Virus record (IMG/VR): IMGVR_UViG_3300031566_000136
Span: 1 to 40,733 of that record
DNA length: 40,733 nt
Origin: a virus
Direction: 5' to 3' (one strand)
Shown: in pieces, positions 1 through 40,733 of the stretch
Position numbering within the stretch: position 1 is the first letter of the stretch
How the letters are laid out: every line of letters begins with the position of its first letter
Notes under the pieces: generated by a model
Told to the model about the DNA's origin: nothing
The model's database searches: none
The model's input: only the letters and a program-made list of their open reading frames with translations
Made by a program: the position numbers and the translations under genes

Positions 1-132
1 ATGTATGTGAAGGGCTGGTGGCGAAAGAAGATGGATTTTGGGAGTTATCAACGCTGGAAACGCTGGAAAAACAAACAAAAAGTTAATAAAAATATAAACT
101 TGGAGGCTCAAAATGCCCTGTCTATGCACTAG
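1..132 (+). CDS. Short basic ORF at window edge, possibly partial
   Basis: An open frame from the first base ends at a TAG and would encode 43 residues rich in Lys, Arg and Trp (KGWWRKK, RWKRWKNK). No ribosome site can be seen because the window starts here, so it may be the 3' end of a longer gene. It overlaps the next small gene by 20 bases. I recognise no family. If the window is a circular genome cut here, the preceding bases would be the early-operon terminator, which argues against a long upstream extension. Confidence 0.3.
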   Translation: MYVKGWWRKKMDFGSYQRWKRWKNKQKVNKNINLEAQNALSMH

Positions 133-268
133 ATGTAATAAACCGATGGAGGATTGCGAGTTTACCGTTTGTATAAATTGCTATCTGAAAATGACCGATG
201 AGGAAGTTAAAAAGAATATCATTTTAGGTGGGCGATTCTATGAGAAAGAGAAACCGAAGGATGACTAA
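113..268 (+). CDS. Small Cys-rich (zinc-finger-like) protein, 51 aa
   Basis: The ATG at 113 has a GGAGG ribosome site at 102-106. The 51-residue product has Cys residues spaced C-L-C-T-R-C near the N-terminus and a second C-I-N-C pair after about 20 residues, the layout of a small zinc-binding knuckle. An acidic/basic tail follows (MTDEEVKKN). It overlaps the following ORF by 29 bases in another frame, which is usual for phage microprotein clusters. Function is unknown; zinc binding is inferred from cysteine spacing only. Confidence 0.6.
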   Translation: MPCLCTRCNKPMEDCEFTVCINCYLKMTDEEVKKNIILGGRFYEKEKPKDD

Positions 269-428
269 CTGCGTTCACTTCTGGATTCTTGATAAGAACA
301 ACTTCGGGAAATGTAAATGTGGTGCAAGCAAGCAGTTTCCCATGGTGTCCAAGATAACACTAAGACCCAGCGAGGCTTTGACTATGGAAAATCTAGGTCC
401 TGATTCTAAATGCAATCCTGATGCCTAG
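240..428 (+). CDS. Small zinc-ribbon-like phage protein, 62 aa
   Basis: The ATG at 240 is preceded by AGGTGG about 8 bases upstream; an in-frame GTG at 228 is a less likely start. The product begins with a basic stretch, then HFWILD, then G-K-C-K-C-G-A. This resembles a widespread class of small phage and bacterial proteins with an H-x-W-I segment before a C-x(1,2)-C-G knuckle. Function unknown. It is the last gene before the putative late promoter at 457. Confidence 0.55.
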   Translation: MRKRNRRMTNCVHFWILDKNNFGKCKCGASKQFPMVSKITLRPSEALTMENLGPDSKCNPDA

Positions 429-456
429 TGCAGCGCGAGTGTGCATGGGGTGAAAC

Positions 457-485
457 TTGACAGTGATTATTGAAAATGTTTTACT
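457..485 (+). promoter_or_regulatory. Putative late promoter, TTGACA-17-TTTACT
   Basis: A perfect -35 box (457-462) and a 4/6 -10 box (480-485) are separated by 17 bases. Transcription would start near 492, only about 20 bases before an intrinsic terminator at 513-535. This promoter-terminator order, placed between small ORFs and the packaging/head genes, resembles the lambda pR'-tR' late switch. A second TTGACA at 485-490 has no good -10 partner. Confidence 0.5.
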
Positions 486-512
486 TGACAACAGAGGGAA
501 TACTTATGCCCT

Positions 513-537
513 AAGCCCGTTTCGGCGGGTTTTTTGC
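513..537 (+). terminator. Intrinsic terminator directly after the promoter
   Basis: The stem AAGCCCG (513-519) pairs with CGGGTTT (526-532) around a 6-base loop, and the 3' arm runs into a tract of seven T (530-536). This is a conventional Rho-independent terminator. Transcripts from the promoter at 457-485 would end after about 45 nt unless terminated transcription is overcome. Confidence 0.8.
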
Positions 538-555
538 ATTATGACGGGAGGCTAT

Positions 556-709
556 CTTATGGGTCTAGATTCCCATAGGGTTGTCTCCCACAGTGCCAGG
601 GCGAGTAACCCTGGCCCGACAGCCCCAAGTAAGTCCTGGAATAGACGCTTTGCTGGACAGCAGGGCAATGAGCTACCAGGGATTGGGGCTGTTTCTATTT
701 CAGGAGACA
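556..709 (+). ncRNA. Structured leader RNA masking the ribosome site of the next gene
   Basis: This non-coding stretch folds into nested helices. A hairpin pairs 556-563 with 572-579 (8 bp). A closing helix pairs TGTCTCC (582-588) with GGAGACA (703-709). Inside it are a hairpin GCCAGGG/CCCTGGC (595-601/609-615, 7-nt loop) and a long arm. The arm consists of a 10-bp helix 619-628/683-692, then 634-639/676-682 with one bulged G, then 647-654/659-666 capped by GGAC. The closing helix contains AGGAG (702-706), the ribosome site of the ORF at 713, so folding would block translation. I do not recognise a known riboswitch class. A TTG-started frame crossing this region is not credible as a gene. Confidence 0.65.
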
Positions 710-712
710 TAA

Positions 713-805
713 ATGGATGAAACCTTTATAGAAGATTACGAATACCCTTGGGACTGGGAGAACTTTACGGGTGAGAACTGTCTATATCCTGATAAAGAAA
801 CGTAA
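713..805 (+). CDS. 30-aa acidic leader peptide ORF
   Basis: The ATG at 713 follows AGGAG at 702-706. The frame encodes 30 residues, strongly acidic and aromatic (EDYEYPWDWENF), and its TAA overlaps the ATG of the phosphoesterase gene (TAATG), so translation of the two is probably coupled. Its ribosome site lies in the closing stem of the upstream structured RNA. It may be a regulatory leader peptide or a genuine microprotein; no family is recognised. Confidence 0.5.
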   Translation: MDETFIEDYEYPWDWENFTGENCLYPDKET

Positions 806-1662
806 TGGAAGTAATAGAGAAGATAATTGAATGTAGCCGATCTGATTTATTCCCCTTCTACCCATTAGGCGATATTCATGTCGGGCCGGTGCATTTCCAC
901 GAAGAACTACTAAAGGCAAAAGTTAAAGAAATACATAGCAACCCTAATGCCCTATGGCTGGGCATGGGTGATTATGCTGACCTTATCACACCCTCTGACT
1001 TCAAGCGATGGGATGGAGCGATATTAGCCCCCTGGATGAAGGGGAAAGAGGACAATATCGGGCCAACGCAGCTTGATAGATTAGACGAAATCCTATCACC
1101 GATTTGGGATAAGTGTATCGGCTTAATTGAAGGTGGCCATGAGACATCTATTCGGAAATACCACCACTATGATGTTATGGAGGAGCTCTTAAAAAGGGCG
1201 AATGGGAAAAAATCTCCACCTTGGGATAAAGTCCCTTATGCTGGTACTCAATGCCTAGTGCGGCTTAACTTCAGAAGAAGTGGTGGTGCTTCACACGATT
1301 ATATAATTCATGCCCGGCATGGCGAAGGTGCAGCCAGGACCACAGGGGCAAGAGCATTAGCGGTTCTTAGATTGGCAATGACTTTCATAAATGCCAATAT
1401 TGTCTTCTCGGGACATCTTCATGGGCAGGAATCACCGGATATCCCTGAACGGCTAGTCTTGAAGGGCGGAAAGATTAAGAGCATGGAAACCATAGCCACA
1501 ATGACAGGGGCTTGGCTGCGAGCTTATATGCAGGGAGTACCGCCTTGCTATTTGGAACGGTGGGGAACACCACCTAGTACACTGGGCTGTCCCCGGATAG
1601 TTATAAATCCAGACAAGCATGAAATGACTTTAGAAAAGTCCCGAAAGACAATGACACTATGA
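805..1662 (+). CDS. Calcineurin-like metallophosphoesterase, 285 aa
   Basis: The dimetal phosphoesterase motifs occur in the right order: G-D-I-H (D23, H25), G-M-G-D-Y-A-D (D56), E-G-G-H-E (H112), I-H-A-R-H (H169/H172) and S-G-H-L-H-G (H204/H206). The family hydrolyses phosphomonoesters or diesters of nucleotides, nucleic acids or proteins in the cytoplasm. The usual GNH(D/E) motif reads GGHE here, so the metal-ligand Asn is replaced by Gly. Translation is coupled to the 30-aa ORF before it, and it is the first sizeable gene of the late region. The substrate cannot be told from sequence. Confidence 0.8.
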   Translation: MEVIEKIIECSRSDLFPFYPLGDIHVGPVHFHEELLKAKVKEIHSNPNALWLGMGDYADLITPSDFKRWDGAILAPWMKGKEDNIGPTQLDRLDEILSPIWDKCIGLIEGGHETSIRKYHHYDVMEELLKRANGKKSPPWDKVPYAGTQCLVRLNFRRSGGASHDYIIHARHGEGAARTTGARALAVLRLAMTFINANIVFSGHLHGQESPDIPERLVLKGGKIKSMETIATMTGAWLRAYMQGVPPCYLERWGTPPSTLGCPRIVINPDKHEMTLEKSRKTMTL

Positions 1663-1734
1663 GTCGGACGAATTAGCGCTAGAATCATAACTAAATATAG
1701 GTAAGATAATACCCTAATTGGGTAAGGAGACAAA

Positions 1735-1920
1735 ATGAATCCAGAGACAGGAGTAAAAATAATCGAAAGAGTTTGCATAGCCATTATCTTTGTCCTTACG
1801 GTCATCTATCTAACCGATTATCCTCAAATATGGGGTCCGGTACTTGGCTTGTTATCCCTCATATATGGCGGCGGCTCAATTATCAAGGGCGCAGTCAAGT
1901 ATATGTTGAGAATACAATGA
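1735..1920 (+). CDS. Small membrane protein, two TM segments (holin-like size)
   Basis: The ATG at 1735 has AAGGAG 5 bases upstream. The 61-residue product has a hydrophobic segment at about residues 12-27 (VCIAIIFVLTVIYL) and a second at about 33-50 (WGPVLGLLSLIYGG), then a basic tail. The size and two-TM topology fit class II holins or other small phage membrane proteins, but nothing is diagnostic. Its TGA overlaps the next ATG (ATGA). A short 5-bp hairpin (1710-1724) sits just before the ribosome site. Confidence 0.6.
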   Translation: MNPETGVKIIERVCIAIIFVLTVIYLTDYPQIWGPVLGLLSLIYGGGSIIKGAVKYMLRIQ

Positions 1921-2186
1921 TACGAAAATTATTAAGTGATGCTTGGGAAGGACTGAAACTAACTTGGGGCGAATGGCACATGATTGCCTCTGGTTGGGGC
2001 GATAGTGTTGCATTTAATAAGGCAGAGAAAATACCCAGCTTGGAAGAAATGAAAGACCGCAATGATGAGTGCGACTTCTATGCCATACTCGCAAGAGAAG
2101 CCTGGTATTACAAGTTTGGAATGGCTCTAGGGAAGTTAACTTGGGCATTGATTGTAGCCGCATTACTTATTAGATTTATTAAGTGA
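1917..2186 (+). CDS. Small protein with C-terminal membrane anchor, 89 aa
   Basis: I place the start at the ATG of an ATGA overlap with the preceding membrane gene (1917), not at upstream in-frame starts, whose translation would run through the preceding gene. The first 65 residues are soluble and charged with several Trp; the last 22 form one TM helix (LTWALIVAALLIRFI). No family is recognised. Pairing with the two-TM protein suggests they act together at the membrane, perhaps in lysis, but this rests on position only. Confidence 0.55.
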   Translation: MIRKLLSDAWEGLKLTWGEWHMIASGWGDSVAFNKAEKIPSLEEMKDRNDECDFYAILAREAWYYKFGMALGKLTWALIVAALLIRFIK

Positions 2187-2193
2187 GGTGATT

Positions 2194-3129
2194 ATGAAGG
2201 AGTTAATTCATAAAGCAAATGTAGTGTATGTCTGCTCTGGCACAAAGGTTATTGATGGAGTTGATACTGGCAGGGATGCTATTGTAGTCGGTGTTACCAA
2301 GAAAGTGTCGTTATCTGTACTCAAGAAGGGAGATAGGATACCTACAAAGGTTCACGGCAAGGAAACTGATGTGGTGGAAACTGGGGAGATAAAGGCTCTT
2401 AGAACCTCAAAACACAGACCTGCACCAGGGGGAGTTAGTATCGGGCATCCTAATATAACTGCGGGTACACTAGGAATGGTTATTCCAACGAATAGCGGAA
2501 GATACATTTTGAGCAACAATCATGTGCTTGCAAATAGCAATGACGCTAGTATAGGAGATGAGACTTGGCAGCCTGGGGCTTATGATGGCGGGGTTTCCAT
2601 TGATGTCATAGGGCATTTATCTGATTTCGTACCGATTGTGTTTTTGGGCGGTGAAAGCACTTGTCCGATAGGAAATGTTGCTCTTCGCATTGCTAATTTT
2701 ATCCTGAAACACACTGGTCACAAATTCCGAGTGCGTAGTTATCAGGAGATGTTTAATCTTGTTGATTGTGCTATTGCCAAGCCGATTAACGATAGCGATG
2801 TGTCGGAGGAAATACTTGAAGTTGGCATACCCATAGGATTTAGTAAGGCCATAGTAGGAGAGAAGGTCAAGAAATCAGGGCGAACTAGTGGATTAACGGA
2901 AGGCACAGTTTCAGCAACGGATGCCCTTGTTAATGTGAATTATGGAGATGGGAAGATGGCGACATTCACAGACCAGATAATGACAACTGCTATGTCAGAA
3001 GGTGGCGATTCCGGCAGCGTAGTATTGAATGAAGTTAACGAGGTTGTCGGACTTTTATTCGCTGGAAGTGACCAGGTAACAATAGTCAATAAAATCTCTA
3101 ATGTCCTGAAGGAGTTAGGGCTAGCATGA
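2194..3129 (+). CDS. Trypsin-like serine protease, 311 aa
   Basis: A chymotrypsin-fold peptidase shown by its triad in order: S-N-N-H (H110), V-D-C-A-I-A (D191) and G-G-D-S-G-S (S273). A S-G-R-T-S-G segment at about 228-233 also fits this fold; the spacing resembles the NAL1-like branch. I see no signal peptide, so it probably acts inside the host cell or in the particle. The ATG at 2194 has GAGGTG 5 bases upstream; an in-frame GTG at 2188 overlaps that site. It lies just before the terminase genes, so prohead maturation, host-protein cleavage or lysis are all possible roles. Confidence 0.8.
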   Translation: MKELIHKANVVYVCSGTKVIDGVDTGRDAIVVGVTKKVSLSVLKKGDRIPTKVHGKETDVVETGEIKALRTSKHRPAPGGVSIGHPNITAGTLGMVIPTNSGRYILSNNHVLANSNDASIGDETWQPGAYDGGVSIDVIGHLSDFVPIVFLGGESTCPIGNVALRIANFILKHTGHKFRVRSYQEMFNLVDCAIAKPINDSDVSEEILEVGIPIGFSKAIVGEKVKKSGRTSGLTEGTVSATDALVNVNYGDGKMATFTDQIMTTAMSEGGDSGSVVLNEVNEVVGLLFAGSDQVTIVNKISNVLKELGLA

Positions 3130-3351
3130 AGGAGTATAAAAAAACTTAATGAAACCTTTACCGCACAGCAGAGCTTTGTTTGTGCTTTGTGTTCACACTC
3201 TATCCTGCCAGGGATGAAGTTCAAGTATATACAAAGGATATACACCGATAGCAAGGGTAATAAGGCTACCGAACTTGCGAAGGCTCACGCATATCATAGG
3301 ATAGAAGATGGAAACAAGACTTACGCAAAAGCAGAAGACATTTGCTCTTAA
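3126..3351 (+). pseudogene. Frameshifted small zinc-binding ORF (A7 tract)
   Basis: An ATG overlapping the protease stop (ATGA at 3126) opens a frame that stops after 7 codons at TAA 3147-3149. The +1 frame continues from the A7 run (3138-3144) to a TAA at 3349-3351 and encodes a credible protein with C-A-L-C, a basic core and H-A-Y-H. With six A instead of seven the gene would read through as 74 residues. The cause could be a sequencing indel, transcriptional slippage on the A run, or a true lesion. The product would be a small zinc-binding phage protein overlapping the start of the small terminase gene. Confidence 0.5.
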
Positions 3352-3952
3352 CATATTTAATGGAATGACACAGCGCGAGGCGTGGAAAGAGGCTGGTTAT
3401 TCTACAAGGTATCCGATTGCACATATAGACCGTGATGCTTCTTTGCTCGCCAATTCTCCAAAGATTTTCCAAAGATTACAGGAGCTTAACAAAAGGACAG
3501 AAGATGCCTCTGTAATGAATGTTATGGAGCGGAAGCAAGTCCTGACTGTGATAGGCCGGGCTAGGCTCACTGATTTTATGACTGCTGGTGCTGATGGGAG
3601 CTGGGTGGACATAGGACCAGAGAACCCACACTCAGGGGCATTACAGGAAATAACTAGCCGGACAGAGTATGACGACAAGGGCGCTGGGGCTGCTGTAATC
3701 ACAAGGATTAAGCTCCATAGTCCCCTTCAGGCTGTAGACCTCTTGAACAAGATGGACAAGCTCTATTCTGATGGTGCATTTATCCAGAACAACATAGACA
3801 GACAGCTCAATGTTTTCGTGGTAGATAACGCGACAAGGGATTTGATTTCCCAGGTAGGTGAAAGGACAAAGCTAATAAACAATGGACATGAGAACAACCA
3901 AAGTATTCAAGGCGATCCTAGAGGCATGGGTCCAGGGCAAGAGACGGATTAA
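3308..3952 (+). CDS. terS: Terminase small subunit
   Basis: The N-terminal 60 residues have the helix-turn-helix layout typical of TerS (T-Q-K-Q-K-T-F, G-M-T-Q-R-E-A-W, A-G-Y-S). A central region follows with R-A-R-L-T-D-F and a C-terminal oligomerisation-type segment with A-V-D-L-L-N-K-M-D-K-L. TerS recognises the packaging site on phage DNA and loads the large subunit. It is 214 residues long and overlaps the large subunit gene by about 70 bases. The start has AGGA about 7 bases upstream. Confidence 0.82.
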   Translation: METRLTQKQKTFALNIFNGMTQREAWKEAGYSTRYPIAHIDRDASLLANSPKIFQRLQELNKRTEDASVMNVMERKQVLTVIGRARLTDFMTAGADGSWVDIGPENPHSGALQEITSRTEYDDKGAGAAVITRIKLHSPLQAVDLLNKMDKLYSDGAFIQNNIDRQLNVFVVDNATRDLISQVGERTKLINNGHENNQSIQGDPRGMGPGQETD

Positions 3953-5096
3953 GTTAGAGGGGGGGACATGGAGTAGCAAGACATACTCTGCCCTGCAAGC
4001 ACTCCAGGTCATCGCTGAGAAGGCCGAGATTCCCCTTGATATTAGTATTGTGTCTGAATCCTTGCCTCACCTGAAGCAAGGCTGTATCAGGGACTTTTTT
4101 AATATATTAGGCGAGGACAAGGACAAAAGTTCTTTTTATCATAAAACAGATCATATCTATAAGCGCCCTACTTGGAATGGCAAGTTTGTGTTCTTTGGTG
4201 CTGATGATTTAAGCAGAGTAACAGGTCCAAGACGGCACATTCTGTTCATCAATGAGGCTAACAATATACCCTGGGAGACTGCCAGGGGATTAGATATTAG
4301 AACTGAGCTGTTCACTATCTTGGACTGGAACCCTGTCGGTGAGTTCTGGGCTCACGAACAGTGGACAGAGGAAGATGTTAATGCCTATGACCATTCGACT
4401 TATCTTGACGCTGTAGATGTCATACCTGAAACAAAGGTATCAGAGATAGAGTCCTACCGGGACAAAGACCCTAACTGGTGGAACATCTACGGACTGGGGT
4501 TGATAGGCAAGATTGAGGGCATGGTGCATCCCTACTTCAAGCAAGTAGATAAATTACCTGCTGGCAATCCTTTCTATGGACTTGATTATGGGTTTGGTTC
4601 TTATGACCCTATGGGTTTGAAGGGTGGCGATCCAACAGTTCTGGTCAAGAACATCATTATAGGAGATAACCTATACAGCCAACAGATGTTCTATAAGTGG
4701 GAACCTATGACTAACGATGACATAGCCCGCAAAATGGATTTACTAAAAATATCCCATGAAGATCCCATATATCCTGACCCAAGTGAGCCTAAGAGTGCTG
4801 AGGAAATCAAGCGTAAGGGCTTCAGTGTGCAGGAAACCGAAAAGGGAGCTGGGAGCGTAGCCTTCGGTATCAAGAAAGTCAATTCCTACTACCAACATTG
4901 GACGAAGGATAGCTTAGATTGTATTAAGGACCAGCGGAATTACCGATACCTGAAAAGGAAAGATAAGACTGGCGGGGAATATTTGAGCGATGAAACTACA
5001 CACCGGTATTCTCACGGCATGGATGCCAGAAGATACGCCGTAGCATCTCATAAGCTCAGTGGAATCTCCCGCACAAGCCCGGTGTGGCAATTCTAG
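3882..5096 (+). CDS. terL: Terminase large subunit (ATPase-nuclease), 404 aa
   Basis: The packaging motor. The Walker A-like loop is GGTWSSKT (27-34), and Walker B is hydrophobic I-L-F-I-N-E (E125 catalytic, with N124 where Asp is usual). The RNase H-like nuclease acidic residues fit D235 in GLDYGFG, D299 in YPDP and D381 in HGMDARRYA. It cuts concatemeric DNA and pumps it into the prohead through the portal. An in-frame ATG at 3888 is an alternative start. Length and motif order are normal for the family. Confidence 0.92.
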   Translation: MDMRTTKVFKAILEAWVQGKRRIKLEGGTWSSKTYSALQALQVIAEKAEIPLDISIVSESLPHLKQGCIRDFFNILGEDKDKSSFYHKTDHIYKRPTWNGKFVFFGADDLSRVTGPRRHILFINEANNIPWETARGLDIRTELFTILDWNPVGEFWAHEQWTEEDVNAYDHSTYLDAVDVIPETKVSEIESYRDKDPNWWNIYGLGLIGKIEGMVHPYFKQVDKLPAGNPFYGLDYGFGSYDPMGLKGGDPTVLVKNIIIGDNLYSQQMFYKWEPMTNDDIARKMDLLKISHEDPIYPDPSEPKSAEEIKRKGFSVQETEKGAGSVAFGIKKVNSYYQHWTKDSLDCIKDQRNYRYLKRKDKTGGEYLSDETTHRYSHGMDARRYAVASHKLSGISRTSPVWQF

Positions 5097-5105
5097 GAGG
5101 GCAAT

Positions 5106-5354
5106 ATGAGCATCGTTGAGTATATTGGCAGCATAGGAGGCATAGCAGGAGTCCTAGCCTTCTTTATATTCCTGACTTATAGATACCTGGTTGCCCAGAT
5201 GCGGGAAGACAGGAAGTTTATGGAAGATAGGCTCACCGAGCTTATCAAGGATTACAACGATGCTGCCTATTCTCGCACAGATGCCATGGTAAAGAACACA
5301 CAGATATTGACCGAACTCATTATATGGCTCAAGGCCAAGAACGGACACAATTAA
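5106..5354 (+). CDS. Single-TM protein with charged helical tail (BhlA/holin-like topology)
   Basis: Residues 8-27 form one TM helix (IGGIAGVLAFFIFLTY), followed by a charged amphipathic helix (REDRKFMEDRLTELIKDY) to the C-terminus. This N-terminal anchor plus helix arrangement is seen in BhlA/UviB- and XhlA-type phage proteins that act as holins or holin accessories. The match is topological only. It has a good AGGAGG site and lies between terminase and portal, an unusual place for a lysis gene. Confidence 0.6.
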   Translation: MSIVEYIGSIGGIAGVLAFFIFLTYRYLVAQMREDRKFMEDRLTELIKDYNDAAYSRTDAMVKNTQILTELIIWLKAKNGHN

Positions 5355-5363
5355 GGAGCAATT

Positions 5364-7076
5364 ATGGCTGATACTGAAAAAGACATATATCAATTAGTTA
5401 AAGGCAAGCGGGAAGAGATGAAGCCCATCTTTGACCGCATGGATACAGACGAAAAGCTCTACTTCCTTGAGCCTTACCGGATGAAGAAACTCCCACCTAA
5501 GCAAGGTGCAGACATGGAAGGAGTAGCTAATATCACATTACCTGACCCTCAATTAGTAGCCACCAAAGCAATAGCCCTTCTGGGCGGGCTCGATATGCAG
5601 AAAATAGTCGAGGGCCGGGATATAACCGACAAGCAAACCACCAAGATTGAGGAATTTCTTGATGACATATTCTATGTGGTAGATGAACACTTGGTTAAGA
5701 AAGGGTCATTAGGACTAGACGGCTTTACTGACGAGCAGGACTGTATGCGTGGCCGTATTGTTGCCAGGTCGTGTATGAGACTAGATAAAGAAGGGAATCT
5801 TATACCAGATGTGCTCCCCATAGATGCCCGGTGTTTTGTTTCTGAAAATGACGGGAGTGATATGGTTTGGGGTGCGGCCTGGTTCATGCAATCACAGGCA
5901 CAGCTCGAGAGGGAGTTTAACAAGCCGGGAGACAAGGAAGTAAAGGTAGGAAGTGGTAAAGCTGAAGTCGTTGACTTCTGGGACCTAGAAAAGAATGTCG
6001 CCTTTGTGGATGGGCGAAAGACCAGAGAGCAGCCTAACCCGTATGATCATGTAAATTTCGTGCAGTCCATTGTCCCCTTTGGGTCAATGTTTAGTACTGA
6101 GGATGCCTTAAAGCATCAAGGGGAGAGCATATTCTGGGCAAGCCGGGATTTATGGCCTGAGAAGAATATGATTGCTACTATACTGGCGACCTTAACCATA
6201 GAGGCATTACGAGGGGGGATGCAACTTGAGAGCAAAGATGGGAGAGAAGCAAAAAAACCTGAAGAATCACCCTATGGAACTGAGAAGGTTCAACCCGTAG
6301 ATATGGGTGGCGGCTATAAGGCAATGCCGATCAATGACATTAAGAACGCTACGCGGTTGCTTTACTCGATAATTGAGACAGATTTACAAAGGTCAGGCTT
6401 TACGGCACTAGATTATGGGTCCTTAACATTCCCGCTTTCTGCCATAGCGGTTACAAAACTTACCATTGCCAGGAATGACTTTATGCTACCACGCATACAG
6501 GCAAAAGCTATTTTCCGTCAAGCTCTTAGCCGAATGATAATTAACCAGTGCATAATGTGGAATCAAACATTAAAGCTAGGGCAGCCAGGGAAGCAAAACC
6601 CCTACTCTCCGGGTGATCTGACAGGCGATTACCAAATCAACTACCGATTCCTTAACATATCTAAGGAACAAACTATTGCTGACGTGTCAATCGCCAATGC
6701 TGCTCAGGGCTATCTATCCGGCGACACAATCCGGCGAGATGTATTGAAGCTCCAAGACCCTGACGGGGAAAAGGTTAAGTTTGATTCAGAGCAGGCAGAG
6801 AGAGTTGATGAGGTACTATTCCTCTATCGGAGAGCAAGCAGTCTCCTCGAGGGAAAGAAAGTAACCTTAAAGAACCAGGTTGAAGCCTATATCCTGGCTC
6901 AAAGGATTGTAACCATCCTCGTACAAAGGAAGGCAATGGGAGCGCTAAGCCCAATAGAGAAAAAGGAAGAGGCACAGCCTGAGCCTGAAGGTAAAGACCT
7001 ATTACCCTTATTTGCTGGTGGTGGAGGAGGCGGAGGACAAAAAACTACCGGAGCCGAGGAGACAGAAAGTGAGTAA
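5364..7076 (+). CDS. Portal protein, 570 aa
   Basis: It lies immediately after the terminase, has the usual length, and contains portal-like segments: a soluble acidic N-terminus (QLVKGKREEMKPIFDRM), a central MVWGAAW region, a long helical clip/stem region, and Gln/Glu-rich C-terminus. The dodecameric portal forms the DNA channel at the unique vertex and binds terminase and the tail adaptor. The C-terminus has a run of seven glycines (about 551-557), a low-complexity feature. Start has AGGAG 6 bases upstream. The last bases overlap the next ORF. Confidence 0.82.
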   Translation: MADTEKDIYQLVKGKREEMKPIFDRMDTDEKLYFLEPYRMKKLPPKQGADMEGVANITLPDPQLVATKAIALLGGLDMQKIVEGRDITDKQTTKIEEFLDDIFYVVDEHLVKKGSLGLDGFTDEQDCMRGRIVARSCMRLDKEGNLIPDVLPIDARCFVSENDGSDMVWGAAWFMQSQAQLEREFNKPGDKEVKVGSGKAEVVDFWDLEKNVAFVDGRKTREQPNPYDHVNFVQSIVPFGSMFSTEDALKHQGESIFWASRDLWPEKNMIATILATLTIEALRGGMQLESKDGREAKKPEESPYGTEKVQPVDMGGGYKAMPINDIKNATRLLYSIIETDLQRSGFTALDYGSLTFPLSAIAVTKLTIARNDFMLPRIQAKAIFRQALSRMIINQCIMWNQTLKLGQPGKQNPYSPGDLTGDYQINYRFLNISKEQTIADVSIANAAQGYLSGDTIRRDVLKLQDPDGEKVKFDSEQAERVDEVLFLYRRASSLLEGKKVTLKNQVEAYILAQRIVTILVQRKAMGALSPIEKKEEAQPEPEGKDLLPLFAGGGGGGGQKTTGAEETESE

Positions 7077-7215
7077 TAAGTTTAAGTTTACGCAAGAAGA
7101 CCTCGATGAGATGATACTTAAAGCTCTTGGTGAAAAGTCTGCAAATGCAGAAGGGAAAAAGCCTAGCAAGATTCAGGAATTGTTGGCGAAAACCAAGCTA
7201 GGGAAAAAGGAATGA
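7069..7215 (+). CDS. Small Lys-rich protein, 48 aa
   Basis: A GTG start at 7069 lies 7 bases after GAGGAG and overlaps the end of the portal gene by 8 bases; upstream in-frame starts lie within the portal Gly-rich tract and are unlikely. The product (FTQEDLDEMILKALG..., then KKPSKIQELLAKTKLGKK) looks like two short charged helices. The function is unknown. The stop overlaps the next ATG (ATGA). Confidence 0.5.
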   Translation: MSNKFKFTQEDLDEMILKALGEKSANAEGKKPSKIQELLAKTKLGKKE

Positions 7216-7352
7216 ACGGCAGGATAGTTAAGAAGATCAGGAAATACAGTAGGCGAAACTTCCTTGAGTATGTCAATGCAGTCAAGCAGTGGCCGTTCTC
7301 GGCAAGGTGGAGATTGTGCTGGCATATCTTGTTTCGTAAAGGTGTTGGCTAA
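7212..7352 (+). CDS. Small basic protein, 46 aa
   Basis: An ATG in an ATGA overlap (7212) opens a 46-residue frame very rich in Arg, Lys and Trp (GRIVKKIRKYSRRN, FSARWRLCWHILFRK), ending at TAA 7350-7352 which overlaps the next ATG. Coupling on both sides supports translation. It may bind nucleic acid or membrane, but no family is recognised. Confidence 0.45.
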   Translation: MNGRIVKKIRKYSRRNFLEYVNAVKQWPFSARWRLCWHILFRKGVG

Positions 7353-7801
7353 TGAAGGTAAGTGGCAGGCAAAAGAGAGCCTTAGAGAAGATAACAGGCA
7401 AAACATGGGATAGCTTCCATCCTGAAGCTGTGAGGATGTACTTTGATTTAACTGATAGGGGTATGTGGGGAAATGAGAAGCTGAAATACTTTTATGGTAT
7501 AGGATACTTGCCTGACAATCTTTCTCAAATTACTGGGATTCCTGAAGAGGTTTTACATGACTTTGCATATTTATATTTTAGACATAAAGCACATGGGCAT
7601 TTGGTTAAAGAATGGGCAATTGATTTCAGGAATGGCTTACTTAGTTTATTTGATTTCTTAAATCCTGAGATGGATGGACGAGAGTATCCTGAATTGTTTA
7701 TTGAACACGCCTTTGGGATTTATGAAAACGCTATGGGTTTTATCCCTAGCTGCTATCGGGGGCATCCCAAGACACCTTTGAAATATAGGTTAGGAATATG
7801 A
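7352..7801 (+). CDS. Hypothetical virion-region protein, 149 aa
   Basis: The ATG sits in a TAATG overlap with the preceding small gene, and the end overlaps the giant gene (ATGA at 7798). The protein is rich in aromatics (MYFDLTDRGMWGNEKLKYFYG; FAYLYFRHKAHGHL) and predicted helical, without TM segments or known catalytic motifs. Its place between portal and the giant ejection-type protein suggests a structural or assembly role, by position only. Confidence 0.6.
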   Translation: MKVSGRQKRALEKITGKTWDSFHPEAVRMYFDLTDRGMWGNEKLKYFYGIGYLPDNLSQITGIPEEVLHDFAYLYFRHKAHGHLVKEWAIDFRNGLLSLFDFLNPEMDGREYPELFIEHAFGIYENAMGFIPSCYRGHPKTPLKYRLGI

Positions 7802-10800
7802 ACGGGTTTACGCTAAACAAAGAAGATTTACTAAAGCAATACCGCCAGGCGAAAGACATTGATATAGAACGCCTCTTGTCGCAATACGGCAGTTCCCTGA
7901 AGGAAGTCAGGGAGATGTACCCGCAGTTGATGGCTTCCGTTCAGCAGAGGCAGATGACGACTGCCTTGCCGACACAGCCGTTATTCTTTACACCAAGCGA
8001 GACTCAACAGATGGGGCTCCAGCTTGAAGAAGGCTGGATGCTCAAGATGACTCCGGCGGGTGAAGGATATACCTCTAGCCTTATCACCCCTGAGAAGTGG
8101 GAGATTACAGAGAATGACCTTTATATCGCACCATCGGGGGAGCAGTATTCTAGGGCGGACATTGAGGCACTCCTGGCGATGCCCACAGGGGGCTTAACTC
8201 AACAGGAAATGCCATTTATACCAGCGACCCTGAGCATGGAAAACCTGACCGAAAAGGGCCAGGAACTATACGGAGAATATCAAGAGGCTGGTGGGGAACT
8301 GGATGTTGCGGGGTGGGTGAAAGAGAGGGAGCAGCAACAACTTGAGACAGAACAAATCTTCGGTAGGGTATTTCCAGACCAAGATATTGCGGAAATTGCT
8401 GACTATATCGAAGCTAACCCAGAAGGATTTATAGCTGATATACGGGAGATTGGCCGAATCCCCGATACTGAAGCCTTACTGAAAGCCCTATTCCCAGATA
8501 TAACCGATGAACAAATAGCTATGCTCTTTGGGGGCACAGAGGGCGTAGAGTGGGTAACGCCTGAAACTCTTGGCTTGCCAGAACCTTCTCCCTGGGACAG
8601 AAGCATCAGCGAGACAGTCCGTTCTCATACATGGTTTCTTACACCAGTGCGGACGGAACAGCAACTTATCGTGCTGGACATAATTCACAGGGGTTTACTC
8701 GAAAGTGAATTCATCCCCGATTATCAAAAGGAAATAATTAAAGGAACAGGCGATGTCCCGTCCATCTATCTAAGATTAACACCAGAGGAACTAGAACAGA
8801 TAGGGATTAAATTAGACCCGTTCAATGCGGAGTATCTCAGGGAACTCCAAGCAAATGAAACTAAATATGCCTATTGGGAATCAGTTTTAGAAGATGCAGA
8901 ACCGCCCTCTAGCTTTGGTGCTCAGTTCATAGCTGGTTGGGGCGATATGCTTAATACTGCTGGTGCTGCCTTTAATTGGTTAGGTGCTGATGGTATTGGG
9001 CAAATGTTATCGCAAGAAGGGCTAAAATACCAGAGAGTTACACCCCCCACAGAATGGCAAGGGGTATTCCATCCCAACTTTTGGACAAGCCAACTACCTA
9101 GAGCCTTACCATTTACACTTGCTCTTATACCAGCAGCGATAATAGGTGGTTATGCTGGGGTGAGCATTGCAGGTGCAGTAGGGTTCGGAGCACTTGGAAA
9201 ACTGATACTTGGCTCTCTCTTTGCTGCTGGACTTTCAAGACCCCTTGAAAGTGCATTAGAGGCGGGCAATGCCTATGATACAGCATTAACTCAAGGACTT
9301 TCACCAGAGGAATCTCACGAAGCTGCTGACAGTGTGTTTAATAAAAACATGGCTCTTATTGGGCTAGATGCTGCTGAGTTCTTCCTGGCCTTTGCTCCTT
9401 CACCCATCAAGGCAGGGGGTAAGTTAATAAAATACGCCATGATTGGCGGGAAGTTAGTTGCAGTAGGCTTATCTGAGGGAGGCGAAGAGTTTGTTCAGGA
9501 TATTATTACTCGACAGGCGTTAGGGGAGAAGATTGTATGGGATGCAGAGATGCAGCAAGCTGTAGCACTAGGCTTCACTATGGGTGTGGGCTTAGGTGGA
9601 GTTGGTGAAGTTTTTACTACAATTCAAACCCGCATAAAAGATAATCTCACCCCGGGGTTAACCAAAATCTTTGAGACAGCCAAGTTTGATGCCTTAGAAG
9701 AAGGGAAAACACCCGGAGCATCTGAATTGGCTGGGCTGGATGCCGTTGCCGAAACGGAAGAGGGCAAGGCACTGATTCAAGATATTGTTCAGCAAGTTCA
9801 AGAATCCGAGCAGGCAAAGCAAAATTCAATGTTTAACATCGGTAATATCGCCGATACGGAAATGACAGTAGGCGAGTTAGGACTTAACTACAACAAATTA
9901 CCCCAAGAGGTTAGAACACAGCTTGAGAGCTTCAAAGGCGGTAGGGAGAACTTTAACAATTACACAGTCTATGACTTTGCTCGGTTTGTCAATAATCAGT
10001 TTACAGGGATAGGGAAAACATCTGCTCTATTCCGGTGGTCTAAGAACTCCGAGATACAGAAGATATTTGCTTTCTGGGCGAGTGAGCGGGGGATTTTTAC
10101 CAGTGCTGAAGCCGATGAAATAACTAAGCAGATGGTATCCCAAGAACGCAGGATAATCACAGAGGTAGCACCTGTTACCCCAGAGGTTACAAAGGCAACT
10201 CTATATGATGCCGAAAAGCGTTTGGGAATGGAGGTGGTAGATAGGTTTGAACTTGACCCTATGAATCCTAGTAGTTTTGATGATGCTGTAAATAAACTTC
10301 TCTCTTATGAAAGCACAGGTATGCCAGAGATAGAAGGGCTACTTAGAAGAGATGCAGGTAATTTTGTAAATGCAATAAGGAATTTACAAGGCGAAGTGCA
10401 GATAGCCTCACCGAATTACAGAATAGCAATCCCCAAAGCCGAAGCTGGTATGCCAACAGAACCTAACCCCCGAGGCACAGTCCGCCATCCTGACCATATC
10501 AAAAGCGAAGAGGCAGGAAACATTGAACTGGCTAGAGAGTTCTATGATGCAGTTCCCAATAACGAACTAGATGTAGCTGCTACGGCATACCTTCAGGAAG
10601 GTGGTATTGACACCTATATTGCCAAGATGCCTGAGTATGCCGAACTAAAACTCCAGGCACTAAGCGATGAAGTTAGAGCGAATATCGCTGAAGTAGTAGA
10701 GGTTCAAAATTTTGGCCGAAATGAGATTGATGAATTGACCCGCCGTAAGTATGAATCTCCAGAGGAGCGAACAGTCATTGAATCTGAGATAGCTAGGCTC

Positions 10801-13800
10801 ACAAGCGGCATTGAATACCTTGATGAGTTAATACGGAAGCTCAAGGGTGGAGACAGATTAACCATTAACGATGCCGTTCATTTAGGAATGGCATTGCGGA
10901 AGACCAAAGGTGGCAAGCTGATACCCGCAGTAAGGCAAAGTGGGTTTTATGTCTCTGAGGACTTTGCCAACTATCCTTTCTTCCAAGATGTTGGTCTCCC
11001 GTCTGGGATGCTGATGGACACGATTCGACTTCTTCAGGCTGTAGATGGAGGAAGGTTTGCCGGGGCAGCTCAACAGCACATTCTCTGGCCGACACAAAGA
11101 ACTTATCTGGCATATCTTCAGTTTGTTGATAAAACAAAAGTCGAGGTTCACGAGCTGGCGGATAAATATGGCTTAACTAGGTTCGGAATGAAGAAGGCAA
11201 GGGAAGCTGCTGGCGATGTGATTGAATACATCGGTCAGGTTGAATCAATGCAGACGGCACAGGAGTTAATGCGAGATATTCCTGAGATTGCTGCACTCGT
11301 TAAGGGTTTCGACTCACAGACCCAGCAAAACATTATTGACTTTGCTAGGGAAGCGAGGCACTTCTTTGACAATATGCTGGATATTCAGAACCGGGCTAGA
11401 GCGAAGCGGAAACAAGAAGCAATCCCATACCGCCGAAATTACCGGCAATGGGTTACAGATACTAATCTCTGGGCAATGCTATTCGGGAGGAACAAGCGCC
11501 CCGATATAATGATGCAGTCAGTTCCTATGCCTGACTATATTAAGCCAGATGCACCTTTTAACCCCCGTGCTGAGGCTCGCAAGGGCGGATTAGCCGATTA
11601 CCTGAAGAAGCGTGATTTAGTCCAACTTATGTATGACTACTCTGTAACGGCGGGCAAGGACCTCTTTATGACCAATATCGTGCAGAACGGCAAGATACAT
11701 ACTGCTACTTTGAGGTCTATGGGGCATGAATCCTCAGCAGCGTTAATTGAGGACTGGATAAGTGAGGCATACGCTGGGGTTACGCCGAGCATATCAAGAG
11801 CAGCCAGGCGGATTATCCCTGGCCCCGCCTTGAAATTCGGGTTTTGGCTAAGGCGCCAACTTACAAGAGCGGTATTCCCTTTGAACTGGACATGGAATGT
11901 TTTTGTTCAGACCTCCTCGGTAGCCTTAACGACTACCCGATATGGAATGGTAAATACAATCCGAGGGTTAGATTACTTATTAGTTCCCTCTATTCACAAC
12001 CAGGTAAAGCAAAATGCCTATTCCTTAATTATTAAAAGTAGGCGAGGCGGTAAGGTTGCATATCAGGACATTGGAGCCAGGGTAGAGAAATCCCTAAGAT
12101 GGGAGGGTTCTACCCTTGATAAAGTGGAAAACATCGCCAACTTTTTAACCAATGCGATTGAAGATTTCCTGACTGGTATTTCCGTGAGAGCTGCATATCA
12201 TCATGGGCAGAAGCTAGGATATAAAGACCGAGCCTTGTGGGAATATGCCTCAGAGGGTGGGGCTAAGACTCAATCTATGTATAACTTGGAGAATCTACCC
12301 GGTATTCTGCGGAATAAGGAAGTTGGCACACTTTTCCCCTTTCAAACATTCTCGCTTGAGGTTTTCAATACGGTGAGAGAAATTAACCTTATTGGTGTGC
12401 GTAGAGTGGTAGGAAAGGCCGGTGCCTATGAAACTATATCGGCAACATCGGCAGAAGGACAGGCTACTATCCGTAATAGGACAGCGATGCTTCTACGTTG
12501 GTTTGCTGCTATGGTAGTCATTAACATGGTGGCGGACAAGTTTATTAACCGCAAACCCTGGAGATTAAGCTCGTTTATTCCCTTCTTTAGCCTGATGGGT
12601 GCTGGGATGGATTCTAACAACCCCTGGTATTTACCTATGCCACTTCAATATATGAACGATCTCAAAGGTGCGATAGATGATATTCTCAAGTATGACAACT
12701 GGACAGATTTAAGGCAATGGGCTACCCGGTATCATGTTCTTGGTGGGACCCAGATTAACAGGATGCTGGATGCTATAGAAGCATTGGTGCATGGGGAATG
12801 GACTGATGTTAGAGGCAAGCAATTATTTGAAGTCCACCCTGATGAATGGCTGACCGCCTTAACACGGGGTATTTATGCTACAAAGGGAGGCAGGGAATAC
12901 ATAGACCAGCTTAATGAAAAGAAGGGAGCGTGGTATGAGTTTCTTGGATTCCCATTGCCGGAACGGGTGAACATCACGAATGAGATAGACAATGAGCTCA
13001 CCAAGTTGGGCGTAGTGGATGAAGATGGGAGCATTTACGACTTCGGTGATTTTGTTTCAGCACTCAGGCAAATCAGGCAGCGTGTTGGGGACCAGAGATT
13101 TAATAAAGCCGACTCGCCCTTTATCACAGGATTCCTTGAGGCTGAAACAGTGCGAGGGGAATTTGAGGGTTTACCCTATCAGCCTATTTCCCTTATGGAT
13201 TCAGGGGATTGGGATTCCTGGCTACATTATCAAACACTCACAGGCGAGGAAAAGGCACAATTCGCAGAGGATAACCCTGAAGTCCTGCAAGAATGGCGAG
13301 GCAAGTATTATGCACTCTGGCAGGAATATCAAGCACTTGATACCAAGAAGGAACGAGAGGCTTTCTTGGAAGCTCATCCTGAACTCTCAAAGGATTGGCG
13401 TAAAGAATGGAGAACCACCCATCCTCAGCAGGATGCTATGTTAGCCTTCTGGGGCTTTCCTGGCAGATTACAAACAAGAGAGGCTTACAATCAGGTTGTC
13501 AAATGGGCTAAGGAATACAATGTTTCTTTGGAGTACCTGACAGCTTGGCTACCACCTGAAAACCTAGCTGATGACTATTTCGACTACTTGAAGTTATCCG
13601 ATGAGTTCGGTAGCAGTTCTGGTGAAGTCAAGTTATTCAGGCTAGAACATCCTGAATTTAATGAGTGGGGTATTGATGCTTATGGTTGGAAGGAATCAGC
13701 CTTGAAGGATGTCAATGTTGATGCCTTGAGGATACAGATTAAATGGAGAGACGCACAAGCTGAGTATGATGCCCTCAACACTACGGAGGCTAGAGAGCAA

Positions 13801-14172
13801 TACCTTAATTCTCATCCCGATTTCAGGGATGACAGAAACCGCATAAAGGCAATGGATTATGAAGTGCCCGAAAACTACATAGAACTCTATGTGGAGTATT
13901 ACAACTTACCCACTGCGGGTTATGACCAAGAACATTTCCTAATGGAACATGATGATTACTATAAGGATGTCTGGTTAGGAGTTCTGGGGAATCAACCAAA
14001 AGACTTTAGCAAGATACCGACTATCGAAGAGGAGAAATTACTCAACTATTATGACTCATTAGGGACTGGCACACCAAGACTTGAGGCTAGATGCAAAGAT
14101 GCTGCCCTTGATGCTGCCCTAGTCAAATTCAAGGGACTAGTGCCTGCGTATGGGACAGACCGATGTAGTTAG
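7798..14172 (+). CDS. Giant virion protein, putative DNA-ejection/LPD38-like, 2124 aa
   Basis: The largest gene of the phage, between portal and scaffold, where podoviruses carry internal ejection proteins. Residues 1-430 are soluble and acidic. Glycine-rich hydrophobic stretches at about 432-480, 517-561 and 587-609 could cross a membrane; two more lie near 1357-1385 and 1561-1582. The centre (about 1080-1480) resembles large polyvalent LPD38-type phage proteins. The last 320 residues hold five degenerate helical repeats with a core like Y-x2-L-x5-R-x2-[FY]-L-x2-HP-[ED] (about 1804-1841, 1842-1876, 1930-1964, 1985-2021, 2030-2064). No lytic active site was recognised. The role in genome delivery is inferred from position, size and hydrophobic segments. 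Confidence 0.7.
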   Translation: MNGFTLNKEDLLKQYRQAKDIDIERLLSQYGSSLKEVREMYPQLMASVQQRQMTTALPTQPLFFTPSETQQMGLQLEEGWMLKMTPAGEGYTSSLITPEKWEITENDLYIAPSGEQYSRADIEALLAMPTGGLTQQEMPFIPATLSMENLTEKGQELYGEYQEAGGELDVAGWVKEREQQQLETEQIFGRVFPDQDIAEIADYIEANPEGFIADIREIGRIPDTEALLKALFPDITDEQIAMLFGGTEGVEWVTPETLGLPEPSPWDRSISETVRSHTWFLTPVRTEQQLIVLDIIHRGLLESEFIPDYQKEIIKGTGDVPSIYLRLTPEELEQIGIKLDPFNAEYLRELQANETKYAYWESVLEDAEPPSSFGAQFIAGWGDMLNTAGAAFNWLGADGIGQMLSQEGLKYQRVTPPTEWQGVFHPNFWTSQLPRALPFTLALIPAAIIGGYAGVSIAGAVGFGALGKLILGSLFAAGLSRPLESALEAGNAYDTALTQGLSPEESHEAADSVFNKNMALIGLDAAEFFLAFAPSPIKAGGKLIKYAMIGGKLVAVGLSEGGEEFVQDIITRQALGEKIVWDAEMQQAVALGFTMGVGLGGVGEVFTTIQTRIKDNLTPGLTKIFETAKFDALEEGKTPGASELAGLDAVAETEEGKALIQDIVQQVQESEQAKQNSMFNIGNIADTEMTVGELGLNYNKLPQEVRTQLESFKGGRENFNNYTVYDFARFVNNQFTGIGKTSALFRWSKNSEIQKIFAFWASERGIFTSAEADEITKQMVSQERRIITEVAPVTPEVTKATLYDAEKRLGMEVVDRFELDPMNPSSFDDAVNKLLSYESTGMPEIEGLLRRDAGNFVNAIRNLQGEVQIASPNYRIAIPKAEAGMPTEPNPRGTVRHPDHIKSEEAGNIELAREFYDAVPNNELDVAATAYLQEGGIDTYIAKMPEYAELKLQALSDEVRANIAEVVEVQNFGRNEIDELTRRKYESPEERTVIESEIARLTSGIEYLDELIRKLKGGDRLTINDAVHLGMALRKTKGGKLIPAVRQSGFYVSEDFANYPFFQDVGLPSGMLMDTIRLLQAVDGGRFAGAAQQHILWPTQRTYLAYLQFVDKTKVEVHELADKYGLTRFGMKKAREAAGDVIEYIGQVESMQTAQELMRDIPEIAALVKGFDSQTQQNIIDFAREARHFFDNMLDIQNRARAKRKQEAIPYRRNYRQWVTDTNLWAMLFGRNKRPDIMMQSVPMPDYIKPDAPFNPRAEARKGGLADYLKKRDLVQLMYDYSVTAGKDLFMTNIVQNGKIHTATLRSMGHESSAALIEDWISEAYAGVTPSISRAARRIIPGPALKFGFWLRRQLTRAVFPLNWTWNVFVQTSSVALTTTRYGMVNTIRGLDYLLVPSIHNQVKQNAYSLIIKSRRGGKVAYQDIGARVEKSLRWEGSTLDKVENIANFLTNAIEDFLTGISVRAAYHHGQKLGYKDRALWEYASEGGAKTQSMYNLENLPGILRNKEVGTLFPFQTFSLEVFNTVREINLIGVRRVVGKAGAYETISATSAEGQATIRNRTAMLLRWFAAMVVINMVADKFINRKPWRLSSFIPFFSLMGAGMDSNNPWYLPMPLQYMNDLKGAIDDILKYDNWTDLRQWATRYHVLGGTQINRMLDAIEALVHGEWTDVRGKQLFEVHPDEWLTALTRGIYATKGGREYIDQLNEKKGAWYEFLGFPLPERVNITNEIDNELTKLGVVDEDGSIYDFGDFVSALRQIRQRVGDQRFNKADSPFITGFLEAETVRGEFEGLPYQPISLMDSGDWDSWLHYQTLTGEEKAQFAEDNPEVLQEWRGKYYALWQEYQALDTKKEREAFLEAHPELSKDWRKEWRTTHPQQDAMLAFWGFPGRLQTREAYNQVVKWAKEYNVSLEYLTAWLPPENLADDYFDYLKLSDEFGSSSGEVKLFRLEHPEFNEWGIDAYGWKESALKDVNVDALRIQIKWRDAQAEYDALNTTEAREQYLNSHPDFRDDRNRIKAMDYEVPENYIELYVEYYNLPTAGYDQEHFLMEHDDYYKDVWLGVLGNQPKDFSKIPTIEEEKLLNYYDSLGTGTPRLEARCKDAALDAALVKFKGLVPAYGTDRCS

Positions 14173-14183
14173 GCTATCGAAAG

Positions 14184-14375
14184 TTAATGAGGGGGACTCT
14201 CTTTTTTGTTGCTGTTTTCTTCACCCTCGCGATAATAATAACCCAGGGCAAATCCTACGACACTACCTACTAGTAGCCCACCAGCGACAAGGGTGAGTTC
14301 CCAAGATAGGTTTACAGCAATTATGACAAGAATAACGAGTAATAAAGCAATAATACGAGCTAGATGTTTCCGCAT
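14184..14375 (-). CDS. Small two-TM membrane protein on the opposite strand (moron-like)
   Basis: The gene is transcribed against the surrounding late genes. The 63-residue product has a basic N-terminus, TM1 at about 8-24 (IIALLLVILVIIAV), TM2 at about 30-48 (VAGGLLVGSVVGFALG) and a polar tail. It has its own extended -10 promoter 6 bases upstream, so its mRNA would be leaderless or nearly so, although AGAGGA lies directly before the ATG. A counter-oriented single gene with its own promoter is the pattern of a moron expressed from the prophage, for instance for superinfection exclusion. The function is inferred. Confidence 0.6.
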   Translation of the reverse strand: MRKHLARIIALLLVILVIIAVNLSWELTLVAGGLLVGSVVGFALGYYYREGEENSNKKESPPH

Positions 14376-14381
14376 TCCTCT

Positions 14382-14390
14382 ATTATAGCA
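14382..14390 (-). promoter_or_regulatory. Extended -10 promoter (TGC-TATAAT) for the leftward membrane gene
   Basis: On the minus strand a perfect TATAAT (14382-14387) is preceded by TGC (14388-14390), the extended -10 form. The only -35 candidate is TTGCCT at 14403-14408 with a short 15-base spacer. The ATG begins 6 bases after the -10 box, at the expected start of transcription. Confidence 0.6.
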
Positions 14391-14417
14391 TTATTGCCAA
14401 GTAGGCAACCCGAAGAT

Positions 14418-14446
14418 TTGACAAATCCTTACACATTGGTTATACT
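14418..14446 (+). promoter_or_regulatory. Strong promoter TTGACA-17-TATACT for the zinc-ribbon/HNH cassette
   Basis: A consensus -35 (14418-14423) and a 5/6 -10 (14441-14446) are exactly 17 bases apart. The start site near 14453 would leave a leader of about 7 bases before the ATG at 14460. It diverges from the leftward promoter at 14382-14390, and a terminator at 15055 closes the transcript. Confidence 0.75.
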
Positions 14447-14459
14447 GATAGGTAAGGAT

Positions 14460-14588
14460 ATGAAGCTAAAAATACCGAGATTGACCTGCAATCGTTGTGG
14501 TCATACTTGGATACCACGTCAAGTAGAAATTACTATATGCCCCAAGTGTAAAAGTCCATATTGGGATAAGGTTCGGAAACGAAGGTAA
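14460..14588 (+). CDS. Small zinc-ribbon protein, 42 aa
   Basis: The start at ATG 14460 follows GGTAAGG and lies just downstream of a strong promoter; upstream in-frame codons lie in the promoter and are excluded. The protein is one zinc ribbon: C-N-R-C-G-H-T-W-I-P-R, then C-P-K-C-K-S-P-Y-W, and a basic tail. Such rubredoxin-type microproteins are common in phages and archaea. It probably binds nucleic acid or protein. Its TAA overlaps the ATG of the HNH gene. Confidence 0.7.
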   Translation: MKLKIPRLTCNRCGHTWIPRQVEITICPKCKSPYWDKVRKRR

Positions 14589-15028
14589 TGCCCCAAATAG
14601 GCGAGATTAGATACGGAAAGGAAATTGGGCTTAAAAGCCACGCACAATTTATATGGCACGCTTGTGTAAACTGTGGAAAGGAACGCTGGGTCTTATTTCT
14701 AAGGGGCAAAGCAAATAGACTTAGATGCAGACATTGTTCTTACCGTGAACACTACAAAAACTTCAAAGGCAAATATGTAACAAATGATGGGTATGTAGCT
14801 ATATATGTAGATAGTAATTCTATTTTTGCCCCCATGTGCAATAGTTCAGGATTTGTCCATGAGCATCGTCTCGTGATGGCAAGGTATCTAGGTAGATGTC
14901 TTCACTCTTGGGAAGATGTTCACCATGTTAATGGAATACTCAATGATAATAGGCTAGATAATCTAGCACTACTACCCAAGAGTGTGCATGGCAAATTGCA
15001 TAGGGAACTTCAATTAGTGAACAAGTAA
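14588..15028 (+). CDS. HNH homing-type endonuclease, 146 aa
   Basis: An N-terminal zinc ribbon (C26-x2-C29 and C47-x2-C50) precedes an HNH_3-type nuclease core at about 89-130, with H-E-H-R-L-V-M-A-R, V-H-H-V-N-G and N-R-L-D-N-L. The fold is that of free-standing phage homing endonucleases, which cut DNA to spread their gene. It is coupled to the zinc-ribbon ORF and followed by a terminator, so the two form an independent cassette inserted between the giant protein and the scaffold gene. Confidence 0.82.
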   Translation: MPQIGEIRYGKEIGLKSHAQFIWHACVNCGKERWVLFLRGKANRLRCRHCSYREHYKNFKGKYVTNDGYVAIYVDSNSIFAPMCNSSGFVHEHRLVMARYLGRCLHSWEDVHHVNGILNDNRLDNLALLPKSVHGKLHRELQLVNK

Positions 15029-15054
15029 TAAAAAGCTAACAATATTTAGGATGG

Positions 15055-15079
15055 AAGGCTCGCTTAATGCGGGCTTTTT
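15055..15079 (+). terminator. Intrinsic terminator closing the HNH cassette
   Basis: AAGGCTCGC (15055-15063) pairs with GCGGGCTTT (15069-15077) around TTAAT and runs into T5. It ends the short cassette transcript that starts at 14453. Late transcripts from upstream would also meet it. Confidence 0.78.
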
Positions 15080-15134
15080 CATTTGGGGCCAGTAAATCAA
15101 AAATGCTGGCTCTAATCATTTTAAGGAGGTCAAA

Positions 15135-15824
15135 ATGTTGGACGAAACCAAAAAAGCTGAGAAGGATTCCCTCCAGGAACCTGGAAAGGCTCCAGCTAGC
15201 GAAGATGGGAATACTCCCGAACCAGAAGTTTTCACTAAAGCACAGGTAGATGAGGCAATTCAAAAAGACCGTATCCAGCGTGGTAGGGATGTCAAAGCAC
15301 TAACTGATAGGGAAGTCGGTCTTGATGCTAGAGAGGAGGCTATCAAGGCACAGCAAGCCGAGATAGACGAAATCAAAAGGCAAAGAGACGAAGCGGAACT
15401 AGCAGAGGCTAGGGGCGATCCTACCAAGATGAGGGCATACCAGACTAGAAAGAGCCGCGAACAGGAAGATGTGGAACTGAAAGCCCAAAGGGATGCTCTC
15501 AAGAAGGATAGGGCAATACTTGACCGCGACAAGGCTGAACATGAGGCAGAGGTTAAGGTGGCCAGGGAAACGCAACTGGAAATCGAAATCTGGAAAATTG
15601 CAGAAGCAGAAGGCGTTGACCCGGTAGAACTCAAAGACATGATGAAAGACTTTAACCTGACGACTGTTGAGCAAGCCAAAACAGCGGCCAAACGGCTGAA
15701 TAAAAAGCCGGTGGACGAGACTACCAAGAAACCTCTCATTCCTGTTACTGGTGTGACATCTGGCGGACCTGGGGAAAAATCCGAAGAGAAGAAGCTCAAG
15801 GAAAGATACCCCACAATGAAATAA
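15135..15824 (+). CDS. Capsid scaffold protein, 229 aa
   Basis: It lies directly upstream of the major capsid gene and is almost wholly charged helix and coiled coil (about residues 40-150, dense in E/K/R with heptad-like Leu/Ala). A flexible Gly/Pro/Lys-rich C-terminus ends KLKERYPTMK. This is the usual make-up of GP20/P22-type scaffolds, which line the prohead and leave before packaging. AAGGAGG lies 7 bases before the ATG. Long antisense frames opposite it are composition artefacts. Confidence 0.8.
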   Translation: MLDETKKAEKDSLQEPGKAPASEDGNTPEPEVFTKAQVDEAIQKDRIQRGRDVKALTDREVGLDAREEAIKAQQAEIDEIKRQRDEAELAEARGDPTKMRAYQTRKSREQEDVELKAQRDALKKDRAILDRDKAEHEAEVKVARETQLEIEIWKIAEAEGVDPVELKDMMKDFNLTTVEQAKTAAKRLNKKPVDETTKKPLIPVTGVTSGGPGEKSEEKKLKERYPTMK

Positions 15825-15843
15825 ACACAGGAGGAACACACAA

Positions 15844-16857
15844 ATGGCAACTTTAGGAAGCACATTTTTAACCCTTGCTGACTGGGCAAAACGAATGGCA
15901 CCGAGCGGGGGCATTGACGAGATAATTGAGGTTTTGGCCTCTTCCAATCCTATTCTTCAAGATGCTGCTGTCATGGAAGGTAACTTGGTGACAGGCCATC
16001 GTAGCACCCAGAGGACAACCCTACCCACCGGCTCATGGAGAATGCTTAATCAGGGTGTAGCCAGCACGAAGTCAACAACGGAACAGGTGGATGACACCTG
16101 CGGTATGCTGGAAGGTCTATCTCAAATAGATGTAGACCTGGCAATACTTAACGGCAACGAAGCTGCTTTCCGGGCATCTGAGGACGATGCTTTTATTGCT
16201 GGCTTAAGTGCTCAGGCAGCCACCGCTATCATTTACGGAAACACCAAGCTCAACCCTGAACAAATGCACGGCTTTGACCCACGATTTAAGACACTGGGAA
16301 CTTATGTTCTCAATGGTGGTGGTGCCGGGGGTACTAATACCTCGGTTTGGATTATCACCTGGGGACCGAAGACCTGTCATCTCATATTCCCCAAGGGAAG
16401 CCAGGCTGGACTAAAAAGTGAAGACCTGGGCAAGCAACTTGTACCCGATTCAACTCTTCTGGCAGATTCAAGCGCTACGCTCAATAGATACCTTGCCTAT
16501 GTTACCCGCTTTCAGTGGAAGCTAGGCTTGGCGGTAAGAGACTACCGCTATATTGCGCGTGTATGCAATGTTGATGTAGCACTTTTGACGGGTGATGCGT
16601 CTAGTGGTGCCGACCTGCTCGATAAGATGATAGATGCCTTCTATGTCAGACCAAGTGCAGACTTGGGCAACATGGCAAAGACATTTGTCTACTGCAACAA
16701 GACCGTAGCCAAATTCCTGCACAAGCAAGCGATGAACAAGTCTAATGTCAATCTGTCGCTGGACAACATTGAAGGGAAAATGGTTACTAACTTCTTGGGC
16801 GCACCGGTTCATGTCTGCGATGCTATTCACAGCATCGAAGCAACAATCGGGTCGTAA
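15844..16857 (+). CDS. Major capsid protein (GP20/BPP-1-like), 337 aa
   Basis: This HK97-fold capsid protein is supported by its place after the scaffold and by family-like segments: an N-terminal T-L-A-D-W-A-K-R, L-P-T-G-S-W-R-M-L-N-Q-G-V near 61-73, C-G-M-L-E-G near 87-92, V-R-D-Y-R-Y-I-A-R near 233-241, and C-terminal A-P-V-H-V-C-D-A-I. These match the GP20-like capsid group used by podoviruses such as BPP-1. An AGGAGG site precedes it. The protein builds the icosahedral shell. Confidence 0.88.
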   Translation: MATLGSTFLTLADWAKRMAPSGGIDEIIEVLASSNPILQDAAVMEGNLVTGHRSTQRTTLPTGSWRMLNQGVASTKSTTEQVDDTCGMLEGLSQIDVDLAILNGNEAAFRASEDDAFIAGLSAQAATAIIYGNTKLNPEQMHGFDPRFKTLGTYVLNGGGAGGTNTSVWIITWGPKTCHLIFPKGSQAGLKSEDLGKQLVPDSTLLADSSATLNRYLAYVTRFQWKLGLAVRDYRYIARVCNVDVALLTGDASSGADLLDKMIDAFYVRPSADLGNMAKTFVYCNKTVAKFLHKQAMNKSNVNLSLDNIEGKMVTNFLGAPVHVCDAIHSIEATIGS

Positions 16858-16910
16858 AACTAGAGAGGGGGGATTTCTCTTCTCACAAATAATATAAGGA
16901 GGAAAAACAC

Positions 16911-17309
16911 ATGATACTCGATAGAGAGTTACTTTTCAGCAATTCGCAGGACGCTAAGGATAATGGAGCTAAGGACTCCACGAATGTCATAGACCTGAGT
17001 GTAGCCGGGCGGGACATAGGCAAAGGCGAGCAACTGTATGTTGTAATCGTGGTAGATTTGTATACCGCAGGCAGTAATACGGTGGTAACTATCACCCTTC
17101 AAACGGGTGCTACTACTGGGCTTGACACTGCTATTTGGTCAAAGGCTTTCGCTGCTGCTGCTATATCAACCGGCATGGTTCCCATTGTTATCCCTATTCC
17201 GCCTGGAATTGCGGAGCAATACATGGGATTAGTCTACGACTGTACTACCGCTGCTACCGCACTAACCGTCACCGCTTTCATAGCCAAAGACGTCCAGACC
17301 AACCTATAA
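16911..17309 (+). CDS. Bbp16-like capsid cement protein, 132 aa
   Basis: A small beta-rich protein directly after the capsid gene, with V-I-D-L-S-V-A-G-R-D-I-G-K-G-E and L-Y-V-V-I-V near the N-terminus and V-I-P-I-P-P-G in the middle. This pattern is shared with the Bbp16 decoration protein of BPP-1, which clamps capsid subunits from outside. AAGGAGG lies 9 bases before the ATG. It supports the podovirus assignment independently of the terminase. Confidence 0.78.
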   Translation: MILDRELLFSNSQDAKDNGAKDSTNVIDLSVAGRDIGKGEQLYVVIVVDLYTAGSNTVVTITLQTGATTGLDTAIWSKAFAAAAISTGMVPIVIPIPPGIAEQYMGLVYDCTTAATALTVTAFIAKDVQTNL

Positions 17310-17343
17310 ACTAGGTAAGGGAAAACAAAAATAATAAAGCATA

Positions 17344-17370
17344 TAGGGGGGAGCGGAAAGTTCCCCCCTA
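17344..17370 (+). promoter_or_regulatory. Intercistronic hairpin after the cement gene
   Basis: TAGGGGGGA (17344-17352) pairs with TCCCCCCTA (17362-17370), giving a 9-bp stem rich in GC with an additional G-T pair. There is no T tract, so it is more likely an mRNA-stability or partial-termination hairpin that sets relative yields of capsid/cement and downstream fibre genes. Confidence 0.55.
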
Positions 17371-17389
17371 ATGACTGAAGGAGGTCATA

Positions 17390-18331
17390 ATGTTTTGGAA
17401 AGGAATACACAAATTCAGTAACATTCAAGTTGCCCCAGGTGGTCAAGCTATAGGGTTTGGCACTTACAACACTAAGGGGCGAACCTATTTCGTGAATAAT
17501 ATCACGGGTAGTTCTTCTAACGATGGCTTATCTTGGGATAGAGCATTTGCCGAGGTAAGTCAGGCTATCACCGCTTCGGAGGCTTTCCGGGTTCTACTAG
17601 GGGGAACCACCAATGACTATATCCGAAACACCATCGTGGTTCAGGGAACGGGAACAGCTTATGCCGCACTCACAGAGTTGCCAAATTATTGCGACATTAT
17701 AGGCGTGGGTGCTGCTAGTAATGGCAACGGTACTGGCATTGCTATCATTGATGGTGCTGGTGCTGCCGATGCGATTACTGGAACTGCTAGAGGTTTGAAC
17801 ATATACAATATGCAGTTCGTTGCCAGTGGATCATTCTGGTGTTGTGATTTCGTGCAGCTGCTCCGTTCTAGTCTTATTGACTGTTGTTTCCAAGCGAAAG
17901 ATACAGCGACAGATGGTGGCATACGTTTCAAGGAGAGTTCTGGCGGACTTAATATCAAGGACTGTCATTGGACTGGTTCTGGAAATGTCATACATAAGGT
18001 TGGTTTTCAGGTTCAAGGTGGAAACTTTGATTCCTGCCGTATCGAAGATTGTATCATCATTGGCACAACTGCTGGAGTGTTAATTGATAACACATGCAGT
18101 ACGGGGCAGTTAGGAACTGCTGCCGATAACACCATCTTCCGTAACAATGTTATTGGTGACTTGGGTCGTGGCTGTGCTACAGCAATAGATGATAATTGCG
18201 TAGTAGGCATGATTAACTACATCAGTAACTCAATTATGGGAACAGCTGGAATCACTTGTGTAAACAATGGTGCGGCACGTGTCCACGGTAACTTTACTGC
18301 CAATGCCTTCATTGCAGTAACCGCAAGTTAA
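17390..18331 (+). CDS. Beta-helix virion protein, 313 aa
   Basis: After a short N-terminal anchor, F-V-N-N-I-T-G-S-S-S-N-D-G-L-S-W-D marks the usual entry to a right-handed parallel beta-helix (pectate-lyase-like), followed by repeated short strands separated by Asn/Gly turns (NIYNMQF, LIDCCF, NIKDCHW, RIEDCII, IFRNNVIG, YISNSIMG). Such proteins serve as tailspikes or capsid fibres. No catalytic residues can be assigned. AAGGAGG precedes the start. Its place next to the cement gene suggests a head or tail fibre. Confidence 0.72.
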   Translation: MFWKGIHKFSNIQVAPGGQAIGFGTYNTKGRTYFVNNITGSSSNDGLSWDRAFAEVSQAITASEAFRVLLGGTTNDYIRNTIVVQGTGTAYAALTELPNYCDIIGVGAASNGNGTGIAIIDGAGAADAITGTARGLNIYNMQFVASGSFWCCDFVQLLRSSLIDCCFQAKDTATDGGIRFKESSGGLNIKDCHWTGSGNVIHKVGFQVQGGNFDSCRIEDCIIIGTTAGVLIDNTCSTGQLGTAADNTIFRNNVIGDLGRGCATAIDDNCVVGMINYISNSIMGTAGITCVNNGAARVHGNFTANAFIAVTAS

Positions 18332-18365
18332 ACATACCCTCTGGGGTAAAGTGAATAAGAGCCAA

Positions 18366-18388
18366 GGGCGAGGGCTTGATACTCGCCC
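18366..18388 (+). promoter_or_regulatory. Intercistronic hairpin after the beta-helix gene
   Basis: GGGCGAG (18366-18372) pairs with CTCGCCC (18382-18388) around a 9-base loop, without a T run. It occupies the same kind of position as the hairpin at 17344-17370, between a virion gene stop and the next ribosome site. Confidence 0.5.
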
Positions 18389-18410
18389 ACTTGTATAAAG
18401 GAGGACAACA

Positions 18411-19307
18411 ATGAGTGTACCAACTAGACGGATTTTAGACCCGATATTCGGCAATCCCACATTGGCTGCTGCCAACAATGGGAAAGCCCATTGGGTTAGA
18501 GGGGAAACATCTCCCTTAGACCAGAAAAGCCCTACGGGGTGGTTAGCCTGTCTTTATGGTGGAGTACAGACTGGCGATGACTGGGCAAGGGTAAACATAC
18601 CAGCATCCGAGGTTCGCGTGACAGAGTTTAACGCTGCTCAATGGTCATATTACATGACCAATACTGAGACTATGGGCGTGAACATCGTTATCTGGGTGCA
18701 TGACACTAACGATTTCGATAAGCGCGCTGAGATAACTCAACTGGGCGGACACGGTGATTTACCGAAGGCTGGCGGGTGGAACGCCTTTAAGTTCACTTCT
18801 GCTACAGAGGGAATGTTCTTTTTTGGAGAGAATACCACTGGAACAGGACTGACGGCGGGTACGCAATATAGCTGGGCTGCTTTTCAGGCAGATGCCCTTT
18901 TTGAGAAGTGGACTATCTATCGAATAACCCTTGAATATGGCTGGGAGGCAGCGGGAACCTTTGAGGAAGCCTATGTAGCTGATGTCAAACTCAATGGCAT
19001 ACCGATATTCCTTAAGCCCGGTCTTGACGAAGTATATGAGATAACAAAGGGAAGCGGAGTAGTCTATCTTAAATCCGATACAGCCGGAGCCGCTGCTGCT
19101 AGGAGATTTGAAACTGTCAGCACAAGGTTAATTGACGCATACATAACTGTGGCTACTCAAAACCAACTCTTCGGGACTTCGGCAGCGCAAACATTTCCTG
19201 TAGCAGTAGGGGAAACAATCCATTTCAGCCGTATAGATATTTCCACGCTCTATTTCAAAAACGCTAACGGAAATGGCACAGTATCCATACTCGCTGCAAG
19301 AGAATAA
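18411..19307 (+). CDS. Beta-rich virion protein, 298 aa
   Basis: The protein has no charged coils or TM segments and alternates short strands with Gly, Thr and aromatic residues (FFGENTTGTGLTAGT, WTIYRITLEYGWE). A C-terminal domain of about 90 residues (from V-Y-E-I-T-K-G-S-G-V-V-Y-L) looks like a jelly-roll or knob. AAGGAGG lies 8 bases before the ATG. It is probably a capsid or tail decoration protein; the assignment rests on composition and position. Confidence 0.6.
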   Translation: MSVPTRRILDPIFGNPTLAAANNGKAHWVRGETSPLDQKSPTGWLACLYGGVQTGDDWARVNIPASEVRVTEFNAAQWSYYMTNTETMGVNIVIWVHDTNDFDKRAEITQLGGHGDLPKAGGWNAFKFTSATEGMFFFGENTTGTGLTAGTQYSWAAFQADALFEKWTIYRITLEYGWEAAGTFEEAYVADVKLNGIPIFLKPGLDEVYEITKGSGVVYLKSDTAGAAAARRFETVSTRLIDAYITVATQNQLFGTSAAQTFPVAVGETIHFSRIDISTLYFKNANGNGTVSILAARE

Positions 19308-19319
19308 AAGGAGGGAAAT

Positions 19320-19481
19320 ATGCCTGTAAGTGAGAATCAAAAAACGCTTGCTTGTATCGCCCTTGCGATTAAAAGGGGGGAAACTCCCCGGTCATACAGC
19401 GCTCAGGCTGCGGAGATGGCTGATTCAATGGCTGAGGAGAAACTAAGCGAATGGTGCAAGGGGCCGGTCAAGAAGGAATAA
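19320..19481 (+). CDS. Small DUF3008-like phage protein, 53 aa
   Basis: The ATG at 19320 follows GGAGGG. The 53-residue product begins M-P-V-S-E-N-Q-K-T-L-A and continues A-I-K-R-G-E, then a helix with M-A-D-S-M-A-E-E-K-L. Small phage proteins of the DUF3008 kind share this order (basic N-terminus, K-R-G, then an M-A-x-S-M helix). It lies between a virion gene and the adaptor with 1-base spacing to the next ATG. The function is unknown. Confidence 0.55.
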   Translation: MPVSENQKTLACIALAIKRGETPRSYSAQAAEMADSMAEEKLSEWCKGPVKKE

Positions 19482-19482
19482 C

Positions 19483-20286
19483 ATGGCTAAAACACTTTCT
19501 CAAATACGAGCAATAACAAGGCAGTTTTTAAGGGACGAAATCAAGGTAGGCACGGAATCTGACTTTGCCCCTGATGAACTTGATATTCACATTGACGAGG
19601 TTAGAGTAGAAATCTCCCAGAAGAGACCCCGCGAAGTCAGGGAGACACTAAATATCAGTGACAAGTCAGGTGTAGCAACGGCGACAACGGCCAACCATCT
19701 CATTGACACAGCAAACGCCCACTTCGTAGCTGGAGATGTAGGCAAGACTGTCTATAACAGCACCGATAAAACCACAGCCAAAGTAACTGCCTGCACTAGC
19801 GAATCTGACCTAACGCTTGACACTAATATCATGGCAAGCGAGGAGTCCTATACCTTATATTGTTTTAACGGGACGAGCGGGAAAGATCTTAACATATCTT
19901 CCATAACAGACTTAGTAAAGGATAAGGTGTGGAAGGTCGAATACCCAACAAGGCAGGACCCACCGGCTATTGATAGGAAATTCACAATCTTTGGCGATAT
20001 TTTAACTCTGGGCGTTGCCCTTACTCCCACTGATGGGGATGAGGTCTTTCTGTATTGCCACAAGGTACATCAGTTGACCGAAGCCTCATCCACCCTGGGC
20101 TCTGACCTGGAGAAAGTTCTAATCGAGGGCGTTGTGGCGGAGGCTGCCCTAGCGTATTTGAACAAGATGCGCTCTCAAATCGTGCCAGCAACTTACAACT
20201 GGTATCACGTATGGGCAGCAAGACAAGATGATAAATATCAAAACAGCCTCAAAGGGCTAACCAGGCCTCAATCCTGGGAATATTAA
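19483..20286 (+). CDS. Head-tail adaptor-like protein, 267 aa
   Basis: The N-terminus (LSQIRAITRQFLRDE, then FAPDELDIHIDEV) and the C-terminal helical part (VLIEGVVAEAALAYLNKMR) resemble podovirus adaptor proteins of the gp4/gp6 class that attach under the portal. A beta-rich insertion of about 80 residues (about 60-140, AHFVAGDVGKTVYN) lies between the two helical parts. Its position after the capsid genes and before the tail proteins fits. No enzymatic motif was seen. Confidence 0.6.
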   Translation: MAKTLSQIRAITRQFLRDEIKVGTESDFAPDELDIHIDEVRVEISQKRPREVRETLNISDKSGVATATTANHLIDTANAHFVAGDVGKTVYNSTDKTTAKVTACTSESDLTLDTNIMASEESYTLYCFNGTSGKDLNISSITDLVKDKVWKVEYPTRQDPPAIDRKFTIFGDILTLGVALTPTDGDEVFLYCHKVHQLTEASSTLGSDLEKVLIEGVVAEAALAYLNKMRSQIVPATYNWYHVWAARQDDKYQNSLKGLTRPQSWEY

Positions 20287-20311
20287 CCGAGAGGCTAAAA
20301 GGAGGAACAAA

Positions 20312-20773
20312 ATGGCAGTAGGATGGACAAATAGAGGAAAATACTTAGTTTTGGGGTATGCTTTTAGGACAGCAGCTCTTCCTGAGCACTTTTATGTGGC
20401 TCTGGTGACATCGGCGGTTGCACCGACCTGCGACATCAACACCCTCAGTCAACTCACTGAGATTGCTGATGGCAATGGATATACCACAGGTGGTTATGAG
20501 CTACACGGTGACGCTACGGATTTTGATGTTATCAACGAGGACGACAGTGGCGACTTGGCCAAGGTTCAGATTAAGGATGTTGTCTGGACGGCATCGGAGG
20601 GGTCAATCCCAGTTTCAGGCAGTGGAGCCAGGTATGCCGTATTAACGGATTACCACGCCACAGTAGGCAGTCGGCAAGTTATAGGATACTGGGATTTGGT
20701 AAGTGACAGGTCAGTATCAGATGGGCAGGCACTAACACTGCAAGATTGCGAACTTAGACTAACAGAATCCTAA
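20312..20773 (+). CDS. Tail/virion structural protein, 153 aa
   Basis: A beta-rich protein with F-Y-V-A-L-V-T-S-A-V-A-P-T near residue 29 and L-T-E-I-A-D-G-N-G-Y-T-T-G-G-Y near residue 50. These segments recur in phage tail proteins found next to fibre genes. It has AAGGAGG before the ATG and lies in the tail gene run. Its exact place in the tail cannot be told. Confidence 0.6.
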   Translation: MAVGWTNRGKYLVLGYAFRTAALPEHFYVALVTSAVAPTCDINTLSQLTEIADGNGYTTGGYELHGDATDFDVINEDDSGDLAKVQIKDVVWTASEGSIPVSGSGARYAVLTDYHATVGSRQVIGYWDLVSDRSVSDGQALTLQDCELRLTES

Positions 20774-20784
20774 GAGGGGTGAAA

Positions 20785-21039
20785 ATGATTAGCGGGCAAG
20801 TAGTTTTCCGCTTAATGGACACGCATGGATTACCGCTAGACTTGATAAACGAGGAACTAAGGTCTAAGAACCTGAGCTTCAATGTGGTGGAGTTTGTAGA
20901 AGTTGCCCTTGCGTCAAAGAACTTCACCTATGAGAAGATAAAAGGCCGTCTTGTCGAGGCTATGCTGCCCGATAAAAGAGAGACTTTTGTTGCGGAGCTA
21001 GACTCTTGGTTCGCAAAGGGAGGTAAACAATGGCAATAA
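20785..21039 (+). CDS. Small helical protein in the tail region, 84 aa
   Basis: The ATG at 20785 lies 7 bases after GAGGGG; a GTG at 20779 overlaps that site and is less likely. The product is helical and amphipathic (LDLINEELRSKNLSFNVVEF, YEKIKGRLVEAML) and ends in F-A-K-G-G-K-Q-W-Q. It overlaps the fibre gene by 10 bases. The size and position would suit a tail assembly chaperone, but there is no sequence signature for this. Confidence 0.5.
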   Translation: MISGQVVFRLMDTHGLPLDLINEELRSKNLSFNVVEFVEVALASKNFTYEKIKGRLVEAMLPDKRETFVAELDSWFAKGGKQWQ

Positions 21040-22337
21040 AACACGCATTTACAAGCGAAGTAGAAGATGGTGCTGACGAAACTCTAGTTCGACCCGTTGA
21101 CTGGAACGCTGACCATGAAATAACTGGAGATGTCAACTTTGCCAAATATAAAGCTATCACTCTTGTTTGCGATAATGGAGCAACTATGCCAACCTCGCCT
21201 GTTACGGGACAATGGTTTCTTCATACTCCAACAGGGCGTAATATTCTCTATCAGTATAATGGTTCAGCCTGGATTCCTATTATTTCTCATGGCACTATGA
21301 CTGTCTATGTGGACAAAACTGATGGGACAGACGACCTAAATCACGGAACGGCTGTTGATGCTAATGCCTTTGCGACAGTCCAATATGCTGTTAATTGTAT
21401 CCCTGGACTGGTTGGTGGAAATGTTACTATCAATGTCAATGGAGAAGATACTGGCGAGACAGTAACGGTTCAAGGCAAGAGTTTATCAGGCAACTATACT
21501 ATCACGATTCAGGGAACGCTATCTACATCCGCAAGTGGCACACAATCAGCAAATGGTTTAAAGGGAGCTGTGGCTAATCATGGCTACTTTACCGATACTG
21601 GAAACTTGGCTGGTGTAGCAAACAAATTGGCTTACTTAGCTGCGGACGGAGATTACAGAATCATAGACTCTACGGACAATAATACAGCTACGATAGTTGG
21701 CTACTTCACATCTCAACCCTTACAGAATGAAGCCTATGTGGTCTATGACTGGGCGACTATTCTTGACCGTGTACTCTTAAAGGCAGGACAGATGGGAGTT
21801 GTTCTGAATGACATCAAAGTTGAAGGAGACGCAAGCACCTATCCTGTTGAATTAGAACCATTCAGTAGATTAACACTGAATAGATGCTATATCACAAACG
21901 CAACAACCGAGACGATTTGGTTAGAAGGTAGCATTACAGCAAACCAATCCCTTTGTGAAACTACTGTAAATACTGGAGCTATAACTCCAATACTAACAGG
22001 GGTAGCGATATTGAATGGGGTAAAGATATTAGCAAATCATGATGGTGCTAAAGGCTTAAGAGCTCTCTACGGTGGAGTAGGTTATTTAGGCAAATATGCT
22101 GTAGGGCAACCTTGTGTAATAGATGGGCTGGCAGGAGCAAACAAGGCTATAGGCGGAGTGATTTGTAGCGGAAATTCGTTTGTTGGTTGCGAAGCACAAT
22201 ATAACAAGATTCGTAACTGTGATACTGGAGTGGTTGCTGATACAGGTGGTCAGGTTATGGCTACTGCCAACAACCAGTACTCTGGTAACACGGCAGATGA
22301 AACTGCCACTGCAGCCAGTTTTGGATACATAGATTAA
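21030..22337 (+). CDS. Beta-helix tail fibre/tailspike, 435 aa
   Basis: The N-terminal 90 residues (HAFTSEVEDGADETLVRPVDW, then W-F-L-H-T-P-T-G-R) look like a particle-binding head. Y-V-D-K-T-D-G-T-D-D then starts a parallel beta-helix with regular short strands and Asn turns to the C-terminus (LNRCYITNATTE, GNSFVGCEAQYNKIRNCD). This is the layout of podovirus tailspikes, which bind or cut surface glycans. It shares this architecture with the protein at 17390-18331. No active-site pair can be named from sequence. Confidence 0.72.
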   Translation: MAIKHAFTSEVEDGADETLVRPVDWNADHEITGDVNFAKYKAITLVCDNGATMPTSPVTGQWFLHTPTGRNILYQYNGSAWIPIISHGTMTVYVDKTDGTDDLNHGTAVDANAFATVQYAVNCIPGLVGGNVTINVNGEDTGETVTVQGKSLSGNYTITIQGTLSTSASGTQSANGLKGAVANHGYFTDTGNLAGVANKLAYLAADGDYRIIDSTDNNTATIVGYFTSQPLQNEAYVVYDWATILDRVLLKAGQMGVVLNDIKVEGDASTYPVELEPFSRLTLNRCYITNATTETIWLEGSITANQSLCETTVNTGAITPILTGVAILNGVKILANHDGAKGLRALYGGVGYLGKYAVGQPCVIDGLAGANKAIGGVICSGNSFVGCEAQYNKIRNCDTGVVADTGGQVMATANNQYSGNTADETATAASFGYID

Positions 22338-22377
22338 GGAGCGTAAATGTCCTACAAAATTGAAGGAAGATAGATAA

Positions 22378-22962
22378 ATGGCAGTAGCTTTTCAAAGTAA
22401 CGAACCTGAATATGTGCTTAAAGCGAAAGCATATCAGCGTTCCTATTATCTTAAGCATCGAGATAAGAAGATAGCTTATCAAAGAGAATGGTGGGCTAAG
22501 AACAAAGATGCGCAAAATGCGAAAAGGCGAAAGCCCTTAGAATTGCTTAAATGTAAACGAAGGAACATTCCAGTTACTACAAAGCAGGAATATAATCATC
22601 GTTACCATGTTGAAGTCGGGGCAGAGGAATATCTGCGAATCAAAATTAGAGCTTTGCAGATGATTTCAAAAGAAACTATTCCTACTTGCCAGCGATGTGG
22701 TGAAACAGATATTAGACTATTAACAATCAATCATCTCAATGGTGATGGGAATAAGGAAAATCGTAAGAACAGGTTTAACTTTTTTATTAAACGGATAGTA
22801 AGGGGTGAGCGTTCAACGGATGATTTGAATGTGCTTTGTTATAACCATAATGCCGAATATGAGTATATTCGTGGTCGCAGACATCTCCCCACAAATTGGC
22901 TGGAAGTTTATAAGGAGGTAACAGATGACGGGGGCGTTCCAAGCGTCAGCGTTCCAAAATAA
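22378..22962 (+). CDS. HNH-type endonuclease inserted before a tail gene, 194 aa
   Basis: A Lys/Arg/Tyr-rich N-terminal half (SYYLKHRDKKIAYQREWW) is followed by a zinc-bound HNH-like core: C-Q-R-C-G, I-N-H-L-N-G-D-G-N, and L-N-V-L-C-Y-N-H-N. This is typical of free-standing phage homing nucleases. The first eight residues (M-A-V-A-F-Q-S-N) match the A-F-Q motif that starts the following tail gene, as if the nuclease gene took over that gene's 5' end. An 8-codon ORF (22347-22373) precedes it. Its 3' end overlaps the tail gene by 38 bases and carries that gene's ribosome site. Confidence 0.75.
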   Translation: MAVAFQSNEPEYVLKAKAYQRSYYLKHRDKKIAYQREWWAKNKDAQNAKRRKPLELLKCKRRNIPVTTKQEYNHRYHVEVGAEEYLRIKIRALQMISKETIPTCQRCGETDIRLLTINHLNGDGNKENRKNRFNFFIKRIVRGERSTDDLNVLCYNHNAEYEYIRGRRHLPTNWLEVYKEVTDDGGVPSVSVPK

Positions 22963-24565
22963 TGCCTTTCAGGCTGAGGCAGGAGTAATTGTTACCCCTT
23001 CTCCTGCTTCGGCAATAGGCTCTGTCATAGCGCCGACAGTTATTCACGGCTCAGTCTCCATCACGCCTGAGTATGTCAAGGCTATTGGGGCAGTTATAGC
23101 TCCGACAGTTATTCACGGCTCAGTCTCCATCACGCCTTCGGCTGCCGAAGCGATATGTGCAGTAGTAGCCCCGACAATAATATTAGGCTCAATTTCTATT
23201 ACCCCCTCTGCTGCGGGAGCGATAGCCTCAGTAGTAGCACCCGTTGTAATACCAAAGCTATATGAGTATTACTATGATGGAATATCAGTAGAATCTATAA
23301 AGGGCGCGACTTGGAGAGCACAAACCTTTACTCCATTAGTTTCTCATACAATCACAAGCGTTAGATTACCATTAGAGAGGCAGGGGCTTCCTGGAACTTG
23401 TATAGTCAGTATTCGGGCAACGGACGGTGATGGTAAACCGACTGGGTCAGATTTATGCTCTGGTTCAATATGGGGAAATTCATTACCGGGAGTCCCTGAG
23501 TGGCAAACAATAAATTTTGGCACAAGTTATTTGCTAAATGCCAACACGACTTATGCGATTGTGGCAAGAGCACCGAGCGGGTCAGGCTCTATATGGGTTG
23601 GATGGGCAGCAGAGGCTATTACTCCTACATATAGCAGAGGAAGCCGTGCTAACTCAATTGATAGCGGTTCAAGTTGGACACTACAAACTACTTGGGATTT
23701 TAAGTTCGAGGAATGGGGGATTCCTTATCAAGGTCCAGTCATTACGCCTTCTCCTGCTCAGGCAATAGGTTTAGTTGTAGCTCCAACAGTTCTGCTAGGC
23801 TCGACTACTGCCACACCTGAACACATAGATGCCCTCGCTCAAGTGATTCAGCCAACGGTAAAGGCGGGGAATATAATTTACGCCCCAACGCCGATTGACG
23901 CCATAGCGAAAGCTATTAACCCAACGGTAATCCGTGGCTCAATAATACTAACACCAGGTTTTGTTAGTGCCATAGGTGGCAGAGTAAACCCCGTTATAGT
24001 CCTGAACTCGATTTCAATTACGCCTACATATATCGAAGCCGTAGCTCAGGTAGTAGCTCCAATTGTAAGTGCCGGTGAAGAGGTACTATACATCACGCCT
24101 GACCCTGTAGAGGCTATTGGGGGCAGTGTAAACCCCACTGTAGTTCTGGGTTCTATACTTATTATTCCTACGGCTCTTTCAGCTATTGCGCAAGTTGTCA
24201 TAGGAAAAGTCAGGCAAGGCGATATAATCCTCAGTCCTGCCTTTATTAAAGCACTAGGCAAAGGGGTCAACCCGACAGTCATTCGTGGCTCAATTACACT
24301 GGAACCCGAGTCTATAAAGGCCATAGCCAGGGGGGAAAACCCCGAAGTTATCCTGGCTTCAATGACGATGACTCCAGAGTTCGTCAAGGCACTTGCTGGA
24401 GTCGTTGCACCTACTGTTCGTGAAACCTGGATAGGCAGGAAACTTAAATTAGTGCTCATTACCAGCCAATACCGCAAGCTCGATTTGGTGACATCTCAGA
24501 AGCGAAAGGTAGATGTAGTCACCACTCAAAAAAGGAAAATAAAAATGCTTATCACTGGAGGCTAA
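22925..24565 (+). CDS. Repeat-rich tail protein with inserted beta domain, 546 aa
   Basis: After an N-terminal run of A-F-Q units, the protein is built from about 14 repeats of 20-25 residues with consensus S-I-T-P-x4-A-I-x2-V-V-A-P-T-V-I-x-G-S. Repeats at about 19-110 and 275-505 flank a 165-residue beta domain (Y-Y-D-G-I-S-V-E-S to K-F-E-E-W-G-I) resembling a jelly-roll carbohydrate-binding or anchor module. The last 35 residues hold three K-R-K units (KLDLVTSQKRK, VDVVTTQKRK). It is likely a fibrous tail component whose length varies by repeat number. AAGGAGG lies inside the nuclease gene. Confidence 0.7.
   Translation: MTGAFQASAFQNNAFQAEAGVIVTPSPASAIGSVIAPTVIHGSVSITPEYVKAIGAVIAPTVIHGSVSITPSAAEAICAVVAPTIILGSISITPSAAGAIASVVAPVVIPKLYEYYYDGISVESIKGATWRAQTFTPLVSHTITSVRLPLERQGLPGTCIVSIRATDGDGKPTGSDLCSGSIWGNSLPGVPEWQTINFGTSYLLNANTTYAIVARAPSGSGSIWVGWAAEAITPTYSRGSRANSIDSGSSWTLQTTWDFKFEEWGIPYQGPVITPSPAQAIGLVVAPTVLLGSTTATPEHIDALAQVIQPTVKAGNIIYAPTPIDAIAKAINPTVIRGSIILTPGFVSAIGGRVNPVIVLNSISITPTYIEAVAQVVAPIVSAGEEVLYITPDPVEAIGGSVNPTVVLGSILIIPTALSAIAQVVIGKVRQGDIILSPAFIKALGKGVNPTVIRGSITLEPESIKAIARGENPEVILASMTMTPEFVKALAGVVAPTVRETWIGRKLKLVLITSQYRKLDLVTSQKRKVDVVTTQKRKIKMLITGG
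23033..23137 (+). repeat. Exact 36-bp direct repeat, 69 bp apart, inside the repeat protein
   Basis: The 36 bases at 23033-23068 (starting ccgacagttattcacggctc) recur identically at 23102-23137. The 69-bp period equals 23 codons, one protein repeat. Other units of the gene have diverged, so this copy arose by a recent duplication or is kept alike by recombination. Confidence 0.85.
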
Positions 24566-24566
24566 T

Positions 24567-24896
24567 ATGGCTTTAGAAGGTATCGTTCCAATAATAGTGT
24601 TTCCTGACAAGGCTACAGTCTGGGTTCTAGCTCTTGTCTATGATGAGGATAAGAAGCTCGTTGACCCAACGGCTATCAAGGTTTCCATTACTGACCCTAG
24701 TGGTGAAGTGATAATTGTTGAAGAGGCGATGACGAAATATGAAAGCACAGAAGGGATTTACGAGTATTTTTACCACGCAGGGGTAGAGTCTGAGCCAATG
24801 GATAAAGGCCAATGGAAGGGCGAGGTTTTGGTTATTGACGGGACTGAAGAAACAGCAGTCATATCACCTATTAACTTTGCATTTTCAGTGAAATGA
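24567..24896 (+). CDS. Ig-like beta-sandwich tail protein, 109 aa
   Basis: The sequence reads as one Ig/BppU-type beta domain: hydrophobic strands (TVWVLALVYD, AIKVSITDPSGEVII), an exposed Y-E-S-T-E-G-I-Y-E-Y-F-Y-H segment, then a G-Q-W-K-G-E-V strand. Such domains join fibres to the baseplate. It lies 1 base after the repeat protein stop and overlaps the hub gene by 4 bases, so the three are translated as a block. Confidence 0.6.
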   Translation: MALEGIVPIIVFPDKATVWVLALVYDEDKKLVDPTAIKVSITDPSGEVIIVEEAMTKYESTEGIYEYFYHAGVESEPMDKGQWKGEVLVIDGTEETAVISPINFAFSVK

Positions 24897-27136
24897 GAAC
24901 TCTGACAGACACATTAAAGGCTGCGCAGCAGGCAGGGGCTAAGAATGTCCTCTATAAAATCGTCTTAACGAAGGGGACAACAACTTACACTTACGGAAAG
25001 GACAGGATATTGCCCTCTGAGCATGATGAGGCGATGTATTCACACCGGGCTTCGATTGTCCTGAGCAATCACGATCATACACTGGATTCGCTTGACCTGA
25101 AGGGATTTGATGCGGTTATCTCCTACGGTGTGGTTTCAAAGGCGGGCGATGAGTATTCGGCAACGGCGCCTCTCACGGTCATAGACCAGCAGTTTGATTC
25201 CGCTCCAAATAAATTGACCTGCACACTTGAACTTGAGGGTATGCCTAACCTGATGGCTGAGGACGAAGCCAGTGATAGCTATGTTCCTGACGAAGATGCT
25301 GACGATACAGTTAAAGACTTGGTGAACGCCATTGTCGGGGCTACTTTAGACTGTTTTAGCCTATGTGAGGCGTATGAGGTAGTCTGGGATGATGGGTATG
25401 ACACTTTAGCAGACACCTACAAGCCCAAAGATGGGTTCAGAATCTATACCGGCGGATCACGGCTGGCCGCGCTGAGGCGCTTATTAGATTATACAGCGAA
25501 TGTTCCCAGATTTGAGGCCGATGGCAAGGTTCACATATTGAAACCTGTTACCACCGGGGAATCATACGACTACGAGTATGACCTAGAGAGTGGACACCCC
25601 TTCTTTTCTAAAGCCTACCGGAACAGTCTTGTGTTTCCTAATAAGATATATGTCATTTCTCGCGATGACGATGACCCTCAGTGTTTGGGCGTGGCCCAGA
25701 CCTCTGACTATAATTCTCTGCCTAGCAAGGTGAAGAAGATTAAATATATCCAGGTTCGGCTGAAAGACAATGGCCAGGCTGATGATATCGCTGAGGCTTT
25801 GATAGCCAAAACAGAGATGGGTTGTAAAAGAGGGCAGGCGGAAGTCCCTTTGAATGTCGCTCAGGAAGTTTTCGACTATGTGAAAGTAACCGACCAGAGG
25901 CAGGGGGACACCCGGCCCGGTAATCTAGGTTATGTTCACAGAAGGTTTGGCAAAGATAAGTGGGCAATGACCTTCGGGTTTGGGAACTGGCTGGATATGC
26001 TTCGCTATCGGGGAATACTCAAAGAGTTAGAGACATATACCGATGCCGGGCAATACTTCTCCCGACTGAGTGTGGACAATCTTTACGCAAAGCATATTCA
26101 AGCTGACAGTCTGGATATGGTGTGGATAGACCCTGAAGGGAATATTGACCTATCTCAGATTGGTGACACTCTGGACAATCTTCCCGATGGGGAAGTCTAT
26201 GCCAGGGTGAAGAGTATGCACCTTGACGCTGGAGTGTTGCAGCTCGATGAGCATGTCATATACAAAGGTGCCTATAACCCATCAACTAAATTTGATTTAG
26301 GCTTAAATGACTTTGACGACATTCCAGAGGGGACAGTATTCAGGCGGACTAAGAGTGCTGCCTTAACAGCCGATGGATTGGTGGTAATGGACAATGTTGT
26401 AGTGGGGACTTATGGGAAGATTAAAACTGCTTCATTATCGGCTAGTGGCTTGGTATTGTTAGACCAGACAGTTGACGGGACTTACGGCAAGATTTTGAAG
26501 AACGACATTTACTCTGGTCATGTCATAGGCACTGCAATCGTGCAAAGCTCAACTGCCCGATTAGTAACAGATGCCCAAAAAGCTGAATGGAACGCTAGTT
26601 ATGACCTAGCTCTTGAGGCTTATGATTTAGGTGTGGACCTTCGAGATGATATAGTTGCGGGCTATCTAACCTTATCTCAATATACCAACATCTCGGGCAC
26701 ATGGTATAACACTGGTGGTGTCTATATCAACGCTTCTACTGGGATAAAGATATTTGGAGGTAAGCTCACATTAGCCAATAGTGCTGGACAATATGCCTCT
26801 AGTTTATACATAGATACTGGTGGTCAATTACGACTTGACCCTTGGACTTACACAGTTACTGCTAATATAATGCCATTAGCTAATCTGACCCACAAGCTGG
26901 GAGACCCCACTAAAAGGTGGCAATACATTTATTGCAATATATTATATGGTGGGAAATACTCATTCACAGAAACCAAAGCTGACCTTGCTGATCTTGAGTA
27001 TATGGAGTTACCACGAAGAACTTCTGCACCAGCTGGATATGAGGGTAGGATGGTTTATAATCACAGCACTGGATATTTGAATGTTTATAGTTCAGGTGCT
27101 TGGTGGCACGCTAACCGAGATGCAGGCTGGGCTTAA
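24893..27136 (+). CDS. Tail hub protein fused to a fibre, 747 aa
   Basis: The first 375 residues look like a gp27-type tail hub: T-L-T-Y-like strands, H-R-A-S-I-V-L, a G-S-R-L-A-A-L-R-R-L-L-D-Y-T helix, and L-E/Y-V-K-V-T-D-Q-R-Q-G. From about 400 (S-V-D-N-L-Y-A-K-H-I) the protein becomes a fibre with short repeats around V-D/V-G-T-Y-G-K-I (about 503-545). It ends in a domain with L-G-D-P-T-K-R-W-Q-Y-I-Y, typical of C-terminal fibre knobs. It probably forms the tail tip and contacts the host. It is the last large late gene. Confidence 0.65.
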   Translation: MRTLTDTLKAAQQAGAKNVLYKIVLTKGTTTYTYGKDRILPSEHDEAMYSHRASIVLSNHDHTLDSLDLKGFDAVISYGVVSKAGDEYSATAPLTVIDQQFDSAPNKLTCTLELEGMPNLMAEDEASDSYVPDEDADDTVKDLVNAIVGATLDCFSLCEAYEVVWDDGYDTLADTYKPKDGFRIYTGGSRLAALRRLLDYTANVPRFEADGKVHILKPVTTGESYDYEYDLESGHPFFSKAYRNSLVFPNKIYVISRDDDDPQCLGVAQTSDYNSLPSKVKKIKYIQVRLKDNGQADDIAEALIAKTEMGCKRGQAEVPLNVAQEVFDYVKVTDQRQGDTRPGNLGYVHRRFGKDKWAMTFGFGNWLDMLRYRGILKELETYTDAGQYFSRLSVDNLYAKHIQADSLDMVWIDPEGNIDLSQIGDTLDNLPDGEVYARVKSMHLDAGVLQLDEHVIYKGAYNPSTKFDLGLNDFDDIPEGTVFRRTKSAALTADGLVVMDNVVVGTYGKIKTASLSASGLVLLDQTVDGTYGKILKNDIYSGHVIGTAIVQSSTARLVTDAQKAEWNASYDLALEAYDLGVDLRDDIVAGYLTLSQYTNISGTWYNTGGVYINASTGIKIFGGKLTLANSAGQYASSLYIDTGGQLRLDPWTYTVTANIMPLANLTHKLGDPTKRWQYIYCNILYGGKYSFTETKADLADLEYMELPRRTSAPAGYEGRMVYNHSTGYLNVYSSGAWWHANRDAGWA

Positions 27137-27147
27137 CCAAATAAGCC
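27130..27147. terminator. Small hairpin at convergent gene ends
   Basis: GGCTTA (27130-27135) pairs with TAAGCC (27142-27147) around a 6-base loop, across the point where the hub gene and the leftward membrane gene end (4-bp overlap). It has no T run, so it is at best a weak bidirectional element. Confidence 0.35.
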
Positions 27148-27456
27148 TATCCCATTATATAAACAGACAAAAGTCATAAGGATTATCAAGGCAATGAATA
27201 CGCCCTTTATCAAGCGAGGAGAGAAAACTGCCAATAGTAAAAGACCAAATGCTGCGACTATTGTTCCCCCTATCTCAAAAGTCCATGATACCCATTTAGG
27301 CTGTCCAAAAAGATACCGCATTATGGGGTTTAGTTCTATCCCACCAGTCTTTACGATTACGCTAGTAAGGCTGGCATCCACGATATTCAAGGCAACAAAA
27401 ATAGCTGCCAGCTTTATGTGTTCTAGGCTTTTAACCTTATATAGTAATTCTGTCAT
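27133..27456 (-). CDS. DUF5658-like integral membrane protein (moron-like), 107 aa
   Basis: The protein has about four TM stretches (IKLAAIFVALNIVDASLTSV, WTFEIGGTIVAAFGLLLLAV, GVFIALIILMTFVCLYNG). It carries N-I-V-D-A-S-L-T and G-G-I-E-L-N-P-I-M-R, the N-x2-D-A-x2-T and E-x-N-P-x-M-R signature of DUF5658. It is counter-oriented to the late genes and has its own consensus promoter. The ATG starts 7 bases after the -10 box without a ribosome site, so it looks leaderless. Likely expressed in the lysogen; a holin or exclusion role is possible but unproven. Confidence 0.7.
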   Translation of the reverse strand: MTELLYKVKSLEHIKLAAIFVALNIVDASLTSVIVKTGGIELNPIMRYLFGQPKWVSWTFEIGGTIVAAFGLLLLAVFSPRLIKGVFIALIILMTFVCLYNGIGLFG

Positions 27457-27463
27457 TTATTTA

Positions 27464-27492
27464 AGTTTAAGCACCCCCCAATAATTTGTCAA
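27464..27492 (-). promoter_or_regulatory. Leftward promoter TTGACA-17-TAAACT
   Basis: The -35 TTGACA lies at 27487-27492 and the -10 TAAACT at 27464-27469 on the minus strand, with a 17-base spacer containing a G6 run. The start codon of the DUF5658-like gene begins 7 bases downstream, at the predicted transcription start. Confidence 0.75.
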
Positions 27493-27504
27493 GAAAGGAG
27501 GCAC

Positions 27505-27681
27505 ATGGACATCACAAAAGAGCTAAAGGAAACAGTCGAAAGGCGAGCCGAAGCTGTAGAGCGACTTAACCAAATCAAGGCACAGGAACAGGAAACTCTC
27601 CAAGAACTTCTACGGATAGACGGTGAGGTTAGATTACTCCAAAGACTGTCAAAAGATGGTGGCAAGCCTCAAGGAAAGTAG
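27505..27681 (+). CDS. Small coiled-coil protein, 58 aa
   Basis: The ATG at 27505 follows AAGGAGG. The product is one long charged helix rich in E, Q, L and R (VERRAEAVERLNQIKAQEQE), probably a coiled coil, with a Gly/Lys tail. The ribosome site overlaps the edge of the leftward promoter. The gene and its neighbour close the rightward late operon. Function unknown. Confidence 0.55.
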   Translation: MDITKELKETVERRAEAVERLNQIKAQEQETLQELLRIDGEVRLLQRLSKDGGKPQGK

Positions 27682-27683
27682 CC

Positions 27684-27863
27684 ATGCCCTTTATAGAGAA
27701 CATAGTCGAGTTTGAAAACTGGCTAGATAAGATGCTCCGGGATGCCAAAGAAAAACTCAACATGACCGATGGCACTATCGCCTGGATTCTACTCAAAGAA
27801 GGGACAGCATATTACTTCAAAACCTTACGGAATGCCCCTCAGATGCCCGAGAAAGCCCCTTAA
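27684..27863 (+). CDS. Small soluble protein at the end of the late operon, 59 aa
   Basis: The ATG at 27684 starts 2 bases after the previous stop and the frame ends with TAA at 27861. The product (FIENIVEFENWLDKML, then GTIAWILLKEGTAYYFKTL) looks like two or three helices with exposed aromatics. No TM helix and no family recognised. AAGGAAAG about 5 bases upstream may serve as ribosome site. A different frame overlapping it (27769-27963) crosses the terminator and was discarded. Confidence 0.5.
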   Translation: MPFIENIVEFENWLDKMLRDAKEKLNMTDGTIAWILLKEGTAYYFKTLRNAPQMPEKAP

Positions 27864-27927
27864 ACCCTTTTTGCGACTCTTTACTAGTCCCCACCGAATA
27901 GACTGCCCTAAAATCGCAGACAGAAAA

Positions 27928-27957
27928 CCCTGGTTGAAAAACCAGGGGGATTTTTTT
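27928..27957. terminator. Bidirectional intrinsic terminator
   Basis: CCCTGGTT (27928-27935) pairs with AACCAGGG (27940-27947) around a GAAA tetraloop. Rightward it is followed by GGA and seven T, ending the late operon. Read leftward the same stem is followed by TTTTC, ending the excisionase operon, whose stop codon lies at 27960. Confidence 0.85.
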
Positions 27958-27959
27958 AT

Positions 27960-28118
27960 TTAATGAGCCTTTTTAAACCGCTCTATTTCCTTTTCTGAGA
28001 TGGTATATTGAGCACCGATTTTTTTTACCCTGATTCTGCCCATGTCTTTCAGGCGATACACTTCACTGGGAGTAATGCCTAATTTCTGGGCTGCTTCTTT
28101 GATACTATAAATTTTCAT
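27960..28118 (-). CDS. xis: Excisionase-like helix-turn-helix protein, 52 aa
   Basis: This 52-residue protein is a MerR/HTH_17-type winged helix: Y-S-I-K-E-A-A-Q-K-L-G-I-T-P-S-E-V-Y-R-L (helix-turn-helix), then M-G-R-I-R-V-K-K-I-G-A-Q-Y-T-I-S wing. Phage excisionases (recombination directionality factors) have this form, and the gene lies 400 bp from the integrase. The ATG overlaps the end of the upstream 128-aa gene by 14 bases, so they are co-transcribed from 28499-28527. It would bend attachment-site DNA and favour excision. The name is by family and position. Confidence 0.7.
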   Translation of the reverse strand: MKIYSIKEAAQKLGITPSEVYRLKDMGRIRVKKIGAQYTISEKEIERFKKAH

Positions 28119-28491
28119 TTAGAATCCATTCTTCTCCATTCCAAATCTTTGAGTAGCGTTCCTTCATTACAAAGGCAAGCCAGAGTTGTTCCATTGAGGT
28201 AAAGTTTTGAGAATAATACTGTTCCTCTCTTTTGGTTTTATAAAAGAAAGCAGAGTGAAGCCCCCATATTGTTTCTGTGTAGTCAAGATTTTCCCTTGCC
28301 ATCTCCTGCAACTGGTCTTGGCGTGGGAGCCAGATGACATTTTTGACATTTATGCAGGATTCAGTAACAACTCCATGTCCCTTAAATTTGTCCTTGGGAG
28401 GAAAACCAAAATAATCGCCATACTCAAACTTGTGTTCCTGCATCTCCTCTGCCTTCTCGCATTGTTTAATAAAGGTTTCTGATTTGTCCAT
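28105..28491 (-). CDS. Hypothetical phage protein, 128 aa
   Basis: The protein is rich in aromatics and charged residues (W-L-P-R-Q-D-Q-L-Q-E-M; E-Q-L-W-L-A-F-V-M-K-E). The W-L-P-R-Q-D-Q-L segment recurs in small phage proteins of unknown function. It has its own consensus promoter, and its ATG lies 7 bases after the -10 box with no ribosome site, so the mRNA is probably leaderless. It leads the excisionase transcript. Confidence 0.6.
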   Translation of the reverse strand: MDKSETFIKQCEKAEEMQEHKFEYGDYFGFPPKDKFKGHGVVTESCINVKNVIWLPRQDQLQEMARENLDYTETIWGLHSAFFYKTKREEQYYSQNFTSMEQLWLAFVMKERYSKIWNGEEWILNENL

Positions 28492-28498
28492 TTGTTAT

Positions 28499-28527
28499 AT
28501 TGTAAAACTTTTCTGAAATTCTGTCAA
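28499..28527 (-). promoter_or_regulatory. Leftward promoter TTGACA-17-TACAAT of the xis operon
   Basis: The -35 lies at 28522-28527 and the -10 (5/6 match) at 28499-28504, spacer 17. It sits just after the integrase stop codon (28532), so excisionase can be made independently of integrase. The start codon is 7 bases downstream of the -10 box. Confidence 0.75.
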
Positions 28528-28531
28528 GTCC

Positions 28532-29503
28532 TTATTTTATAAGCCTATCAACCGGATGCTGTTTTTCCAGAGCCTTCAATGCCCGGCGCTGTTTGTGAGC
28601 TCGGGAATAGTTCTCTACCATTTTAAGAGACGTATGACCTAGAAGATACATTAAGTCTAATGGGTCCATCCCATTGTCAAGACAATCATTAGCAAAAGTA
28701 TGCCGGAAGACATGGCAACTGGCTTTGTGGCCTGTTATTTCAGCACGGTTCATTAAGTCTTGAACCATCTGACCAACACCATCGCCAGTAAGAGGTTTAC
28801 CCTCTTCGGTAAGCCATAAGAACTCACTGGGGTTCTTTCTCAGTTTCAGATATTGCCAGATGGTTTTTAATGTTCGAGATGAGATTGGCACTAGTCTTTG
28901 TTTTCTACCCTTACCTATTATTGATATAAGGCGGGCCTCGATGTTGATGTCCACTATTTTAATCTTGGCTAACTCCTCGCGGCGGATCCCGGTGTCAATC
29001 AGGACTAACACCATTGCCCTATTTCGCAGTCCCAATGAGCCTGTGCAGGCATTGATTATTGACTTCAATTCATCATCGGTAAAAGCCGGCTTAATAATGT
29101 CGGGGAGTTTCGGGGGGCTGAAGGTAAGCGGGCTTTTCAGGATATAGTTCTGCTTAACGCACCAGTTTAAGAAAGCTCTGAGGGCGCGATACTTAGCATG
29201 GTAGGCGTAAATATGTGTGCTGTTTTGAGTGCTGAAAAAATACTTGATGTCGCCAATGCCTATATCATTTAATAATGTATCGGGTTTAATGAAATCAACA
29301 AACCACTTCAGCCGATCCCGGTAGAATAAAATGGTCTTGGGGCTTCTCTCCTCGATCTTGAGGTCTATTAAAAATTCCCCTAATGCTTCAGCTACGGATT
29401 TGGAAATCAGATGACTTAAAACCATCTCCCTAGATAGTAACCGTAAAAAATCAGAAGGTATTAAACGCCCATCTCCCTGATTTTCCGTCCAATTTAGCTT
29501 CAT
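28532..29503 (-). CDS. int: Tyrosine-family integrase, 323 aa
   Basis: A SAM-like DNA-binding N-terminal domain (about 30-125) precedes the catalytic domain with the full set: R174 (T-G-I-R-R-E-E-L), K198 (G-K-G-R-K), H264-x2-R267 (C-H-V-F-R-H-T-F), H290 (L-L-G-H-T) and nucleophile Y299 (E-N-Y-S-R). It recombines attP with attB in a host tRNA-Ala gene. I start it at the ATG at 29503, whose first base is also the last A of the tRNA CCA end. A longer frame to 29530 merely translates the tRNA fragment (G-S-N-P-I-S-S-T). Probably transcribed after the repressor gene. Confidence 0.93.
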   Translation of the reverse strand: MKLNWTENQGDGRLIPSDFLRLLSREMVLSHLISKSVAEALGEFLIDLKIEERSPKTILFYRDRLKWFVDFIKPDTLLNDIGIGDIKYFFSTQNSTHIYAYHAKYRALRAFLNWCVKQNYILKSPLTFSPPKLPDIIKPAFTDDELKSIINACTGSLGLRNRAMVLVLIDTGIRREELAKIKIVDINIEARLISIIGKGRKQRLVPISSRTLKTIWQYLKLRKNPSEFLWLTEEGKPLTGDGVGQMVQDLMNRAEITGHKASCHVFRHTFANDCLDNGMDPLDLMYLLGHTSLKMVENYSRAHKQRRALKALEKQHPVDRLIK

Positions 29504-29548
29504 GGTGGAGCTGATGGGATTCGAACCCACTACCTTCTGACTGCCAGT
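29503..29548 (-). other. attP: attP core: 3' half of a tRNA-Ala(GGC) gene
   Basis: Read on the minus strand, the segment gives the 3' half of a tRNA: anticodon loop CTGGCAG with anticodon GGC at 29543-29545, 3' anticodon stem TCAGA, variable loop, T arm GTGGG-TTCGAAT-CCCAT, acceptor strand CAGCTCC, discriminator A and CCA. The acceptor places U at position 70, the Ala-type G3-U70 identity pair. The 5' half is absent, so this is not a working tRNA but the shared core that rebuilds the host gene on integration. Identity begins in the anticodon loop, a common crossover point, marked by the near-palindrome GACTG-C-CAGTC (29539-29549). Confidence 0.88.
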
Positions 29549-29549
29549 C

Positions 29550-29573
29550 CTTGCTCATAAAAACTAGCAAGGA
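29550..29573. promoter_or_regulatory. 7-bp inverted repeat beside the attP core
   Basis: CCTTGCT (29550-29556) and AGCAAGG (29567-29573) form an inverted repeat with a 10-base spacer between the repressor stop and the att core. It could be an integrase/excisionase binding arm or a weak transcript hairpin between repressor and integrase; there is no T tract. Confidence 0.4.
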
Positions 29574-29577
29574 TGTT

Positions 29578-30210
29578 CTACTTCAGCCTTCTTCTTATCT
29601 CTATGACCGGGGCTGCCATTTGGCAATCCTCAAACTTAAATTTAGATGTATTGGTCTCTAGCCATAATTCATCAGCTACTTTTTTAAGGCGAGCTACGCA
29701 TAATTTGTTATCTACAAGACAAGCCACGAAATCGCCATTGACTATCCCGGCGTCCCTATCAACAATAATAATATCACCATTGTCCACTATTGGCTCAAGG
29801 CATTTGCCAAAAACGAAATAAGCCTCGACATTCCTACTGGCGAACTTGGGGTGACGATACACATAATCAGTTGGTCCTACACCATCCCCGGCATGAAAAG
29901 GGTAGTCTAAGTAAACTGGAATGCTCCGAGGAAGAACATTCTTCAGATGGTCAATGATTTCTTCGGGTGTCTCAGGGCGTGGGTGAGTACCATTAGTTCC
30001 TTTAATATATCCAGCCGCCTCATAGAGTTCTTCAGGCTTGATATTGAAAGTTCGGGCAAGTTTTAAGAAGGCGTCAGCAGATGGTCGCCGGACACTTTTT
30101 GAGCCTTCAAGATTAGCAATATACCCTCTGTCTAACCCTGACCTTTTGGCTAACTCTAGCTGTGTCCAGTTTCTTTCTTTCCTTAATTCCTTTATCTTCT
30201 GCCTTAACAC
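29578..30210 (-). CDS. CI/S24-type phage repressor with a dead catalytic dyad, 210 aa
   Basis: An XRE helix-turn-helix (about 3-60: W-T-Q-L-E-L-A-K-R-S-G-L) is joined to an S24/LexA-type domain. The Ala-Gly cleavage site is present (H-A-G-D-G, A107-G108), but the Ser of the usual G-x-S-M-x-P is Cys (G-K-C-L-E-P, C137) and the Lys of V-K-R is Ala (V-A-R-L, A173). RecA-stimulated self-cleavage is therefore doubtful. The start is the GTG at 30208-30210, 9 bases after GGAAGG. A TTG at 30229-30231 is at or upstream of the predicted mRNA start and is rejected. It would keep lytic promoters shut in the lysogen. Confidence 0.82.
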   Translation of the reverse strand: MLRQKIKELRKERNWTQLELAKRSGLDRGYIANLEGSKSVRRPSADAFLKLARTFNIKPEELYEAAGYIKGTNGTHPRPETPEEIIDHLKNVLPRSIPVYLDYPFHAGDGVGPTDYVYRHPKFASRNVEAYFVFGKCLEPIVDNGDIIIVDRDAGIVNGDFVACLVDNKLCVARLKKVADELWLETNTSKFKFEDCQMAAPVIEIRRRLK

Positions 30211-30233
30211 ACCATCCAGCCTTCCATGCAATT

Positions 30234-30261
30234 ATTTTAGCACCATTGGCTGAGTTGTCAA
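30234..30261 (-). promoter_or_regulatory. Repressor promoter TTGACA-16-TAAAAT
   Basis: The -35 box (30256-30261) and -10 box (30234-30239) face left, spacer 16. Transcription would begin near 30227, giving a leader of about 17 bases with GGAAGG ahead of the GTG start. The -35 abuts the palindromic operator at 30262-30276, suggesting autoregulation. Confidence 0.7.
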
Positions 30262-30276
30262 TAGAACTATGTTCTA
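30262..30276. promoter_or_regulatory. Palindromic operator TAGAAC-TAT-GTTCTA
   Basis: A perfect 6-bp inverted repeat with a 3-base centre touches the repressor -35 box. It is a natural site for the repressor or Cro-like dimer. The core GAAC-N3-GTTC resembles a Gram-positive LexA box (GAAC-N4-GTTC) but is one base short. Confidence 0.6.
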
Positions 30277-30298
30277 GACATAACATTTTCCTCTAGCT

Positions 30299-30344
30299 AA
30301 ATTTTCCCCAAATTACGATTAAAATTTCTTTTGGGAAAGAATTT
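30299..30344. promoter_or_regulatory. Imperfect long palindrome between the divergent promoters
   Basis: AAATTTTCCCCAAA (30299-30312) and TTTTGGGAAAGAATTT (30329-30344) form an imperfect inverted repeat in AT-rich DNA between the leftward and rightward promoters. It may hold further operators. The rest of 30277-30363 shows only AT-rich sequence and a G9 run (30354-30362). Confidence 0.4.
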
Positions 30345-30363
30345 CACCACTCGTGGGGGGGGC

Positions 30364-30392
30364 TTGACAAGATTTTTGCATAGTGTTAAACT
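30364..30392 (+). promoter_or_regulatory. Rightward early promoter TTGACA-17-TAAACT
   Basis: A consensus -35 (30364-30369) and a -10 (30387-30392), spacer 17, start the early operon. The ATG of the Cro-like gene is at 30399, only 6 bases past the -10 box, so transcription should start at or beside the start codon. A G9 run (30354-30362) lies just upstream of the -35. Confidence 0.8.
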
Positions 30393-30398
30393 ATCACC

Positions 30399-30749
30399 AT
30401 GCTTAGTAAACTCATAACCACACTCGTTGATATGCAGACCAGAGGGCAATTAACTGATAAGAAAATGGCAGAACGGTTAGGCTGCAAAAGACAGCATTGG
30501 CAAATGACAAGGACAGGAGACACTCCTCTCAGTATGACGCTTCTAAAAGGTATCGCAAAGGGTTTCCCGGAATTACACCACGACATCATATATTTTTTAG
30601 CTCCCGATGCGGATAGATTAAGCAAGGAGTGTGACAGAAATCCCCTCAAACAGCCTTCAGAGGCTCAAGGCAGGGGACTGAAAAGGTTTTGTGTGGAATT
30701 ACTAGGGCGAATTAGAGAAAGGCTACAAAAGAAGGAAGAGGGAAAATGA
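30399..30749 (+). CDS. Cro-like helix-turn-helix regulator, 116 aa
   Basis: The first gene of the rightward operon, divergent from the repressor, where Cro proteins lie. Residues 17-58 form the DNA-binding domain (L-T-D-K-K-M-A-E-R-L-G-C-K-R-Q-H-W and L-S-M-T-L-L-K-G-I-A-K-G). A basic C-terminal helix (RGLKRFCVELLGRIRERLQK) follows. No ribosome site is present before the ATG and the mRNA is probably leaderless. It would bind the intervening operators and lower repressor synthesis. Its stop overlaps the next ATG. Confidence 0.72.
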   Translation: MLSKLITTLVDMQTRGQLTDKKMAERLGCKRQHWQMTRTGDTPLSMTLLKGIAKGFPELHHDIIYFLAPDADRLSKECDRNPLKQPSEAQGRGLKRFCVELLGRIRERLQKKEEGK

Positions 30750-30970
30750 TATCAAGACACTTCGTAGATGTGCTTATCTGCGAGAAGCATTGGGAACCAT
30801 ATATTAAATCTCATTGGCTTGACATTCAGCGAAACAAGGCTGGGGTGACACTTACATTCAAGGGGCATGAACAGCATGAATACAAGTGTTCTTATGCAGT
30901 AGCAACGGAAATAATCAGTAGTTTTAAGGTTCTGTGTGGAATTGATAGGGAGACTCAGGAGAATACTTAA
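30746..30970 (+). CDS. Hypothetical early protein, 74 aa
   Basis: Starts in an ATGA overlap with the Cro-like gene. Alternating hydrophobic/polar residues (WLDIQRNKAGVTLTFKG) suggest a small alpha/beta domain, without metal-binding motifs. No family recognised; position in the early operon suggests a regulatory or host take-over function, unproven. Confidence 0.55.
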   Translation: MISRHFVDVLICEKHWEPYIKSHWLDIQRNKAGVTLTFKGHEQHEYKCSYAVATEIISSFKVLCGIDRETQENT

Positions 30971-30988
30971 CAATTAAAAGGAGGTTAA

Positions 30989-31159
30989 ATGAATCCAGTT
31001 GTATGTAAATGTCTATGTGACCCCGAGAAGTATTGCAAAAATTGGGATGGAAAGGGAGATGTTCACCAAGTAGAAAAGGATATGCAATGCCCGAAGAATA
31101 CAAGGGAATGCCAATTTCTAGTTACTCCTAAGCCATCACCTATGTTAAAGGCAAGTTAA
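30989..31159 (+). CDS. Cys-rich early microprotein, 56 aa
   Basis: The ATG at 30989 lies 6 bases after AAGGAGG. The protein has C-K-C-L-C then C and two further Cys (M-Q-C-P-K, E-C-Q-F), six in all, a likely zinc-binding fold. It is one of several such microproteins in the early operon. Confidence 0.55.
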   Translation: MNPVVCKCLCDPEKYCKNWDGKGDVHQVEKDMQCPKNTRECQFLVTPKPSPMLKAS

Positions 31160-31185
31160 ATATAGTAGAGACAAGGAGAAATAAG

Positions 31186-31275
31186 ATGGATTGTAGTAAA
31201 TGTGCTTGGCCACATCCAGAGACTTGCCGAATATGCAAGGCAGGGCAAAAAGAGAATGAAAACAAAGAACTATGA
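31186..31275 (+). CDS. 29-aa zinc-finger microprotein
   Basis: ATG at 31186 with AAGGAG 7 bases upstream; 29 residues with C-S-K-C, then H, then C-R-I-C, the ligand pattern of a single zinc knuckle. The 3' end overlaps the next gene. Function unknown. Confidence 0.5.
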   Translation: MDCSKCAWPHPETCRICKAGQKENENKEL

Positions 31276-31561
31276 CTGCCCACTGATAAGGGGTCTGGAT
31301 AACAGAAAGACGAAGATTTTTGAGGGTGATGTGCTTAGAACCGAAGCACAGGATTTTTGTCTTAGCTGCCCACGAAGAGAATGTTTTGAAGTTATCCATG
31401 ACCGCAAAGAACGTCAGAAATTAACAAAGGTGGAATGTGGAAGGTTAGGAGGTCGGGCAACTGCTACTAAGTATGAACATGATGTTTTGGTTGAATGGGG
31501 CAGAAAAGGTGGGCAGACATACGCACTTAACTTGAGGGCGATAACAAATGGAAAAAGTTGA
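31256..31561 (+). CDS. GRLGG-motif protein with Cys cluster, 101 aa
   Basis: I choose the ATG at 31256 (M-K-T-K-N-Y-D-C) because earlier in-frame starts would run through the microprotein before it. Residues 34-47 hold C-L-S-C-P-R-R-E-C, a metal-binding or Fe-S-like cluster. The C-terminus has G-R-L-G-G-R-A-T and G-R-K-G-G-Q-T, the glycine motif seen in KGG-repeat proteins. The next gene shares the G-R-L-G-G motif after V-E-[CS], so the two are probably related. Their frames overlap by 14 bases. Confidence 0.55.
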   Translation: MKTKNYDCPLIRGLDNRKTKIFEGDVLRTEAQDFCLSCPRRECFEVIHDRKERQKLTKVECGRLGGRATATKYEHDVLVEWGRKGGQTYALNLRAITNGKS

Positions 31562-31856
31562 ATCGGGCAGATTAGGCGGACTAGCGACAAGGGATAGGCA
31601 TTTCACGCTATGCCCTGTCTGTGGTAGCCCAATTAAAAGCCAGTTCTACTCAGAGATCGGTTCAAAGGGCGGCCAGGCTAACTTCGAGAAATGTGGAACA
31701 GAAGGCATGGCAGCTCGGGGAAGGGTGGGAGGCCGGGGGAATAAAAAGAACGATATACCAGCCATAAGGTCGAATGGTCATAAGCAAATACAGGAGGGAG
31801 CCAGGGGCGACCTCATCGCTTCTGGCTCCGGGGAGCTGCTGAGTGTTAAAAGCTAA
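31548..31856 (+). CDS. GRLGG-motif zinc protein, 102 aa
   Basis: It begins M-E-K-V-E-S-G-R-L-G-G-L-A-T, matching the motif of the preceding gene, then carries C-P-V-C-G-S-P-I-K (zinc knuckle) and two further Gly units (G-S-K-G-G-Q-A, G-R-V-G-G-R-G). KGG-type motifs are known from small bacterial stress proteins and phage DNA-binding proteins; function here unknown. The C-terminus is flexible and Gly/Ser rich. Confidence 0.55.
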   Translation: MEKVESGRLGGLATRDRHFTLCPVCGSPIKSQFYSEIGSKGGQANFEKCGTEGMAARGRVGGRGNKKNDIPAIRSNGHKQIQEGARGDLIASGSGELLSVKS

Positions 31857-32028
31857 TTATATCACAGAGGAATGGAAACAACAAGGCATTGATATAAGGG
31901 AAGAGGGTGATCATATCTTGGAACTTCTCAAGGACGGAAAGGTTATTGCCCGATTCAGCCAAACAGGAGTAACACCTGAGAATATCCTGAAGGTCGCCCA
32001 AGAAAAATTGAAGGGGAGGGAAAACTAA
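31843..32028 (+). CDS. Hypothetical early protein, 61 aa
   Basis: A GTG start at 31843 with GGGGAG 8 bases upstream overlaps the previous gene by 14 bases. The product (WKQQGIDIREEGDHILELLK, DGKVIARFSQTGV, ENILKVAQEKLKG) reads as beta strands followed by a helix. Such small beta-alpha proteins are frequent in phage early regions; no known function. Confidence 0.55.
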   Translation: MLKANYITEEWKQQGIDIREEGDHILELLKDGKVIARFSQTGVTPENILKVAQEKLKGREN

Positions 32029-32029
32029 G

Positions 32030-32203
32030 ATGGCAACTAAAAGATGGAGACCAAGAATACATACAAGTTGTGGATCAATACTCAAAGTCTACCGGCATCT
32101 TAGGTGGTTTGCCCATTTCCCCTTCCTTAGCCATGAGATTAACTGGTGCCGGGCCTGTCAATGTAAGGTAGGAATCGGAGACTGGATTTGGGGGGAACGA
32201 TAG
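32030..32203 (+). CDS. Small basic aromatic protein, 57 aa
   Basis: ATG at 32030 soon after the previous stop, with GGAGG about 12 bases upstream. The product is basic and aromatic (YRHLRWFAHFPFLSHEINW) with a C-R-A-C-Q-C cluster before the end. Probably a nucleic-acid-binding microprotein; a weak call because the ribosome-site spacing is long. Confidence 0.45.
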   Translation: MATKRWRPRIHTSCGSILKVYRHLRWFAHFPFLSHEINWCRACQCKVGIGDWIWGER

Positions 32204-32213
32204 GAGGTAAAGA

Positions 32214-32435
32214 ATGAAACCATTTAGAGCAACTTATACACCGAAGAAATGGATTATGAAGGGCAGATCTGGGGAATATGTGCCTGATGAATCACAAGCT
32301 AGGATTGTGTTAGTGCTGACCTTGAGTGAAGATAGCGAGAGTTTTCATGCCTTCTTTATAGATACTGACAATAGCCTCAAGGCAGATTCCCTTGACCGCT
32401 TCACTGATTGTCAATCAAGCGAATGGAGGGAATGA
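32214..32435 (+). CDS. Hypothetical early protein, 73 aa
   Basis: AGGAGG lies 6 bases before the ATG. The product alternates strands (RATYTPKKWIMKG, ARIVLVLTLS, HAFFIDTDNS) and looks like a small beta domain. No family recognised. Confidence 0.55.
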   Translation: MKPFRATYTPKKWIMKGRSGEYVPDESQARIVLVLTLSEDSESFHAFFIDTDNSLKADSLDRFTDCQSSEWRE

Positions 32436-32581
32436 TGAACTTTGAATGTCAAGACTGCGAATCTAGATTTTCTGAGATGGAACAAACAAGGTCGGAATAT
32501 AGGGATGGGCAATGCCCGTCCTGCGGGCATGAAGATTTGAAAGAGGTGAATGATGATAGAGCAAGTAACGAAACGAAGTAA
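32435..32581 (+). CDS. Zinc-ribbon microprotein, 48 aa
   Basis: Of two tandem ATGs (32432, 32435) the second has better spacing from GGAGGG. The protein is one zinc ribbon: F-E-C-Q-D-C-E-S-R-F, then Q-C-P-S-C-G-H-E. It overlaps the end of the previous gene and the start of the nuclease gene. Confidence 0.6.
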   Translation: MNFECQDCESRFSEMEQTRSEYRDGQCPSCGHEDLKEVNDDRASNETK

Positions 32582-33203
32582 GGCACATATAACATACAAG
32601 CTACAAGACGGTATGGCTGTGCCTGGCGTGACCACGATCCTCGGCGTCTTAAACAAGCCGGCGCTGGTCAAGTGGGCGAATAACCTCGGGTTACAGGGGG
32701 TTGATTCATCCAAGTATGTTGACGAGAAGGCATCCATTGGCACATTAGCCCACCAAATGATAGCTGACTATCTCAAGGGGAAGGAGACAGATACCAGCGA
32801 ATACTCTAAGGTGCAGATAGACCAGGCAGAGAACGCTGTGCTGTCCTTTTTGGAGTGGGAGAAGACACACCACATAGATACTCAGTTAGTTGAAGAGCCA
32901 TTGGTAAGCGAGCTGCACAAGTTCGGTGGGACTATTGACTGTCTGGGAACAATCAATGGCGAATTGTGCCTGATAGACTTCAAGACATCGCGTGGAATCT
33001 TCCCAGAGATGCTAATACAAGTGGCTGCGTATAAGCAGCTTTTAATTGAACATGGACATGATGTCACCCAAACAATCATTCTCCGCATTGGGCGGACAGA
33101 GGATGAAGGGTTTGAGGATCGCAGAGTGAATGAACTAGCAAAGCGTTGGCAGATATTCCAGCACTGCTTAGAAATCTACCAATTACAAAGGGAGGTTAAG
33201 TAA
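32553..33203 (+). CDS. PD-(D/E)XK nuclease (RecB/Cas4-like), 216 aa
   Basis: Motifs of the RecB-type exonuclease superfamily appear in order: G-T-L-A-H-Q-M-I (His ligand), G-G-T-I-D (D129), L-I-D-F-K-T-S (D142-x-K144) and Q-V-A-A-Y-K-Q-L (motif with Q and Y). Phage enzymes of this type trim DNA ends for recombination or replication. It is followed at once by a probable ssDNA-binding protein, forming a typical recombination pair. The second of two tandem ATGs (32550, 32553) is better spaced from GAGGTG. Confidence 0.8.
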   Translation: MIEQVTKRSKAHITYKLQDGMAVPGVTTILGVLNKPALVKWANNLGLQGVDSSKYVDEKASIGTLAHQMIADYLKGKETDTSEYSKVQIDQAENAVLSFLEWEKTHHIDTQLVEEPLVSELHKFGGTIDCLGTINGELCLIDFKTSRGIFPEMLIQVAAYKQLLIEHGHDVTQTIILRIGRTEDEGFEDRRVNELAKRWQIFQHCLEIYQLQREVK

Positions 33204-33947
33204 ATGAGTGAACGCAGAAACTTAACGATAACACAAGTCGAGGAAATCAAGAAGGTCGGAGATAAGCAGATTCCCAAGCTATCCTTCCGTGCAAGAGAAG
33301 GTGATAACGAACTAGCAGCAATATATTTTACCTTCAAGTCTAGTCTCTTTGAGCTAATCAAGGAAGGCCAGACAATCAGTGCTGATGTAGAAATATCTAC
33401 CCGAAAGTGGGAGGACCAGACATATACAGACCGGCGCATTGTCCAGATTTACCTTGACGGGCAGCCGGTGGCTGGGAAGAAAGACTTCTACAGGGGGAAA
33501 TCCCCGGAGGAGCTGGACCAAACAGCAAAGTCAATGGCGCTTTCTTATGCCAAGGACTTGGCGGTGGCGAAGTTAATCTCTCTCGAAGAGATAACCAAGT
33601 GGGCGGATACTTTTTATACATGGGTGAAAAAGAATGGGAATGAGCCCACTGGAGCCGTTAAAAAGGCTCAGGCTAAAATCTCATCCCCCGCAGTGAAGGC
33701 ATCTGAAACTGACACTGATGTAAGCAAACAGGCAATTGCTGAAGCATGGGAGAAGATAAGTAAAGAATCTCCCATGCCTAATGGCAAGAAGGTCCAGAAC
33801 ATAGCGGAGTTAAAAAGCCTATTAATGAAGCACAAGATAGCTACCCATGAAGCCAAAGTAATCCTGAGCATTAAAGAGTTCGATGAATTAACAGACCTCG
33901 ATAAAGCATGGGAGGACATAAAGAAGGCAAAAGGGCTTGAACCTTAA
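33204..33947 (+). CDS. Putative ssDNA-binding/recombination protein, 247 aa
   Basis: Residues 5-90 read as an OB-fold: strands L-T-I-T-Q-V, I-P-K-L-S-F-R-A-R, L-A-A-I-Y-F-T-F and D-V-E-I-S-T-R-K-W-E-D-Q-T-Y-T. A helical segment follows (MALSYAKDLAVAKLISLEEI), and the C-terminus is helical and charged. This fits a phage single-strand-binding or annealing protein next to the nuclease gene, but no exact family can be named. The start is only 1 codon after the nuclease stop. Confidence 0.55.
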   Translation: MSERRNLTITQVEEIKKVGDKQIPKLSFRAREGDNELAAIYFTFKSSLFELIKEGQTISADVEISTRKWEDQTYTDRRIVQIYLDGQPVAGKKDFYRGKSPEELDQTAKSMALSYAKDLAVAKLISLEEITKWADTFYTWVKKNGNEPTGAVKKAQAKISSPAVKASETDTDVSKQAIAEAWEKISKESPMPNGKKVQNIAELKSLLMKHKIATHEAKVILSIKEFDELTDLDKAWEDIKKAKGLEP

Positions 33948-33961
33948 TAACTTAATATGGC

Positions 33962-34218
33962 TCTAACACTGCTGGTAAGTAGCTGATGATTCTAAAGGTG
34001 AGTCCCTGTCAAAGGATTAGTCCCCGGAGCAGGTAAGCTAATTAAGGAAACGAGCGGAAGCCAGCAGTTTAGGGATAGCCAGCCATCCAACTAAAGGGTT
34101 GGTGCTCCTGAGATTTGACAGTATTGGGAGAGGTCAAGGGCTGGCGAAAGGGGCTTGCCAGTTACTCCTAACCAGAGTAAGCAAGGACTGTCGTTACGGA
34201 ATACAGACAGGCAAGCCC
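33962..34218 (+). ncRNA. Candidate pseudoknotted structured RNA in the early operon
   Basis: The 290-base gap 33948-34238 has no convincing ORF but many complementary segments. They are ACTGCTGG/CCAGCAGT (33968-33975/34061-34068), CTGTCAAA/TTTGACAG (34006-34013/34114-34121), GGAGCA/TGCTCC (34026-34031/34103-34108), hairpin CCAAC/GTTGG (34087-34091/34098-34102), and GGGCTTGCC/GGCAAGCCC (34151-34159/34210-34218). The last encloses TTACTC/GAGTAA and CTGTC/GACAG. The first helix crosses the second and third, so the fold would be a pseudoknot. It does not match group I intron cores, tmRNA or RNase P that I can recall. Single 8-bp helices can occur by chance, so this rests on the combination. It could alternatively be replication-origin DNA. 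Confidence 0.45.
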
Positions 34219-34238
34219 ATTAGAAAGGAAGGTGAAGA

Positions 34239-34493
34239 ATGACGGAAGAATATGAACGAATGAAGATAAGGGTAGCAGATGAGATAACTAGCGTCTGGCA
34301 AGCTGATAAATCTATTCTTGAAATGGCTGCCTCAATCCTCGCTCTTGATGGCATAGAGATAAGGGCAGAGAATCAAGACCCACCTGAATGTAAGCACTTG
34401 GCTAGGGAAACATTCTATTTGAATAGAGTTTGTCCCATGCTCACCCCCAAAGATGGCTATGTTTGGAAAAGAGTAATTGTGAAGGAGGAATGA
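34239..34493 (+). CDS. Hypothetical early protein, 84 aa
   Basis: GGAAGG lies 8 bases before the ATG. The product starts helical (EEYERMKIRVADEITSVW), then has C and H residues (P-E-C-K-H-L-A-R, R-V-C-P-M) that might bind metal. It ends in an ATGATG junction with the next gene. Function unknown. Confidence 0.55.
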   Translation: MTEEYERMKIRVADEITSVWQADKSILEMAASILALDGIEIRAENQDPPECKHLARETFYLNRVCPMLTPKDGYVWKRVIVKEE

Positions 34494-34672
34494 TGCTAGA
34501 AAATTTAGAGAGTGAATACAAAGATGGCAAAATGCACTTCTATATGTGGAATGATGTATCGCTTGAGCTATTGGATTTTACTTTTAACGAATCCCTCGGC
34601 TATGCGGAAAACCTTCAAGGTGCTAAAAGGAAATTTGCTGATTTGATAAAAAAGCCTGAGAAGGAGGAATGA
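34493..34672 (+). CDS. Hypothetical early protein, 59 aa
   Basis: I choose the second ATG of an ATGATG pair (34493), better spaced from AAGGAGG. The product is a small acidic/basic protein (LENLESEYKDGKMHFYMWND). A run of earlier in-frame codons belongs to the previous gene. It ends in an identical GGAGGAATGATGG junction. Confidence 0.5.
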   Translation: MLENLESEYKDGKMHFYMWNDVSLELLDFTFNESLGYAENLQGAKRKFADLIKKPEKEE

Positions 34673-34911
34673 TGGAAGCTACATATACCCTAACCTGTGA
34701 AGGGTGTGAGGAACCATTTTATAGTAATGAGGCATTTCCCAAGCCTCAATATTGCTCTAAGTGTTCTGCTGTGTTCTCAGAAGGAAGAAAGGAAGTGGTG
34801 GAGTGGGGTAATGAACCTTGCCCACACTGGCTAAGTGTTAAACATAACCGAAGAATGAAAAGAGATTGTCATTATTGTTGGGAGGAGCAGCTCAAGAAGT
34901 TGGGATTATGA
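34672..34911 (+). CDS. Zinc-binding early protein, 79 aa
   Basis: Second ATG of an ATGATG pair after AAGGAGG. Cysteines appear as C-E-G-C-E-E, C-S-K-C-S-A, then E-P-C-P-H-W and C-H-Y-C-W, enough for two zinc sites. The N-terminal part resembles zinc-ribbon phage proteins. A 9-codon ORF (34910-34939) separates it from the next gene. Confidence 0.55.
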   Translation: MEATYTLTCEGCEEPFYSNEAFPKPQYCSKCSAVFSEGRKEVVEWGNEPCPHWLSVKHNRRMKRDCHYCWEEQLKKLGL

Positions 34912-34944
34912 ATTATTGCTCTTGGTGCAAAGGAGAGTGAAAGT

Positions 34945-35772
34945 ATGAATAGAGCAACTTCAGCAACGGGTTGGGTGAGAAACCCCGATGGAACTCTCGG
35001 CTGGACATGGAATCCCCTCACTGGCTGCTTGAACCATGACAACGGACTCTGCAAAGGCGGCGGCTTCCCGTGCTATGCCTATAAGCTGGCGAATGGGAGA
35101 TTGAAGCAGAGGTATTTGGCGAATGTCGAAGGTATCTATATGCCAGCCTCTATGAAGAGTGTCCTAGTCGAAGCAGCAAGTGACCCCTTCTATCCTCGCT
35201 TCTGGGAAGAGAGGTTATCCGAGCCGATTGAAAACCCCACTCCAATGAATCCAGCAAAAAGGAAGGGGATATTCACTTGTGATATGAGCGACCTCTTCGG
35301 TATTGGTATCCCCGAAAGTTGGACTGAGCAAGTAATGACCACGATAAAACTATGCCCCTATCACCGCTTCTACCTTCTCACCAAGCAACCTCAGAACCTA
35401 ATCAAGTTCTCGCCCTTCCCTGAGAATTGCTGGGTAGGAGTGACGGCTACGAATAATCAGTTGTATCGTGAGGCTATCTATGCCCTTGCTCATATAGACG
35501 CAAAAGTGAAATACATATCCTTTGAACCGCTACTTGAGAACGTGAAAGAGTATCTATTTAGGTGGATAGATTGGACTATCATAGGTGCTCAAACCAAGCC
35601 CTATAAACCACCTGAAATTGCATGGCTCAGGGAGATTGTCGAGGCTGCGGACAAGGCGGGAATCCCGGTGTTTTTGAAGGATAACCTGAGCCCTTTAATA
35701 AAATGGCCAGATAGTGGTTCTTGGGCTTTTGAGAATCTTTCCAACATTATTAGACAGGAAATGCCTAAATGA
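34945..35772 (+). CDS. Phage Gp37/Gp68 family protein (DUF5131), 275 aa
   Basis: The family signature is clear: W-T-W-N-P-L-T-G-C near residue 24-32, P-C-Y-A-Y-K-L-A near 42-49, F-T-C-D-M-S-D-L-F near 109-117, Y-L-L-T-K-Q-P near 143-149, V-G-V-T-A-T-N and Y-I-S-F-E-P-L-L. Cys residues in the first motifs may bind an iron-sulphur cluster, as in radical-SAM-like TIM barrels. The molecular role is not established. It sits just upstream of the methyltransferase gene, in keeping with a DNA-modification role. Confidence 0.85.
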   Translation: MNRATSATGWVRNPDGTLGWTWNPLTGCLNHDNGLCKGGGFPCYAYKLANGRLKQRYLANVEGIYMPASMKSVLVEAASDPFYPRFWEERLSEPIENPTPMNPAKRKGIFTCDMSDLFGIGIPESWTEQVMTTIKLCPYHRFYLLTKQPQNLIKFSPFPENCWVGVTATNNQLYREAIYALAHIDAKVKYISFEPLLENVKEYLFRWIDWTIIGAQTKPYKPPEIAWLREIVEAADKAGIPVFLKDNLSPLIKWPDSGSWAFENLSNIIRQEMPK

Positions 35773-35822
35773 CTATTACCTTCTTTTCATTCCTTCTTTT
35801 TGATTTGGGGAGAGATGAATGA

Positions 35823-36857
35823 ATGAGACACCTGGACTTATTCTCCGGAATCGGTGGGTTTGCCCTGGCTTGCGAATGGGCAGGAATAGAGACAATAGGC
35901 TTCGTCGAGATAGACAAGTATTGCCAGAAGGTATTGGGAAAGCACTTTCCAGATGTGCCGATAGTAGAGGATATTAGAAATGTCGAGAAAATCAAGCAAG
36001 TTATTGAGAACGCCATCGGCTCAAATGGCAGGAGCGAGAATCGAGACATTGCAAACGAAGGATGGCTTGCCAGCAAAGCAGGGAGAGAGAGCATACAGGC
36101 GAACTCCGAAGGGCGAACTGGTGTTGCAATCGCAGACAATCAACCAACAGATTTTAATGGACAAGCCGAGGGAATCGAACCCGAATCTTCAGCTATCCTT
36201 GTTACCGCGGGATTCCCTTGCCAGCCTTTCAGTGTTGCCGGGAAGCGACAAAGCGAAAGAGATGACCGCTACCTCTGGCCTCAAACTATCGCAGTTATTA
36301 AAGCCGTCAAACCCTTCTGGGTATTGCTTGAAAATGTTACTGGAATCATCAACCTGGCACTCGACACTGTGTTATCTGACATGGAAGGTGCGGGCTACTC
36401 CTGGGAAACGCTTATTATTCCAGCTTGTGCCGTCAACGCCTGGCATAGACGAGACAGAATTTGGATTATTTGCCACACCCCAAGCAATGGACTCAATGAC
36501 AGCCAAGCAAGAAAAGGGACTAACCCACGAAATCAACGAAGCTCGGAAGGGGAGGACGAAGTTTGCCAATCTCAAAGAGCAGGCAGTTTACGGACCATTT
36601 ATGCCAACACCCACAGAGAGGGACTACAAGGGGTGTTCAATGCAAGTGGAGAACAAGGGTCGAAACCCAGAGACGAACAGTCTGTCGGATGCTGTGGAGT
36701 ATCCGGCACAAGCCAGTGGGCAGTTGAACCCGAACTGGGTCGAGTGGCTCATGGGATTCCCAATAGGGTGGACCGACTTAAATGCTTAGGAAATACCATC
36801 GTGCCACAGGTGGCTTATGAGATTATTAAGGTGATTAAGGAAGTGGAAGATGGCTAG
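35823..36857 (+). CDS. dcm: C5 cytosine DNA methyltransferase, 344 aa
   Basis: All core motifs are present: L-D-L-F-S-G-I-G-G-F (SAM binding), V-E-I-D (II), G-F-P-C-Q-P-F-S (catalytic C133), L-L-E-N-V-T-G (E170), H-R-R-D-R-I-W (R210/R212) and near the end C-L-G-N-T-I-V-P-Q-V (motif X). It transfers a methyl group to cytosine C5 in DNA, protecting phage DNA from restriction. About 65 residues (56-122) are inserted before the catalytic motif, and the target-recognition part (about 218-300) is hydrophilic. A 269-codon ORF in the +1 frame lies entirely within the gene (35980-36789). Confidence 0.92.
   Translation: MRHLDLFSGIGGFALACEWAGIETIGFVEIDKYCQKVLGKHFPDVPIVEDIRNVEKIKQVIENAIGSNGRSENRDIANEGWLASKAGRESIQANSEGRTGVAIADNQPTDFNGQAEGIEPESSAILVTAGFPCQPFSVAGKRQSERDDRYLWPQTIAVIKAVKPFWVLLENVTGIINLALDTVLSDMEGAGYSWETLIIPACAVNAWHRRDRIWIICHTPSNGLNDSQARKGTNPRNQRSSEGEDEVCQSQRAGSLRTIYANTHREGLQGVFNASGEQGSKPRDEQSVGCCGVSGTSQWAVEPELGRVAHGIPNRVDRLKCLGNTIVPQVAYEIIKVIKEVEDG
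35980..36789 (+). CDS. Nested +1-frame ORF inside the methyltransferase, 269 aa
   Basis: An ATG with GAGG about 10 bases upstream opens 269 stop-free codons, all inside the methyltransferase gene. The product contains stretches that recur as separately annotated phage proteins: G-A-R-I-E-T-L-Q-T-K-D-G-L-P-A (18-32), S-T-W-H-S-T-L-C-Y-L-T-W (124-135), R-L-L-F-Q-L-V-P-S-T-P (144-154), and at the end L-N-P-N-W-V-E-W-L-M-G-F (249-260). It could be a true overlapping gene. Alternatively it is a shadow ORF conserved only because the methyltransferase is. I cannot decide without a substitution analysis. Confidence 0.4.
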   Translation: MSRKSSKLLRTPSAQMAGARIETLQTKDGLPAKQGERAYRRTPKGELVLQSQTINQQILMDKPRESNPNLQLSLLPRDSLASLSVLPGSDKAKEMTATSGLKLSQLLKPSNPSGYCLKMLLESSTWHSTLCYLTWKVRATPGKRLLFQLVPSTPGIDETEFGLFATPQAMDSMTAKQEKGLTHEINEARKGRTKFANLKEQAVYGPFMPTPTERDYKGCSMQVENKGRNPETNSLSDAVEYPAQASGQLNPNWVEWLMGFPIGWTDLNA

Positions 36858-37593
36858 AGGCAGAATGATAAGCAAGGCTATCAGCCTTGATGAAAAGGTA
36901 AATGCCCTGTCGGATGATACCGCTAGGCTTCTTTTTACCTGGCTGATCACCCACTTGGACTGTGAGGGCAGGATGCATGGGGACCCTGTGACAGTCAAAA
37001 GCATTGTCTTCCCCCGGCGCAACATTTCACCGCAAAGAATCGAAAAATATCTGGCGGAGTTGGAAAAAACCGAGCTAATTTTTCGTTACTCGATTAACGG
37101 CAATCAATATTTATGTGCACCAACCTTTGAAAAACATCAGATGGGATTGCGAAAAAACCAAGAGGCTCCATCGCAAATTCCGCCTTTTACAACAGACCTA
37201 CAACGGAGTAAAAACGGTTTAGGTCTTTTACAAGTTAAAACTAAAATTAAAGTTAAAGAAGAAACTAAAGAAGAAAGTAGTAGTTTATCAAAAGAAGATG
37301 TTATTGAAGTTTATAAGAAAGAGATTGCAGGACTCTATGAAGAAGAATCGCTCAGTGAGATTATTGAAAAGGATATCGAAGCCACTATCAACATATTCTC
37401 GGCCGCCTGGGTGATTGATGCTATTCAGGAAGCAGTAAGTCGGAAAAATCGAACCTGGCGCTATGTAACCGGCATCTTAAAGAACTGGAAGCGATACGGG
37501 AAAGACGCTGACTTTCCCTCAAATAAGGGGCCGCGCAGAATAGACCCCGACAAGTATATCAAAGGCAAATATGGCCACATGGTAAGGAGATAA
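36850..37593 (+). CDS. DnaD-like replication initiation protein, 247 aa
   Basis: Residues 1-105 form a winged-helix region (A-R-L-L-F-T-W-L-I-T-H-L-D, E-G-R-M-H-G-D-P, then Y-L-A-E-L-E-K). A variable linker and a C-terminal DnaD-type helical domain follow (A-A-W-V-I-D-A-I-Q-E-A, W-R-Y-V-T-G-I-L-K-N-W at about 205-217). These proteins load the host helicase at the phage origin. The Y-V-x-G-I-L-x-N-W motif is the family hallmark. The linker has a homopolymer-like K/E/S tract (about 128-150). Confidence 0.82.
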   Translation: MARGRMISKAISLDEKVNALSDDTARLLFTWLITHLDCEGRMHGDPVTVKSIVFPRRNISPQRIEKYLAELEKTELIFRYSINGNQYLCAPTFEKHQMGLRKNQEAPSQIPPFTTDLQRSKNGLGLLQVKTKIKVKEETKEESSSLSKEDVIEVYKKEIAGLYEEESLSEIIEKDIEATINIFSAAWVIDAIQEAVSRKNRTWRYVTGILKNWKRYGKDADFPSNKGPRRIDPDKYIKGKYGHMVRR

Positions 37594-37627
37594 TCACTGT
37601 AAAGCAAAGATGGAACAAGGAGGGAAT

Positions 37628-37939
37628 ATGAAACTAGAGAAGCCACTTAGTATAAATGATAAATTCGATGAAATTGAGCAAACGGTGATTCGCATACGGG
37701 AAATCACTAAATCTCTTGGGAGCAGATTCGAACTTTGTATCCAGCAAGCAAAGGCTGAGGTAGCAAGGGAGATATTTGAGGCTTATGATTCTTATATCAA
37801 ACTTCTAGGGGAAGAAATTGACTCACTGATGGATTTGGCTATTAGTCATGGCTGGCAATCTTCAAGAGTTGAAGCTGGCGAGAAATGTCGAGCTGGTATT
37901 CAATCCCTCAAATCCAGATTTCTAAAGGAGAAGAAATGA
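37628..37939 (+). CDS. Helical hypothetical protein, 103 aa
   Basis: The ATG at 37628 lies 5 bases after AAGGAGGG; an earlier in-frame start at 37610 precedes that site. Mostly helix (ELCIQQAKAEVAREIFEAY), possibly an oligomeric coiled coil. The end overlaps the ASCH gene by 4 bases. No family recognised. Confidence 0.55.
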   Translation: MKLEKPLSINDKFDEIEQTVIRIREITKSLGSRFELCIQQAKAEVAREIFEAYDSYIKLLGEEIDSLMDLAISHGWQSSRVEAGEKCRAGIQSLKSRFLKEKK

Positions 37940-38463
37940 AAGGCATACTTTTTAAGGACTGGAAGATTAAGGCTATTGCAGAGGATGATAGAGAATGGCA
38001 GACACGGCGATTAGGTGGGCTGAAGGAAATCAACAAAGAGCCTGATGAATGGGTTTATCTTAAAGGCAGTTCCCCAAAGGGTAAATTCCACTTTTATAAC
38101 GAAACTAGGAATTGTCGTATGACTATCAAGCCTCGCTACCAAATTGGTGAGGTTGTGTATATCAAAGAGGCGTGGTGTCCGCTTATCGCTCCTGTCTATA
38201 ATCTTCTGGACCCCACAATACCTACAGTTTACAAACAAGAGATGGATGCGGGTGGAGCTACTTTGCCTAAAGAGTTTAAGTGGCATTCCCCAATGAGGAT
38301 GCCCGAATGGGCGGCTCGCCTCTTTGGCAAGATAACAGCTATAAAGATAGGGAGATTGAAGGAGATAACTTGGGAAGAGGCAGAGCAAGAGGGCTTCAAG
38401 CGTCAAGAATGGGAAAACAATTTGTGGGTATTTGTCTATTCCTTCAAGAAGGCCGAGAAATGA
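37936..38463 (+). CDS. ASCH-domain phage protein, 175 aa
   Basis: The start at 37936 is within an ATGA overlap, with AAGGAG 5 bases upstream. The sequence carries the ASCH hallmarks: M-K-G-I-L-F-K-D-W-K-I-K-A-I, W-Q-T-R-R (about 22-26), Y-Q-I-G-E-V-V-Y-I-K-E-A-W (about 70-82), and M-R-M-P-E-W-A-A-R-L-F with L-K-E-I-T-W-E-E-A-E (about 116-154). ASCH domains resemble PUA folds and are thought to bind RNA or modified nucleotides. It is common in phage replication regions. Confidence 0.78.
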   Translation: MKGILFKDWKIKAIAEDDREWQTRRLGGLKEINKEPDEWVYLKGSSPKGKFHFYNETRNCRMTIKPRYQIGEVVYIKEAWCPLIAPVYNLLDPTIPTVYKQEMDAGGATLPKEFKWHSPMRMPEWAARLFGKITAIKIGRLKEITWEEAEQEGFKRQEWENNLWVFVYSFKKAEK

Positions 38464-38696
38464 TTACCAAGCTTACTAAAGTACAACAAGATGTTCTCGA
38501 TAAGATGAATAATGGTTGGGAATTGGGATGCTACTCTTTTAGTGGTTGTAACTTACAGAAGGGTGGATTAGGGAGAGGTGGACAAACCCAGAGAGTAAGC
38601 CATGCCACTGTTACCAGTTTATATCAAAAGCATCTTATCCGACAAATATATGGGTTTCCTGCTGTACGCTATGTTCTTATTGAGGCTGAGAAATGA
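38460..38696 (+). CDS. Small winged-helix-like protein, 78 aa
   Basis: Starts in an ATGA overlap. L-T-K-V-Q-Q-D-V-L-D-K-M-N-N-G-W-E-L and V-S-H-A-T-V-T-S-L-Y-Q-K-H-L-I resemble helix-turn-helix proteins in which a Gly-rich loop separates helices. A DNA-binding role is likely. It overlaps the NinG gene by 4 bases. Confidence 0.5.
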   Translation: MITKLTKVQQDVLDKMNNGWELGCYSFSGCNLQKGGLGRGGQTQRVSHATVTSLYQKHLIRQIYGFPAVRYVLIEAEK

Positions 38697-39148
38697 CAGT
38701 AATAGCTATCAAGAAACCTAAACATAAGAGCGTGGCGAAGCTCAAGAAGGAACTCTGGCCGATATTCAGCCAGTTCATTCGATTGAGGGATTGCCTTGAG
38801 ACTACTGGGTCTATTGATTATGGGGAATGTATTACTTGTGATAACCCCCCACAGCATAGATTTGAGGATTTAGATGCGGGACATTTTGTTGCTGGTAGGC
38901 ACAACGGGAACCTGTTTTCAGAAAAAGGTTGTCATGCTCAGTGTAGAAGATGTAATCGGTTTCTGCATGGTAATCAGCTTGAGTACCGCCGAGCAATCAT
39001 AAAACTCTACGGCAAAGGAGCTGATGAAATTCTGGAAGAAGAGGCGAGACAAGTAAAGAAATTCACTGTGTTTGAATTGGAGGATATGAAAGGATATTAC
39101 ACTCAGAAGATTAAGGAGCTATTAAAGGAGGGAAATGGCAGAGATTAG
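38693..39148 (+). CDS. NinG/Rap-like recombination nuclease, 151 aa
   Basis: A zinc-bound endonuclease of the lambda NinG family: C-I-T-C-D, D-A-G-H-F-V-A-G-R-H (about 62-71), C-H-A-Q-C-R-R-C-N-R-F, and Y-R-R-A-I-I-K-L-Y-G. NinG resolves branched DNA during phage recombination and lies at the end of early operons, as here. It starts in an ATGA overlap and overlaps the following ORF by 14 bases. Confidence 0.85.
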   Translation: MTVIAIKKPKHKSVAKLKKELWPIFSQFIRLRDCLETTGSIDYGECITCDNPPQHRFEDLDAGHFVAGRHNGNLFSEKGCHAQCRRCNRFLHGNQLEYRRAIIKLYGKGADEILEEEARQVKKFTVFELEDMKGYYTQKIKELLKEGNGRD

Positions 39149-39338
39149 ATATAGGAAAGTCCGGGTATATGTTAATGACTTGGCTGGCTATACAAAGAAA
39201 GTACCTGAAGCTGTCTTTGCTTTTACACTTGAGGAGTTGGATGCATTAGAAAGCTGGGTTCCTCCTTATGATGGTTTTTATAAGGAAGTTCAAGATGCAA
39301 GAGAGGAGCTATTAAAGCAGGAGACAGCAGGAGTGTGA
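39135..39338 (+). CDS. Hypothetical protein, 67 aa
   Basis: ATG at 39135 after AAGGAGGG. The product starts with strands (IRYRKVRVYVNDLAGY) and ends in a helix (YKEVQDAREELLKQE), a small alpha/beta fold. Function unknown. Confidence 0.5.
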   Translation: MAEIRYRKVRVYVNDLAGYTKKVPEAVFAFTLEELDALESWVPPYDGFYKEVQDAREELLKQETAGV

Positions 39339-39341
39339 GAA

Positions 39342-39581
39342 ATGATAAATAAAAGAAAGCACAGCCTATTAAAAAGATGTTGTCAAGGATGGCAAGACTA
39401 TATGGCGGGCAAAATGGGAGTAGATAACTTTGGTGTTGATTGCTCTTGTGGGTGTTACTACTTTATCGAGCTACAAGATAGTGGAGATTGGGGAGTATGC
39501 TGTAATCCCGAATCGCCAAGAGCAGGGCTATTAACTTGGGAACATCAAGGGTGTAAAGGGCATTTTAAGCAGGAGCGTTGA
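39342..39581 (+). CDS. Cys-rich protein, 79 aa
   Basis: A basic N-terminus is followed by D-C-S-C-G-C-Y-Y-F, then V-C-C-N-P-E-S-P-R-A-G-L-L-T-W-E-H-Q-G-C: eight Cys and a His, probably two zinc sites. The spacing resembles small phage proteins in which the Cys cluster recurs near N-P-x-S-P. Function unknown. Confidence 0.5.
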   Translation: MINKRKHSLLKRCCQGWQDYMAGKMGVDNFGVDCSCGCYYFIELQDSGDWGVCCNPESPRAGLLTWEHQGCKGHFKQER

Positions 39582-39597
39582 TTGAAAAGGAGGTAAC

Positions 39598-39996
39598 ATG
39601 AAGTTAAAAGATAGCTGTATTGGATTGCTTGTTTGCAAAAGGGATGGTTCATTTTGGGGTGAAATAGTAGCTATAAATACTAAAGGTCACGTTACTGTTT
39701 TATCATATTTCGACGATTGCAACCATTATATAAATCTGAGAAGACTAATTGAGCCTAGCACCAGGAAATCTCTTGGGTATGGGGTAGAATCTGACAATGG
39801 TCAGTACCATGCCTACATTCGCTTTTTCAAGGGCTGCCATACCGCTGGAGATACAGAAGATGAAGCCCGGGAAAACCTAAAGGATGCCATCCATGCCTAT
39901 ATTAGAAGCATGCGAAACTATGATGAGGTGAAGCTACGTAAAGGAAGATGGGATAGTTGGTATTATATTCCAAGAATCCGAGTTGAGGAGCGTTGA
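39598..39996 (+). CDS. HicB-like protein with extra N-terminal domain, 132 aa
   Basis: Residues 65-110 (Y-H-A-Y-I-R-F-F-K-G-C-H-T-A-G-D-T and E-A-R-E-N-L-K-D-A-I) are a clear HicB/UPF0150 domain, a partial RNase-H-like fold that serves as antitoxin to HicA. Here 55 residues of beta-rich sequence (I-G-L-L-V-C-K-R-D-G-S-F-W) precede it. No 60-residue HicA-type toxin lies beside it, so it may be an orphan antitoxin or have another role. AAGGAGG lies 5 bases before the ATG. Confidence 0.7.
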   Translation: MKLKDSCIGLLVCKRDGSFWGEIVAINTKGHVTVLSYFDDCNHYINLRRLIEPSTRKSLGYGVESDNGQYHAYIRFFKGCHTAGDTEDEARENLKDAIHAYIRSMRNYDEVKLRKGRWDSWYYIPRIRVEER

Positions 39997-40024
39997 TTGA
40001 ATAAGCCTTAAAGGAGGGAGAATA

Positions 40025-40207
40025 ATGACACTAGTAGAAGCTATTAAAATCTTAATGGAAGATACCCAACATCCTACAGCGGGTTTTATGCCTGACCTTC
40101 TTGAGGCTGAGCGGCTAGGCATCGGAGCTCTGAAGCGAGTTATGCAAATGAGGGCGGTAAAAGACAATATAGCACTCCGTCTACTAATAGGCGAGACTAA
40201 GAAGTAA
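40025..40207 (+). CDS. Hypothetical protein, 60 aa
   Basis: ATG at 40025 follows AAGGAGGG. The product (LVEAIKILMEDTQHP, LEAERLGIGALKRVM) is a small helical protein, perhaps a DNA-binding or adaptor module. It does not match HicA. Confidence 0.5.
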   Translation: MTLVEAIKILMEDTQHPTAGFMPDLLEAERLGIGALKRVMQMRAVKDNIALRLLIGETKK

Positions 40208-40236
40208 TGGACTTTGGAGTAAATAAGGAGGGATAA

Positions 40237-40479
40237 ATGAGAGAGAAGCTGGCAAACGAACTAGAGAATACTTGGTTTGAAATAGAACACATGGAGGATT
40301 TATGGCTACAAATGGCAGATGTGCCTATTAAGATTATCTGCGAGGAGATAGAGAAGGGGTTATTGACTGATGAGGAAATGGATATAGAAGCTAGGGCGAG
40401 AGCAAGGAACAGTTGGTTAGAGTATGGAAAGGACATAGCTAAAGCCCAACTTCAGAAGATTCTCGCCCTGCTTAAATAA
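40237..40479 (+). CDS. Helical hypothetical protein, 80 aa
   Basis: AAGGAGGG lies 6 bases before the ATG. Acidic helices (LENTWFEIEHMEDLWLQMAD, IEKGLLTDEEMDIEARARAR) and no Cys or TM segments. Function unknown. Confidence 0.5.
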   Translation: MREKLANELENTWFEIEHMEDLWLQMADVPIKIICEEIEKGLLTDEEMDIEARARARNSWLEYGKDIAKAQLQKILALLK

Positions 40480-40480
40480 G

Positions 40481-40663
40481 ATGCCTGAAGGCGTAAAGTT
40501 GATAGACTGCAAAAGCCTACTAGAGAAGATAAGGCAAACCTTGAGTGTGCAAGAGGCAAAGGTTATAATATTAATGCGTGATGTCCCTTATGGGACGATT
40601 GAAATTATCATGGAGGACGGAAAAGTAGTGCATAAAAGAAGGATAGAGAGCGTTAAAGACTAA
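40481..40663 (+). CDS. DUF2292-like small protein, 60 aa
   Basis: The C-terminal half (Y-G-T-I-E-I-I-M-E-D-G-K-V-V) matches the DUF2292 pattern of a conserved Y-G-x-[IV]-x-[IV] strand followed by D-G-K-V-V. The ATG is 1 base after the previous stop, so translation is coupled. Function unknown. It is the last gene of the early operon. Confidence 0.6.
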   Translation: MPEGVKLIDCKSLLEKIRQTLSVQEAKVIILMRDVPYGTIEIIMEDGKVVHKRRIESVKD

Positions 40664-40685
40664 CTAGCCTATCGAACAAGTCGGG

Positions 40686-40733
40686 GGCGAGTTTTGAGGT
40701 TCAATTTTGTGACCTCAAGATTCGCCTCTTTTT
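40686..40733 (+). terminator. Strong intrinsic terminator ending the early operon
   Basis: A 15-bp stem pairs 40686-40700 (GGCGAGTTTTGAGGT) with 40712-40726 (ACCTCAAGATTCGCC), with two G-T pairs near the middle and an 11-base loop. It is followed by TCTTTTT at the very end of the window. It stops rightward early transcription. Confidence 0.85.

Follow-up and report, generated by a model that had tools for sequence, protein, structure and literature searches.

What does the non-coding stretch at positions 556-709 do at the head of the late region of this virus? The window, i.e., the whole 40,733-nucleotide stretch of DNA that was analysed, carries a temperate-phage gene set (small and large terminase subunits, major head protein, integrase, and repressor), and 556-709 lies within its late control region, with an apparent always-on promoter before it and the first late gene after it. 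The parts run in the order regulator 3' end, promoter, terminator, hairpin H0, hairpin P2, terminator-like hairpin P3, and first late genes (Table 1), with terS, terL, and structural genes in the late operon downstream. A cos/pac or attachment-site reading was set aside on position, as terS is ~2.6 kb off and the integrase is at 28.5 kb. Since position 1 truncates the regulator gene and the window's right end (40481-40733) resembles genes upstream of the regulator gene in record L008, the record seems to miss a piece between its ends. Elsewhere, a free-standing HNH endonuclease gene (HNH_3) occupies 14588-15025.

Table 1. Features at the left end of the window, in order of position.
Feature	Position	Strand	Basis
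Late regulator (Q-like) gene, C-terminal 43 codons, cut by contig start	1..132	+	translation; 42/43 identical to L005 regulator end
Putative late promoter, TTGACA - 17 nt - TTTACT	457..485	+	alignment of 11 relatives' late promoters
Recurrent element, second TTGACAA then TATGCC	485..508	+	in most of 11 aligned promoters
Intrinsic terminator t1, 8-bp stem + T-run	513..535	+	terminator scan: 1 found vs 0.3 in shuffles
H0 hairpin, 7 + 10 bp (546-552/583-589; 554-563/572-581)	546..589	+	pairing probability 1.0 both stems
P2, 7-bp hairpin, loop CGAGUAA	595..615	+	covariation; homologues L003, L005, L006, L047/L049, L113, L117
P3, terminator-like hairpin (base 618-628/683-693, then UUUCUAUUU)	618..700	+	covariation of base
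Shine-Dalgarno AGGAG of first late gene	702..706	+	sequence; kept in L003, L005, L006
First late ORF, 30 aa (MDETFIEDYEYPWDWENFTGE...)	713..802	+	similar small ORFs in L003, L005, L006

We consider it moderately probable that 556-709 belongs to the late operon's untranslated leader and that this is a terminator leader working in the Q manner, though of a non-lambdoid kind. RNA polymerase would start at a consensus-like sigma-70 promoter just downstream of the small regulator gene and would meet the intrinsic terminator t1 and then the weaker terminator-like hairpin P3, with transcripts stopping at t1/P3 early in infection. Once made, the regulator, acting as a Q-like antiterminator, would load on polymerase near the promoter, and polymerase so loaded would continue past t1 and P3 to transcribe terS, terL, and the structural genes. 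On this reading, the hairpins close to the ribosome site would act as transcription stop signals and spacer hairpins rather than as a translation gate.

In placing a structured, non-coding leader where the late region begins, with control of late expression as its likely role, this reading agrees with an earlier note made from the sequence alone. Helices can be drawn, and folding of 556-715 gives an MFE of -69.5 kcal/mol, whereas shuffles average -50.7 (z = -4.55; 0/200 shuffles as good). The earlier note had further proposed that the outermost of five nested helices (582-588/703-709) hides AGGAG. This closing helix has a pairing probability of 0.79-1.0 in a fold begun at 556; once the transcript is taken from 491 or 536, its computed probability is 0.00, because GGGAGGC (546-552) takes 583-589 in the local hairpin H0, which would form first during transcription. 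In the complete leaders of L003 and L005, too, the closing stem is replaced in the MFE folds. By these predictions, the closing stem is an artefact of starting the fold at 556. With the upstream sequence included, the AGGAG bases are a mix of free and weakly paired positions, and the ribosome site thus appears not to be locked.

Of the five helices, P2 and the P3 base are supported by covariation, the outermost is replaced, the apical helix inside P3 is absent from the predicted L003 and L005 folds, and the inner H0 helix is invariant among close relatives. The inner part of P3 is variable. H0-like hairpins with altered arms are found in L006 and twice in L049; the hairpin GGGAGGCGAYATAGGG...GTCTCC recurs at L049 4072-4124, L049 4418-4470, and L006 624-678, its arms changing together, and the second L049 copy sits within a short ORF.

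We therefore regard as very improbable the layout suggested in the note, a riboswitch or protein-controlled leader in which the closing stem would mask AGGAG and so gate late translation. The stem forms if the fold starts at 556, but it is gone with at least 20 more upstream bases; L006 has other sequence in place of its complementary arm, and the operon persists in relatives that lack the stems. Shine-Dalgarno pairing, moreover, arises easily. AGGAG does precede the ORF at 713, as the note had it. The coupling of that ORF to the phosphoesterase is weak, as L005 and L006 carry a different gene behind the ribosome site from the one in the window, and in L003 the small ORF is separated from the phosphoesterase by other ORFs. 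A YPxxWENFxGE-like small peptide can be read from the sequences of L003, L005, and L006 too. In L006, an HNH endonuclease gene follows directly 3' of the leader's ribosome site (after 850).

The stretch might instead be coding, given that an ORF from 457 to 720 is open in the window, L003, and L005, and that in L005 and L006 the next start follows its stop codon immediately. Codon comparison argues against this, as amino-acid-changing and silent codons number 6 versus 3 for L003 and 3 versus 3 for L005. In addition, ATG 541 of the ORF is ACG in L005, and the spacing from the -35 hexamer to TATGCC among relatives is not a multiple of three. A coding role is accordingly hard to credit.

The putative promoter belongs to a recurring arrangement. 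TTGACA and a 17-nt spacer, followed by a -10-like hexamer, were found in 11/11 aligned relatives' promoters, several of them placed by eye in a count that was not blind. In L008, L033, L049, and L113, the -35 hexamer overlaps the stop codon of the regulator or adjoins it. A generic promoter scan missed the window promoter because its poor -10 (TTTACT) has no A at position 2. The TTGACAA/TATGCC element that follows may, we infer, be a sigma-pause element. The t1 stem is retained in L003 although most loop-proximal bases differ. A strict terminator lies within 250 nt of the promoter in 9/16 relatives' promoters (three of the nine near-identical), compared with 1% of random 250-nt windows from the same records; the other 7/16 had no strict terminator within that distance. 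Judged from these sequences, relatives repeatedly show a layout for transcription termination rather than a translation switch.

The regulator is a small basic protein. Fourteen relatives of its gene align over their length, with 22-53% identity to the L049 member, and in relatives the family stands directly before the late promoter; the whole family is too diverse for a scan with a single profile. Two of the 14 members, L113 (E 4e-4) and L032 (E 0.0013), gave weak matches to PHROG_79, "anti-termination protein Q-like". Most members, including those closest to the window, matched no known antiterminator, and no Pfam Q family was matched by the relatives. Structure models were of moderate confidence (mean pLDDT 78.5) and gave no match to solved Q proteins. 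Foldseek returned matches to sigma region 4 with a probability of 0.9-1.0 but E above 0.2, and the L032 regulator has a sigma-region-4-like HTH.

These sigma-like resemblances also fit a promoter activator of the Ltr/RinA/ArpU type, in which case the leader would be an ordinary structured 5' UTR whose hairpins serve mainly to shield the operon from early read-through. Ltr sites are array-like 18-bp repeats. Here, no array of exact repeats of at least 9 bp was found in the 160 bp upstream of the promoter, and the promoters, with TTGACA and a 17-nt spacer, look strong unaided; for both reasons, activation of this kind is less likely than a terminator leader. A terminator right behind an activated promoter would also be pointless unless overridden. 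Thus, we think an activator unlikely, though it deserves to be kept in mind.

The order of regulator, promoter, terminator, and late genes is the lambdoid Q order, and it is on this basis that the stretch is read as a terminator leader. The reading is favored by the regulator end upstream, the TTGACA promoters (11/11), the terminators (9/16), the t1 stem retained in L003, the PHROG_79 matches, the sigma-region-4-like HTH of L032, and covariation in P2 and P3. Against it count the mostly unmatched regulators, the 7/16 promoters without a strict terminator, the poor -10, and the P3 U-tract, which is weak in L049 and L117.

P2 and P3 are separated by 2 nt. Three near-identical copies (L003/L004, L005, and L006) were recovered with a pattern built from the stretch, and a looser pattern gave further matches in L047/L049/L110, L113, and L117, with short forms of ~56-70 nt in L049 and L117. 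Compensatory change, the check the note had called for, was found for P2 and the P3 base, the closing stem being replaced instead. In the seven-sequence alignment, standard pairs fill 97.5% of the cells of P2 and the P3 base, and five pairs are changed on both sides, three in P2 and two in the P3 base (98.6% of cells paired); 0/500 shuffles reached the P2/P3 values, and every slid control was worse. Because four of the seven sequences are close relatives, the alignment represents only four lineages. The P2 loop is near-constant (CGAGYAA, also readable as a GNR(N)A pentaloop, GAG(U/C)A), with the qualification that the search pattern for L113 and L117 fixed this loop, its two closing pairs, and the P3 5' arm, leaving the outer P2 pairs and the P3 3' arm unconstrained.

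The module has a patchy distribution. A covariance model from the seven P2-P3 sequences, whose own members score high by construction, detected no additional member among 98 records; the pattern was not found in 397 Actinomycetota genomes, and the stretch had no match among the phage or plasmid records searched. Exact-pattern matches in bacterial genomes (L099-L103) were judged to be chance, with no structure around them, and most looser-pattern matches were rejected as coding DNA without P2 or P3. Matches in the Pseudomonas phage records L104, L105, L111, and L118 were rejected because P3 was absent despite the pattern (L104, 16.7 bits, E 0.11). On the Pseudomonas-like phage contig L111, a csrA-like gene follows a structured leader (5598 onward). 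Rfam 15 gave no score above the curated threshold in the window and only chance-level matches in 400-830, in keeping with the note's failure to recognise a class. Some homologues keep the operon without these stems: the leaders of L008, L018, L032, and L078 have the regulator gene, the promoter, and mostly a terminator, without P2-P3, which goes part of the way toward the refutation that the note had named for its own proposal. The short form in L008 consists of promoter, terminator, and a single small hairpin, then the same TTTCTATTTCAGGA. In L006, P2, P3, and AGGAG are retained, with unrelated sequence in place of the segment 5' of P2. There, ~594 nt (144-737) replace the segment from the first terminator to P2 and hold a tRNA-Pro gene (minus strand); a further tRNA-Leu-like stretch, possibly degenerate, lies at ~390-560. 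In L117, P2-P3 stands alone between genes (5030-5100, minus strand) on a GC-rich 79-kb contig, beside the end of a long helicase-like gene, and is possibly a small RNA gene. P2-P3 is an undescribed two-hairpin module that is sporadic in phages.

A terminator-only reading leaves the constancy of the CGAGYAA loop and of the P3 base unexplained, and a plain terminator also fails to account for P2-P3 in the different, GC-rich gene setting of L117. Both the loop and the L117 occurrence would be accounted for if P2-P3 (595-693), common to unrelated phages, acted in cis on RNA polymerase or bound a phage protein through its loop, as boxB does, controlling late transcription with the upstream regulator; a ligand or protein may be bound by it. 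HK022 put, a two-stem RNA, acts in cis as an antiterminator by way of the RNAP beta' zinc-binding domain. The adjacent hairpins, covarying stems, and near-constant loop are consistent with such a role, but P2-P3 lies downstream of t1 and so cannot rescue polymerase there. It also matches no known class by sequence or in Rfam, is absent from most relatives, and owes part of its loop identity to the L113/L117 search pattern. We hold a put-like or boxB-like function to be improbable.

Should the terminator-leader reading be right, Q-type late control, in which polymerase is carried past a terminator close to the promoter, would reach into a family of uncultured temperate phages whose regulator looks unrelated, and the spread and number of inventions of such control would become directly testable. 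P2-P3, for its part, is a defined, covarying RNA without an assigned family.

Comparison with known systems places the locus as follows. HK022 put comprises two stem-loops in ~70 nt, with putR ~270 nt downstream of its start site (PMC9378689), and resembles P2-P3 in layout only, as two adjacent hairpins in a phage leader; P2-P3 lies in the late rather than the early operon, behind a terminator. The Ltr/RinA/ArpU late activators of Gram-positive phages share with this locus a small basic regulator gene directly upstream of the late promoter (PMC13123087), whereas here no upstream exact-repeat array was found and a terminator follows the promoter. In Q systems, the Q gene is followed by the late promoter, a pause, the terminator tR', and the late genes; lambdoid Q engages polymerase that has paused close to the promoter and enables it to read past tR' (PMC6606751), and AlpA works like Q (PMC9371919). 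As in lambda, 21, 82, and the AlpA system, a regulator gene, a strong-looking late promoter, a promoter-proximal terminator, and a late operon are arrayed here, the likeness being one of position (PMC6606751, PMC9371919). The locus differs from these systems in having a regulator family that, apart from the two weak PHROG_79 matches, does not resemble Q proteins by sequence or by modelled structure, together with two terminator-like hairpins and an extra conserved hairpin.
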